Part shown: positions 1 to 64,000 of the stretch, piece by piece
Layout: the number at the start of each line of letters is the position of its first letter
How positions within the stretch are numbered: position 1 is the first letter of the stretch
Source: Umbilicaria muhlenbergii
Taxonomy: Eukaryota > Ascomycota > Lecanoromycetes > Umbilicariales > Umbilicariaceae
Length of the DNA: 64,000 nucleotides
Assembly: GCA_000611775.1 (NCBI GenBank)
Contig: KK106981.1
Location: 5,148,927-5,212,926, forward strand
Direction: 5' to 3'
Translations under genes and position numbers: made by a program
Notes under the pieces: model-generated
Seen by the model: only the letters and a program-made list of their open reading frames with translations
Told to the model about the DNA's origin: nothing
Databases searched by the model: none

Positions 1-1824
1 TAAGTGGGCGCCTAAATTCGCAGATATTGCCAAAAGCATCGACGAAAGTCCTCCAGGAAATGATGGCTGGGCCATCTCAAAGGGATACACCAGGTTAGCC
101 TTTCCTGCCCAGTTGGCTTTTTCATTCGAATTAATGTTTTTAGTGTCACTCCGCTGAAGGTTAACTTTATGCACGCATTGCCAGGTTTGCAAGGGGAGCT
201 GAAGCTGTGAGTGACTTGCCTGATGTATAGGGCATGAATAGATTATGTAAATCTGCCACATATTCAACGTGACATCCTGTTCATCTTCTCCCCCAGTCTC
301 GACTACCTGTGCATTCTGACTACTGGCATCAATAGAGACTCGGATATAGCGCAGCCCCCTGCGGACGGCACTGCGGACCAAAACTCCACGAAGATATACG
401 CATTGGTCAACTACGAAGACGCATATGTGCAGCCTCTTATCTTGAAGGCGCTACAATCCCAACTACCACCATCATCCTACTCTCTCATCAGCTCCATCGG
501 CAGGCTTCCGCAACCTTCAAGCCCTCTCCTGCAGATTACCTCCTATGAATCGCTTGACTTTGACCACCTGCTCGCCCATCCCACGACCTCCCTTGCCAAC
601 GCTTACATCATCCGCAAAGCTCTTATCCGAAAGCACTACCTCGCACATACCGTCTCGGCCTGGCTCACAAAGAATCCTGAAAGTATCCTGAAGCATCATG
701 TCAAACCAGCTGTCGATTTCGAACTCGACTACGCGGAATTCCTCGACGAAGCTCTACTCGAAGCCTACGAACTCCACGAGAGCTTTGCCCGTAACGAAGA
801 CAAGGACCCTGAGGAGAGAGAGTGGTGGATCCTCAAACCAAGCATGAGCGACTGCGGCCAAGGAATCCGGCTCTTCAGCACCGAAGACGAGCTCCGCGCC
901 ATCTTCGAAGAATGGGAAGCAGAGCAATCCGAATCCGACTCCGACTCTGACTCCACACACGAACACGACCCATCTCCAGCAACCAGCGGCACCCCGTCCC
1001 TCGACCCCCCAGCCCTCACTGTCTCCGCCGCCACTCCGTCCAACCACGCCCCCTCCACCACCACCACCACCACCGCCAACACCAACATCATAACCTCCCA
1101 ACTCCGCCACTTCATCGCCCAACCCTACATCGACCCGCCCCTCCTCCTCCCCACGTACGGAAACCGCAAATTCCACATCCGCACCTACGTCCTCGCCGTC
1201 GGCGCCCTCCGCGTCTACGTCTACAAAGAAATGCTCGCCCTCTTCGCCCCGGTCCCTTACTCCCCGCCCGGCTCCTCCTCCTCCGCCGCGGCGCCCTGTC
1301 CCGACCTCCGCGCGCACCTCACGAACACCTGCCTCCAGTCTGGCTCCGACTCGTCCGCAGGCTCCGACTCCGACCCCCGTTCCAGCAGCGTCCACCTCCT
1401 CGCCTCCCTGCCCCCCACCATCCCCAGCGACCAGGATTGGAAATCCCGCACCGCCTCCCAAATCCACTCTCTCACTAGCGCCCTCTTCACCGCCGCCGCC
1501 CGCACCCAATCTATCCATTTCCAACCCCTCCCCAACGCCTTCGAGATCTTTGGCGTCGATTGGCTCGTCGATGCGCGGGGGGAGGTGTGGTTGTTGGAGG
1601 TGAATGCGTTTCCGGATTTTGCGCAGACGGGGGAGGGGTTGGGAGGGGTGGTTGTGGGGGGGTTGTGGGAGGGGGTTGTGGGGGTGGTGGTGAGGGGGTG
1701 GTTTGGGGTTGGGGGCATGGGGGAGGAGAAGGAGGGGAAGAAGGGGGAGGGGGAGAGGGAGAGGGAGGAGGAGGAGAGGTGGGGGATGAAGAGGGTGTTG
1801 GATTTGGATTTGGGGAGGCGGTGA
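1..1824 (+). CDS. PBY1: SurE / tubulin-tyrosine-ligase-like fusion (PBY1-like), 5' partial
   Basis: Exons read 2..93, 144..206 and 297..1824 and stay in frame; the gene begins before the window. The first exons encode the end of a SurE-type phosphatase domain (GNDGWAISKGYTS, then VTPLKVNF). The long exon encodes a tubulin-tyrosine-ligase-type ATP-grasp domain: ILKPSMSDCGQGIRLF, GNRKFHIRTYVL, an LTNTCLQ motif, and FGVDWLVDARGEVWLLEVNA with the acidic and Asn metal ligands. The SurE plus TTL order is that of yeast Pby1, a P-body-associated protein; its substrate is not evident here. Two poly-Ser/Asp and Thr-rich insertions split the ATP-grasp part. The last 80 or so residues are Gly, Val and Glu rich and follow an abrupt change from C-rich to G-rich coding DNA near 1570. 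Convergent with PEX14. Confidence 0.85.
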
Positions 1825-2213
1825 TTGGATGGGGGGAGGTTGTATGACCGGAATCTTTTTGATGAGAGGAAGGGATTAGTGGATGATGATAACAAAAGGA
1901 TGTATCTTGGGTTCTTCGCTCTACTTGTGGATGTCCTGTAGTTTCCTTTAACAGATGAGGACTTGAGTTCTCGAAAACCCTAGATATGAAATATCGTTAG
2001 TACAGAAGATTGGCCGCTCAATGTAGTATCATGAGCTGTTTAACGAAAACTGAATGATTTCAGATTTGCAACAAGCCTTCGTCAACAGACAGGCAGGTAA
2101 CATATCTTGATATATCTACCAAGTCGCACCGTTGCGAAGTCTAACCTGATATCACATATATAACCCCTAGTTTAGTAAATCAAGTCCATGATTTCGCTCC
2201 AATCCTGACGCAA
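1825..2213. other. Convergent intergenic region
   Basis: This holds the 3' ends of the PBY1-like gene (plus) and PEX14 (minus). It is AT-rich compared with the flanking exons. No further gene, RNA or repeat was recognised. Confidence 0.5.
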
Positions 2214-3648
2214 TCAAGCCCCAGCTCCAGCCTCAGTACCCGTCGAACCCTCCGTCCCATCCGTAGTGCTCGACGGCCCAGTCTCGTTCTTATTCTTGCT
2301 CGCCGCCGCCATCTGCCAAGCCGGTATAGCCGCTCTGCTGCTCGGCCTATTGTCAAATCCACGCGAGCTCGAACTCTCTCTCTTCGGTACTGTCACTCCC
2401 GGAGCCGGCGCAGCGCCTGTGGAAGAGGAAGCACTCAGCTCGTCGGTCTTACTGTCGCTCGTGCCGTTCATGGCCGGGGCAGGAATCGGGTTCGATGATG
2501 ATTCCCGTGGCGTAACAGACCCACTGCCGTTAGACCTGTCTCCTAGACCTGGAAAAGGCCTCCCGATAGGCGATTGGACGCCGCTTGGAGAAGGTCCAAC
2601 ACCGCTGCCGGAGCCTCCACCGACTCTGTTACCCACGAGCATCTTCAAGCTTCTCAGCTCTCCGCCGAGTTCTTTAAGCCTTCCATCGGTGGACTCTTTC
2701 TGTCCCTCTAGAGCTTTCGGAATCAAGTCCCTCAGTCCTCGTACTTCGTCTGCGATCCGCCTACTTTCATCTTCCTGTCTCCTAGAGGCGGTTTTGAGGA
2801 CTGAAATGACGTCTTCGACCCCACGTAGTGTCGTGTCTAGGCGTTCTGTACGCTCGATTTCGGCATCTTTGAGGACTTTCGTGTCGGCGCTTAGTTGGTC
2901 GATAAGGTCGAAAGCGCGGGTGAAGGAGGCATCGATGGAGGATTTGTCTTGTTCTAATTGTGGTGGCGTTGGCGGGGAGATGAGAGGTAGAACGTAGCGC
3001 TGATAGCAGATTGGCAGTGAGCACCACATAATGATGAGATAGAGCTGGAAAGTAAGAGGCAAAGGCAAGACAGACCTTTGCGACAGCGTACAGGCCATAA
3101 CCAACGCCGGTGGTTACCGTGGCCATAATGAACCAGTCACGCCAGTCACGCCGAGGTGGCCTAGCCGCTTGTCAGTCTCACCAGACCGTGGATGATTTTC
3201 CTAGGGGTTACCGTCCATACTCTGGCGGTGGCTGCTGAGCCCAAGGCCCCGCCTGGTACGGTCCATAACCATACGCGTAGCCCTGCGAAGGCGGCTGTCT
3301 TATCACTTGCTGATTGGGATAGCCATAACTCGATTGGTTTTGAGTTGTTGGCGGTACTGTGTTGGGATCTTCTCCGACTCGTACAAGTGCCAAATCCACC
3401 TCTTCTTGAGTTAGGTTCTTGGACTGGAGGAAGGCTATTCGCTTGTCGAGAGGAGATGCTGCAACCGAAGGATCCTGGAGGACTACTATGGTTAGAATTG
3501 AGGTTCTTCTAGCGTTTCACTGAACAGCCTGAGACTCTCATGCTGTCGTGGAAGCACCTTACAATTGACCTGGCGATTGGTTAGCTCGAATCCGGTCTGT
3601 GGCAGGGAAGCAACGTACAGCAGACGAGATCAGGTCTTCTCGGACCAT
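2214..3648 (-). CDS. PEX14: Peroxin 14, peroxisomal import docking protein
   Basis: Five exons on the minus strand (3619..3648, 3563..3569, 3212..3482, 3076..3160, 2214..2999) give 392 residues; one or two junctions could be off by a base. The conserved N-terminal domain, which binds Pex5 and Pex19, is assembled from MVREDLISSAV, NFLQDPSVAASPLDKRI, and LTQEEVDLALVRVGEDPN. A Tyr/Pro/Gln/Gly-rich linker follows. DWRDWFIMATVTTGVGYGL at about residues 108-126 contains the membrane segment. A coiled coil covers roughly residues 140-230, and the tail is disordered and Ser/Pro rich, ending near a PAWQ motif. Exon 2 is only 7 nt, yet it is needed to restore the invariant AVNFLQDPSV. Length, order and motifs all fit PEX14. 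It is divergent from NDC80. Confidence 0.92.
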
Positions 3649-4072
3649 GGTCAACAGAGTCGCGGCCGAGCCGTTGTCATTAGACCGTGTACGATCGACT
3701 TGAGCTGAGACGGTGGTGACAAGTAATCGGGATATATGTCTACGAGAGACTGTTTCAAGCACACTCAAGTATGCCCCGGCGTGACAACCAGACCTCGGTA
3801 TATCGGACTTCCAGCCCTATCGCGAGCCTAGAGCAAATCGAGTCTAGCGCGCTCGAAGCTTCTCTCCGCGAATGAGCGCATTTGTTTACTTTCCCAATCG
3901 CCTCATCTGTCGACATCAAACATTCGTCAGATCAGGAACCTCACTTCGCCCACGTAGCTTCGTCGCATCGCCAACACCTGTCATTACATGGCAAGAAGAT
4001 CTATCTGCTGGATGCGCGTTTCGTGACCGATAGAGACACCTTGTTCTGCTTGACAGCCGTCGTGTGCCCACC
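3649..4072. promoter_or_regulatory. Shared divergent promoter, PEX14 / NDC80
   Basis: About 420 bp separate the two start codons, which face away from each other, so this must hold both promoters. No TATA box or operator could be named with confidence. Confidence 0.5.
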
Positions 4073-6569
4073 ATGTCGCAAGACGCAGGGCTCTTCAGTG
4101 TGCGGCGGCCACGAGAGGTACGTTCGTCGCAACGTTCTCCCATGATATTGATGAAAGTGAAAGTCTGTATCACAACGTTCTTGTTGCTGACATCGATCTT
4201 TCAAGACTCTCGGTGGCATAAACTACAACACTTCTATTCCACAGCCCGCCTCCGCCATCAAGCGCTCGAGTTCAGTATCCAATTTGAAAGACTCTCAACC
4301 CCTCCAAAGCTCTCATCATGCGCGCTCAATCTCGTCGTCCCGAATGTCCCTTGCGCCCGGGCGCCCTCAACAGCCGTCTTTCCAACGCTCTTCCTCAGGA
4401 AGTAATCTCGTGGACCTTGGCCGCCCATCCACTGTCCAGCGAAACTCAAGCTCGCATATATTCGGCAGCGCAATCCCCAGTACTTCCACTGCTCGACGGA
4501 CACTGAGCTATGCGCCAGGGAGTGTTAGCCAGTTCCAAGCACCTATGAGCGCATCACAGAGTTTGCAGCGGAGGAGTAGTGTATATTCTCGTCCGTCATC
4601 CACAGGACCAATGGGTCACCAGTCGTTTTTTGTGCAGGCGCCTATACCGGCTGGTGTCCCCCGCGACCCGCGACCTCTAAAGGATCGGAGTTTTCAGGCA
4701 AAGATAGGGCAAGAGTTATTGGATTACTTGACGCACAACAACTTCGAGCTAGATATGAAGCACTCCCTCGGCCAAAACACTCTAAAATCTCCGACACAAA
4801 AAGACTTCAACTTCATCTTCCAATGGCTATACCATCGTATTGATCCTGCCTACCGCTTCCAGAAAAACATCGACGCTGAAGTTCCACCGATACTGAAGCA
4901 GCTCCGTTACCCTTACGAAAAGAGCATCACCAAGAGCCAAATCGCCGCAGTGGGAGGACAAAATTGGGCAACTTTCCTCGGAATGCTGCATTGGATGATG
5001 CAACTTGCCCAGATGCTGGACCGCTACGAAGCCGGCGAATACGATGATGCGTGCGCAGAGGCTGGCGTGGATGTTAGTGGGGACAGAATCATCTTCCGCT
5101 TCTTGAGCGGTGCCTATCGGGACTGGCTGCAAGTGGAGGATGGTGATGACGAAGACGATGCGGACAAACTACTCGTTCCGCATGTGGAGGCCATGGCAGC
5201 GGACTTTGAGAGAGGTAACGCAAGATATGCGGAGGAGATGAAGATCTTGGAGGCCGAAAATGCTGCGCTAAAGGCACAGATTGACGAGGCTGAAAAGGGA
5301 GCTCCAGATCTGGCGAAGCTAGAGAAACACTTCCAGATCTTGGAGGACGATAAGAGGAAGTTCGAGGAGTACAACGCAAATGTTGAGGGGAAGGTGGAGA
5401 AGTACGAGCACCGTATCAGGATCTTGGCGGACGAGATTGAGCGTACAGAAGCCGAACTCCGAGAAGCAGAACAAGAAAGAGCCGATCTCCAGGATTCTGT
5501 CGACCGGCAAGGCATAACCGTCCAAGACATCGACCGCATGAACGCTGAGCGTGAGCGTCTGGCAAAAGGCGTCGAGGCTACTGCTATCAGGCTCGAAGAG
5601 ATCAAGAAGAAGGTTGCCGAAAAAGAGCTCGAAGCTGGCCGTAAGCTCGAAGACTTGGAACATGTTGTACACAAATACAACTCCTTGTGCTATCAAATAG
5701 GCCTGATACCAGCCTCTGCCTCGAACGCAAAGGGCGAGGAATATGAACTTCACCTCATCATCAACGAAGGTCCAAACTTCTCGGCCTCGCAAATGGGCGG
5801 CTCTCAGCATGGAGACAGCGATCGTTTGTTGGCAGACCCAGTCACCGGGTATCATCCAGCACATCTGCTGAACCTCGATTTGAGAGGGATGGTCAAAAGC
5901 CATTTCATCAGCTTGAGAAAAGAGATTAGCGAGCGGAGGAGCATTGCCATCGATGCTGACATGAAAAACCATGAACTTCTCGATTCAATCAAAGAGGCGA
6001 TTGATGACAAGCGCAGCGAGGTTGAGGCGTTGGAACACCGCGTAAGGGCTGCAGAAGAAGAATTCGAAAAGACAAAGGAGGTGAGTGGTTGATGAACTAT
6101 GGCAGCTTCTGAAGTTTTAACTGGTATACTAATGGTCCGCTAGGTTACAACTACGCAAAAGCTGGCGTCAGACGCGCAGATCGAGAAGATGGAGAAAGAG
6201 CTCGCAAAGATGCGGGCTGGCCTAACGGAAAGTGTGCAGTTGATGGAGCAGAGGGAAATGAACACCAATATCGAGTATGTGACCTTTCTAACCGAGGAGC
6301 CTCCAGCACAACCGACAAGAAGGATGTCTTGTTATAAGCGATTCACTGACACACACATCTGCAGATACGAACAATTGACCCTCCGTGCTAATGCTCTACG
6401 AGAAGAGCTCCACACCGAGATCGAGAAGATGCTCAACGATATCATCAAATTTAAGGTGCATATCCAGAAAAGTCTGGAAGACTACGAAGGCTTCGTTGTC
6501 GAGGAAGTGGAGCAGGAGCTGGGCGGCGCGGGGGAGATGCAGGAAGAGACGCTGCAGGTGGAAGAGTGA
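4073..6569 (+). CDS. NDC80: Kinetochore protein NDC80 (HEC1)
   Basis: Four exons (4073..4117, 4206..6080, 6144..6274, 6365..6569) give 751 residues in frame. The order is that of Ndc80: [15 protein letters not shown] and a basic Ser-rich tail with [11 protein letters not shown]-like phosphosites; a calponin-homology microtubule-binding domain starting at [20 protein letters not shown] and running through [33 protein letters not shown]; then long heptad-rich coiled coils to the C-terminus. The coiled coil is interrupted around SYHPAHLL-type sequence where the family has its loop. The product is a subunit of the NDC80 complex that links kinetochores to spindle microtubules. The start is chosen because the short first exon joins in frame to [14 protein letters not shown], a conserved fungal N-terminus. 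Confidence 0.95.
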
Positions 6570-6934
6570 GAGTGATTTGTTGGATCTCATGCTTTTGGTT
6601 AAAGGTTGTTGTCGCCATACTTTCGCTCATGGGTTGGGGGTCTTCTGCCGGTGATGAGGCGTCCTCGGTGAGGATTCGGTAGTACCCCGAGGCGCAACGA
6701 ATTGGATCGAAGCAAGTCCTTCCGGCTGTGGCTAGGAATCATGGATAGAAAAAGTTTGTTAGTGTTCATGCAACCATGCCCGACTGCCTAACATACCAAC
6801 ACCATTCTCCCGCTAACTCAACACCTCCCCCGCCTCCCTAAAAAAGAAGTCCCTAACACACCAACACCATTCTCCCGCTACCCCAACACCCCCCGGGCCC
6901 AAACCCAGAGAAACCCCTCTCCTCCCGCAATCTG
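6570..6934. other. Convergent intergenic region with a 38-bp direct repeat
   Basis: Two copies of a 38-bp C-rich unit lie at 6788..6825 and 6853..6890, about 90 percent alike, 65 bp apart start to start. No gene was found. Confidence 0.6.
6788..6890. repeat. Imperfect 38-bp direct repeat, two copies
   Basis: Both units share the core ACCAACACCATTCTCCCGCT. They lie beyond the 3' end of NDC80 and just past the 3' end of the convergent small-protein gene. Confidence 0.75.
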
Positions 6935-7615
6935 CTAAAAGATCTCCCCCACCCCAACCTCATTCCCCCCATCAAAGATCCAAAACCGCACCGTGCCCCA
7001 CTTCCCCGTCCTCATCATATAATCCTGCAACGCCCCCACCGCCGAACTCAGCACCCCGAAAGTCGTCTGGTGATTATTCGCATTCCACGTCGTCAACTCC
7101 ATGCCGCTATCGTCCGCCCAGTGGAAGCTGCCCTCGGGCACCACCGCGTCGCCTAGGTCTTCGAGACGCGAGGCCAGGAAATGGAGGACGCCGGTGAAGA
7201 GGGAGAGGAGGGGGCGGGGGATGGTGGTGATGATTTCGAGGATTATGTAGGTTTGCGTGTACGGGGCGCACCAGAGGACTGTGTTGGTGCTGTGGCGGGG
7301 GGGAAGGTGGAGAAGGGGGGGGAGGACGGGGTGGGTGAGGGGGCTGAAGGGGGGGAAAGAGGTGGGGGTTAGCTTAGTTATTCTCTTGGGTACGATTTTG
7401 ACATTGGAGAGATGGTGACCATGGAGAGAAATGTGGAAGGAAAGCAGGCAGCAGAACACTCACGTCCCAGCAACAGTAGCCGGCGCATTAGCGCAGATCT
7501 GACTTCGAGGCGTCAGAGACGAAGTCGTGGGGGCGACGACTGGGATTGGCAGGCCGGGGGCTGCAAAATAGATCAAGGCCACGAGACTGGTGGATGAGAA
7601 GGAAAGGCTGTGCAT
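6935..7615 (-). CDS. Small secreted protein of unknown function
   Basis: Exons 7464..7615 and 6935..7343 give 186 residues. The N-terminus MHSLSFSSTSLVALIYFAAP looks like a signal peptide. The mature part has NTVLWCAPYTQTYIILEII, then ELTTWNANNHQTTFGVLSSA and ends GKWGTVRFWIFDGGNEVGVG. I recall similar small secreted proteins ending in a TFxIxDGxNxVGxGxI-like strand in filamentous ascomycetes, but I know no assigned function. The splice is supported by CTTCAG before the C-rich second exon and by a frame-preserving junction. The coding strand turns from C-rich to G-rich about 215 bp before the stop. An effector or wall protein role is only a guess. Confidence 0.65.
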
Positions 7616-8489
7616 AACTCATTGTGGAGGAAGATGGCGGAAGTGGAACGCGCTGGTTGTGGATCACTCTTTGTAGGTCTTGTGACCCTTTCTGACTGCG
7701 GCGAGTGAGATCTATACCTGGTAGCCGACGTGGCCGGTAGGCCAAGCCAGCGTCTTGTGTCGTCTGTGGTCGAAGCGACTCCAGCAGGGCCTTGTGGCGC
7801 CTACATCTAGCCGGAGGCTGCTCCGATCAGGCGCGTCTGAGCTGAGAGGGTCTGGTACACACGGATTACAAGGCATTCGTTCGTAGATTACCAGCTGACG
7901 CGAAAGTGTCAGCGAAAGTTGTGGGCATCTATGGATGGGATTACTATCGCGAAACTTGGGTTCGAGTGTACTCTGTTTGAACTGATTAGCTATACCTGCG
8001 TCACGGGGGCTCCTCAGGCCCTTAGATATAGGAGAGCATTGTCTGTGCAGCATTGCATATCTAGTATTATTCGCTCTGGGCCTAACCCGGATATGTACTA
8101 GCCGTTTCTTAGGATACATAACGTCTTATGGTGATTTTTGGAACAGTCTCATCCCAGATAATAAAATGGTATGCCTGTTTAGTGAAGCAAGGAAAGCAAG
8201 TTGGGACAAGTTGGCAAACTAGAACAACCAGGACACCTTGCAAAACGAACCTCCGCATTTGACATCTGCGGAAATGTAAGTATAGGCCAAAGAGTCTGAA
8301 GACGTAAGCTTTGCCCGATGTAACAATATCTAATGGGTCGAAGAATCCTTGGCGAGCTTCTGCGTTTCAGTTAGGTATATTCTCGCCGGAGTTGGAAATC
8401 GTCTCATGGGATGCCCCAACCAAGCGCAGGTGGAAAGACCATCAGAGCCGAATTTTCGATAGCACTATCATGTTGAGGTAGTTGGTAAG
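7616..8489. other. Intergenic region, no gene supported
   Basis: This holds the promoter of the small secreted protein gene and the 3' flank of the ABC transporter gene. A 135-codon minus frame inside (7712..8119) is rich in Arg, Pro and Ser, has no domain or plausible partner exons, and was not accepted. Confidence 0.45.
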
Positions 8490-11400
8490 TCAAACACCCG
8501 ATACGAACCGTACACCAGTGCCAGAGGCAGCCGCCGCTGAGTCATTTTCTGAACTAACATCAGCAACGGGCGATGTGGAAGGCGCAGGAGGCGTCTCAGC
8601 CTGCGTTGTATCGGTGGACCAGTTCGCCGAGCCCCCAGTAGACTGGGTTCTGGAGGCTGTTCGGTTCTTGACCTTCCAGTGACGTTGACGACGGCGGGGT
8701 TGGCTTCTACCAGAATTCACCACATTGGTGGGAGCTGATGGTGGACCGCTAGGGGCAGACACTCGGCGAGAAAGATTGGGCACTGACCCGGCTTGACTGG
8801 TCGATCCAGGCTCCATCTCCCCAGTTCCGTCGGTCTGGCTGCGTTCTAATCTAGGCGGTTCGGTCTTGGACTTATCCCTCCGATTACGCAACCGCCTTTT
8901 CTTCTCCTTATGAGTCTGTCCTACAAGCTGTGTTTCCTCAGGCTGCTGCTCAGTCGCCAACGACGGTTGCGAGGCGGATAGGCTACTGGGGCCTTCTTTC
9001 ACCGCACCCTGGGTGCTAGTAAATTGTTGCGGATGGTTTGCGTCTCTTTTGACCTGATCGCTTTGATCGTGGTCGTGAGCTGAGCCGCTGTGCTCGTGAG
9101 AGGCTGGACCTCCATTTGAGGCTGTCCCTCGCAGGTATTGGGGTACAAAATCCGGGGCATCAGGTTTCCATATCTTCTTCCCGAACGAGCCATGGAGGCC
9201 CTTTCTGGTGTCATCTTCTTTATCAGCCCCTTCCATCGCCAAATCTTCTTGCGCTGAAACGGAATCTTGTGGGTCGGAGTTCTCATCATGATGATGCGAA
9301 TGCTTCTTAGCGGCCTCTAGCAAGTCTTGGATATTCTGATCCGAACTGAGGTCATTGACAATCATCGAGTCGTCCGAATTGCGCGCATCTCCTGGTGCGC
9401 CAAACGATTGTTTTGCCCATAAACCATGGTATTTGCCACGAGCTTGAAAAAGCTCGTTGTGAGTTCCTTTCTCAAGGATTGCACCCTCTTTGATCACTAT
9501 GATAAGGTCTGCATTGACAATAGTCGAGAGCCGGTGGGCCACAACAAATGTTGTACGACCACTCGTCAATCTCGCCAGGGCCTCTTGGATGCTCCTCTCC
9601 GTTTCGGTGTCGACGCTACTCGTGGCCTCGTCCAGCAGGATGATTTTCGAGTTCTTGAGTATGGCACGAGCGATAGCGACCCTCTGCAGCTCACCACCGG
9701 AAAGCCTAACACCATGTTCTCCGACCTTGGATTGGTAGCCATTCGTGAAGGTCATTATTTTGTCGTGTATAGCAGCTGCTTTACACGCTTCAAAGACGTC
9801 GTTGTCGGTGGCGTCAAGCCTAGAATACCGTACATTGTTCATGACGGTGTCATTGAACAAAGAAGGGTCCTGGGGAACGACCCCAATGCACTCGCGCAGG
9901 CTCTGGAGGGTAACGTCACGGATGTCCTGTCCGTGTATGGTAATGGAGCCGTTCGTGATGTCGTAGAAACGGAATAGCAACTTCAGTATCGTGGATTTGC
10001 CGCCGCCGGTTTCCCCGATAAGGGCGACGGTCTGTCCAGCAGCTGCACGAAAGCTAAGGTCCTTCATTATCTGTTTCTTGCCGTCGTAAGAGAAATTGAC
10101 ATTAGTATATTCCACGTCGCCCTTAGCTAGGTCGAGCTTCTTTGCGCCTGCTCTATCTGCCACGCTAGGTTGAGTTAGGAATACTTGCAGAAGCTGTTCC
10201 GCATCGATGAGATTCCTCATGAGCTGAGCGTGAGCCCTAGTGAAAAACATGAGGGGTCCTTCAATCGCTTCAGCCATTGCACCATCAGAACCCGGTTTTA
10301 TTAGAACTCACCGATGAGTTGGCTCCAGTACGTAAATAACGTAACAAAGCTTCCCACGCTCTGAATACCACTTGTAACTTGATAGACAGCTAAAAAGCAT
10401 GCTCCGGCAAGCCCGAAGTCGAGTACCAGGCTCTCAGCAGCCCATGATATGTAGTGCATGATCCATGACTTTCGTTGTGCTTTCATGTGAAGCCTTACGG
10501 TTGATGAGTATCGTTGCTGCTCATACGGTATTCGGTTGAAGTAGGAAACGGTCTTCCAATTACCCATTGAATCATACAATATCTGATATTCTTTTCGAGA
10601 TATATCCCTTTCGCGACGGCGTGTGTCGGATTGCATGGCCGTGAAGTAAGTCGATATCCACAAGTAGAATATTGTGGTTGCACCCACTGTTAACGCCATA
10701 TAAGCACCAAAAAGGTAGTAGAGATAGGCAAACGCGACAAATAAATCAACGAGCATGGGCAAGACATCGAACAGAAGTGTCTCGAGAAGTTCGTTGACCG
10801 ACCTGCCCTGCTCGATAGACTTGTAGAGCTCCCCAGATTGTTTAGCGTCGTGAAAATCGCTGGAGAGTCCCATTATGTGGTTGTATGCAGCTGTCGTGAT
10901 TCCCTTGTAGGCGAATTGCTCTACCGGAAGCCATAACCAGTTTCTGACAGCACGAATACCGGCGCTCGACTTAAGCCAAAGGTAAAGAAGGTACAGTCCC
11001 ACCTCGGAGTATGGAGCGTGACCTTGTGTTGACATTAGCGGCGCCATTTAGTACTGTGAGATATGCTTGCCTTGTGAGATGTTGAGTGCATTGATGATGA
11101 TCCCCAGCTGACGAGGTATGAGCAGATTGAGCACACGTATGCACAATAGGCAGATTCCCACGCCGACCATACAAAGCTGAATGGAATACTGTTTTGTAGG
11201 CCAGACGTAGGGCAAAAAAATCTGGAAGGGCTGCGATTAGCCACAGAACACTGAGCACGTACTACTGGCTAGATCGATGAAAGGATGGTAGTATTTATCA
11301 GCCACAGACCTGCACAACTTACGGAAAACCCTCTTGCGTATGTCCACCAATTGCCGTTATCTTTCAACCTCTTCTCAACGAGCTGGAGATTCTCCTGCTC

Positions 11401-12371
11401 CTCCTTGAGAGCCTGAGCTTCAGAATCGAGGTCCGCATCTTCTGAAGAGGATGTACCACCGGCTGCGATACTGACTGTAGATCCATACTTGGAATTTGCC
11501 GTCGCATCTTGCGTGTCCTGGGAGGCACTCTTTATGTGCGCCAGGAGGGGCGTGGACTCTTCATCATTTTTGTCCCTCCCCCTCACCGGCTTTCTCCATC
11601 CAAAAAGAAGTCCAAGCAGCAAGGCCAACAAGCCGATACGTACCGCCTTCAAAGGCAGCTGTACATGATTGGGACGGCGAGCGGCATCGTTGGTGCTTAG
11701 TGATACGGTGATCAGGGTAACCTCCACCACCAGGGCAATGATCCATGATCCATAGAATGGATACCAGACTGGGTAAGGGGAATCCAGCAGCGATACAGTG
11801 AGGATCAGCCAAACCAATACCGAGGATAAAAGATAAATCTGCATAGGAGGTCAGCAACGGAGGCCCAACATTGGGAGATTCCGGTCCCCAATTTTGAATC
11901 GGAGTGGATGCGGTGGGGCGATTTCAGTGGCGTACATTACCATCTGGGTTGACATATTGTGGGTGTCGTGAAAACGCTGGGCTCAGGTGCACACAGGCTT
12001 CGCCGATCTATTGAAGTCGTCAGCTCAACGTCTCTATCCGACCCTGCGTAACGGAATCCGTGTTGGGTTTGATGGTAAGTTCCACGTACGTAAATGGCCA
12101 TTATCACTAACATGACCCAAAGGATCAGCTTGCGCGGCGCTTTGTGATCCTTGATCTTCGCAGTAATGGTCTGCAGCGTACAGACGCTCACTGTAGCAGC
12201 GATAACGTAGTAGGCGAGAATGAGCAAGGGAGCGGTATAGTGGATGGCTTTCACGGCTCCGTGAAGCTGCTCATGATTGCTGACTGAGCCCATGCTGACA
12301 GAGCCCATGCTGACAAGGTGGGTGGTTGCAATGACTCGAACTGGTTCCATAGACTGGATTCGGGCACTCAT
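8490..12371 (-). CDS. HMT1: HMT1/ABCB6-type half ABC transporter (heavy-metal tolerance)
   Basis: Six exons (12090..12371, 11941..11976, 11323..11838, 11071..11221, 10312..11022, 8490..10258) give 1154 residues with every junction in phase; the 36-nt second exon is the least certain. The layout is that of Hmt1: an extra N-terminal membrane domain (exons 1-3), WWTYARGFS then IFLPYVWPTKQ leading into the ABC membrane core, and one nucleotide-binding domain with Walker A GETGGGKST (about residue 647), Q-loop PQDPSLFND, signature LSGGELQRVAIARAIL, Walker B IILLDEATSSVD and H-loop AHRLSTI. Hmt1 proteins move phytochelatins or glutathione conjugates into the vacuole. The 300-residue tail after the ATPase is Ser/Gln/Lys rich, with a basic KEKKRRLRNRRDKSK stretch and no known domain. 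The intron at 11023..11070 begins with GC rather than GT. Confidence 0.85.
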
Positions 12372-13480
12372 GAAAATGCAGCGAGCGATGGAACAACAGA
12401 GGTTCCTGTTATCGGAAGAACGAAGAGAGAGGAGAATGAAGATGAAGATGAGAAGTCCTGACGTGAATAAACATCGGTCAAGCGAAACCGCAGATTAGGC
12501 AATGAAGGAGGAAGTAAGACGGAAGCGGCAGGCACGCTTCGAAGAAATCGGTCTATGATGTTTGCCTCAACGAAAAGAGGATTGCAAGGCCCTTCCCCCA
12601 AGAAGATGGTGCAAAGAGCCCGGAACACAGGTCGGTCATATAAGAAGGCATGCAGTAGGAGATGGCACTGGCAAATAGAACCAAGTATAGCAAACCCTAA
12701 GCGCTTTAGCGCATTATGACCACTAACTCGTCAGCTTACAGCTTGAGTCAGGATAGAAGACTCGCCGTGCCCCATCGCCGTTCTCGTGGACCGCTAGAGC
12801 TTTCAGCTTGGCGCGGCAGTGTTCGTTGTCTTCCATAGCAAGGTTCACCATGGCAAGGTTCACCAGAATGCATGGTCTGCGCGCCGTCGTTGAAGGATCA
12901 CACCGCCTGATTGGCGTCTTCCTTATACTTCTCTTCCACTGACAGCCGCTTTCCAGCCGTTCCGCATCGTATAATCCCTCGTCAGCCCCTCCCCGGCTTT
13001 GACTCTGCCCTCGTGCTGCCCTGCATCCTGTATCTGGCAGCGACGCATAGGAGGTACATCTGATTTGGACACCCAACATTTGCGCTGCAAGCTATCGGAG
13101 TAGACATGCTCAAGGCAGCCCGTTTTCGGTGGCGGCAGATGCACCCAGTGCAGCATGACGTGGTTTCCAGGCCCCTCGGAGGGAAAGCGGCTCAGTCGTG
13201 ACCCAGTGAGGCTCTCTACAATCACTCCGAGAACCTTGCTGCATTCGCAAGCCTCCGATCTGGTGTGCCTTGCTGCCCTTGCAAAGCATCGCCCACCGAC
13301 GGTCCGTGCGGCAGACGCACTCGGCATGTGCGCGGCTATCGCCGCAAGCGCTCTGCCTGTGGTCGGCAGACAGCTAGGATCACCTTCCGCCGTGGCATGC
13401 TTGACCGGCTGTGTCACCTCAGCTTCCTCAGCCTTAGTGGCTGCACCTCACCTCGTCCCAACAGTACCAATCCGTAAATC
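12372..13480. promoter_or_regulatory. Long divergent promoter region
   Basis: About 1.1 kb between the start codons of the ABC transporter (minus) and the small membrane protein (plus). Open frames here, such as a minus frame at 12923..13417, lack conserved-looking sequence and were set aside. Confidence 0.4.
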
Positions 13481-14232
13481 ATGGACTTCGCGCCATACCA
13501 AGATACCGCCCCCGAAACAGAACGTGCTCTGTCTCCACCTCCGTCCCGCTCATCCTCTCGATCGCCAAACCCTCGTGCTCCACCCCCCAAACGGGCCCCC
13601 ACTGATCCTTACGCGACATCCGCCCTACCTCCTCCGAGTCGCTTTGGCGATGATGCGGGTGGGAATATAAACAATGGAGGCTTTGGCGGTGGTGATGTTG
13701 AGGGGGGTAGGGTGGATGTAGATCTCTTCGAGACGAGCTTGCCTATGCGGATGGACTACGAGGCTATGCTGGCATATCTACTGCTACCGCCCGCTGGGGC
13801 CGTGTTTCTGTTGTTGATGGAGCACAAGAGCGACTATGTGCGGTAAGTTGCTTGAAGACGAAGAGTACTCATGGAACCTGTGCATGCGCTGGAGCTGATG
13901 CGAGCGGGGTTAGATTCCATGCATGGCAGTCGAGCCTCTTATTCGCAGCCATGTTTGTGCGTGCGACCTCCTCAAGCTGCTGCTAGCAACGTCTGACGAT
14001 ATTGCAGGTCGTACATCTCGTATTCTCATGGTCAAGCATACTATCCTGGCTGATCTTCGTGGTTAACCTGGGTCTTATTGCTTTCTTGACTCTGCATGCT
14101 TATCGTGATGGTAAAACGCACTGAAATCCGTATAGGCCATCGGCTGATATATTGGGTGCAGCAGATACTCTAGATCGGTTCGAATTACCGTTCTTTGGGG
14201 GGTTAGCGAGCTCCTTCGTGGATAATGAGTGA
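13481..14232 (+). CDS. Small multipass membrane protein (UPF0132/DUF4870-like)
   Basis: Four exons (13481..13842, 13914..13956, 14008..14110, 14162..14232) give 192 residues, all in phase. A Pro/Ser/Gly-rich soluble N-terminus of about 75 residues precedes FETSLPMRMDYEAMLAYLLL, the first of three hydrophobic segments; then HKSDYVRFHAWQSSLLFAA, VVHLVFSWSSILSWLIFVVN and a C-terminal RDADTLDRFELPFFG...VDNE. The DYVRFHAxQSLL pattern is what marks the UPF0132 / DUF4870 membrane family, present in bacteria and fungi. No biochemical role is established that I know of. Exon 2 is only 43 nt. Confidence 0.85.
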
Positions 14233-15008
14233 CTGCAAATTCTCCTCTTCTCCCTGAAGTCATCGGCTGTCCTGCTTGTATTTCTCTTTCTTCTCCTAAC
14301 ACAGATACCCATGCATTGCAATACGCTCGACCACTGTATGTTGTACGTTCTGATTTCGGACAGAGTCCAAAGGTTTGTGGTCTTTCATAATACCGACAGG
14401 CAAACTCGGTCCTTGGCCAGGGTAAAGAGTTTCTTCGCTTGAGGATCTGGAAATGTCTTGTCCCCATATGCTTGAAGTCATTGACATCAATAGCGCTTGA
14501 AGATTATGACTTTCATGCCAGTGAAGCATTCCGAATTGAGTGAATGGTGGGTATAGGCAGCAAGGCATCGGAATCGCCGATCATAGAACACTTACATAGG
14601 TGGCTTGAAGACCAAACTACACAAGTGTTAGGGCACTGCACTTCCGTTGCATATAAATTATCCATTGAAAGCTTCCAAATTCACGCCTCTCACCGCTATA
14701 TTGTCTTTGTCAGATCTGAGATTTGGGTTGACGAGATTTGGGTTTACGAGACTACAATTCACCTATTCATGAGCAGGCCATCATGATTAACTAAAATCTG
14801 CATCTTCATATAACGCTTCTCTCCCCATGGTTTTTTGTCTTGTCCCAACGAAAATAGCCTCCATCGAAGATTGCATCAAACCATCTCCGAGAGCTACCAC
14901 CCCAGAGCTCAATCCACAACCTCCTCTCAAATCCGCGCCGAACGCCCAGGAGCGACATCGACAGCTACATCCACCTCGGTCATCCGCAAGGCCACCTGTT
15001 CCCCCACC
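14233..15008. other. Intergenic region, no gene supported
   Basis: Short AT-rich frames only. The 5' part of the next gene could extend upstream into 14835..15008, because the frame is open there without an ATG. Confidence 0.4.
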
Positions 15009-15287
15009 ATGTGCATCGCTGACCAAGTCTTCCACATGGCTTGTTGCCACTACTCCTACCACTTACTCATGCCCTGTCACGCGCCGAAATACCCGTACCC
15101 GAATTCCCACGACAATCTTTGCGCCAGTCCTACCATACGGAAGGGCACTACTAGTGCAGCGGGGGGGCTCGAGTGCTTGGTGTGCGCAGAGGAGAAGCAG
15201 AAGCAGAAGGCGACGGCGGCGAAAGGGGTGGACGCAGCCGTGATAGCCAAGCCCAATGGAGCTAAGAAGGAGAATGTCAAGATCTAG
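15009..15287 (+). CDS. Small Cys/His-rich hypothetical protein
   Basis: Starting at the first in-frame ATG, the frame encodes 92 residues beginning MCIADQVFHMACCHYSYHLL with seven Cys in the first two thirds (pattern CC, CHxSxH, C, C, CLVC) and a Lys/Ala-rich end. Short fungal proteins beginning MCxxxxxxxxxCGH are common in this group of fungi and may bind a metal; that comparison is from memory. No signal peptide or membrane segment. The frame is open further upstream without an ATG, so an additional 5' exon is possible. Confidence 0.5.
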   Translation: MCIADQVFHMACCHYSYHLLMPCHAPKYPYPNSHDNLCASPTIRKGTTSAAGGLECLVCAEEKQKQKATAAKGVDAAVIAKPNGAKKENVKI

Positions 15288-16552
15288 AGTAAGTTGTTGA
15301 TTACGATTCTATCTAACTTCAAGAATATGTGTTGAAAGTGATGTCAGATACGACGGGGGCGCAGGGATGGCTAAGGAGTCAATGGCTGAGGACATAGGAA
15401 TGATAGATGGGCTTCGCTCCGGGATACGAGATGTATGGCAGCTTTTGTTGTTCTCTCTGTATAAACGGGTTTGTTTGATTTGGGGTAGAAATTAGAAGGA
15501 TAGATTGCATGGGTTTCGGAGTACATGTCACCTATGTAACGAATAGACAAAGTCGTTACCTTAGGGGCAGCTGGTGCTCTCTAGAAAAGGAACCGTATCG
15601 TTACAATAATTCCTCTGCTCCGAAAGGCAGTATCACATGTGACTGAACTTAGCTCGCACTCGCTACACTTCATCAGCAGAGCCACACTAGATACCGACCA
15701 GCATCATCACAAACCCAGCGAGATTCCTCTGCTCAAAACCCAGGAGTACATATGACCGACCTCGACTACTTAACATGTGACTAGATATTTGGAGTCTTGG
15801 CTAAGCGACTAACCCTGCCTTCGTGCCCAAAAGAGCTGAGGAAGAAAAGGCCGTCGCTGGGACTGTGGTTCTTCGACAAGTACCTAAACCAGCTATCAAC
15901 GCCCCACCCCCTATATGCGGGGTATCACTTCGATGCAGAAGAGTCAATGCGTGCGCCATTTAAATGTTCCCGTTCTTTAAGATTCTAGAAACCCCTCTGG
16001 AGTGTTGCACATGCACGACGCACGACGCGCAATTTCAACCTTCTCCACTAGAATTTGAGCACGTCCTCAGGCAACAATCTATACCTCAAGCACATGTGCA
16101 TACCTACAATCTCCCCCCACCCACGACTATTCGGTCTCCGCGCTCTAGAAGCTCCGGATTCACTGCATTCTCCAGAGCACGTCATCTTCCTTGCAGATTT
16201 AGCTGTCTGTATCCCACCTAAAAAGACGTCTTTCATCGTCTTTTCGTGAGACCTCCGCCAGGTACCCACCAGAAGTGAAGGCGGTCAATCTCGCATGAGG
16301 ATCCACAGTATGTGCGCCAAGACGCTCCTGCCGCGTTCACAAGCAGGTACACTTGCATCAGGGTCCAGAGGGACAGGCATTGCGTGGAGGTGGGCCCTTA
16401 TCGTTGCTCAACTGTTGGTTCGTCTTTTATAGTCAATGAGGCGTCAATGAGACGTCAATGAGTCGGGCAGCAAGTGCATTCTAGTCACCTCGTTCATATC
16501 ATACCATTTCTCAGGCACGACTTCGGCGCTCACTTCACTCAATATTCCACGG
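15288..16552. other. Intergenic region with a three-unit tandem repeat
   Basis: About 1.2 kb without a supported gene. It contains the 11-bp tandem repeat listed separately at 16432..16464. Confidence 0.4.
16432..16464. repeat. 3 x 11-bp tandem repeat
   Basis: Three perfect-phase copies of GTCAATGAGNC, the variable base being G, A, T. Copy junctions create a GACGTCA core, which is half to full CRE-like, but no regulated gene is evident nearby. Confidence 0.7.
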
Positions 16553-16888
16553 ATGTACAATGTACTGAGAGGACGGGACGGTTATGGCATGCTGGAGACG
16601 ATAGGGGCTCCGTCCTTCATTGATGGGGTATCGGTGAACCTCAGATTAACGGATATCGACTTGTGGAAGTATTCCTACTTCAACGTGCAAGGCCTCCGAT
16701 CCAGAAGCCTTGACGATTCCAAGAAAACGATAGCAATCGACAGAGCAATTGCCAGAGAGTGGAACTGGTGTCACACATATGCTTGTATCGCCGCCCTTCA
16801 TTACACCGCCTGGTTCGACCTGAGCCTCTGGGAGCATGAAAATGGAACAGCCGGGTTAACCCATTTGAGGATCAGCCAAAATATCCCC

Positions 16889-17432
16889 TCAATTCCAAAT
16901 CAAATCTGGCATACCAATCAATGGCATGGCAATTGTTAATTCGAAAAGCCTGTTGGCACAATCAAATATGGAGCGGAAGTACCAAAGGTCATCCAGACTG
17001 ATCATTGGCTCTACCATACCAGCCAAAGTATCGAATATTGACCGAAATGGCTGGTCAACGTTGGCTTCGTGTGATAGGCACTTGACACACTCTGTTTTGA
17101 CAGGTGCAAATAAGCATTCATACTCCTCAAAGCAGCGGGCTGCGGCAGATTGACCTTCAGTAACCATTGGGAAGAAGCGCGGAAGACTTGCCACAAATCA
17201 CCCCACCTCCAATTCATTCAGAAAGCGTAAGGATGACAACTCCGCGTGTTCTGCTGCTGAATGTCCTCCCTGCAAGCCAAGTTCAATACAACCGTGGGCA
17301 AAAAAGCCCAAATGGTACCACTGTCTGCCACACTCGGGCTTCAAACCATAGACTGCAGCAGGAGGTGTATGGCCTGCAGTCCATAAATGATCTTTGTCAT
17401 GGTTGCAGAGGTCTGCTACATAACAGTCCTAG
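16889..17432 (-). pseudogene. Coding remnant of unknown family
   Basis: One minus-strand frame reads protein-like for about 180 codons. From an acceptor-like CTCCTAG it gives CYVADLCNHDKDHLW, then VYGLKPECGRQWYHLGFFAH, GHSAAEHAELSSLRFLNELE, a TGA stop, and SAAARCFEEYECLFAPVKTE through FRSIFDCANRLFELTI to a stop at 16889. The periodic Cys and His residues suggest a metal-binding protein, but I recognise no family. The internal TGA may be a true lesion or may lie in an unrecognised intron. On the other strand a 128-codon frame at 16553..16939 also looks mildly protein-like; neither has a clear partner exon. Confidence 0.35.
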
Positions 17433-17636
17433 GAGCGCCTCAGAGCGAGAGGCAATCAACAGCGATATTGCCATGCCAGACTGGTGCGACACGTTCCTCC
17501 GAAACTCGCTCGTTACAACATACCTAGAGCCATATCCTCAACACTGAAAACACTAGTAAGCAATTCATCAATTTCCAAAAAATCTATATTGACCCCTGGA
17601 ACGAAAGTAACGGAACAAATCCCATATGTTCAAAAC

Positions 17637-18839
17637 TCAATTGAAACTAAGCTGTACTGTCTCCTCTGACTGGCAAGGCCTACCCAAGCGAACCACCGCT
17701 CGTTTTTCCTCCAAGTCCATGACAATATTGAACAGAGTTTCAGCTGAGCCAGGAGCATCCCCCTGCCGACAGATTGCCGTCGGATAATTACTTTCATCCT
17801 CAAAGAGCTTACTAAAGTCCGCCCAAGACGGCTGCGTCGACTTTGCGTCGAGCTGCGTAGTCAACTCCTTTATGCGATCAACCCTAAAAACTGAGTCTGG
17901 CAGCCAGTCTGATTCGTCCGCACCCGGGTGTTCGACTAGCAGATGGTTCGAGTGATACACACGGTGGTGAGAATCCATCTGCAGCCTAGCAAACGTGGCG
18001 GAAGTGAACTCGAGGCCAATCGCGCCGGAAGAGTCGGCGATCAGCATGTGCGCCGAGCTGGCCATCCCGAGCTTCTCTAAGGTTTCTACTGCTTCGTAGG
18101 CCGAGGGACTCTCGAGGACCACTCGAAGCCCTAAGTGCACTGGTAGGCGCGTCGCGTCGAGGCCCTTGGCTCTAATGGCGTTGAAGCAGACACCGACGCC
18201 GTTTGAGTTGAGCCCAATCTTCCCGATCAAACCGGCCTCGGTTACCATCTTGATCGTGGGCAAGCCTTGCTGATGGATGGTGACCAGCACAAGGTTCTGC
18301 TTTTGTTCCACCATCCACTTCTTTTCGTCAACTTTTACTTCTCGTCATCGAACTCGTATCTGGACCGTGTATACTTACATCCCAATTCTGGCCCAATAGC
18401 GCCCTCTTTTCCGTTTTCCAGTACAGACTTGTGCAGCCATCGGTGAAGAGACCAAAGGCAATCTCTGTCCGTACGTTTATGGCGACGATATCTAAAATAT
18501 TACGACCAGATGCATCCGCGATGCCTAACGGCTATGTCAGGATGAATGGATTTTGAACGTAAAAGACATAGCTGACCTCGCATTTCCTCGTGGTATCTGG
18601 GCCATTTTTTCTTGATTTCACCCGAAAAAGCACTGGCAGTCTGCAAGACTTGGGGCCATTGCTGATTGCTGTACTCAACGAACAAGGCGGCATAAAAAGC
18701 TATGGTGCGCTCAATGTGTAGCTTGGTAGCCTCCCCATGCTGATATCCGATCTGAGCCTGGGATTAGCTCCCTTATCGATGAAAGACGTTACATATCGCT
18801 GACCTCATAAGGAGTTCCCTTACAAACGACCTCTAGCAT
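17637..18839 (-). CDS. Acyl-CoA:6-APA acyltransferase-like, peptidase C45 (penDE-like)
   Basis: Four exons (18804..18839, 18577..18751, 18379..18524, 17637..18317) give 345 residues. It starts MLEVVCKGTPYE, IGYQHG; the self-cleavage site is FTDGCTSLYW with Gly100-Cys101, matching the position of Gly102-Cys103 in the Penicillium enzyme, so the precursor should split there and expose a catalytic Cys. LLGQNWD, GLIGKIGLNSNGVGVCFNAI and a C-terminal MDLEEKRAVVRLGRP also fit the family (357 residues in penDE). The family hydrolyses or transfers acyl groups on amides. No isopenicillin synthase or ACV synthetase lies within the window, so the substrate is unlikely to be penicillin; an N-acyl amide hydrolase role is more likely. 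No peroxisomal SKL-type C-terminus; it ends QLSFN. Confidence 0.88.
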
Positions 18840-18922
18840 CTTGAAATTGTTGCGGTATTTTTAATTATCAAGGTATATAAATCAGCCAGGCTTTGTCTTA
18901 TCTCGAGAGTGGTTTGTTGCTT

Positions 18923-19189
18923 CTACAATGCCAGACCGGAGGATGGAGATAATACATTATCGACTGCTCTGGAGATCTCTAGAGCTCTCAGGCTAGTGCG
19001 AACGATTTCTCCGCAATCGCAAGAGGCGTATCTTAGTCGTGCTAATATCGCAGACGGAGCTGGGCGCACATGGTTCCAATCCCTGCTAGGTGCTAATTCC
19101 GGGTTACGAAATGCTGTGAGGATATCAGCTCCGGTAACGATGATCACTGAAAGTGCTAATGCAAATATCGTTAGTTTGGGGTTAATCAT
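18923..19189 (-). CDS. Possible small secreted protein
   Basis: An 88-codon frame begins MINPKLTIFALALSVIIVTG, a convincing signal peptide, followed by ADILTAFRNPELAPSRDWN and a basic, Cys-poor remainder (one CDC). It lies just upstream of the acyltransferase gene, same strand. No family recognised and no intron needed. It could equally be a chance frame. Confidence 0.3.
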   Translation of the reverse strand: MINPKLTIFALALSVIIVTGADILTAFRNPELAPSRDWNHVRPAPSAILARLRYASCDCGEIVRTSLRALEISRAVDNVLSPSSGLAL

Positions 19190-19635
19190 ATAGAGAAAAC
19201 GAAAGCAACGGTGATAACAGCTGCACATCAACACCCAGTGAAGAGGCTGGCATCATGAGCGTGGAAGAGGAGCTGCCTTACTCGGAGTAGCTCACATGCG
19301 ACAGCGGGGAATACACGTAAACCATGCTCTCCAAGCCTTCTCACGGGTCGGCCCGGCGATCATGCCCCTATTCAGGGCCTGGCTGCTGGCCTCGAGACTC
19401 TTGGAGTAACTTCAATCGGCATGATAGCGAACGAAACCCACTGCAATCGGTGTTTTAGAGAGCGCTTTCCTCCGCATAATCCTAGGGAGATCAGCGCGCC
19501 CCTCCATATAGATTAACAGAAGCGACCAGATAAAGCGATTAAGCTATAACTGCTGTGATAAAAAGCTCAACTGAATACCTCCCGTTACTGAGAGTGCAGG
19601 TTGACATCCTTGATAAATTACTCACAGCGTCGAAT
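19190..19635. other. Intergenic region, promoter of the deacetylase gene
   Basis: No coding or repeat structure was recognised in these 450 bp. Confidence 0.4.
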
Positions 19636-20725
19636 ATGGTGAAACGTGTACTGGTCGGTTATGGTGTTGATGTCGACGCGGTAGCAGGGTGGTAAGTACT
19701 ATCAAATAAATCTCCTGTAGTAGCTCTTAAGGAGGCTAACAACAAGGTGCAGGATAAACAAAAGGGGTGGTTGTACGGAGGTCTCCCGGGGCATCTTTGG
19801 CGCGACTGTCGGTGTTGATCGTCTATTGAAGTTGTGGGAGAAATATATCATCAAGACAACATGGTTCATTCCCGCACATTCCGCCGAGTCTTTCCCGGAG
19901 CAGATGGCCAAGATACGAGATGCTGGCCACGAGATGTAAGACCTCATAGCGGTCCTGACCAGCCCTCTGGGTCTGTTTCTGCTCATCCAGGCGACTTATA
20001 ATGCCCAGTGGTCTCCATGGATACACACATGAGTTCGTCTCAACGCTCAGCGAAGAGCAAGAACGAGACGTCCTAGCCAAATCCATTGAAGTGCTCACAA
20101 AGTTGACCGGCAAAAAGCCCAAAGGATGGACCGCCCCGGCATGGGATACATCCAAAAGCACCATCAGGCTCCTAGAAGAAGCTGGCATTGTATGATCTCG
20201 CGAAAGACACTGTAGTAGCCAAGGCTATATCTAACTACCTGACTCTAGGAGTACGATCATTCTTTCATGCACCACGATTCACAAATGTACTACGTCCCCG
20301 ACGGCACCCACACATGGGAGGAAACCAACCCCGAGAAGAAAGCTTCAGAATGGATGGTACCAATGAGCAAGCTTCGAGCCAGCAAAATCGTGGAGGTCCC
20401 GGCCAATTGGCATCTTGATGATTGGCCTCCATTTCAACCGTTTGTAGGGGCCAATTCGCACGGGTTTGTAGACACCGCCGTCATTGAGAGGTTATGGAGG
20501 GAACAGTTCGACTTCCTCTACCGCGAGTACGATAGTTTTGTCTTCCCGATGTCGATACATCCTCAGGTCAGTGGGAAGCCGCAGGTGATACTAATGCATG
20601 AGCGCTTGATCGAGTATATCAGTTCGCATGAAGGTGTGGAGTGGTGTACCATGGAGCAGATGGTTAAGGAATTCAAGGATGGAAAGATGGGTGAAACGAG
20701 AATTCATGGAGGTGTAGATCTTTAG
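19636..20725 (+). CDS. Polysaccharide deacetylase family protein (NodB fold, PgdA-like)
   Basis: Exons 19636..19691, 19753..19935, 20009..20189 and 20249..20725 give 298 residues in frame. MVKRVLVGYGVDVDAVAGW carries the first NodB motif with the metal-binding Asp near residue 12-14. VSRGIFGATVGVDRLLKLWE, FIPAHSAESFPEQM and IGLHGYTHEF follow, the last supplying the His-x3-His metal pair (His83, His87). GWTAPAWDTSKSTIRLLEEAG and ILMHERLIEYI complete the barrel. This subfamily (Helicobacter PgdA and relatives) lacks a signal peptide and is cytosolic; some members act on cyclic amides rather than glycans, so the substrate is open. Confidence 0.88.
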
Positions 20726-20980
20726 ACATATAGAGGACTCTTTTTACACTCGCCTTGCTCATGCTTTACCTGATGAAAACGAGTGGACAATCTTTAATCA
20801 TGCTGGCGAATATGTGCCGGCAAAACTTAGAGGTAATGACTGGCAAGGCTAGTCACTTCGCCACGCCAAGAAGCTCTCATCGCGTCCCCCAGATCGCGTC
20901 ACCCGGCACAACTTCCAACAGCACCGATATATCTCATTGCTACTCTAATTTGCAGCTCGCAAGACTACCAGAAACCCAAG
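20726..20980. other. Tandem-gene spacer
   Basis: 3' flank of the deacetylase gene and promoter of NSE3. Nothing else seen. Confidence 0.5.
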
Positions 20981-22229
20981 ATGCCACTTATTCGCAAACG
21001 TCGAGCAGTAAGTTGTCGCTATCACTGTACTCAACGAGGCTAAAGTTTACACAAACAGCAAGCAGAAGCCTCCCCTCCCGCCTCACCTCCCGCCTCACCT
21101 CCACCAACGCGCCGTCGACGCTCTCCATCGGCGTCTGAGGCGTCTTCAGTTGACGACAATGTAGAAGGCGACACGACGCTAGACGGGGAGACCCAAGATG
21201 GCGGCAGCAGTAGCCATCAGATGGTGAAGAAGCTGGTGCGACTCGCACTAGCCAGCGAGTATGCGCGCCAGCCCATCCGAAGAACAGACATCAGCGCCAA
21301 AGGTAACACGCCGATATTCCCACATCAAACCAGTCTACATGTACCAGGAACTGATGTCTACGACCAGTGCTGGCGCCTCACAATGGCCGCCAATTCAAGG
21401 TCATCTTCAACGAAGCGCAGCAAGAACTGCGGAAAACATTCGGCATGGAAATGACCGAACTGCCCGTCAAAGAAAAAGTCACGATATCTCAAAAACGAGG
21501 TCCGCACTTTCCTTCCCCAAAACCCTCACTTCCCCCCTCCCCCTCCCCTTCTTGAGCTAACACCCCGGCCCCCCCCCTCCAGCCGCCCTACGTGCCCAAT
21601 CCTCCAACCAATCCAGCACATCAAAATCCTACATCCTAACCTCGACGCTCCCCCCGCGCATCCGCGCCCCCCTCCCCCCCGCGCGCATCCCCTCCACCAC
21701 CCTCGAAAGCACCTACACCGCCCTCTACACCTTCGTCATCTCGCTCATCTACCTCTCGTCCGGCCAACTTGCCGAAGGGAAACTGGACCGCTACCTCAAA
21801 CGCTGCAACGCGGGCGAGTACACGCCGCTGGACAAAACGGACAAGTTGCTCAAGCGCATGGAGAAGGAGGGGTATGTGGTGAAGGTTAAGGAGAGGCCGG
21901 CGGGGGAGGAGGAGATGGTGAGTTTTGTTGTGGGACCGAGAGGGAGGGTGGAGGTGGGGGAGAGGGGGGTGGCGGGGGTGGTGAGGGCGGTTTATGGGAA
22001 GGAGGATGCGGAGGGGGAGGAGTTGGAGAGGAGGTTGGAGAGGAGTTTGGGGGTGGGGGTGGGGGTTGGGGGGGTAAAGAGGGTTGGGAGGGAGCAGGAA
22101 GATGATGGGCGGGAAGAAGAAGGAGGGAGGGAGGGAGGAGGGGGGGCCGGTGAGGAACCGGTGGCGAGTAGGGGGCCGGGGAGACCAAGGCGGAGGCAAA
22201 GAGGTGAGGTGGGAGAGGATGATGAGTAG
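20981..22229 (+). CDS. NSE3: NSE3/MAGE-domain subunit of the Smc5-Smc6 complex
   Basis: Exons 20981..21007, 21059..21302, 21368..21499 and 21583..22229 give 349 residues. After MPLIRKRRA and a Pro/Arg/Asp linker comes the MAGE homology domain: HQMVKKLVRLALASEYARQP, IRRTDISAKVL, RQFKVIFNEAQQELRKTFG, MEMTELPVKEKVT, SKSYILTSTLPPRIR, ALYTFVISLIYLSSGQLAEG (the second winged helix) and LDKTDKLLKRMEKEGYVVKV. In the Smc5/6 complex Nse3 pairs with Nse1 and Nse4 and binds DNA. The last 100 residues are Gly/Glu/Arg rich and follow a C-rich to G-rich change of the coding strand near 21850. Convergent with the ankyrin gene. Confidence 0.88.
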
Positions 22230-22444
22230 ATGGTCACTTCTTGTAATATACCCTTCACGAAGCTGGATATGGCTTCTAAGCGACTAAGGCGCTCGTTCTA
22301 TGACGACATTATCTCTATAGGTAGCAAAGGGGCTCATGCCAGCCCTCCAAGATGCAGCAAGAACGCTCCGGACGCCCCGCTATGCTAATACTCCTCCCAC
22401 CGAACCACGTCCGCAGCTACGGCCATGGCTGTTCTCTGGCTCAT
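22230..22444. other. Convergent intergenic region
   Basis: 3' ends of NSE3 and the ankyrin gene. No other feature. Confidence 0.5.
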
Positions 22445-23306
22445 TTATTCGCTATCGCTAGCGCTTCCTGTCGGTCCGTCGTCTTCTTCGTTATCCTCGT
22501 CCACGACGTCGTTGCCCGCCATCATGGCGAACTCCCCTTTCTGGAGAATACCCCTGAGTTCGTTATTCCTTGGATCGACCAGCTCCATGGGTTTGAGCTT
22601 GGCTTTGTTGCGTATTCTACAATTTCGAAGCGCCGCGGTCAGTATGTGGAACGTTACTTGATGTAGCATCACCTTGTGACTGCATATCCTCCCCCTCCCC
22701 AAACAATAGTTTTAGTGGATCATCACTGACCTCGGATCTGCCCCCGCGTCCAATAGCAACTCCACCAGCGATCCTCCGGCTTCCCATTCGGGTTTCGAGA
22801 GTCCGTTGACGAAGCGTACCGCTTTGTGTAGGGGCGTATCTGCTTCTAGCCGATCTATCGGGTCGACTTCTAGACCCTCTTGGTCGAGAAGCATGTCTAG
22901 TACTTCATCTGTTCGTCGCAAGATCACCAGTGTCAGCGATCCGTGATGCCCCAACTTGTCCATCCCGAGCTGAGGCGTGTGCATCAGAGTCCTACAGGGA
23001 GCGATTGAACATACAGCTTCCGTAGCTCGCCGCAATGTGTAAACAGTAGCTCCCTACACCGTCTGTTGCGGTGTTGAGGAGTTGAGCGGTTCGTTCGCTA
23101 GAGGCTTGGGATCTGATGACTTCGGATAGGAGTTCGGTGTTGTTGCGGCGACATGCTTCTAGAAGGAGTTCTCGGGGGGAGGCGCCCTAATGGAGGAAGG
23201 CAGGACGTCAGTTTCAATGGAAGCAATTGCGCATAACAAGGTTGGCCATATGAGCGGTTGAATAGGCAGTATTGGTAAGGGGTATCAACTGTACCTCGTC
23301 GCCCAT
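22445..23306 (-). CDS. Ankyrin-repeat protein
   Basis: Exons 23295..23306, 23015..23186, 22731..22908 and 22445..22616 give 177 residues with consistent phase. The first exon is only MGDE. Repeats read GASPRELLLEACRRNNTELL, YCLHIAASYGSYEVLDMLLD and DTPLHKAVRFVNGLSKPEWE ... GGSLVELLLDAGADPRIRNK, then KPMELVDPRNNELRGIL, which is three to four ankyrin units. The C-terminus is acidic (DVVDEDNEEDD). Such short fungal ankyrin proteins act as protein-binding adaptors; the partner cannot be inferred. Confidence 0.82.
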
Positions 23307-23830
23307 GATCGAAGTGTCTTAGCTGCGTCAAAGCACAATATGAGGCCGGAAGCAAGCTGGACGGGCCTATGTTCCGATGGCGCTGGTCGTATTGGCAACA
23401 GAGTTATTTGCTGATGTTGTAGACTTGGGGGGCACGGCTGGGAAGGCAGTTGATTTTAATCTTAAGGGGCTCGGGTCTCACCGTGGTTGAGAACAAGGCA
23501 GGTACTATTGAGAATCTGTGTTGAGACACGTCCGCGTGTCAGATGGAGATAAATTTAGACGGTTCAGACCAGCCCTACGTCAGCGGCTGTCCATGCCGGT
23601 TTGGGAATAGCGTCCTTGAACTGGATGCCTACTTTCCTCCTCATCAGACAGCGAACCACATGGACAACCTCAAGTCTACAGCATTCACGATTGCACCATC
23701 TGTCTTCTCGTCATGCTCATTTCTAGATCCGCAGTGTTTTGATTGTAGTGCGCGTTATATGACTCTGGCCTTTGGGAATATTGCCAGCGGACATGAATAC
23801 TTTCTCCTTATGAACCAGCTGCGTCCAGCG
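23307..23830. other. Intergenic region, no gene supported
   Basis: A 109-codon plus frame at 23543..23872 has no recognisable motif and overlaps the 3' end of the next locus. Confidence 0.4.
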
Positions 23831-24524
23831 CTATGTGTATCTACTTCGTTCTTCTCTCCTCGAGCAGTGTAGCACCATTGTGATTTTCCTCACTTCCAAC
23901 ACCCCTTCACAACCCACACTTGCGCCGCCCTTGTATTCTCCTGCTCCAAGAGATTCCTCCACAATGGAATAGTTCGGCTCATCGAATGGCGCAGCGAACT
24001 TCAAGTTGAGTACTTTCAAGGACCGAGGTGTAAAACCGGTCTTAGCAGTGTCCGCAATCCAGAAGGAGAAGCACATTGTGAGCGTCCTGTAGGTTGGCGA
24101 TGTGGAATGAAATGTGTAGTGGTGGGACCAGTCGGGTGTTAAGAGACCGTTGTTGAAAATATGATAACCCTGTAACGTCTCTGGCATTCTCGAAGTGGAA
24201 GTCATTCTTCAAGTAGAGAAGGATACGTCCTTCGCCAAGGAAATAATCGACAGACGCAGAAGAATGCTGTATAAATTGGTTCACGTTTCTCTTTTGGCAT
24301 CCACCGATGGGTAGATGCTCAAACACCCCGTCCTGATGCTCTTAGTCCAGAACCAGGAGATGTGAGAAGATTATTTGACGGAGTTCTATCGGAATGCTCT
24401 TGAGGCTGTATCCAGGCTCATGATTAGCTTATGGGAGAGGAAACGGGGCCAGAAACACTTACGGCGCTACGACCACTAGAGGAACGCTTAGCTCGGTCTT
24501 GTTGAATGACCACGTTGGAGCCAT
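23831..24524 (-). pseudogene. Broken F-box-like gene
   Basis: Exon 1 (24463..24524) gives MAPTWSFNKTELSVPLVVVA. After an intron, exon 2 starts PLKSIPIELRQIIFSHLLVL, an F-box-like helix pair. The frame then meets TAA at 24342..24344, a CAA-to-TAA type change, and continues EHQDGVFEHLPIGG, FIQHSSASVDYFLGEGRILL, NDFHFENARDVTG. Near 24170 the protein-like reading moves to another frame (GYHIFNNGLLTPDWSHHYTF, FSFWIADTAKTGFTPRSLKV) and runs to the stop at 23831. So the locus carries one nonsense change and one frameshift, unless an intron explains the second. The family would be the F-box/LRR-like fungal proteins with a leading LPxELRxxIF motif. Confidence 0.5.
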
Positions 24525-25167
24525 GGCTGCTGTGCTGTTGGAATCAAGTCAGCAGATGTACCAAGTTGTGGCTGGATCGCAACATACTGCTGTTGGTAGG
24601 CATTTGCGCTTATAGAGTATGGGTTTGGCGATGATAAGGGAAAACACTCCCACACGTGCATGACCTCAGTTTCCGCTGGCTGACAACGCATGTCTTGTTG
24701 TCAAACAGGCCCAGCGTTCTTGTGTTCGGCTCTATCGAGGGAGGGTACGTATACGCTACAAGCTTACCTCGAATAAGAGCTAAGGTCTCAAGATATAGGA
24801 AGAAGATGCTCTGGAAGGCGAGGAAGCGCTACAAAGACGTTTTTGGTCTAGTGGAATAATGTGGACGGCTCATATACAGCCTCATAAGGAAGCTATCTAT
24901 TTCAAAGTCTTCAGTGAATGAATAAGAAGTACATCAGTAAATATGTATGTATGAAGTTTCCATTCACTAAGAGAGAAAGACAATCACATAGCCATTGAAG
25001 GCTTCGCGGCTCTCTCGGGCAGGTATTTTAGAGAAAGCAACAGATTGAATATGCTAAACTCAAGCCTATAAAGATATACTACTTATAAATAACAAGTTCT
25101 AGATGCCCAAATGCAGTCAAAGAAATCCATATCGGCCGTGTACAGCGAGCGCCATCATTGCTGACCA
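24525..25167. other. Intergenic region, AT-rich
   Basis: AT-rich from about 24860 to 25130. No gene or repeat recognised. Confidence 0.45.
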
Positions 25168-26140
25168 CTACCACCAATCCTTCCCGACACCATAGCTGCA
25201 GATCACTTCAAGCTCCAATGCATTGACATTTTCGTTCCAAGTTTTCTGCATTGCTCCAGTATCACGACAGTCGTGGGCCTGATGACACACGAAGACCCGT
25301 TCCATGTCCTTCCTGAAGTCGATGCTTTCCAGTGCGAATTGATGATAAATCTTGACATTCGAAACCTTCCCATCGTGGATGAGCTGCCATAAACTAGCTG
25401 CGATTACCGGCCCGAGGTGGCAATATCGAGGCATGGACTGGTATAGGAAGCGAAGTTTGTATAGTGGAAGCGGCTCGGAACGCTGCGAATTCTTGACGTA
25501 GTGGATGATCTCCATGCTATTGAGCGTGCAACGCATTTGTTTGTTAAATCGTCTTCCGAATCGGAGCCACTTCTCTCGCGTATAGGAGTCGGGGCTATCA
25601 AGCAGAGATTTGGTTATACTTGTAGTAGCTGCTCGGCGAAGATCATCGCCAAAGTCATCGTCCGTATGTTCATCTATCCACTCGAGCTGTTTGATGGTGA
25701 AGGGGTTCCTGTCGAGCATGCTGTAAAGAGTGCTGAGCATTTCATCCTTCAGCTGATCGATTCCGAGGTCCTTAGCTGCCACAATACGAGAAAGAAGGAC
25801 GTCCACAAAACCTGAGTCTGCGGTGTCAGGGTCGGAGTCTGGTTTCAAGCCGGTCTCATCTTTGCCACCGGCCTCCATCCACTTGCATAGCCATTCACCC
25901 CCCTCTTTGGTCGCATGATGGAGTTCAATCTTTTTGAGATCTACCACATCGAACAGCTCGGACAAGAACGGTGAGAAGTGACCTAGGAGTTTTATGTGCA
26001 CTTCAAAATTCTGTCCGGAAGCTTTCTCAAACTTGACCTTGATCCTCTCCCCAGAAAGTAATCTGCGTCAGGTCAGAAAAAGCAACGTCTCGTGCAACGA
26101 GGACCTACTCCTTGAGTTTTCCCTCTTCGAGAGCCATCAT
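25168..26140 (-). CDS. BTB/POZ-like domain protein A
   Basis: Exons 26109..26140 and 25168..26062 give 308 residues. The start MMALEEGKLKE joins LLSGERIKVKFEKASGQNFE, VHIKLLGHFSPFLSELFDVV: a BTB-like opening with a hydrophobic beta strand then a helix at HFSPFLSELF. WLCKWMEAGG and LGIDQLKDEMLSTLYSMLDR fit the BTB helices, and the C-terminal half is an alpha-helical region of unknown role. The next gene upstream on the same strand shares this plan at low identity (CHFSPSIRQKL, WVLRWMLAGG, LRIGQLCETISKEVL), so the two look like an old tandem pair. Likely a protein-interaction adaptor. Confidence 0.75.
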
Positions 26141-27119
26141 CACTGCGATCACGCTCTTTATCCTAGCGCTGTTGCTTTCTCAGCCGTGAGTTTCGAACGG
26201 CCGGTCGAGGGAAAAGGGGTCTTGGAAGTTGCGCAGAGGTTGAGCTTATAGGCTGGAAAGGAGATGATATGCAGTTTCTTGTAGTAAGTAGATCCAATAT
26301 CTTTTAGATCCAATAATTTCAGGCACGACCAGCGTGGGAAGGGTTTGGTACTGGTGAACTGCAAGAGACTTGGGGAAATACAGCAGATATAAGTACACGC
26401 CATCGAGGGCCCGCTGTGTTACTTGAAGGCGTGAATTTCGAGAGATGTTTCAGTGTTGTGTCTGCCTAATGTGAAGCCATACAGGTGCCTCAAGCATAGG
26501 TAACGACATGAACGCAATTCCACCGTGAATACCGCCCTGTACAACGTTGGCACACCTTTTTCTCGCTGTTTCAGAAATATCGTGTGACCCATCTTCGTTC
26601 GATGATGAGGAGCTCTCAGCCAACTGCTTGGGTACGGAGGAGTTTGAGATTTTCAGAGGTCCTGGAGCACGAAAGCATATTCTATGATCGATTAGCACGT
26701 ATGAATAGAGGAGATTGTCCGCAGTATACATAAATAGATTCCGGGTCTAAGCACATGCCCGCTGCATACGTCCTTCGTTCAGGTATTTTGAGTGGTTCCT
26801 TTGGATAGCCAGTTATATGCGGATTGTTTATTAGCCAACACTCAAGGCTGGCACTGGTGTTGAGGGATACTTTAAGCAGCGGAAGTCTTGGGAAACTCGC
26901 TTTTGTGGGTAGAAGGCGAACTATAACGTCAAACCCAACTGTCTAACACACTTGTAGAGATGTCCTTTTTGCTATGCACTCAATGCGTGACGTAGATCAA
27001 TAACTTGCATGCCCTTGAATCATCCAAACCAAAACCAGTAGGTGCGAGACAATCAATACCCCTGACGCCCACATACGCAACGAACATCTCGATCTGCCCC
27101 AGCAGTGGACACTCGGCCG
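26141..27119. other. Intergenic region between the two BTB genes
   Basis: About 980 bp. Minus frames at 26158..26403 and 26450..26731 have no recognised domain and no good splice partners. Confidence 0.4.
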
Positions 27120-28427
27120 TCATCTCTCCTTCGTCACTGCTCCTGTCGTGTCCAGCCTCAACACAACGCTACTCTCCAATCGTTTTGCAGGCTTAACTGG
27201 AGTAGCTTCGACCTTGGTAGGCCCAGATGCTTTCAAGCCTTTGGAGCCTTTGCCTGTCGCTACCCGCGTCCCTCTTCCAGCCACTGCAACTTGCTGGCTC
27301 GGTCTAGGCTTGACCTTTGTATCCATATTCTCGGCAGCATGCTTAGCCGCGGCGGCCTTTGCCTTCCTTCGTGCTTTGCGCTCCAAGTACTGAGCATGGT
27401 CTTCCGCTCGCTTCTTCGTCTCGATGGCCTTGTTCATGTCGTCGTCAAAATCATTGATCTCCCAGGCTAGATCGCGGTATGCCTGTTCATCTGGGACTTT
27501 ATTGGCATCCATGAGTTTGAGCAACCCATGCGCAATGGTCTTCCGCACATGGCCATGTAAAGCGCTGAACTCGTAGAGAAATCGAATCTGGTCGACAGAC
27601 AACGGCCAGTTGCGTTGCGATGCCCCGATCCGTTTCACAGTCTCCAACGTATCCACCTTGACTACCATATCATGATAGAGTAATGGCTTGTTGGTGAATA
27701 TGTCTATCGGATAGACCAGATCAAGATCTAGTACAGAGTCAAGGACGCCTTCGACCATGGTGGCGCGAAGTCCATTCGGTATGAAGTCTAAGTTGTGGCT
27801 GTAGGCCCATCCAAGTTGCTCCGTAGTGACCGCAGTTATGGTGAACTGGTTCAGGACTTCCTTCGAGATGGTTTCACACAGTTGACCAATACGTAGCTGG
27901 TCAACGACCTGCAGTCGATGGAGTAGGAGGTCCATGTTGGCTGCATCATCTTCCAAAACCTCAGCTGGTGTACTTGTCTTCTCTATCCCACCGGCCAGCA
28001 TCCATCGAAGGACCCAGCTGACACTCGACTTGTCGCTCCGCTCGAGGATGATAACCTTTTCCTGTCCCATCACGAGTTTCTGGCGAATCGACGGCGAAAA
28101 GTGGCATATAAGACCCTTCGGCATTGCGAATACAAGATCATGGTTGGGTTTTGCACCGACGTAGACGTTGACGGTGGCACCAGCCATAAGCCTGGGATCG
28201 TCAGTAAGACACAACACCATAGCTGATAACAAAACCCACTCTTTGAGCTTTCTCGGAGGGAAGGGGGTTGATATGCCTTTCGTTCGCCCTGTATAGTAGA
28301 AATATTTAGCTCTAGTTCAAAAAACAGAGTGGATCGCCCTACCAGGACCCTTGTTTTCAGGTGTAGCACCGATAGGAGGGGGTAAACCACCGGGTGGCAG
28401 AGCTGGACCTTGAATACGAGGCACCAT
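27120..28427 (-). CDS. BTB/POZ-like domain protein B
   Basis: Exons 28343..28427 and 27120..28288 give 417 residues. The Pro/Gly-rich N-terminus MVPRIQGPALPPGG is followed by a BTB-like core: GATVNVYVGAKPNHDLVFAM, FSPSIRQKLVMGQEKVIILE, VSWVLRWMLAGG and LRIGQLCETISKEVLNQFT. A helical middle region ends VDQIRFLYEFSALHGHVRKT, recalling KLRFLYQSMPRYCHLGPVIA in protein A. The last 120 residues are highly basic, with an alanine/lysine helix (RKAKAAAAKHAAE) and a low-complexity Thr/Gly/Lys tail. Probably an adaptor; the basic tail may bind nucleic acid. Confidence 0.75.
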
Positions 28428-29595
28428 AGTAGTATCGTGTCGATATGGTGCGAGATAAGAACGGTACTGGGTTCGAGAGGCCTTTGTGGAGTGTTTCTCG
28501 AGTTGTGCTGGCGGTACAGTTGAACAATATATGTAGGAAGGAAGAAGAGTCAGTAGCCAGAAGCTTGGATATAAAAACTAGTAGCTGCCTTCATAGCCTG
28601 CAGTCTAACGAATGAATACCTGACGTAGACATGAATGCGGTGTTGCCCATAGGGAACGCACATAGTAGCGATGAATCACAAGAAAAGCCGCAGTGTGAAG
28701 CCAAAGATCAAGATCCCAACCACCCAGATCGCGATCCGGATCTTTGACTCGTACATTCATCGAATAGTACAGTGCCCAAACGGTTCTTTTGGGAAGCTTC
28801 ATAACACTATATAAGGTGGCTAAACCAACCTGTATCGAGCTAATAAGGATTATATAAGAAAGCCACAGCCGCCACTGCTCCACATTCAAGACCATCGTCG
28901 GTCTGGGCCTTGGATACCTTCGATTCACCGGTTTCAAGGAGTTAATAGACAACGCTTCATTTATAAGATGAGAGAGGTATGTTTGCGGAAATGAAGTAGC
29001 ATGCGTAATAGTAGCAAACAAGGACCGCATTGAGGCTTGCTGCATAGCAAAGTGAAGCACACGATAAAAATCATTCGAACAGGGAACATTTTGCCGATTG
29101 GGGCAGTGGAGCGGACGTTAAGAGTATCGAATAAAAATCACAAACAGAGGGGAAACCAAAACAAGTGGTAAATCCCAGCTGGGGCCACTTTCAAAACTAT
29201 AAGGGCAAACCCAATGTTTTTAGAACCCTGAAATGGACTAAACGGTCCTCAAAATCTGTTAAATGGTTGAGGGAACTCCCAGCTGAGGACTATCACTTCC
29301 TTTTGTACCCAGGCCTGTCAGCTGGTTTTCGCCTGAAGCCCGCGATGGGGGGAACCTCCCCTCTATATCTGACTTACGTCCGATACTCTTACTTACCAAT
29401 AGCGAGCGGAATGTTGAGACGGTTCATACCCTCGAGGGTCCTCAGCAACTTACAGAATCCACCTGAAGTCGTCCCGTTTTAGGGCTTGATCACTAGCGCC
29501 GAGTTTAGCGAGCTCATACATGAGGCGACATCAACACCACCACGACATCTATCGTCTGATACAATCAGTCTTGGCATGTCGATATCACCGACAAG
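28428..29595. other. Intergenic region with weak frames
   Basis: A minus frame at 28605..29060 includes one hydrophobic segment (LSYIILISSIQVGLATLYSV) but nothing else recognisable. A plus frame at 29165..29482 looks random. An 11-bp inverted match (TAAGAGTATCG) at about 29120 and 29382 may be chance. Confidence 0.35.
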
Positions 29596-30995
29596 ATGCC
29601 AACCTACCGTAGCATAACCATGGGCCTAGTCTCTCAATTCGACATCCTGACGATCCCGGAGTACGCTCCCCCCCTTAACCCCAACGACCCATTCTCCCCC
29701 TCCCCTACTCTCATCAACGACGACGAATCCGTCGTCTCCGTCTACATCCCCACCTACCCGTCCTCGCAATTCTGGCTTTCCTATATCATCTCGCCGCCCT
29801 ACCCGCCAAAGGCGCTTTACTACTTCAAGCTCTTCCACAACGGCGCCTGTGTCGTGAGCTGGGGCTGTGGCGAGGAAGATGAGTATCGGGGCAAGACGAT
29901 GTTCGGACTTTTCGACTCGGAGGAGAGCTGGTTCGGCGAGCATGGGATTGAGAAGAGAGCGTTTTGCTTCGCAAGGGAAAATGGAGGCGCGAGAAGGATA
30001 AGGTTGGATAATCTGGGTGACGTGATGGAGGTTAGGGTGTATAGGTCGAAAGGCAGGCGGAGGACCGAACCAGAGATGATGCAATTCAGAGAGTCTGCTC
30101 TGGGTAACGAAGCAAGTGGCAAAGGAGAGCAATCGAACAACGAAGGGAGAATAAAGTATGACCATATCGCTGGAACACCCACATCTATCGTTGGAGACCC
30201 CCAGCTGTGTCGCTGACCTCGGACACCACAGGTTCACCAACGCTGGGCTCGTGCCATACAAGCACCCACGCCGCTACTATAACTACGCACTTCTCGATCC
30301 GCTGGACCAGCCATTCGCAACATTCCGATGGTATTATCGCACGTGGGGTATGCCATCGGCCCCTCGCCCTAGCACATCTCATCAGCTAACGATCCCCAAC
30401 AGACGAACTCGAGTCCATCGGCGTCATCTCACCAGAACCCAGCACAGCCACCGCATCCCTGCACACCACCGAGAACAACAGCATCGCCGCGTCTAAAGAA
30501 GCGGAAGGAGCTTCAACCGAGACCGAGGAGACACTGACCTTCTACAACGCCATCGACACCGCTCTATCTCACCAATCCACCGCTGAACCCGATACCGACG
30601 CAGCCGACTCAACCACACCACCACCCATCAAGGACCTCTCACCCCCTCCCTCCCCCTCTCCCCCTCGCCATCAACCCCAGACCCTCCCTCCTATCTCCCT
30701 AGCCGAACGCATCCCCACCCCCATCCCCTCCTCCGTCCGACCCTCCAGCAACCATTCCACCCGCAGGCGAGCCCTAGCGCCGACTTCAACGCCCGACCTC
30801 ATCGACCATCCCTCCCGCTTCGCAGAATGGTTGCGCCGTACACCCAGCCCGGTGAAGAGAGAAATGGAGACCCAGGAGGCGGGGGCGGATCTTGCGTCAT
30901 CTCCGGGAAGACTGAGGGGCAATAGTAATGTGGGCATGTTGAAAGGGGTGGTTGCCGCGGCGGTGAAGAGGAGGGGGGTGGGGAGGGAGGTGTGA
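29596..30995 (+). CDS. Conserved fungal protein of unknown function (DUF7918-like)
   Basis: Exons 29596..30155, 30232..30347 and 30403..30995 give 422 residues. The conserved half reads VSQFDILTIPEYAPP, VSVYIPTYPSSQFWLSYIIS, ALYYFKLFHNGACVVSWGCG, GKTMFGLFDSEESWFGEHGI, EKRAFCFA, MEVRVYRSKGRRR and YYNYALLDPLDQPFATFRWY. I recognise this as a widespread ascomycete protein family annotated only as a domain of unknown function. The C-terminal 200 residues are disordered and Thr/Pro/Ser rich, with a short conserved-looking RFAEWLRRTPSPVKRE. The first Met is used; an alternative lies eight codons downstream. Confidence 0.8.
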
Positions 30996-31419
30996 GGAAT
31001 AATCGTGTTGGGATGAAGTGGGAATGAGATGAGGTGATGAATCGGATGAGAAATAATGGACGGGGAGAGATTTAATGATTGTGTTGGCATAAGGTAGTCA
31101 TTGCTTTATGGCGCCGCAGATATTCAACGGGCCTTTTGCATAGGTAGTCGTCTCCGACCAACGAATTATGATTTGGCCAAAGTAACAAACGGTCAATGCA
31201 TGCACGACTAGACGGAGAACGAAAAGAGCGCAGCAGATAGAGATAGTTATGGTATAGCTGTGCTTGTTCCTAATGAAAGCCAATCTAAAAAGCAAAAAGC
31301 TCAAGCTCACCTCGTATGCATACCTTTACCACCGTGCAACCCAGCCCGATGCCCGCATCTACCAGCAAAAAGCTCTTGTTGTTTTTGGGGCAAGCAAACG
31401 CTCTCACGAGGCCAGGCGC
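30996..31419. other. Convergent intergenic region
   Basis: 3' flanks of the DUF7918-like gene and the glutaminase gene. No other feature. Confidence 0.45.
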
Positions 31420-34263
31420 TCACAACTCGCCATTCTCCAGCCCCAACTCCAGCCCCGCTTCGTGCTTATCCTCCGTCTTCTCCTCCAAGAACGCCAACCC
31501 CGCCTCGGCTTTCCCGCCACAAGCGCGACCAAGCGTCAAGAAAGCGAAATGCCCTCCGACGACGGGTCTGGCGAAGAAGTTAGGCCCGGGGAAGCCGCCG
31601 TCGCCTTCCGTGTAATGCAGGTCGGCGAAAGGGCGGTCTGGCATCCAGCTCCGTTAGCAGATGCGGTTGTAGGATGGTTGGAACCCAAGGGAGTGTCATA
31701 GAAGACGTACCTGTGGTGGTCTCGTTGACCCAGAGTGCCACACTATCTAATATCTCACCTCTGACGTCCTTACTCGCGACTGCCGCGGCGAAGAACTCCC
31801 AGTCCGATTTAGTGTACAGGTGGCGGCTATCGAGAGGTAGGCCGTACTTCTGGCGCACATTATGGTACCAGTCACTCTCCATCTTGTAGATGTGCTGGGG
31901 GACAAATCCTCCTTTAGATCCATGACCAGGTTTCAGCGGCTTTTGGGGACCGTCTGAAGCCAGCGCTGACATGGACGAGGATGGGTCTTCGAGATGGAAG
32001 CAGAGGAGAGAGTCGGCGTATAGGTTGTAGAGTGTGGTCCAAGAACCGTACCAGTCGTAGGCCAGTTTCGCATGGGTGCCGTCGCGGGAAATAGCGAATT
32101 CTTCCCATTTAGCCACGTATACTTCAGATATATTCTTGAAGACGGTCAGCACTGGGTAGAGACTTCAAGGCGGAAACACTCATTACCCTATAGTACTTGG
32201 CATCTTCGTTGTTGCCCGCGACTTCAGCAATCTTGCTCATTGCTTTGATGCCGATGATACCCTTGAGAGCGAGATTCGTTTGGAGAGCAAGCCAACCAGC
32301 AAAGTCGTCAGTAGAGACTATTAACTTTGTTAGCGTCATTCATGGATGTATCTTTGGAGTACCTACGTTGGGTGTGCGGCTCGAGTGCGAAGTCCACCAG
32401 ATATCCAGTCCATTGCTTCCACAAACTGTAGCTTTTTTCAACCCACTTTCGTGCCTGTTTGGCTCCTTTCGCAGATCCACCCCAACTGTCATCAAGTGCA
32501 TCAATACCATCCCTCGTCTCCAACCCGTAAAGAGCAAACGCACTAGCTTCAGAGTTTTGCTCGAAGCTGTCGCTACCAAGACTCGACCATACAGAGCCAG
32601 CAGAAATATCGGTATCGTATTTGAGACTATTGATCAAAGCGAGGCCCATGATCAGAATGTCTCCACACTCCTCGACCGGCATATACTCGTCGTTCCCGTC
32701 AGCGTGACCTGTGGCATTTGGGAAGTGGTACCCGAGATCATGCATGGTATACCGGTTCGGGTATTGGCCACTGAGCATGTGCTCAATGAGTGGCTCCAGT
32801 AGATACACCAGCCAACGCGGGTTGGTGTACAAGAAGAACGGGAAAGATGGGAAGATGACGTCGACAGTTTGGAAATTGCCATTTGACGAAATCTCTTTCA
32901 AGAAGAGAATTGGATTGTCCGGTGTGCCAGAGAAACTCGTGGCGCCAAGGACCTGACGAGCAGAAAGGGCAACGATATCGACATAATTCTCAGATCCAGA
33001 GTCATAAGCATCTTCGGCAAGCTGAGCAGAGTAGTTTCCTGCAAGGTTTGCAGCATTCATGAAGTCGAGGTAGTGGAACGACAAGAGCTTCTCCACGGAC
33101 CCAAACCAGGACTGCCATAAAGGCTTCATGAAAGTTAGCCCTCGAGCAGCAGCAAACTGTACCACGGGATCTTGGATATGTGCAATGGTAAAAAGCACGC
33201 TGTCTTTACGCTGACCGGACGAAGAGCTCAAGTTGAATGACTTTGCAAACGCAAAAACAGGCTCCTCATCCATAATGCTACGGAAATCCTCGTCGACAGC
33301 ATTCTCCAATGTTCCGGTCCGGGAGAAGCGTTGTCGAAGAAGAGCGGAAGTGCCACCCTCATGACGCACATCCTACGTACTGTCAGCTTCAGAAGAGGTA
33401 ATCAAGCACCAAGGGGTCTTTACAGATGGTGCCGTAAAGTGCAAGGTGCCCCACTCGGATCTGTCATTGTACTCGGTCAAGATTTGCTCGGTCTCTCTTG
33501 TTATCTTCCAAGTCTTGAGTCCCTTGCCGCTTTCTCCTAGTTCGCTTTCGCACATTTCCCATACTATGGGGCTTCCCCTGTCGCCACTGACCCACAGTCC
33601 GTTCACATCAATGTAGACGTCGATGTTAAAGCTGCCCTCAACATGCACCGACACATAAGATGCTGGTATCGCTTGGCGAAGGGTCGATGTCGGCGTGACG
33701 GGGGAGAGAAAAGACAAGGTGAGCTCGAGCGGTTTCATTGACTTGGCCGGGGCCGGGATGAGGTAGGTCAAGTTTGTTGTCGAGGCGTCGTACTGGGCAC
33801 CGAGGTAGGTCGGGAAGGAAACATTGTAGCTATTGCGTGCTTGTCAGTAAAGATGTGAGCCAAGGAAATGGCTTCTTACCCATCATTGAGGTGCGGTGGC
33901 AGAAGAGAATCCTGAGGCCTGCCGAGCAGCGGGTAGACAAAATCGGAGTCGGGTACCGCAGCAAGGATAGAGAATCCAACCTGTTTGCACGAGATTCAGC
34001 GCAAGTCTTTCAGCAATCAACCATTGCCGGTTCTGCAAGCATTTCGGAGGCGAGGACCGCGTGCTAATTTCTCATACCTCTTGTCCGGTCCAGAACATCG
34101 GCCATCTGCTCCACGGCGGTTCTCTCGCATCGCTCAGCCATGTGCTCAGGTATGGATTTCGGACGATGAGAGGCAGCACTGGTGGGGTCAGCCTCGACGC
34201 TTCGCATGTGCTGCTCAGCAAGGCCGAAGCCAGTGCAGCTGCTGCGGTCAGGTACGCGCGCAT
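31420..34263 (-). CDS. gtaA: Secreted glutaminase GtaA-type
   Basis: Seven exons (34078..34263, 33880..33980, 33424..33829, 32367..33372, 32187..32317, 31711..32134, 31420..31637) give 823 residues, all in phase. MRAYLTAAAALASALLSST is a signal peptide. The rest is the three-part layout of fungal glutaminase A (DUF4964/5127, DUF4965, DUF1793): TPPVLPLIVRNPYLSTWL, PMFWTGQEVGFSILAAV, FVYPLLGR, LPPHLNDGYNVSFPTY, then PVFAFAKSFNLSS, VMYC-like helices, YTMHDLGYHFPNATGHADGN, DEYMPVEECGDILIMGLAL, HTQLSTDDFAGWLALQTNLA and WYGSWTTLYNLYADSLL. The family, known from Aspergillus oryzae, releases glutamate and ammonia from glutamine outside the cell. A 5' splice at CAAC|GTAGGT is needed to join the DUF1793 parts. 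Confidence 0.88.
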
Positions 34264-34467
34264 CGTGATGTCTTGCAAACGATGACAATTGTCGAACGAT
34301 GGTGTTTGGAGAGGGTTCCAAACAGGTCACAGTTCGGACGGCAAAGCGACGATGGGGTGAAGGATGCGAAGTTTGTCAAGAAGTGGGAAAGCGGGAGTCC
34401 GGCCGGCTGCGCCTTGAAGGAGTGGGAATTGCAGGTGAATGAGTCGGGGTCAGAACGGTCACATCAT

Positions 34468-34495
34468 GTGGTACCACTTGTGTGGTACCACTTGT
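34468..34495. repeat. 2 x 14-bp tandem repeat with palindromic core
   Basis: Two perfect copies of GTGGTACCACTTGT. GTGGTACCAC is itself a perfect 10-bp palindrome, so each unit could bind a dimeric regulator of the divergent glutaminase gene 205 bp away. That role is inference. Confidence 0.7.
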
Positions 34496-34804
34496 TCGAG
34501 ACCACACGCGCGCATTCTTCACCCTATCTTCCACCCTGTCTTTCACCCTGCGTTCTGCAAGGTCATCCCGACGATGTCCTCGTGTGCACACATCTCATGC
34601 ACGCACGGGATGTGCACACCTCATGCACAACTCGGGCTCGGAACCGGGGGTCTCAGTTGGCCGGCCCTGCCGGCTCGGCGGGACTCGTCGGTATTCGCTC
34701 TCTAGCTACCCCGCCCCCCCGGCCCCCCGCAATTGGTTCCTGAACATCACCTGCCTAGTCATTCCATTCGCCGACTTTTCATAAAGTACTTCTTTTCCTC
34801 TTAC

Positions 34805-34832
34805 AGCGGTCAGCGGTCAGCGGTCAGCGGCC
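34805..34832. repeat. 4 x 7-bp tandem repeat
   Basis: Three exact copies of AGCGGTC and a fourth with one change. A simple repeat. Confidence 0.75.
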
Positions 34833-35842
34833 AGCTTGTTCGGGCACTCTGACTGCAAAGCAGCAAAAAGCACCTGTTTCGCGCCACCGTCACAGCATAT
34901 GTACTCGTCTCTACCTACCTTATCCCCGGCACTCGCATCCGCGTTCCGCCTTCCTTCCGGTGTCACGTGTACAATGGCCGACATGCCTCCGCGGGGTTTC
35001 AAACAAACCAAGAGTGCAGTTCCTCGAAATATCACAATAGCCATCATTTCCACACGAATCAAAGTACTTGACCATGCGCATTGCTTAGGCACTTGTACTT
35101 TACTGTTTCCTAGATACCCCGCCAACCCGCCCTAGTCGGCTCAGGGTGAGGCGTCGGCTCAATCTAAGGTGTCATATGACATGTCCAGGCGCGCTAGTGT
35201 GCTTACTTGATGGGTGGATCACTTCCTCCCGCTCGACAAGCAAACAAGCACACACCAATGATTTGACCGAGGATATGCCTGTAGGGAGCAGGAGATGGAT
35301 ATGCGGCAAGGTTCAGGCAAGCCCCAAGCAGACCCCCACTTTGGGGCCAGACTCTTTGGACGGAGTACAATGATCATGACTCGGGACGTTCGAGTTCGAA
35401 TCGAATTCGAGCCCTACCCTACCTAGCTTTGGTTTGTTCGTGATGGCTGATGCTGCAAAAGCGTGCAACTCTGCCTACCCAGAAGTTTCTAAAATGCTTC
35501 ACCCGTGCTAGTTATTCAATGTCTTGTTGATACCGCTGCCGTGACCGTTCTGTGGCGTTCTGCGTTCCCTCAAAAGGTCGAATGCATTGCAGCTCTCGCC
35601 ACTTCGCTTAGCTAAGGTACCTATTTCACCCCAGGCATGAATGTTGCGCGAGGACCCTCCCACGCCTCCGTGACGGTTTTGCTGGCGCATCTCAATCATT
35701 CACAATCGACCTTCTTTGGAGAGCATGGAACGCATGCACTTCATTCTGTGTTGGCATCCCTGTCTCTACCTATCTCGAGCGTTGAGCGCACCAATAGCTG
35801 ACACCGCTGAATCAATACACTCGTCAAACGTCAAGAACAAGA

Positions 35843-37012
35843 ATGTGCTCCGTGGCTCCAGTGGCCTCTGATCCCACCCTGTCTTGTTTAGATGGCAAGG
35901 TCATTCTTGTGGCTGGTGCAACTTGTCCCATCGGCCTTGCCACAACTAAGCTCCTCTTAAAACATGGTGCCAAGCTCTCCATCTGCGACAGCGACCGGAC
36001 AGGCCTTGATGAAATCCAAAAGTGGTTCTACGGCGCTTTGCCTTGTCCCGATAAGGATTACCACATGATGAAAACCGTTGTCGACGTGAGCAAAGCGGAG
36101 GAGGTCTATGCATGGGTCCGGAAAACATTGTTGACTTATGGCCGTGTCGACGGGGCAGCAAAGTAAGCCACCGGCGGATGCGATATCCGTTTCATTCAGA
36201 GGAGACGTCCGTTTACTTCGCTATCAGTGCTTTCATACCTCCAGGGACCTATTACCTGCATAAAGCTATCCACTTCGTTGCTGATGGCTCCTTCACAGCA
36301 TTGCGGGTACGATTGGGCGCGTGGGCTTATGGCCCACGGCCCCACTCTATGACCTGCGTGACGAGACCTGGGACCTCGTCATTGCCAAAAATCTGACTGC
36401 AGTCATGTACTGTCTTCGTGCCGAGCTTGCCGATATCCAACGAGGTGGGAGTATTGTATGCGTGTCGGCGTTACTTGGCCAGACCGGAACAGGGATGGAG
36501 GCGGCATATTCTGTTTGCAAGGTGAATTCACACCTTGTCTACCAGCTGCAGTGGCTAGGTACTCACCATCATTTAGCATGGCGTTGTTGGCCTTATCCGT
36601 TCCGCTGTCAAGGATGCCAGCAAGAAATCCATCCGCATCAACTCCGTGGCACCGTAAGTAGTGACATCAATCCTCCTACACTTTCTCTATTTATTTCTCT
36701 ATTTACTTCTCTGCGCCGCCTTTCCACCCTCGCACCCAACAGCTCCTCCCTTTGCGATACGTTTTCCTCACCGCTTTTTCCTCTATCCCAATTCTTACCA
36801 TTTCGAGCAGTTATGAATGGCTACCGATTGACCACTGACCCAAACACAGTGGCCTAGCCCGCGAAGAGAAAATCGCCAGTTTAAATAACACGCCGGGCGA
36901 GATTATCCCACAAGCCGACGAGATAGCCAAGTTGGTTACATTTTTGCTCTCGGAGAACGCCAGCTGCGTCACAGGCACCTCGTTCGGCGTTGATGGCGAG
37001 CCCTTCTCATAA
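35843..37012 (+). CDS. Short-chain dehydrogenase/reductase
   Basis: Exons 35843..36162, 36299..36521, 36577..36653 and 36850..37012 give 260 residues. The NAD(P)-binding strand is GKVILVAGATCPIGLATTKL, a slightly unusual version of the TGxxxGxG turn with Ala-Thr-Cys-Pro-Ile-Gly. NIAGTIGRVG stands where NNAG is usual. The catalytic set is Ser163 (CVSALLGQTG), Tyr177 and Lys181 (AAYSVCK). INSVAPGLARE and the C-terminal LVTFLLSENASCVTGTSFGV, DGEPFS complete a classical SDR. Acidic residues after strand 2 (ICDSD) favour NAD(H). It converges on the CoA-transferase gene; a shared catabolic pathway is possible but unproven. Confidence 0.87.
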
Positions 37013-37509
37013 CTCACGTGCTTTCATGAATGATAAGCAAACAATTCTAGCGCATCTGTTCAGCCCCTTCCTGAATCCTAGTCAGTTTCCAGAGAACCAA
37101 TCAAGTAGCGGATACTGTTGGACTTCCAAAAGCCGAGATGTGATCCTTTGTATCTAGTCAACTTTGTGAAAAAGTCGCCCACGCGTGTACAAATGCTTAA
37201 ACACAAAACACGTACCGCATTAAATAGCAGAGACAAGACCATAAGGTAGTCTCATTGCCCGTCAGAGCGCCTAGCCCTTAATTTGAACCGAGTTTTACGA
37301 CGATGTAGGGTCTGATGTGCAAGGATTGTCATTAATATAAGCTTAGTTTTAGTAGGACAAGGATGTACGTGGTCAGGAATCCTCAACTAGAACCAGGTCT
37401 TCTAAAGCAACACGTCTCATATCCGAATCCTGTCTTATCTGCCAACTAACTCTCTATCAAACGCCACCTCTATCCTCCTGCCTCCATCCCCTGCCTCCAT
37501 CCTCACCCC
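37013..37509. other. Convergent intergenic region
   Basis: AT-rich at 37150..37420, then extremely C-rich up to the CoA-transferase stop. No gene recognised. Confidence 0.5.
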
Positions 37510-39704
37510 TCAATCCTCCCCCCCAAACCCCTCCTCCACCTCCCACCCCTCCCACCCCACCCCATCCCACCCATTCGGTCTCGTCCCCCTCGAAAACCCC
37601 ACCCTCACCCCCTCCACCCCAACCGCACTCCTCACAAACCGCACCGTCCCCGCAAACCCCTCACTCCACCCCTCCCCACAATGCCCCCCCCCAAACAACC
37701 CCGGCCTCACCCTCCTCATCGCCCTCAACGCCCTCTTCCCCACCTCATCCACACTATCGCAATGCCTGAGGCCCTCGAACCCCGCAGCCGCGAACTCCTC
37801 TCTCAGCGCCTCGCGCAAGGGCACGGGGTAGAGACCGAGGGACAAGAGGAAGACGTCGTAGCCGACAAGGGAGACGCCGCCCCAGTAGCTGCCGCCGCGG
37901 CGGGCGCGGTGGAAGAGGCCGGTCAGGGCGGCGATGGCGCCCGCGCAGCCGGTGCCGTAGTCGGACATGGGGAAGGGGGGCACGACGGGTTCGGCGAGGC
38001 CCATGCCGGCGACGCCTTGGGCCCAGGCGACGCCGGTGACGCAGTCGGCGATTTGTTGCCAGCCGGGGCGTTGGGTCCAGCTGGAGGGGTTGGAAGGGTT
38101 CCAGTCGTTGGAGTTGCTGGCGGTGTTGGGGTTGTCGGGGTCGGTGCGAGAGGGTGGGAGGGCGCCGAAGCAGGATTCGGAAATGTAGACGATGCCTTTG
38201 TTGCGGGATTGGGCGAGGGCGGTGAGTTGGCGGGGGCCGTAGCCGAGGCGGGTGAGGGCGCCGGGGCGGTAGCCGTCGAGGAGGACGTCGGTGGTGGAGA
38301 GGAGGGAGTCGAATTTTTGGCGATCGCTGAGGTTGTGGAGGTCGAGGTCGAGGGTGTGTTTGCCCATGTTGCTGGGGGAGAGGGGGGGTTAGCTGGGGTG
38401 GTAGTGGTTGGGGACGAGGACGGGTTCGGAGGTGACACCGCGTGTGTAGCTCTTGTGGTTCATGGTGACATGGAAGTCTAAAAGCTCTTCGGGACTTAGG
38501 AATGATGACGCAGGGGTACATGGTAACATAGGAGACAAGGTCGAGGACTTTTGCGGGAACAATGCAGCAAATACAAGACAGGTAACATTGACGGGTGTTG
38601 TCGGTGCTCACGAACATGACGCAATGACTCCCGACGCTTCAGTAGTTGCACTCGAGTACTCACCCGTCAACTTGGAAGAATGGTACGTCACTAAGATAAG
38701 GAGATGTAACTTTGATGACATCTGCTCCGTACTCGGCTAGGGTCCGTCCAATAGCTGGGCCCGCGATGATTCTGCACAACTCCAGCACTCTGATGCCGGC
38801 CAGGGGCTGCGGCTTCTTACCGGAGGACTTGACATCAGGGAACGGGACCGGAGGCGTCTGGTATTCTAGAGCTTCGATGGACCATGGTGGCTTGTCCAGT
38901 ACACTTTGACCCTAAGGCCAATGTTAGTTAGTAACGCTATGTAAATGAGTGGCAAACGCATGTACATATTCTGTTTTCTGGAATTCTTCATATTTCAGAC
39001 ACGTTACACCCGCCTGCCGTTTCTGGGCGTTCATCTCCTCCAATTCGGCGGCGGAGAATTGCTTTACATGGGCTTCGATAAGCTTGATACATTCATGGTA
39101 GTCAGTCATGTCAGGTCGATGGCCTTCCAGGCCGACCATGTTGAGCGCAGTCGTGGCCTCGAGAGATCCGTGCAGGTGGAAGTACTCGCCGGGGTTACGA
39201 GTTTCGTACAAGTTGGCAGACAGACGACGATAGATGATCGATTGGGCCTGCAACAGGTCGGTATCTGTGTGCGTCAATACTGAATGTTACAAGCGTTCGC
39301 TTAGGGTACTGCCTACCCTTCAACTTTGACTTGACGTTCGGGTGTCCCTTGTCCATGCCATCGATGGTGGACAGGTATGCGGCGAAGAGGAAACATGATG
39401 CACGTTCCAAATCCACATCAATCCTTCTCTTCCTCTTGCCGTACCGTATGTCGGCGATGGCGGCTGCAGCTCCAGCTTCTACGGCCTTTAACGCAGACGT
39501 TGCTTCAGTCTCCTTAAATGGGCATGGAAAGTAGACCTTGTTGTCCGCAGGCGAAGAGAAAATCACATCATTCGTGTGAGCTTTGATCTCCGCCGGGATT
39601 TGCTTACTTGCACGGTGCAAGAGAGATTGTAAAGCAGCCTTTGTGCCGGCTTCAAGGGAATATCCCGAGCTCGTACCGTTCTGCTGGGAGTGGTCTGTGG
39701 CCAT
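37510..39704 (-). CDS. CoA-transferase family III (CaiB/BaiF) protein
   Basis: Exons 39317..39704, 38966..39264, 38664..38911 and 37510..38371 give 598 residues in phase. The family signature is in exons 3-4: LAGIRVLELCRIIAGPAIGR, TLAEYGADVIKVTSP, NMGKHTLDLDL, LLDGYRPGALTRLGYG and GIVYISESCFG. The 230-residue N-terminal part (IDVDLERASCFLFAAYLSTI, LYETRNPGEYFHLHGSLEAT, TALNMVGLEGHRPDM) is homologous in style to the second half of the CoA-transferase fold and is present in fungal long forms. These enzymes move CoA between acids or racemise acyl-CoA. Intron 3 is 292 nt, much longer than its neighbours, and may hide an additional exon. The last 100 codons are G-rich on the coding strand. An in-frame ATG 34 codons upstream would give a Ser/Arg-rich, possibly mitochondrial presequence. 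Confidence 0.85.
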
Positions 39705-40104
39705 GCCTTGTAGCCGGATCTTTGAAATAGTGGTGGCACGGGGAGATCCTGGTCGAACTGGGGGCAATGACGAACTTAAGAATGTCCTTGGATTCCATGG
39801 TCGCAACGATACCCGTTATATTCACTTGTGTTTGCCCTCTTTCGAACCTAGCTCGTTAGGTTCTCAGACCTATTACTGGCTAAAGGGCGGCTTCCGAGGC
39901 TACTACTCCGTACCGTACCGGGAGGTCTGGTAGCTTGTACCCCCTGGGAACATGCGGCATGATTGGGCCTTCGTTTGCGCGCTCATCCCTTGCCGCTCCT
40001 TGCGAATCAGGACTTGTCTGCAACGGTTGTGAATATGTTCACAGTTGACAGTCAGATGGAGAGTGCTCTGTTGTACGAGCTGTTAGAAATGGATATCGCG
40101 ATAA
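39705..40104. other. Intergenic region at the edge of the transposon nest
   Basis: Promoter of the CoA-transferase gene, then featureless sequence. Confidence 0.4.
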
Positions 40105-40160
40105 AAAAGCAAGCTCAGCCAGGCTTCCGGCATGCGGATCGCGGGTGCGAATACCGTACA
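40105..40160 (+). repeat. tRNA-like fragment (degenerate tRNA or SINE head)
   Basis: AAGCTCAGCCAGG at 40111..40123 matches an internal RNA polymerase III A box apart from its first base, and GGTGCGAATACC at 40143..40154 matches a B box with one change. Their spacing and a T-loop-like TGCGAAT suit a tRNA. An acceptor stem was not found, so this is a decayed tRNA or tRNA-derived SINE rather than a working gene. Confidence 0.35.
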
Positions 40161-40589
40161 ACGGCACTCTGCAGGCTTTACGGCCAGTAATCGGTATAAA
40201 CTCCTGAAGCGGTGGGAGCATGCCCCAAAGTGTCTAGCCCGCCGTTACCATCAATTACCACACAAACGTCAAGACGTGGCCACGGGACCATATGTTCCAG
40301 ACTATAAGTCCTCCTTATTCGCACCACTTTTCGTAGCAATCAAACTCCAGTCAATCCGTTGAATAAATTCAACGACACCAAGGATAGGTTAGCTCAGCAT
40401 ATGTACAGCTCACATACAGGATTATTTGGGGCGTTTAGCAGCTTCTATGTAGTGTAGTGCTAGCTATACGTAGAACAGCAATCAGTAAGAAATTGATAAT
40501 GAAAATTCAATCGTGCTAGTCCTAGGTCGCTCATGTGTAGGCTACACATGAGCTATGTAGTCTCAACTAACCAATAGTTGAGGTGTTTA
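40161..40589. other. Non-coding flank of the transposon nest, with palindromes
   Basis: Low in coding potential. Contains the 25-bp palindrome at 40529..40553 and a smaller one, CTCAACT and AGTTGAG, at about 40562..40582. Confidence 0.5.
40529..40553. repeat. Perfect 25-bp palindrome
   Basis: Arms GCTCATGTGTAG and CTACACATGAGC flank a single central G. It lies 36 bp before the left end of the 453-bp element. Function unknown; it may be a relic of an older element end. Confidence 0.85.
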
Positions 40590-41042
40590 ACGTATTCTAC
40601 CCAGCAACGCCGCAGTATAGGCAACGCCGCACCCCCCCCTCACCCCACCAAAAAATAGAAAACAAACATCGAAATTACCCATTTCTCCCTCATAATTGCA
40701 TGCATTCAATGGAGAAAGAAGAGCGTATTCTGAAGGCCATTGAGGCCTATAATGACGCCATTAAAGATCTAGAAAGCAGCTGGAGACACAGGCTAGGAAG
40801 TCAAAACGGTTGCAGGATAGAGATGAGGAGAAGCAGACTGCGAAGACTGCAGTTGTCACAGCAAAAGCAGCCTTGGAGGTGCTGAAATGCATAGATCCTA
40901 TAGCTATATTATAGACTACAATGTAGAGCTTTAGAGTTCCTTATTTAGATCAAAATCTACAGCTCAATTGATGAAATTCTGTTTTTTTTTGGTGGGGGGG
41001 TGCGGCGTTGCCTATACTGCGGCGTTGCTGGGTAGAATACGT
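40590..41042 (+). mobile_element. 453-bp non-autonomous Tc1/mariner-Fot1/pogo-like element
   Basis: The two ends are perfect inverted repeats of 49 bp (40590..40638 and its complement ending at 41042) beginning ACGTATTCTACCCAGCAACG; each arm holds two copies of GCAACGCCGCA. TA is duplicated at 40588..40589 and 41043..41044, as in this superfamily. An internal frame from 40709 starts MEKEERILKAIEAYNDAIKD, which resembles the helix-turn-helix start of Fot1/pogo transposases, and stops after 58 residues, so the element is a deletion derivative. The near-identity of the ends indicates recent insertion. It sits exactly at the terminal TA of the MULE. Confidence 0.85.
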
Positions 41043-43878
41043 TAGACCCTTTATCTTACGCATAGACCCCCCTAACTACATATGGTTAGACAACATGTAG
41101 TTGGTTTTTTCTGCCGCCTGCTCAATTGTGACTGCCACACGCCTGCGACCCCCCTTTCTTGCAGCAAAAAAATGGATACTTTCTCCAGTCAGACCACGGA
41201 ATATTTCGACATGAAGGACCCATTAGAGGCCGTAATTGAAGACGTTTCTGACAGCGAAGAAGATGAAGAAATAGACGATTCCATGATCAATGAAGCTGAC
41301 GAGCCAGACCCCCCCCTTATGCAATTAAAACCTCCACCACTTGCACTCAGGCTTAAGCCCTTTATAACAATCGAAGACCTCATCGACGCCGTCAACGTGC
41401 ACGCCGCAAAGCAAGGTTATGCTATAGTTAAAGCAGGGTATAAGAAGAATAAAGGCGGAGAAATTAGGAAAATAAACCTGAAGTGTACTCGGGGGGGGAA
41501 ATACAAGGACAAAGTGGCTCCGGAGGACAGGAAACGAACCAGGGCCGTACGTACAACTGGATGTAAATGAGGGGCGTATGGCAAGCTTGTAATGGGGGAG
41601 TGGTATTTGTTTTTGAAGGACACCAAGCATAATCACCCTCCGTCAAACCCTGAAGCCCTAAACCCTCACTGAAAACTGCAAGCGGAGGACTTAAAGACAG
41701 TTGCAAATGACAGAAAATGACACCTTACAGCTCAGCAAACAGTCACCGGCCTCCGCATGAATAACCCCAGTTGATTCTACAAAAAACAGGACATCTACAA
41801 CGCCATAGGGTACATTCAACGCGCAGAATTAGGAAATTTAACCCCTATTCAAGCCCTCTTGGAGGAGCTTACAGCGTCAGAAAAATGGTACATTTCTTAC
41901 GCCGTTGACCCCTGGGATCAATTGAACCGCCTCTTCTTTGTCTATCAACCGTCATTGGACTGGCTGAAGAAATACCCTGATGTTCTATTCATAGACACAA
42001 CCTACAAAACCAACCGTTATAACATACCCCTTGTTATATTGACGTCGACGACGGCCTGCAATAAAACCTTCTATGTAGGGTTTGCCTTCCTCCGTCATGA
42101 GGACCATGAGTATTATGAATGGCTTGTCAGCCAGATAAAAATCATATGGACGGATATAGGGCAATTTAATGGCCCCACCACCACTGTCTTGGACAAGGAG
42201 GAAGCCTTAATTGGGGCTTTCACCCTTTTAATGCCGACGACTGCCCTTATTCTCTGTCAATAGCATATTGGCAAGAATGTAGTCACTCAAGTCAAGACGG
42301 GGGGTTATTTCTCCGTGGCGGAAGCTCAGCAAGAGTGGGCCAGACTCTGGTTTGCAGTTGTACAAGCCCCGACGCCTGCAGCCTTTCATGAAGCCAAGGC
42401 AACCCTGGCAATTGCTGACTCAGAGCTAAATGCCCGCTGGCCTACTACCCTCTATGAGTACCTCCTTAAGGAGTGGCTCATTGAGGGCATGCGTGAGAAG
42501 CATTGCTGAGCATGGACGGACAAGATTCTGCATTTTGGTAAGCTAACGACGTCAACAGCAGAGTCAGGGCATTGGGGGATCAAACGGGGACTAGAAAGCA
42601 GTCTTGAAGACCTTGCAACAGTTGTACAAAGCATACACATCAAGCTTGACAACCAATTGCAAGAAATCCATCTTCTGCATGAAGATCAGAAGTCTGGCGC
42701 TATACTTTTCATGCATAACGCCCCTATTTTTAGATATCTACGCTTTGAAGTCAGTATTCATGCCACTGAGTACATGTTTCTGCAGTGGGAGCAGCTTACC
42801 AAGGAGCCCACATGCCTGCTACCCTGTACCAGGGTGTTCCGAACCACCATGAGTCTTCCGTGCAAGCACGAGATTCAAACCCTTCTCTTCGCCAAGGAAG
42901 CCCTGAAAAGGGATCACATTCACCCACATTGGTGGCTTGATCCACTCACGGAGGTCCAGCCCGTGGACCCTGTGACTGTGGTTCAGAACCCAATTAGAGT
43001 TCGTCGACGTGGAAGACTGACGGAGACTTCCACCAGACGAGACCTCTCTCAGTGGGAGCTTGCCCTAAACCACGTTAGCCAGCGAGAGCGGCGAGAGCAG
43101 GAGCAGCAGGAGCAGCAGGACGGGGGGAGGCAGGAGGAGGAAGAGCAGGAGGGAGGGGGGTGGAGGAGTCAAGGAGCAAGCCAGCAAAGGGGGAATGAAC
43201 GGCGGCAGCGAGGCTCACGAGCTCCGCAGCGACAGCGAGCTCCACGGGCTTCACGGGCTCCGCGGGCTCCACGAGCCCCAAGCCAGCGAGCAACAAGAGC
43301 AACAAGCCAGCAAGCTCAGCAGCAAGAAGAGGCACTACCAGGGCAGACAACTCTGTCTCAGTTCACCAACTTTGCCCCTGTGGCAGACCGTCTTGGGAAC
43401 ATGAGGCAGCGGGGACAGCGACCTCCAACTGTGACGAGCACGTCAGGCATCCCCAATGAGATGCTTGACGTGTGGAACGTCCTCGACTAGCCAGCTAGAT
43501 CTCTGCCCTCAGGCATGCCATAGAGGCAGTGATCTAGCTCGCTGCTGGATTTTAGCAGCACTTCGTTGCCTGGGGCCGCCCCAGATTTTTGGAGGAGGAG
43601 GGTGGGTGGGTGGGTTGGGGGGGGTGCGGCAATCGACAGCGGCGGCGGCGAGCCAGCTGTTATGAGGGGGGGGGCGGCGGCGAGCCAGCTGCTATGGGAG
43701 AGGGGGGCGGCGGCCGCGGCCGCGGCGGCGAGGGAGCAACCTATAGACGTATTAGCAAGTTCTTCATATATTGAACTTCAAACCGTGTTATTCCAGGCGT
43801 TCTATGGCCCCAAATCCATGCTTCCAACCTGAAACATAAAAATTAGTTCAGGGGTCTATGCGTAAGATAAAGGGTCTA
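41043..43878 (+). mobile_element. Mutator-like element (MULE), about 2.8 kb, inactivated
   Basis: 28-bp perfect inverted repeats (41043..41070 and 43851..43878, beginning TAGACCCTTTATCTTACGCA) enclose one long plus-strand frame. More copies of GGGTCTATG follow to about 43920, so the true right end could be further out. No matching 8-11-bp target duplication was found. The sequence between the transposase stop and the right end (43491..43850) is G-rich and low in complexity. Confidence 0.85.
41172..43490 (+). pseudogene. MULE transposase, one frame with six in-frame stops
   Basis: The frame from ATG 41172 encodes a FAR1-like DNA-binding start (AIVKAGYKKNKGGEIRKINL, KDTKHNHPPSNP), the MULE transposase core (DVLFIDTTYKTNRYNIPLVI, FAFLRHEDHEYYEWLVSQIK, VLDKEEALI) and a SWIM-type zinc motif near CTRVFRTTMSLPCKHEI. 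A Gln/Glu/Arg-rich tail ends NEMLDVWNVLD. Stops occur at 41568, 41670, 41718, 41772, 42261 and 42507; five are TGA and one TAG, with no frameshift. All can come from CGA, TGG or CAG by a single C-to-T or G-to-A change, as expected from repeat-induced point mutation or cytosine deamination. Confidence 0.82.
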
Positions 43879-43978
43879 TGTGTATGAAAAAGGGTCTATG
43901 CATAGAAAGGGGGGGTCTATTTGTATGTGGACCCTTCTTGCAATGGGTGACCCGACCGGTTTCGGATTCCAATGACAC

Positions 43979-44239
43979 CAGTGTTCCGAACCACCCCCCC
44001 CATGATCCCCCGGGGGCCCCCGCCAAGGCTTTAACGGAGGCTGCTGAGGAGGGGGAGAAGCGGACACCCTACTGTATCTGTACTAGCGCTGAGGGGCAAC
44101 CCCCCCTCTTGAGCATCTTAACATATTTGTACTAGCGCAGCAAGGTGCGCCCCTCACCATCCTGAACATCTTACCTTATCTGTACTAGCGCTGGAGGCCC
44201 CCCCGAGACCTTTGGGGGGGGGGGAGTTTCGGAACACTG
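43979..44239. mobile_element. 261-bp hAT-like miniature element
   Basis: Ends are the inverted repeat CAGTGTTCCGAA (12 bp, longer with mismatches in the following C/G tract). CAGTG is a typical hAT terminus. Inside are three copies of TGTACTAGCGC at 44079, 44128 and 44181, spaced 49 and 53 bp, part of a degenerate tandem repeat of about 50 bp. The 8-bp flanks differ, so no target duplication can be shown. Confidence 0.6.
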
Positions 44240-44243
44240 GATT

Positions 44244-44567
44244 CCACGTCGACTTTGTAAGCAAGAGCATGCATCGACCCCTAATACCTTTGCTGACGTC
44301 GACAAACATCAATGGCTGGGAGGAAGGTGTTTTGAACGCTACCATGCCAACTTGCAAGCCTGGAAACAGAGGGATTCCTGATCTCTCTGACGATTCGTGT
44401 TTCGGTAAATTCGGAGGTACTTACACTGACGCTGAGATGGAGGCTTGCAGAATCATGTCGACAGTCAATGAGGATGTTGGTTACACTGAAGGTACCACTG
44501 ATGGGGAAAGTACTCGTGGGGGCGTACTGCATGCTCTACTGGTTGCCAGACTATTCAATGGGTCCTG
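44244..44567 (+). other. Coding-like fragment downstream of the miniature element
   Basis: A plus frame continues out of the element and reads IPLLTSTNINGWEEGVLNAT, MPTCKPGNRGIPDLSDDSC, FGGTYTDAEMEACRIMST to a stop at 44568. It looks like protein, with Cys spacing of a secreted protein, but has no start, no upstream exon and no family I can name. It may be the tail of a host gene cut off by the transposon nest. Confidence 0.3.
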
Positions 44568-44792
44568 ACCCGGCCACTCTTGTCACTTACTAGATGAACA
44601 TATTAAGTCTATCGTGAACGATAGACCTGCTGTATATAGTTCAGGCTCGGTAGTTCCAAGGTAGCATTTGCTCTGCCATGCTCCACTACTGCTCTCTCGT
44701 ATTCTTGTTAGCTATTTGATGCATACCCCGACATGAATGCACTGGCACTGGCTAATAAGCTTACAACAAGAGCATAATATCAAATAACTGTA
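44568..44792. other. Intergenic region
   Basis: 3' flank of the HET gene. Contains a short inverted repeat, GTCTATCG and CGATAGAC, at about 44609..44628. Confidence 0.5.
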
Positions 44793-46604
44793 TCACACAA
44801 GGATAATGTCTTGGATCTCGCCCAGGTCTATCGCCTCTCCGTCCATGACACCATGTACGTAGGCGTCACCAATAAAAGTCCACTCTCGTTTCTCGGCCTC
44901 TCCGTGCGGACGGAGGATGTAGGGAATATCGCCCCCTTCAAATACCACGATTCGATCATCCTTCTGGGCGCTTGAAGGTGCTAGTCCCATCCATTTATAT
45001 TCATCCTTCGAGAGGAAGAATCGCCTTGAGCCTATTGACATAGATAAGCAGGTGAGAAACAGTCTGACTCTCTGATCCGAGGGATACTCCTCTGGCCTAG
45101 TTAGCCAGTTCCAGGCTGCGTCATGTGCTGCTAGAGCTGCTGGCAAGTCTTTGATGCGGACCAACTCCTCTATTGTCATCGCGTCCGGGGCTTCTGCGCC
45201 TAGAGATGAGCACAGAACCTGCCTGAAAGCGTCGTATATAGTTTCGGGAGATGTCGTGACCGTCTCATTCTGCCTCGAGCCACGATAAGGACGAACAGGA
45301 TCATCGTCGATGCGGGCAAGTTTCCTCCACCCTTGGATGATGGGTACGTCTTCGCGACTAGCCACTCTCGCTCCCCTTTCCCGGGCATCGCCGAGAGTTC
45401 TGACAGTCCCAAAAATAACACCTCGCAATGCAATCTTCCCTGGTTCGGGATATCTAACAATCGGCTTCCTTCCTCTAGACGCTCTATATTGTTTAAACTT
45501 GCTTTGTCGAACATGAAGGGTGGAGCGGATGACATCAAAAGGAACTTTCACTGTCCAATCAGGAACCCATGAAGGAAGACATCCAATCAGCGAGTCCATA
45601 CGCATTGCTTGTTCGGGAAGTACCTCACTCAGCATGTCCAAATCTTCGCGACTGTCCAACATTTTGCGCGCTACCTCTTCATACACAGCTTTGTCAGAAG
45701 CGAAGTAGTCCGGCTTGATAACTGCTGTGTGTGCTGTGTCTCCAAAACCCAAAAACCCATAGATTTTGTCTTTCGGTTCTTTACAGACCCTAAGGCGGTA
45801 GTAAGACATCTGCTCCGAAAACAGCACTGTATCTCTTGTGCTTCGGAAATAGTCCATCGTGTACAATGAGTCCATCTGGTTTATCAAATCATTCATGATA
45901 GATGCATCGCAGGACAGGAAGAATTGGCGGCAACATCTGTTGATGTGTCGGAAGAAGCCTTTGCCGAATTCGAAGAGGTGCTCTGCTGCTACCCTCCTCG
46001 GTCCGCAGACAAAAGTCAAGCGTTCGGGAAGGATGGCTTCCTGTACGGTCCAGACCCTCGTCCACCAAGGTTGTCTCAAGAAATTGGACAAGGCGATAAG
46101 TCGATTGGGCTCCACCAGCTCTGCGGATATCGAGTGCGACAATTCTGGGTTCCAATGCATTGTGTTGTCTCTGCTGAACGTTTCGATAGTGTTCAACACC
46201 TCATTTGTCTCTGCATCTATCTCCCCCAGCCACGCAAATACATCTTTAGCCTTGCGGTAAATCTCACCCATTATTGCGACTTGGCGATTGCGTTCCAATG
46301 TATCTTGCTGGTTGATACACAGGGCATCGATCCAAATGACGAATGGTCGGTCATCCCGACGCAGGTGCCGTATGGCGGCCTCGAGGTTCAAGGTGATCTG
46401 AATCGACTGTCCACCGATACTAATGGGATCAGGGGCATATTGGTTTCCCTACACATAGGAGAGAGCATCGTATTGAGGTTCATCGGTCAATAAGATAGTC
46501 GATAGGCTGCATTTGATCTCATCCGAGAAAACACCTTTCTGAATCTCAAGAAGCCTGACCCCCTTCTGTTCGAGGCTGAGCGGAGTATACAGCGCTTCAG
46601 ACAT
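44793..46604 (-). pseudogene. HET-domain (heterokaryon incompatibility) gene with a stop at the signature Trp
   Basis: A single minus-strand frame of 603 codons begins MSEALYTPLSLEQKGVRLLE, then ALSYV-stop-GNQYAPDPISIG, TLNLEAAIRHLRRDDRPFVI, WIDALCINQQDTLERNRQVA, VFAWLG, and QPWWTRVWTVQEAILPERLT: the three HET blocks. LRVCKEPKDKIYGFLGF and a long C-terminal half follow. HET proteins trigger cell death on fusion of unlike hyphae. The only lesion seen is TAG at 46449..46451 where the first block always has Trp (SYxWG), a TGG-to-TAG change. No intron removes it without losing the frame. Use of the Met at 46391 would drop the first HET block. The stop could also be a sequencing error. Confidence 0.8.
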
Positions 46605-47379
46605 GACGGCAGTATGACTTGCATAGAGGTTTTCAGCCAGCAGACCCTTTCAAGAGGAAACTGCCACGATCTTCCTTGTCAGAAGATGCATGAACTTGAC
46701 ATGCATGTCATGTGAAGTGGCAGCCTTGTGAGGCTGCAAGCTAAAACTTGATAGCACCTTAAGGCGGCCCCGTGTTACGGAATGTACATGTGCAAGGGAA
46801 GAAGAAAAGGCGCGGGTAACTAAGGTAGGCGCGCCGCGGGGTATTCCTACCTATCTACCTTACTCAGATGATCAATCACAAATAGTGTAAACAGTACAAA
46901 CGAAGACGAGAACGGTAACCGACGACCTTCAGCTCGGGGTGTGTATAATATATACCTTATGTATACACCTTAGCAGTGATGACGGAGAGAGTGACATCAT
47001 ACACGTTGACCTTGATGAGTGAGGGGGCACCCGGGGAAGTTGAGCTTAAACGCAGGAGCGGCTCGAAACACCAGAGTTCGACCGAGATAAGTTAGAAGAC
47101 GGGTTCGTGCAGGACGCACACATGTGGAACCAGCACCCATATCTAAGGTAGTGTATTCCCACCACAGTATGCTGCATCTTGGTCCCTTGCAACGAACTGT
47201 AGGCCCATTGATCGGTTTTGTGTTTTCAAGCGCGGAGCACACATGCCACCTGATTCAAGGGATATCGAGTCCATCCAAGGAATCCTCTCCCAGCCATTGG
47301 TTCGGCGTTCAATATCCTAACTTACGGTACTCTTTTGACGCTGCTGTCATAACCATAGCTTTTCCGGTGAGGAATTAGG
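46605..47379. promoter_or_regulatory. Divergent promoter, HET gene / Zn2Cys6 gene
   Basis: 775 bp between starts. A TATACCTTATGTATACACCT stretch at about 46951 is partly palindromic. No gene recognised. Confidence 0.4.
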
Positions 47380-50091
47380 ATGACTCGCCCAAAGGTGGAC
47401 CCCGACAAGAGGCAACGGACTGCGACTGCCTGCGACAGCTGTAAACGTCGAAAGCAAAAGGTTCCCTGGACCCTCTCCCGTCATGCCGATTTGCTTTTCC
47501 TTTGACCCTTCACTGGCTGTGCTGCTGACGACTCAATTCACAGTGCAATGGCGAATCTCCATGCAACACGTGCAGCAAACGGAATTTGAGTTGCTCGTAT
47601 AACCCTAGCGAACAAGGATCTTCAGACGAGCCCTCACCATCCAAGAAGCGGCGGACGCAACACGACCTCTCTGGCGATGATGAGGTCGGCCCCCATGAAA
47701 ATGTTCTTCGTGAGGCCCCGTCGCCGAATCAGGTGTCACCACGGGCGAAGCGAAAGGCTCCCACTCAATGGAATTTCTCGTCGGACGGAAACGACTCTGG
47801 CAGCGCTCCAAGAGGGTTCCCGCTCGAGCATGATGCCGAAACGCCATCCATCGAGAGTGCGGCCAGATCAATCATTCTGTTTCCTCCTGCACCTGAAGCC
47901 AAGCCGGAAGAACAGCTGGCTTCCGGTGCGACTTCAACTAGTGCCCCCGATGAGGAAGCTGATAATCACACACTGACCCGCATGCTCGAGGATCCAACAG
48001 GCAGGCTACGTTAGTCCCCCAATATGACTTCTCTGTGCCCGATCGGTGCCTCCAACCAGCAATGGGCTTGACATGGTGAGGCTGGATGGAGAGCGATGCT
48101 GACGTGTAGTCAGTGTATGTTGGTGATTCGGCGACGCTCTCCTTCCTTCAGCTGATCCGCATGATGGTCGAGACCACCGCCGGTCCATCGCCGTTCACTG
48201 TGGATCCGAGGCGGCATCGTATAATCGAGCAAAGCCTTTCTGTCCCCTCAAATACTAGGCTCACACATCTCCTTCCAGACAGGCAGACTGCTCGCATACT
48301 TATAGAGTCTTTCTTCATAAACGTAAGCAACCCTAGGTTGGCTTGCGCCTTATATTGATAAGCGCTCCTAGACCCATGGCTTGCTCCAAGTCTTTGAAAG
48401 GAAGGCTTTTGAGACTACACTGGAAAGGTGCTATTCAGATCCGCTGAGCGTTGATCCGGCATGGCTGTGCCTCCTCAACCTTGTTTTGGCTATAGGACTA
48501 GTGCTTGCGACGCCTTCGTTAGGAAGCACTGCAGACATCGTGATCAACAAGCTAAGACGGAGCGGCACCGACCGTTCAGAGATATTCTATTTCAATGCCA
48601 AGAGCTACCAAGACCCTATCGTTGGATTTGAAGACGCGGGTTTCTGGTCTATACAGGCCTTGCTCCTGATGGCTGTCTACATGCTTACAGTGTCTAAGAG
48701 GAATACAGCATCTGCATATTTCGGTAGGCATCTTACTTCAGTAATTGCGTCAGTTGCTACAATACTCACAGGATCATCTAGGCATGGCTGTACGCTCGGC
48801 CTTTGCGCTTGGCTTACACCGTCAGGAGGAAACGGCGGTTATCTTTTCACCCGAAGAGCAAGAAATACGACAGAACCTCTTGCGGTCGTTGTATGTCATG
48901 GATCGCTTTATTTCTGCGTCTCTTGGACGGCCAATTGCTATCTCCGAAGACGACTGCTCTGGCGATGCCTTGAATCCGCCGGAAACGCCCCTGTATCCTG
49001 TGCCAGGCGTGTCCGGTCAGATTAACGTCTTGGGTTTAGAAGCCGCCGTCCGCAGCTGCCAAGCCATTGGCATAATCCTCAAAAAAATCTATCAGAAGCG
49101 GAAGATATCTACCAAGTTGGCTCAAGAAATCGCTGATCAGTGTAAAATCTGGCCCAAAGCCCTGTCACCAGCGCTTCACTGGCGCCAGGCTTCACCGAGC
49201 AATCCCAGTCAGGGGATAGCTATCCTTCACGTCAACTTGTTTTATTGTCACTCGATCATTCTTCTCACCAGACCGTTCTTCCTCTATCTTCTTAACGGAG
49301 AGGTGCAGAGAGCGCGAATGGGCACAGGACCCCGTCCACCTCGCGCACAGAGTCGCATCGAGAAATTCAGCGAGGCCTGCGTGTATGCTTCCACGCACAC
49401 AATCGGCCTTGCCCAAAACGCCTTCGAAGGCCGCTACCTCCAGCGCCGCAACCCATTCGTCATGTACTTCCTCTTCGCCGCCGCGCTCATCGTGCTCTCC
49501 AACGAATTCGCCAACCTCTACCACAACGCCACGGCGGACTCCAGCGTCGAGAACTCCATCACAATCTTAAGCTACTGCGCGGAAGCCGACCCGCAAGCCC
49601 AACGTCTCGTGCACATCCTCCTCGCCCTCCGCGACGTCGTCACCAAAAAACAACGCTCGCAGAACCTCCACCCCCCGACCCTGCCCCCTCCTATGCCCAC
49701 ACCCATGACGCAGCTCCCCTTCCCAAACATCACCTCTCCCGCCCGCCCACCCGTCTCGCAACCTTCCCCACTCGGCATCATCACCACCCCACCCCTCATC
49801 GACATTCCTCTCATCCCTCCCCCAACCGCCTTCGACCAACCCCCGCCCCTCGCGCAAACCCGCCACGGCTCATTCTCCTCCCTGCTCGATCTCACCGCCG
49901 GTAATAACCCGCAGGCGGTTCGCTCGTCCGAGGACTCCTCCGCGCCCGACGAGCACATCGATTTCGACGCCCTGTGGCAGTGGCCCGCGCCTACTGCGGT
50001 GGGCACACCGAATGTGTGGGATGTAGGCGTGCAGGGCATTAGCGATAGTACCGTGCCGCTGTTTGGCATGATGGATACGAGGGGGACGTGA
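47380..50091 (+). CDS. Zn2Cys6 transcription factor with fungal-specific middle homology domain
   Basis: Five exons (47380..47460, 47544..48009, 48114..48322, 48372..48723, 48782..50091) give 805 residues. The binuclear zinc cluster is Cys18-x2-Cys21-x6-Cys28-x5-Cys34-x2-Cys37-x6-Cys44 in ACDSCKRRKQK / CNGESPCNTCSKRNLSC, interrupted by intron 1. GRLLYVGDSATLSFLQLIR is the conserved start of the middle homology region, followed by GFWSIQALLLMAVYML and GMAVRSAFALGLHRQEE, NLLRSLYVMDRFISASLGRP. The tail is Pro/Thr rich and ends PLFGMMDTRGT. Intron 1 starts GTTCCC, a weak donor. It converges with the dioxygenase gene, a plausible target. Confidence 0.9.
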
Positions 50092-50734
50092 ATTGCGGGC
50101 CCTAGATTGGGGCGGATGACTGTATTTGTAGGCTGGGAAGCGGCTAGTGGTATTGCTATATTGTTTAATGCATCTGCTCGGTATAGGGTAGACGGACGGC
50201 TTGTAGCTGGACATGGGGCCCGATGGCAGACGCCAAGGCGTGGCGGAGCGCGAGGAAGGAGTTATGGCTTATATAGGCTTTTTGTATCTTTAGATTTATG
50301 ATTGCTAGATACCCCATATTTTTTTGAGACTCGATCCGGTTGGAGCTTTTGGATGAGGTATTTAGAAGAATTTCTATAGTTGGAGCTTTTGAAAGAGGTG
50401 TTCAGAAGAACGTCGATGATGAAATTGATGTCGGGAGCCATAGCTATTACATCAAGCTACTGGTGCAACCCAACAGCTCATGATCATCTGGGAGTTACCT
50501 ACAAGCTGACAGTCCGCTCCTGCACGAGCTCAATCGCAAAGTTGATACCACACAAATGACCCGCTGGATTATGCAGGTTATATGTATATATATATCCAGA
50601 TTATGCAGGCCAGATTATGCAGGCCAGATTATGCAGACCATGTACACTCCCCACAATGCACATCGTCACCGCTATCACGCTAACAAAGCCATCACAGCAA
50701 CCTGCCCAACCCCACACCCACACCCTCGGCCCCT
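50092..50734. other. Convergent intergenic region with a 14-bp tandem repeat
   Basis: 3' flanks of the Zn2Cys6 and dioxygenase genes. The repeat is listed separately. Confidence 0.5.
50596..50637. repeat. 3 x 14-bp tandem repeat
   Basis: Two exact copies and one copy with a final change of CCAGATTATGCAGG. A partial fourth copy (GGATTATGCAGG) lies at about 50566. An alternating TA stretch stands directly before it. Confidence 0.8.
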
Positions 50735-51999
50735 TCACTTCCCATGCTTCAAACCCGCCCCAAAACTCGCACTCTCCTCCGTCGTCCCCTGCACCGAAAA
50801 CTTCCCTGCCTCCTCAAAAGACGCCAGCTTGAAATCATACGGCAACTCGAAATCGGCTTTAGGATCGCCCTTCCGCGGGAGGAAATCGACGACGAGAGAG
50901 TCTTTAACGGCGAAGACGGCGTCGTCGGTGATGTGTTTGTCGCGGCGGTCGAAGATTTGCGTTATGATGGGTTTATAGCTTGGGGCGGAGATCTAGGGAG
51001 AGGTGGGGGGGTAAGTGGGTGACTTTGCAGAGAGAGAGAAAAAGGGGAGGTGGGGGGGTTGGGGGGGTGATGACAGGGGAGTGAGTGATTGATGCGACTG
51101 AGGAGTAAATAAATAGGAGAAGAAGCAAAGGTGTGCGTACGATAAAATGGATATGAGCCGGCCTCATAGGATGTCGATCCAACAACTGCAGTAACTTCCC
51201 TGCCGGCCCGTCGAACGGGATGGGATAACTCGTCGGCCTCAGACAGTAGAACGAGTAGTTCCCATCTTTGCCCGTGGTGAAGCGTCCTCTGAGGTTGTAG
51301 TCCACCTGGTTCTCGTCCTGTTGCTCATATAGCCCGTTCGGCGCCGTATGCCAGACGTCCAGCTCGGCGCCCTCGATCGGCTCGCCCGTCAGGTAATCGG
51401 TCACGCGCCCGTGCATGAAGGTGTGGTCGCCGTCGGGGATGTTGTGAACGATGGAATCGCCCATTTGCCGGTGTGGGGCGTTGGCGCGCCAGAAGGGACC
51501 GAGGATGGCGGTGGAGGTGGGGGCATCGGGGGCGGAGGAGGCCAGTTGATAGGTTATGCTGTCGACGAGGGATTCGAGGCCGAGTATGTCGCACATTAGT
51601 TGGCCTTCGTTGCGGCGGTCGTCGGACATGCGGCCGGCTTGGTTGATCTGGCAGAAAGGAGTTTTAGTGGGTGGGCATGGGTTGGCTCTTGAGGGTTCGG
51701 AGTAGATTCACCATTTCAACACCAGCCATCCACTCGTCCACTGTGAGCTCGTTTTCACGTGCGAAGTCGTGGATGTGCTGGATTAAGCTGTGCACCACTT
51801 GGCGTACTCGTGGTGATGCTTTGGGTCCTGTTGCATTGAGCACGCTCTGGGTGAAATTGGGGTCGAACTTCATGCCTCGGGGGGTGGTCGTCGATGGATT
51901 CTCTGAGGTGCCGCTGGAGTGGCCATTCACGCCATTGATGTTAGCACTGGAGGAGCCCTCCACTGGGGCAAGAGTGAGAGGTTCCTGGAGGTCTGTCAT
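50735..51999 (-). CDS. Intradiol ring-cleavage dioxygenase (catechol / hydroxyquinol 1,2-type)
   Basis: Exons 51712..51999, 51141..51647 and 50735..50992 give 350 residues in phase. The N-terminal dioxygenase domain reads [64 protein letters not shown]. Then [10 protein letters not shown], the beta-barrel [31 protein letters not shown] (first Fe ligand Tyr), [17 protein letters not shown] (second Tyr) and RPAHIHFI (the two His ligands), and [20 protein letters not shown]. These enzymes bind ferric iron and open an aromatic diol ring between the hydroxyls to a muconate, feeding the 3-oxoadipate pathway. No signal peptide, so cytosolic. The 3' 135 bp are G-rich on the coding strand. Confidence 0.92.
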
Positions 52000-52859
52000 T
52001 GCGATTGGGGGACGGTATGACGGAAGGATGTGAAAGGAGGATGTAAGGGAGCGGTGTGAGTTATGGAAGTTAGGGCAAAGGAAGGAAAGAGCAATGGGTG
52101 TATGTAATGTCTAAAGCACCATCATGACATGATCAGGAAGCCTTCCAAAGCTTCATTTGAACCATGTGGAGATGCTTTATCCAACGCTCGACATAGCCGC
52201 TGTCTCGACGTGGGGCCATCATACTGGCGAGAGTAAATGACGTTCGGGTATAGGCTGGGATTTTGCGGGGTTGACCGTCTGCAGTCGCTTTCCGCAGGGC
52301 CGTGGATGAAGCACCTAATCGTGCCCCGCCTACTAATAATCGTTCGCTTATTAGTAGAACGATTATTAGTAGGCGGGGCACGATTAAAGCCGTCCTGCGG
52401 TGGTAAGTCACTGAAGGACTCCAGGGGGCCCCCTGATGCCGTATACACTTGAATCCGGAAGCTACTGAACATGCTGTAGCTAAGTCTTTTGTTTATTAGA
52501 TGAGTAGAGCGGCCCCCAGCAAGGAAATCTTCTCTTGTGCAACACGTTGAGTTGGCTAGGAACCACATTTGTTTGAACGACAGTTGGTGACAACCTAGAT
52601 CTAGTGGGTTTAATACTTTCCAGCACAATCTGAAGAATTGCTTTGTGACGCCAAGTTGTAAACAGTAGCGATTCCTCGGGTATAGCCAGAGATGAGTTTC
52701 GAATGGCTCTACCAGTCGTAGGGCTAGATTTCAAAATCGTTGGAGGCAATCTAAGCGCCGGGTCTTAAGCGGTAAGCGCATAGCTTGACTGAGTGGACCG
52801 ACCTCATCTGCTGCTCTCGAGTGCCATCTCCAGAATTCTGAAACGACTAGTTGCCAGCA
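52000..52859. promoter_or_regulatory. Divergent promoter region carrying a long hairpin
   Basis: 860 bp between the dioxygenase and NDUFS5 starts, with the 71-bp hairpin listed separately. No gene recognised. Confidence 0.5.
52316..52386. repeat. 71-bp hairpin with perfect 30-bp arms
   Basis: Arms 52316..52345 and 52357..52386 are perfect complements (beginning TAATCGTGCCCCGCCTACTA) around an 11-nt loop that contains a further TTATTAGTA match. Flanks continue the symmetry imperfectly (CCGCAGG on the left, CCTGCGG on the right). No coding, no recognised transposon ends or target duplication. Confidence 0.9.
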
Positions 52860-53361
52860 ATGTCTTCGGGATACGGACTCGCCGGTGGTAAGTATCCATC
52901 TTGTCGGTTGAGGAGTATCGGAGGAGAGCTTGACGTAGTTGCTACACTCTAACGTTCCAGAGCTGATTTGAGCTTCTTCAATCCAGGTCCCTCGCGGTGT
53001 TTTCCATTCTGGCAAGAGCTGTTGGCTTGCTACGTCGTCAATACCAGCACCGACGATGTTTCAGGCGCCAAGAAGTGCCTGCCGGTAATGGAGGATTACT
53101 ACGAGTGCTTGCACCACAAGAAAGAGGTGAGCCAGAATTCTCCTGCCTTCCTTGGACCGGCGCATTCGGAGTACTTCGCGGATACATGTTGATGCTCACT
53201 ATCTCGTCTCACAGGCCGCGAGAACGAGAGCTTTACAACAAGCGTATCGAAGGGCAATGACCCAGCACCCTAGAGAGAATGAGCCGAGGGTAGGCACGAT
53301 CAGGAATCTTGGGCTGTTGGACCACGAGGAGGATACGAAGAGTGTGCTGGATTCGAAATAG
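52860..53361 (+). CDS. NDUFS5: Complex I 15-kDa subunit, NDUFS5-like
   Basis: Exons 52860..52887, 52963..53126 and 53215..53361 give 112 residues. MSSGYGLAGADLSFFNPGPS leads to a twin CX9C fold: Cys22-x9-Cys32 (CFPFWQELLAC) and Cys48-x9-Cys58 (CLPVMEDYYEC), then HHKKEAARTRALQQAYRRAM and an acidic tail. This is the CHCH-type accessory subunit of mitochondrial NADH dehydrogenase, oxidised in the intermembrane space by the Mia40 route. The first junction uses the acceptor CCAGAG; the alternative CCAG breaks the frame. Confidence 0.9.
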
Positions 53362-53642
53362 AGTTGGTTCTGATTTGCGTGCAATCAGGCGTTTGGAAGT
53401 ATACTCAGATGGTCTTACAATTTTAGACACAGTGAATGTCTGATGTGTACTCGTATCGAAATTCTGAAACTTCAAGCGCGGAATTGATTGACGAGTTTAC
53501 TTCACCTATGGGATGTGACTCACATTGAGTATAAAGGAGCATTGATTTCTGCACCTCGACTGTGTTCTAGGTTATCACATAATTTCTTAGCGACATCACA
53601 TTATATCAACATTAGTCCGTACACAAAACGAGATCGCCAGTC
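53362..53642. other. Tandem-gene spacer
   Basis: NDUFS5 3' flank and promoter of the BTB gene. Nothing else seen. Confidence 0.5.
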
Positions 53643-54799
53643 ATGGATGCTGACAAGTTCTGCGAGTAAGTCTTGGCCAGACTGCGAACGGTAACCTAAG
53701 CTGACAGGCGTCTAGGCTGCTTACTGGAGACATGGTCGACGTCTATGTTGGACCAGAAGGCCACCACTACCGTCTATCATTGAAGCTCCTATCTCGTCAC
53801 TCCTCCTACTTCGACAGAGCCTTCAACGGTGACTTCAAAGAGGGAGCGACAAAGAGACTGGATTTACTAGATGATGATATCCATGCGTTCAACCTACTTG
53901 TCAAATGGATCTACACTGGGCAAGTCAACACTCCGAAGCGCCATGACACCGCCAAATCTGCAAAAGCCTTTACCGAGGACGATGCGACTGGTACGACCTC
54001 AGTGCCAATACAATCTTCGCACATACGCACGCCATTTGATCTGTTCTCATCATGCAATGTTCCTGTAGCAACAAAGCTGTCTGGCTCGGATGATGGAGCG
54101 GAACAAGAGCTTTGTCCAGTCAACACCGGATCACATCTGAAACTATATGTACTTGCCGACAAACTCGGTATGCCGATGCTCAAGAACCAGACAATCGATG
54201 CCATCATCCGAGCTGGTTACTACACTGAGGGCCCCGACAACGGTATATGGGGCCAAGGACTGCGCACCTCGTCCTACATTCGCTTCCACCCAGAGACGAT
54301 CATCTGGATATATGAGAATACTCTACCAGGTAGTCCGTTACGCAAACTTGCGTCAACGTCAGCAGCTTACTGCATATTACTGAGAAGAGCGAATGTCAGC
54401 CATTATGAGGAGTGTCTGGGCGGAGAATTCGTCATTGACCTTGTCAATGCCATGCAGGAGAACGCAGACAACTCGACTCTCTCGCAAAAACCCATCCTCG
54501 AAGGCCATGGCATCTATCATGACCGCCGGGATGAAGTATGTACGGCCAACGCTGCAGGGGAGATGTCGGGTGTTGATCGACTGCACCAGTTGAGTCCCGC
54601 AGCCAAGTTTGTGTTGGAGGAAATCGAAGATAACTCGGCCCTCGGTTTCCATGTGACTGTGCAGAAGTTAGTAAGCCGGTCGTCGTACGATGTGGTGGAA
54701 GTCAAGAAGGCAGTGGATGAATTGTTGAAAGCTGGATTGATTCCCAATTCGGTCAATGACGATACCGGGGAAATAAGTGGCTTCGTTCCGGTTTTTTAG
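53643..54799 (+). CDS. BTB/POZ domain protein C
   Basis: Exons 53643..53665 and 53716..54799 give 368 residues. This is a clearer BTB domain than the other two: LLTGDMVDVYVGPEGHHYRL, SLKLLSRHSSYFDRAFNGDF, KEGATKRLDLLDDDIHAFNL, LVKWIYTGQ, with a 50-residue insertion before LKLYVLADKLGMPMLKNQTI. The C-terminal 70 residues, KFVLEEIEDNSALGFHVTVQ then YDVVEVKKAVDELLKAGLIP, resemble a small winged-helix such as the RPA2 or Dpb-type C-terminal domain; that part is tentative. Fungal BTB proteins of this short type are mostly of unknown role. Confidence 0.82.
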
Positions 54800-55753
54800 T
54801 TGAGTAGGGGTGGCTCTGTTGTAAGACTTGGGCAGTGTTGCTGATGATATTTCGAGGTACGATCCCATATTCGAGGCCCTTCGACAATAGCTTTGAACAG
54901 CAGACTGACCTGAACGTTGCTAGCACCGTGCGGACCCCTATATCTCCAAGAGGGCGTCCACCAAGTTCCTCGACCTACATCTCTTGATATGAAGAAAGGG
55001 CTCATTGCAGTAATACCTCCGGCTCAATCTCTATATTGAAGTCATCCGCTGGCGGCTGAACTGTTAGCTTGTTTGTAGCTGGTCCTACATGCTTCCAAAG
55101 TAGCGATCCCAGTCATGGTTAAGTAATCTTAAATAAAGCTTTATAGTTGTTAAAACTGGTTGCCAGTCATTGCATGTCTTTACTTCCTGTCTTCTAACTG
55201 TGAGACTTACCACAAGCAATTAAGGTCATCCTTTCGACACAATAGCAATATCTCCCCAGTAGAACCAATCCGCAATGCCTTTAGATGACGCATAACTCCT
55301 GATCATCAATCGCTGTTCACGTTCCTTCAATGACGCCAGACACACCTCTCAGACATAGAGCCGTGCATTCTCTGGTTGTAAGCAAATAACGACTGGAGCC
55401 CAGTCGTACTACTCTAAATCCCGTAATCTCGCGCCCGGCTTCCACATAGACATCTTATCAATGCCACAAAGTCCCCAGATACTATTCTCAAAACCAGCCA
55501 GCCGTTTATCTCAACGGGTATACCCAACCCTAAACGCCCCTTGAATGCCGACACCTAAATAGACGCCATCTCGGCCCCCAAGCACACGCCCCATACGCCC
55601 TCCCCTGTACCCCTCCCTCCAACCCCCCTCATTGTCATCCCTCACTTCCCCCCCCTTTCCATACTACCTTCCCCCTCTATCCTATGTCCCCCTACGCCTC
55701 TCCCTTCCCCCTTGCCCCCTCCCCTCACCCTGTCTCTTATACACATCTTTCCT
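54800..55753. other. Convergent region; C-rich end includes a Tn5 mosaic end
   Basis: BTB gene 3' flank, then AT-balanced sequence, then a very C-rich block from about 55580. The synthetic 19-mer at 55730..55748 is listed separately; sequence continuity around it should be doubted. Confidence 0.6.
55730..55748. other. Exact Tn5 mosaic-end (transposase library adapter) sequence
   Basis: CTGTCTCTTATACACATCT is identical over all 19 bp to the engineered Tn5 mosaic end, a hybrid of the natural IS50 outer and inner ends that is used in tagmentation libraries. A chance match in 64 kb is very unlikely. It lies 5 bp from the MED10 stop, in a C-rich tract where short reads would be few. Confidence 0.95.
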
Positions 55754-56359
55754 TCAGCTGCTTCCCAGCACCATCTCAACCCCTTCCCCCAACCCTCCCA
55801 CCGCCCTCATCTCCCCCGCCAACACATCCCTAAACTGCGCAAACGCCTCGCTCTTCCCCTTCAGCGCCGCATTCCCCCTCTGCGCCAACTCGACAAACTC
55901 GCGCGTGTAGATGTCGGGGTTCCGGCCGTCTTCGACGTATTCGACGATTTCGGGCGGGATCTGCGTGGGCAGGGTGGCGGCGGTGGTGGTCAGGAGGGTT
56001 AGGGAGGTTGTGAGATTGGTTCTGTTGGGGGGGAGGGGGGGTCAGCGGACGGGGGATGTGCAATGGGGGAAAGAGGGATGGGGGAAGTGGGAAGTAGGAA
56101 TGGAGGATGCGGGAAAGGAGGAGGGAGGAAGAAGAAGAAGAAGGGAAGGGCCCATACATCTTCCGAACGAGTTCCTGTTGTGTTTCCGGGCCGAGGTAGC
56201 CGTGGACGGCGGATTGGATCTCGAAGAGAGATTGGATGACGTCTTTGAGGCGGGCTGCGCGCGCGAGGTGTTTAGCGCTGCGGTGGGGTGGTGGAAAGAG
56301 AGCCGGGGTGGGCAGGGGTATATCTTACCGTCAACGGTGTCTAGGGTTACGGGAGCCAT
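55754..56359 (-). CDS. MED10: Mediator subunit 10
   Basis: Exons 56329..56359, 56158..56254 and 55754..56021 give 131 residues. MAPVTLDTVDARLKDVIQSL, FEIQSAVHGYLGPETQQELV, RKITNLTTSLTLL, IPPEIVEYVEDGRNPDIYTR and EFVELAQRGNAALKGKSEAF are the Med10 (Nut2) signature in order. It belongs to the Mediator middle module, linking transcription factors to RNA polymerase II. The C-terminus (VEMVLGSS) lies only 5 bp from the Tn5 mosaic-end copy at 55730..55748, so its last residues could be affected by an assembly error. Confidence 0.92.
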
Positions 56360-56794
56360 TGTTATTTGTGGAGGAGTGCTGGGTTGAGGGGAGGGGTTGT
56401 TTGATTGGGAGATTGGAAGGCGTGGATGGTCGGGTCTAAGTGGTTGAATGGGAAGTTGGATGGGAAGATGTCTGGAAGTGGTTTAGCGCGGGGACGAATA
56501 CTCTCGCTGTTGAAAGGGTTGGCGGTGACCGCGACCTTAACCCTAAGGGAGTGGGAATTGAGTGCTCTACTGGAAAGGCATACTCGGCTCTAGGAATAGC
56601 ATGCATGTCTAGGGCTCTTAAGCACCGTTGAAAGATCCATTAACAAACCCCTAAGTGCTTGTTGAAAGACCGTAACGACTTGTATTCAGTTCTGGATCAT
56701 GACAGAAGTCGTTCTGCACTCAAGGATCCAATATGCAAAACGTTAATATTGGTATCTAGATTTAGTTGAACAATACACACGCCTGTGGTATATC
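56360..56794. other. Intergenic region, same-strand genes
   Basis: MED10 promoter and kinase 3' flank. No feature recognised. Confidence 0.5.
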
Positions 56795-59700
56795 TTACAC
56801 GTCTTTCGTTTTGACACCAGCAGGCCCGCTTTTGTCAATCTCAGTCTCCACCATTTCCAGCCCTGAGAGACTGGGATATCGCTTGCTGAAATCAACCTCC
56901 CAATCGCCGCCCTTGACGTCCGCAGGGTTAGCAAGAGGCGGAAGCGGCTTGTCCGCAACAGAAGTTGGTTTCATAGGTGGTATCTTAGTCGGCTCTCCAC
57001 GTCCGCCAGTGCGTAACGCTTGTGGTTTGGGAGGGGCAGTAGGTCGTGGGATGTGACGTTCGACAGGCGGAGCAGATGCAGAGATAGGCGCGTGAGGCCT
57101 AACCCTCCCGACTGGTAGATCGACAGGTACGGTAGACCTGGCGTTGCCGGTGTCAGGCAGATTGGTCGGGCCGGGCTTCCTCAAGACCTGACGCTGGATA
57201 CCGGAAGGGGATGCAGCTGCGTCCTGGAGTTTGCCGCCCCTGAATTGGCCTTGTGGGTCCGTAAACCGACCATAGCCTTCCGTTTTCGTTGGCGAGGGCG
57301 AGGATCTACCACTTTCATTGAGTAGCGATTGAACTTTGCTCTGTATTGAAGTAGCTCTATTTGTTGGACCGCCTCGTATCCGGCCTCGGATAGTGTCGCC
57401 TCTTTCCGCCACTCTTTGCCGATACTCTGCGGCTGCATTCGCAACACGTTTCTCTTCTTGTGATAAACGCCGACGTTCCAGCTCTCGTCGGACCTCTGGA
57501 GGTACCTCGAGCTCTTCTACAACGTTACCATCGTCGCTCCTGCCGTCCGTTGCTTCTGATCCAGCTATGGGGGTAAGCTCTCTACCACCGCGATCTGGTG
57601 AGGGACTCGGCGTTCGCCACGCGGGAGCACCACTTGTATTTGTTTCGAAGCGACGGAACGCATCCCCAAATCGCCCTGCAAGGAGAGATTTGGTGCCCGA
57701 AAGTGAGATGGACGGCATGCTGGCACGTTTAATGTGCTTGGATGCACTGGTGCTACGTTTCTCCTTTCGCTTTGAAGGATCTTCTTCCTCCATCGAACGC
57801 AGAAAGTCAACGTTGGAATCGATTGGAGTGGGCTCTGCTGCGCCGTCGGAACTGCCAGTATGGGTTGGTGGTAACTTGCCAGCATCGTACGAGGAACGAA
57901 TCAAGTTCTCCCCAGCCTTGCTCCGGGTTGATTCTCGATCGCGCAGAAAGTCGATATTAGATTCAACATAAGCACTAGAAGGCCGGGCTCGGGAGTTTGC
58001 TGACTTGGATCTATTGACTTCAGAATCAAAGTCCAGAACGGATGGCCGGAAGCCTTCCAGCGAAGGACGCGATGAAGCAGGAGACTTGGGAGCTGCTACT
58101 GTAGCAGTCTGAGATTTGGAGCGGTACTCAAGAAGAGCCGGCCGCTTGAGTCCAAGAGCATCGGACCTCAGAGATGCAGCAGCTAGCTGCGAGGCATCGG
58201 AAGCTCTTGGCTGACTTGAAGACCGGTGCTCGGAGGACGGGGGAAAGCGATATATCGGACGAGACGAAACAGATAAGTTGTGAGCAGCCGAAGGAGGTGG
58301 TGATGGAGATGTCATAGTGCCGGTGGAGACCATAGTTGGCTTTTGCGGAGCTGGCTGATATAGTAGAGAAGGTGGAGTCTGAGTCATGGACGGGTCTGGC
58401 TTCCCTCGAGCCGTTGACATGCCAGGGCCACTGGATGTGGGCACGGACTGGGTCTGTACATTCGGGGCCGGCTTCGTCCCTGCTGGTTGAGCGAAAGCCT
58501 CATCTGCCAGTGCTTCCGCGACCCGCTGCGAGATGTCCTTAGGCTGAGTAGTTGACGGTTGGACCTTTTCATCAAAAGCAAACTTGGTGCCGGAGTCATG
58601 GAGCAAAGAGAACTGGTCCAGCGGAGGGAATCGTGCGGCAACTTCATCTACCATTGTAACACCCCGCGTTGGCTCTTGAACGGAGTCCAAAGCGGCGAAT
58701 GGATCACTTGCCACGCCTCTCCTCGGAGAAGGACTTGGCTTTGGGTTGATGTGCTCGGGACTGTGCTTTATAGGACGGCCACGCCTCATTGGCACCACGT
58801 CGGGTACAGAAGGTCTGTCTTCCACAGGAGGGGCTCTGGATACGCCGACCACAAGGGAGGGCATTTCGGGTTCAGGAGAGGGCAAATGTTGGTTTCGACG
58901 AGCTTCTGAATGAGATCGGCCAGCATAGATCTGGATGCATGAGCTGAAGCCCGGGTATATAAGAATGATACTTACGTCCTTGATCGGTATATCCGTCCCG
59001 CGCATAAGACAGACTTCGCGCAAAACCTGATAAATATTGGGCCGTAACTGAGGATTCTCACGCAACATCGAGGCTGTAGGTGTTAGCTGTGATCGCCCAG
59101 AAGTCTGGCTTGTCCGTACCTATCAGCTTTTTGACTCGATCTGAGAAAGCCGGATAACCAGGGAATTTGAAGCTCGCATTGAGTATTGCTGTCTGCCCCA
59201 GCTCCTCGAAAGGGGTAGTATAATAGCAAAGCTTGTAAAGCAGTACTCCTAGTGCCCAGATATCGCTCTTCTCGTCTATAGGTTGTTTACGAAACACGTC
59301 AATCATCTCAGGGCTGCGATATTGTAGCGTGGTGTGTCTCTGGACGTCTTCTTCAATAAGTCTCCCCTCTGCCGCATTTGTAGCCGCAGGCCTGGGAGGT
59401 GCAGTAGATCCAAAATCGCAAAGCTTGTAACGGCGTGACGAGCCCGATGTAGAGATCAGGACATTCTCAACCTTCAGATCTCGGTGCAGTAAAGGGGGTT
59501 TAAGGTAGTGCATGCAAGCAACCCCTTCAGCAACATCAGAGAAGATCTCCAGGATCTCAGGCTCTGTAAGGCGATTTTGCAGTCGAGTATTCATGAAATC
59601 GATGAGTCCCCCGCCGTTGCAATATTCCATCAGTAGGAAGACCTCATAGCCCCCTCCTTTGAGTTGTGAAGCGTGCGAGTCAATGTAGGTGACGATATGC

Positions 59701-60029
59701 CGGTGACCCTTCAGCTTCTTCATAGTCTCCACCTCCGTCCTCATACTCGCCAACGCCTCTTTGTCAGGGACTGCCACCCGCTTGAGGACTGCACCAGCAT
59801 CTCCGTTGATAGCCTTGGGCAATCGGACTAAGTACACATGGGCGAAGCCTCCTTCAGAGAGGTATTTCTCGATGATAACCCTGTGGCCGCCGACTTGGAC
59901 TTTGGTACCTGGGGCAAAAGTACCCACTGGTATGGGCGGGGCGCTGACCGCTGTGGCTGCTGCGTTGTACACTGGTTGTCGGTAAGGGACAGGGGATGCA
60001 GCGAGGCCAGGGTTGAAGGTCGTAGCCAT
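56795..60029 (-). CDS. Ark1/Prk1-family (NAK) serine/threonine kinase
   Basis: Exons 59120..60029, 58976..59073 and 56795..58930 give 1047 residues. The kinase domain (about residues 40-330) has the Gly loop SEGGFAHVYLVRLPKA, the Lys in AVLKRVAVPD, catalytic HRDLKVENVLI, DFGST in place of the usual DFGSA, YRSPEMIDVF and DEKSDIWALGVLLYKLCYYT, TPFEELGQTAILNASFKFPG, then LRENPQLRPNIYQVL. The GGGLIDFMN and YxTPF patterns are typical of the NAK family (yeast Ark1, Prk1, Akl1; animal AAK1, GAK), which phosphorylate endocytic actin-patch proteins. The 700-residue tail is disordered, Pro/Ser rich with several proline motifs (RPTAPPKP) that could bind SH3 proteins, and ends SLSGLEMVETEIDKS. Confidence 0.92.
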
Positions 60030-62191
60030 GGTTGGGGAAGACGACTATGCGCATGCATCAAGGGCAGCGCATACGTGGACTACCTGGCCGCCATTGAAAG
60101 GAGTATTGTAGCCTGGCGCTGCCTGAGAGGAAAGTTGCTCTAGGTGGCTTGAATGTTGATGTCTAGGCAGCTTCACGCCATATGCATCGGCTAGTGACTC
60201 GGCGTCTAGACCGTAACATTCCGCCGCCGCATTACTACACGCGTTCCTTTTGTGATTTTTCTTCCGTTGAGACAGGGCATCTACTCGAAAATCACTAGGA
60301 GCACAGGTGTTTACGTTCACAGTTCGAGACATTCATGGTCCTCAGGATACGGATTCGAGCTGTTGTCCTCCTAGTTGGGGGGGTGGAACAGATGGATATG
60401 AACAAGGCCCTGAGGGACCTCTTTGATGATACGAGTACATCAACATAATCCCAGGAAGCTTGCGAAGCTCTTTTTGGAAGATGCACACTCATGAAGGATA
60501 CTCGAATGCGCTTTACAATCAAAGAGATAAATATGGCGATACAAACATAGAATGCTATCTTGACTACACCTGTGATCGCTTCAATCAAGACTGACAAAGC
60601 CCTACGCTTGCACTCTAGGCTACCACGACTTAATTCTGAGAGCACTGCTAGAACATCCCGACAGTTGATTGGCGGATGATGACCACATGTAATAGAAAGC
60701 TTCCTTCCACTACTAAAGCACAAGGTCCTCCATGATAACATCTCTGCCAACAGCCAAACATAATCCAGCATTCGTGTCCCCATCGTCCCCAGCCTGTCTG
60801 GGTGTTTGGAGACGTTACCGTTGTGTCGTAACATAAAAGGCCAAGTTCATGAGACCTTTGTGGGCAATCCATACCAGTGAATCGTTTGCTCTTCCAGAAT
60901 CGTTCGCCCTTCTAAGATGTACTACTGGAGGCGAGCTGTGAGGGTGTTTGAGAAATAAAATGTTCCTTAGTGGAAAACATTGTTACCACGGCTGCAGGGA
61001 GTATCATCTCCACGACCACACCTCCTTGGATAGTTATAGTTATTCAGAGCGGCAGTGTAGAAGCTTGGCAGTCAAGAAGACAATCTGATGCGAGTAAATT
61101 ACTCCGTAGATGCAAGAGCGGCCCAGCCCGTGGATCAGCTTCACAAGATCGTCCCATGCTCTGTCAAAAGAAGAAGTCGACAGTGATGGGTGTGGAGGAA
61201 ATCAATCGCAGATCTCTGCCCTCCTGGGGGCGACGAGCATAAATTGTGTCTGTCACCACTGGAAAATCACCTCATCAAGCTCCCCGGTAGTTGTGGGAAA
61301 ACATGAGCAGCATTCGTGAATACCTTGGACGAAGGGAGACCAGCGACTAGCTCGATAAGACTAAGCTTCACCTGGATGTCTTGGACACGAACGGTCAACA
61401 GAGCGCCGTTTGTGAATTGTCGGGATTCCGTCGCAGCCGGAGTGGTGTCCGTGCAGTTCGGTTTGCCCGGTCAGGAGGGTGGAGCCGTTGGAGAAGGGAG
61501 GTGAGGTGAGGAGCGTTGCGGTGCCCCTGAGGCCGTGACAGGCAGTCGAGGCTGTCTGATTAGCATTCAGTGCTCAGGTCAGCCTGTCAGGTCTGCCTGA
61601 TGGCTCGACGGCTGTGAGCCTGTCAGGGCCCCAGCTGCAAAAAGCTTGCGGCGCCTTCCCGCTTTGGACCGGTGAAGCGAGCGAATCAGGCCCCGTCTTG
61701 GCAAGGAGCGATGGCAAGGGCGGCATATAAGCAACGCGGGATTTCCTCGATTTCGACTTCTGGGAAAGAGAGCGAGCAAGAGACGTTTCCACGTTCCACG
61801 GTCCAAGTGTCAAGGGATCGCCCACCGCCGCAATCGTTCCTTTTCGCCTGCACGCCCGCCCGCCCGCCAATTCGGTCGTCCTTCTTGTCACTCGTCCCAT
61901 GTTCGTCCACACAAAACACGAAACACGAAACCCGACCTTTCCTATTTCTGTTTCCATCATTTTCCAAGCCCATGTCATTCGCAGGCGTCGCTCATGCGGT
62001 GCTTGCCTACTGAAAAGAAAAGAGTCACCATGATGTTTTGACTTCACTTCGGTGCCGACTATAAATCCAGCGTGTTGCCCGTGTCATCTTAACACTGCAC
62101 CCTCCTTTATCCCCGGGTTCGCTCCTGTGTTCGAAACCATGTGAATAGTGAAGATCGAAGATCGGAGATCTCTCGCAAAGCACAGAACGCT
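60030..62191. promoter_or_regulatory. Long divergent promoter region, kinase / MOT1
   Basis: 2.16 kb between starts, the longest gap without a supported gene. A minus frame at 60295..60834 has one membrane-like segment (IAFYVCIAIFISLIV) but no other support; a minus frame at 61574..62047 is Arg/Ser rich and rejected. A leader intron could lie here. Confidence 0.4.
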
Positions 62192-64000
62192 ATGACTTCG
62201 AGGTGAGTTGCGCTAGAGCGCATGTAGAAACGGTCAAACACAACATCGCTAACGTCACGTGCCAGACTTGATCGCTTAGTCACGTATGTCCAAGCCCTCA
62301 CTTGGTCGGTCGCATCGTTGCTTATGACTGACTGGTCACCACAGGCTGCTAGAAACCGGCAGCACACAACTGATACGAAACACAGCAGCGCAGCAACTCG
62401 CGGATGTTCAGAAACAGCATCCAGCTGAGCTCTTCAATCTCCTTACGCGCATTGTTCCATATCTGAAAGCCAAATCATGGGACACTCGAATCGCGGCTGC
62501 CAAAGCAATTGGCGGTATCGTCGAGAATGCGGAGAGGTTCGATCCAAATCAGGACGATGACGTTTCCAAATCTGAAAATGGCATCAAGCGTGAAAATGGC
62601 GGGGCCGACGAAAACGTTGGCACGGACAAGCTCACGCCATCACCGGCAGATGACCAACTTCAACTGGAGACTCTGGACATCACCGCCATCCTGACCTACG
62701 GTAAGAAACTGCTAGGCAGCGGCGGCAAAGAATATGATTATGGCCTTGCTGCACTGGATCCAACAGCAAGACTTGCTGTCCAAAAGAAGAGCTTAACCGC
62801 GCGTCTGGGGCTTGGAGGGGAGTACATAGAGGATGATATCCTGAACGAAAAGGATATTGCTGCTACTTTCCAATATGCAGTGCCGTCAACGCCCGGTTTG
62901 CCAAGGGTCGATACCTCGTCCAACATGCTGTCCCGGCATAACAGCATCCAGTCTCCATCGCCCTACACGGCTGTTTCCACTCAGGGCTCCTTTCCGCAGA
63001 CCCCAACGGAAGAGTCCGGCTTGAGTAAGCGGCAGCTCAACCAACTGAAAAGAAAGAATAAGATGAACGCGAAAAATCCCACGAGCAAAGTTCGAGTGGT
63101 AGACCTGTCCTTCCGCAGACCAAGTGTGGACACACCGCAGACGCCTTCCGCCCCCGAGCCTTTCGCTATCAAAGCAGAGATCAAGGAAGAAGATCAGACC
63201 GAACGAGCGCCAGACTACTTCAATCTAGATCGGACCAATGGTGATGACCACACCAAAGTCGTCTCGGAATTCAAGGGCCCCATCATAGCGGAAAAGTCGG
63301 CGATACAAACTGAAGCTGAAGAAGAAGGACTCGAGTGGCCTTATGAGCGACTATGCGACTTCCTTATGGTGGATCTCTTCGATCATAATTGGGAGATACG
63401 GCATGGTGCCGCCATGGGCTTGCGAGAGGTCATCCGTGTGCACGGAGCAGGCGCTGGACGGGAACGTGGCCGTAGCCGCTCAAAGAACGATGAAATGAAC
63501 AGGAGTTGGCTCGATGATCTTGCATGCCGCCTTTGCTGCGTCTTCATGCTGGACCGGTTCGGGGATTACATCTCAGATAACGTTGTTGCCCCCATACGCG
63601 AAACTATTGGGCAGACTCTGGGGGCTCTTTTGGCTCATCTACCAGCCGCATCGGTCAGTTCGGTCTACCGGATGTTATATAGGATGGTCATGCAAAAAGA
63701 CCTGGGGATTCCCAATCGCATCTGGGAGGTATGCCATGGTGGAATGATCGGATTAAGATACCTTGTTGCAGTCCGAAATGATCTATTGCTTAAAGATACT
63801 GATTTGATGGATGGTGTCGTTGAGGCTGTTATGAAGGGTCTCGCAGATTTTGACGACGACGTTCGTGCGGTCAGTGCAGCCACGCTTACGCCTATCGCGA
63901 AAGAGTTCGTTGCTCTCCGCCCAGCGGCACTGGATGACCTGATGAACATTGTATGGGACTGTTTGTCAGATCTTCGAGACGATTTGAGTGCAAGTACAGG
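62192..64000 (+). CDS. MOT1: MOT1/BTAF1, TATA-binding-protein-associated ATPase, 3' partial
   Basis: Exons 62192..62202, 62266..62283 and 62345 onwards run open to the window edge. MTSRLDRLVTLLETGSTQLI, RNTAAQQLADVQKQHPAELF, NLLTRIVPYLKAKSWDTRIA, AAKAIGGIVENAE is the start of the Mot1 HEAT array; ARLGLGGEYIEDDIL and SKRQLNQLKRKNK follow in the usual insert, then WPYERLCDFLMVDLFDHNWE, IRHGAAMGLREVIRVHGAGA and later HEAT repeats to DDLMNIVWDCLSDLRDDLSA. Mot1 removes TBP from promoters using a Swi2/Snf2 ATPase, which would lie beyond the window. Exon 2 is an 18-nt micro-exon (DRLVT). Confidence 0.95.

Follow-up and report, generated by a model that had tools for sequence, protein, structure and literature searches.

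How did 19 bases identical to a Tn5 mosaic end come to lie just past MED10, and do they belong to the genome at all? We addressed this question in the 64-kb stretch of DNA that was analyzed as a whole (hereafter, the window) and in the assembly that contains it. The 19 bases are most likely a synthetic sequencing-kit tag left in the fungal assembly, that is, a laboratory artifact and not biology.

The minus strand of positions 55730-55748 reads AGATGTGTATAAGAGACAG, with 0 mismatches to the Tn5 mosaic end, and the same 19-mer appears as the mosaic-end oligonucleotide Tn5MErev in PMC4248319. Compared to the outside and inside ends of IS50, it has 3 and 4 differences, respectively. The original prediction had described these bases as the synthetic mosaic end rather than a natural IS50 end, and the exact match together with these differences bears this out. 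No other mosaic-end match with up to three mismatches was found in the window, and the mean for shuffled sequence was 0.01.

On the plus strand, the outer CTG end of the tag lies to the left and its inner end faces MED10, the tag reading outward from the left flank. The tag had been placed at the edge of a C-rich tract; it is located, rather, within the tract, since C exceeds G on both sides, by 0.53 per base over the left-hand 160 bases and by 0.39 over the right-hand 160. The focal mosaic end is single, not in a back-to-back form. The window contains no N, and both flanks of the tag look like ordinary genome. Tracts with G or C skew exceeding that at the tag recur in the window, at 1601-1850, 21901-22150, and 37461-37680. 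The features around the tag are collected in the table.

Table. Features around the focal tag (positions in the window).
Feature	Position	Strand	Basis
Tn5 mosaic end, 19/19 bases	55730..55748	-	Pattern search and match to Tn5MErev
C-rich tract enclosing the tag	55570..55830	.	94 C and 10 G in 55570-55729; right-hand limit approximate
MED10 3′ part, one open frame	55754..56041	-	Pfam Med10, E 1.6e-26; 56041 is the upper end of the stop-to-stop frame rather than a splice site
Likely MED10 5′ part, split by introns, start codon near 56358	56165..56360	-	Translated frames read by eye; predicted

The MED10 stop codon (55754-55756) is 5 bases away from the tag, and the 3′ frame is unbroken up to it. 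A Pfam search with the frame at 56042-56332 gave no match. In the wider surroundings of MED10 (48745-60044), there are genes for a protein with a fungal transcription factor domain, an intradiol dioxygenase, a BTB domain protein, and a protein kinase.

To place the focal tag in context, the whole assembly (34.8 Mb in 7 scaffolds) was searched, with the same pattern read backwards as a control. Seven exact copies were found, on scaffolds C1, C2, and C3, compared to none for the reversed control and to ~0.0002 expected from the base composition of the window (34.79 Mb, both strands). The original prediction that other contigs of the assembly might contain the 19-mer is thus borne out, and the 19-mer looks, as proposed, like kit sequence that entered the assembly. 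The 16-base core of the mosaic end behaved in the same way (16 exact matches, none reversed). When up to three mismatches were allowed, there were 39 matches: 7 exact, 19 with one mismatch (an N in two of them), 1 with two, and 12 with three. Mismatched copies were also located on C4, C5, and C6. Since the control yields 20 matches at this threshold, many of those with two or three mismatches may be due to chance. The exact copies likewise represent fewer than seven independent cases, because four of them belong to one AT-rich repeat (L004-L007) and two to one tandem (L002 and L003, 131 bases apart), the last being the focal copy. A chance genomic match at the focal site, which the ordinary-looking flanks and the absence of N from the window might favor, can nevertheless hardly be credited given the excess of exact copies and the arrangement of the matches at runs of N and in back-to-back pairs.

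Of the 39 matches, 12 border on, or are truncated by, a run of N (L014, L016, L019, L020, L022, L024, L025, L026, L030, which is the same place as L067, L072, L075, and L076). In all 12, the outer CTG/CAG end joins the sequence, while the inner AGATGT end points toward the N. Contigs extended with reads that pass from genomic DNA into an adapter would be expected to end in this way. Tags do not mark every edge seen: none was found at the edges of the N runs in L002, L043, and L060. We also measured the skew of the 160 bases that adjoin the tag on its outer side in 24 site rows, with two- and three-mismatch rows lacking N left out (L017 and L018 are one place, and L004 stands for four copies). 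In 15 of the 24, the C-G skew of the attached flank falls within approximately the top 2.5% of overlapping segments of the window; in the other 9, it is not extreme. Skewed tracts and repeats may break short-read contigs and so concentrate gaps, and the adapter-bearing reads that close them, at such places.

The recurrence of the 19-mer at edges of N runs also bears on the idea that a Tn5-type element, whether engineered or natural, was inserted beside MED10 and persists there whole or as a remnant. An exact transposase recognition end is present, but it is the only one in 64 kb, with no inverted partner. The two 30-base flanks of the tag have no common word of at least 7 bases, and so no 9-bp target duplication. 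We therefore regard a real insertion as exceedingly improbable.

If the tag comes from a kit, the type of library remains to be considered. Four places hold mosaic ends in back-to-back pairs (C1:5477954, C1:5478085, C2:5258159, and C4:4400141), compared to none for the reversed control. The NextClip paper describes the Nextera mate-pair junction adapter and the harm done by unclipped reads. In ordinary Nextera shotgun libraries, a short insert can be read into the adapter, which may then join a contig. Shotgun kits carry the same 19-mer (PMC3906532 and PMC4248319), and in NexteraXT reads the mosaic end is followed by an i5 or i7 tail (PMC3906532). No shotgun Nextera tail follows the focal copy. 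The surroundings were read for 34 of the 39 matches, all but five of those with three mismatches; 12 continue into N, and the 22 others have no Nextera tail. The i7-side 15-mer has no matches in the whole genome; the i5-side 14-mer has 3, compared to 1 for the reversed pattern, and none of them lies at a tag. Nor does shotgun read-through make back-to-back ends. These four places and the lack of a shotgun tail after readable copies make the mate-pair junction adapter the likelier source, and ordinary shotgun read-through is very unlikely. Of the original proposal that adapter read-through had produced the tag, the origin from a kit adapter is kept, with a mate-pair junction adapter favored over plain read-through.

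The first two of the back-to-back pairs are separated by 131 bases within a tandem duplication (L002, C1:5477948-5478116), which probably arose when the assembly looped through the palindromic adapter. Carry-over of TruSeq adapters as a further contaminant was also considered and rejected, since the 13-mer tested gave 3 matches and its reverse 2, which is the level of chance.

Whether the tag joins two strangers or stands in place of other bases was assessed by comparing tagged and untagged copies of the same sequence. The AT-rich repeat carries an exact mosaic end in four copies (L004-L007, at C1:6458291, C1:8773411, C2:2239280, and C3:3509265). In the 250 bases to the left of the tag, the tagged repeat copies L032, L033, and L034 are identical to the untagged copy L035; within the tag, 11 of the 19 positions are different, and the 222 bases to the right contain 3, 4, and 4 differences, respectively. 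The tagged copy L031 shows 13 left-hand and 2 right-hand differences when compared to L035. As both flanks are in register with the untagged copy, the tag in this family overwrote 19 bases without joining strangers. In most of the repeat copies listed, the match begins just past the tag, and in L036 it ends at the tag. A chimeric join, which we had considered for L004-L007, was nevertheless dropped, since both flanks are the same in L035, with 19 other bases between them. A second control is provided by L009, a tag with one mismatch, which has an untagged copy on C4 (L083; 94% over 520 bases). In a gapped alignment of the two, both flanks continue beside ~25 to 26 differing bases, with a one-base indel.

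For the focal region, a genome-wide search that skips simple repeats recovered only the region itself. Since adjacency is kept in both controls, in-place replacement would, by analogy, be likelier than a misjoin at the focal site as well. The false adjacency suspected in the original prediction, in which the sequence left of 55730 would not truly adjoin MED10, is unlikely; it would place the true downstream neighbor of MED10 elsewhere and make the gene order of the 10.66-Mb scaffold wrong at this point. In that case, sites elsewhere in the assembly where a tag lies in closed sequence would be silent misjoins too. Exact in-register replacement is not expected from simple adapter read-through or from insertion.

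Overall, we consider the focal 19 bases to be half of a Nextera mate-pair junction adapter, derived from unclipped reads that were used in contig extension or gap closure, and we put the probability of this explanation at roughly 0.92. In the proposed sequence of events, the transposase would add the 19-base mosaic end to both ends of long fragments, and circularization would join the two mosaic ends, so that reads could pass from genomic DNA into the adapter. Unclipped reads of this kind may have extended contig ends into difficult tracts with strong C or G skew or into repeats. A tag would be left bordering a run of N wherever extension stopped; where the gap was closed, or the consensus was built from unclipped reads, it would be kept inside the sequence, as at the focal site. 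Judging by its orientation, the focal tag would come from reads entering from the left flank. Because the focal copy is single and the window is free of N, a former gap at this place is presumed rather than seen. The type of library, a gap-closing or consensus step, and the same event at the focal site are our inferences from the patterns across the assembly.

As an artifact, the tag is ordinary, and it matters for data quality alone. The last codons of MED10, being near the tag, may have been filled by the same tag-bearing reads, and re-sequencing of the 3′ end of MED10 and of the region downstream is advised before either is used. Because 19 kit bases stand for others, differences between tagged and untagged repeat copies should not be taken as biology. 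The 19-mer, with its N-adjoining and back-to-back forms, also provides a quick list of suspect places in the assembly.

Three known systems share this end or a related one. The outside and inside ends of IS50/Tn5 are related 19-base ends that differ at 3 and 4 positions, and the focal site has neither an element nor a target duplication. The Nextera shotgun adapter begins with the same 19-mer, but none of the copies readable here goes on into its i5 or i7 tail. The Nextera mate-pair junction adapter consists of two joined Tn5 mosaic ends; its exact 19-mer is present at the focal site as a single half of the double mosaic end, and the back-to-back form is present at four other places in the assembly.
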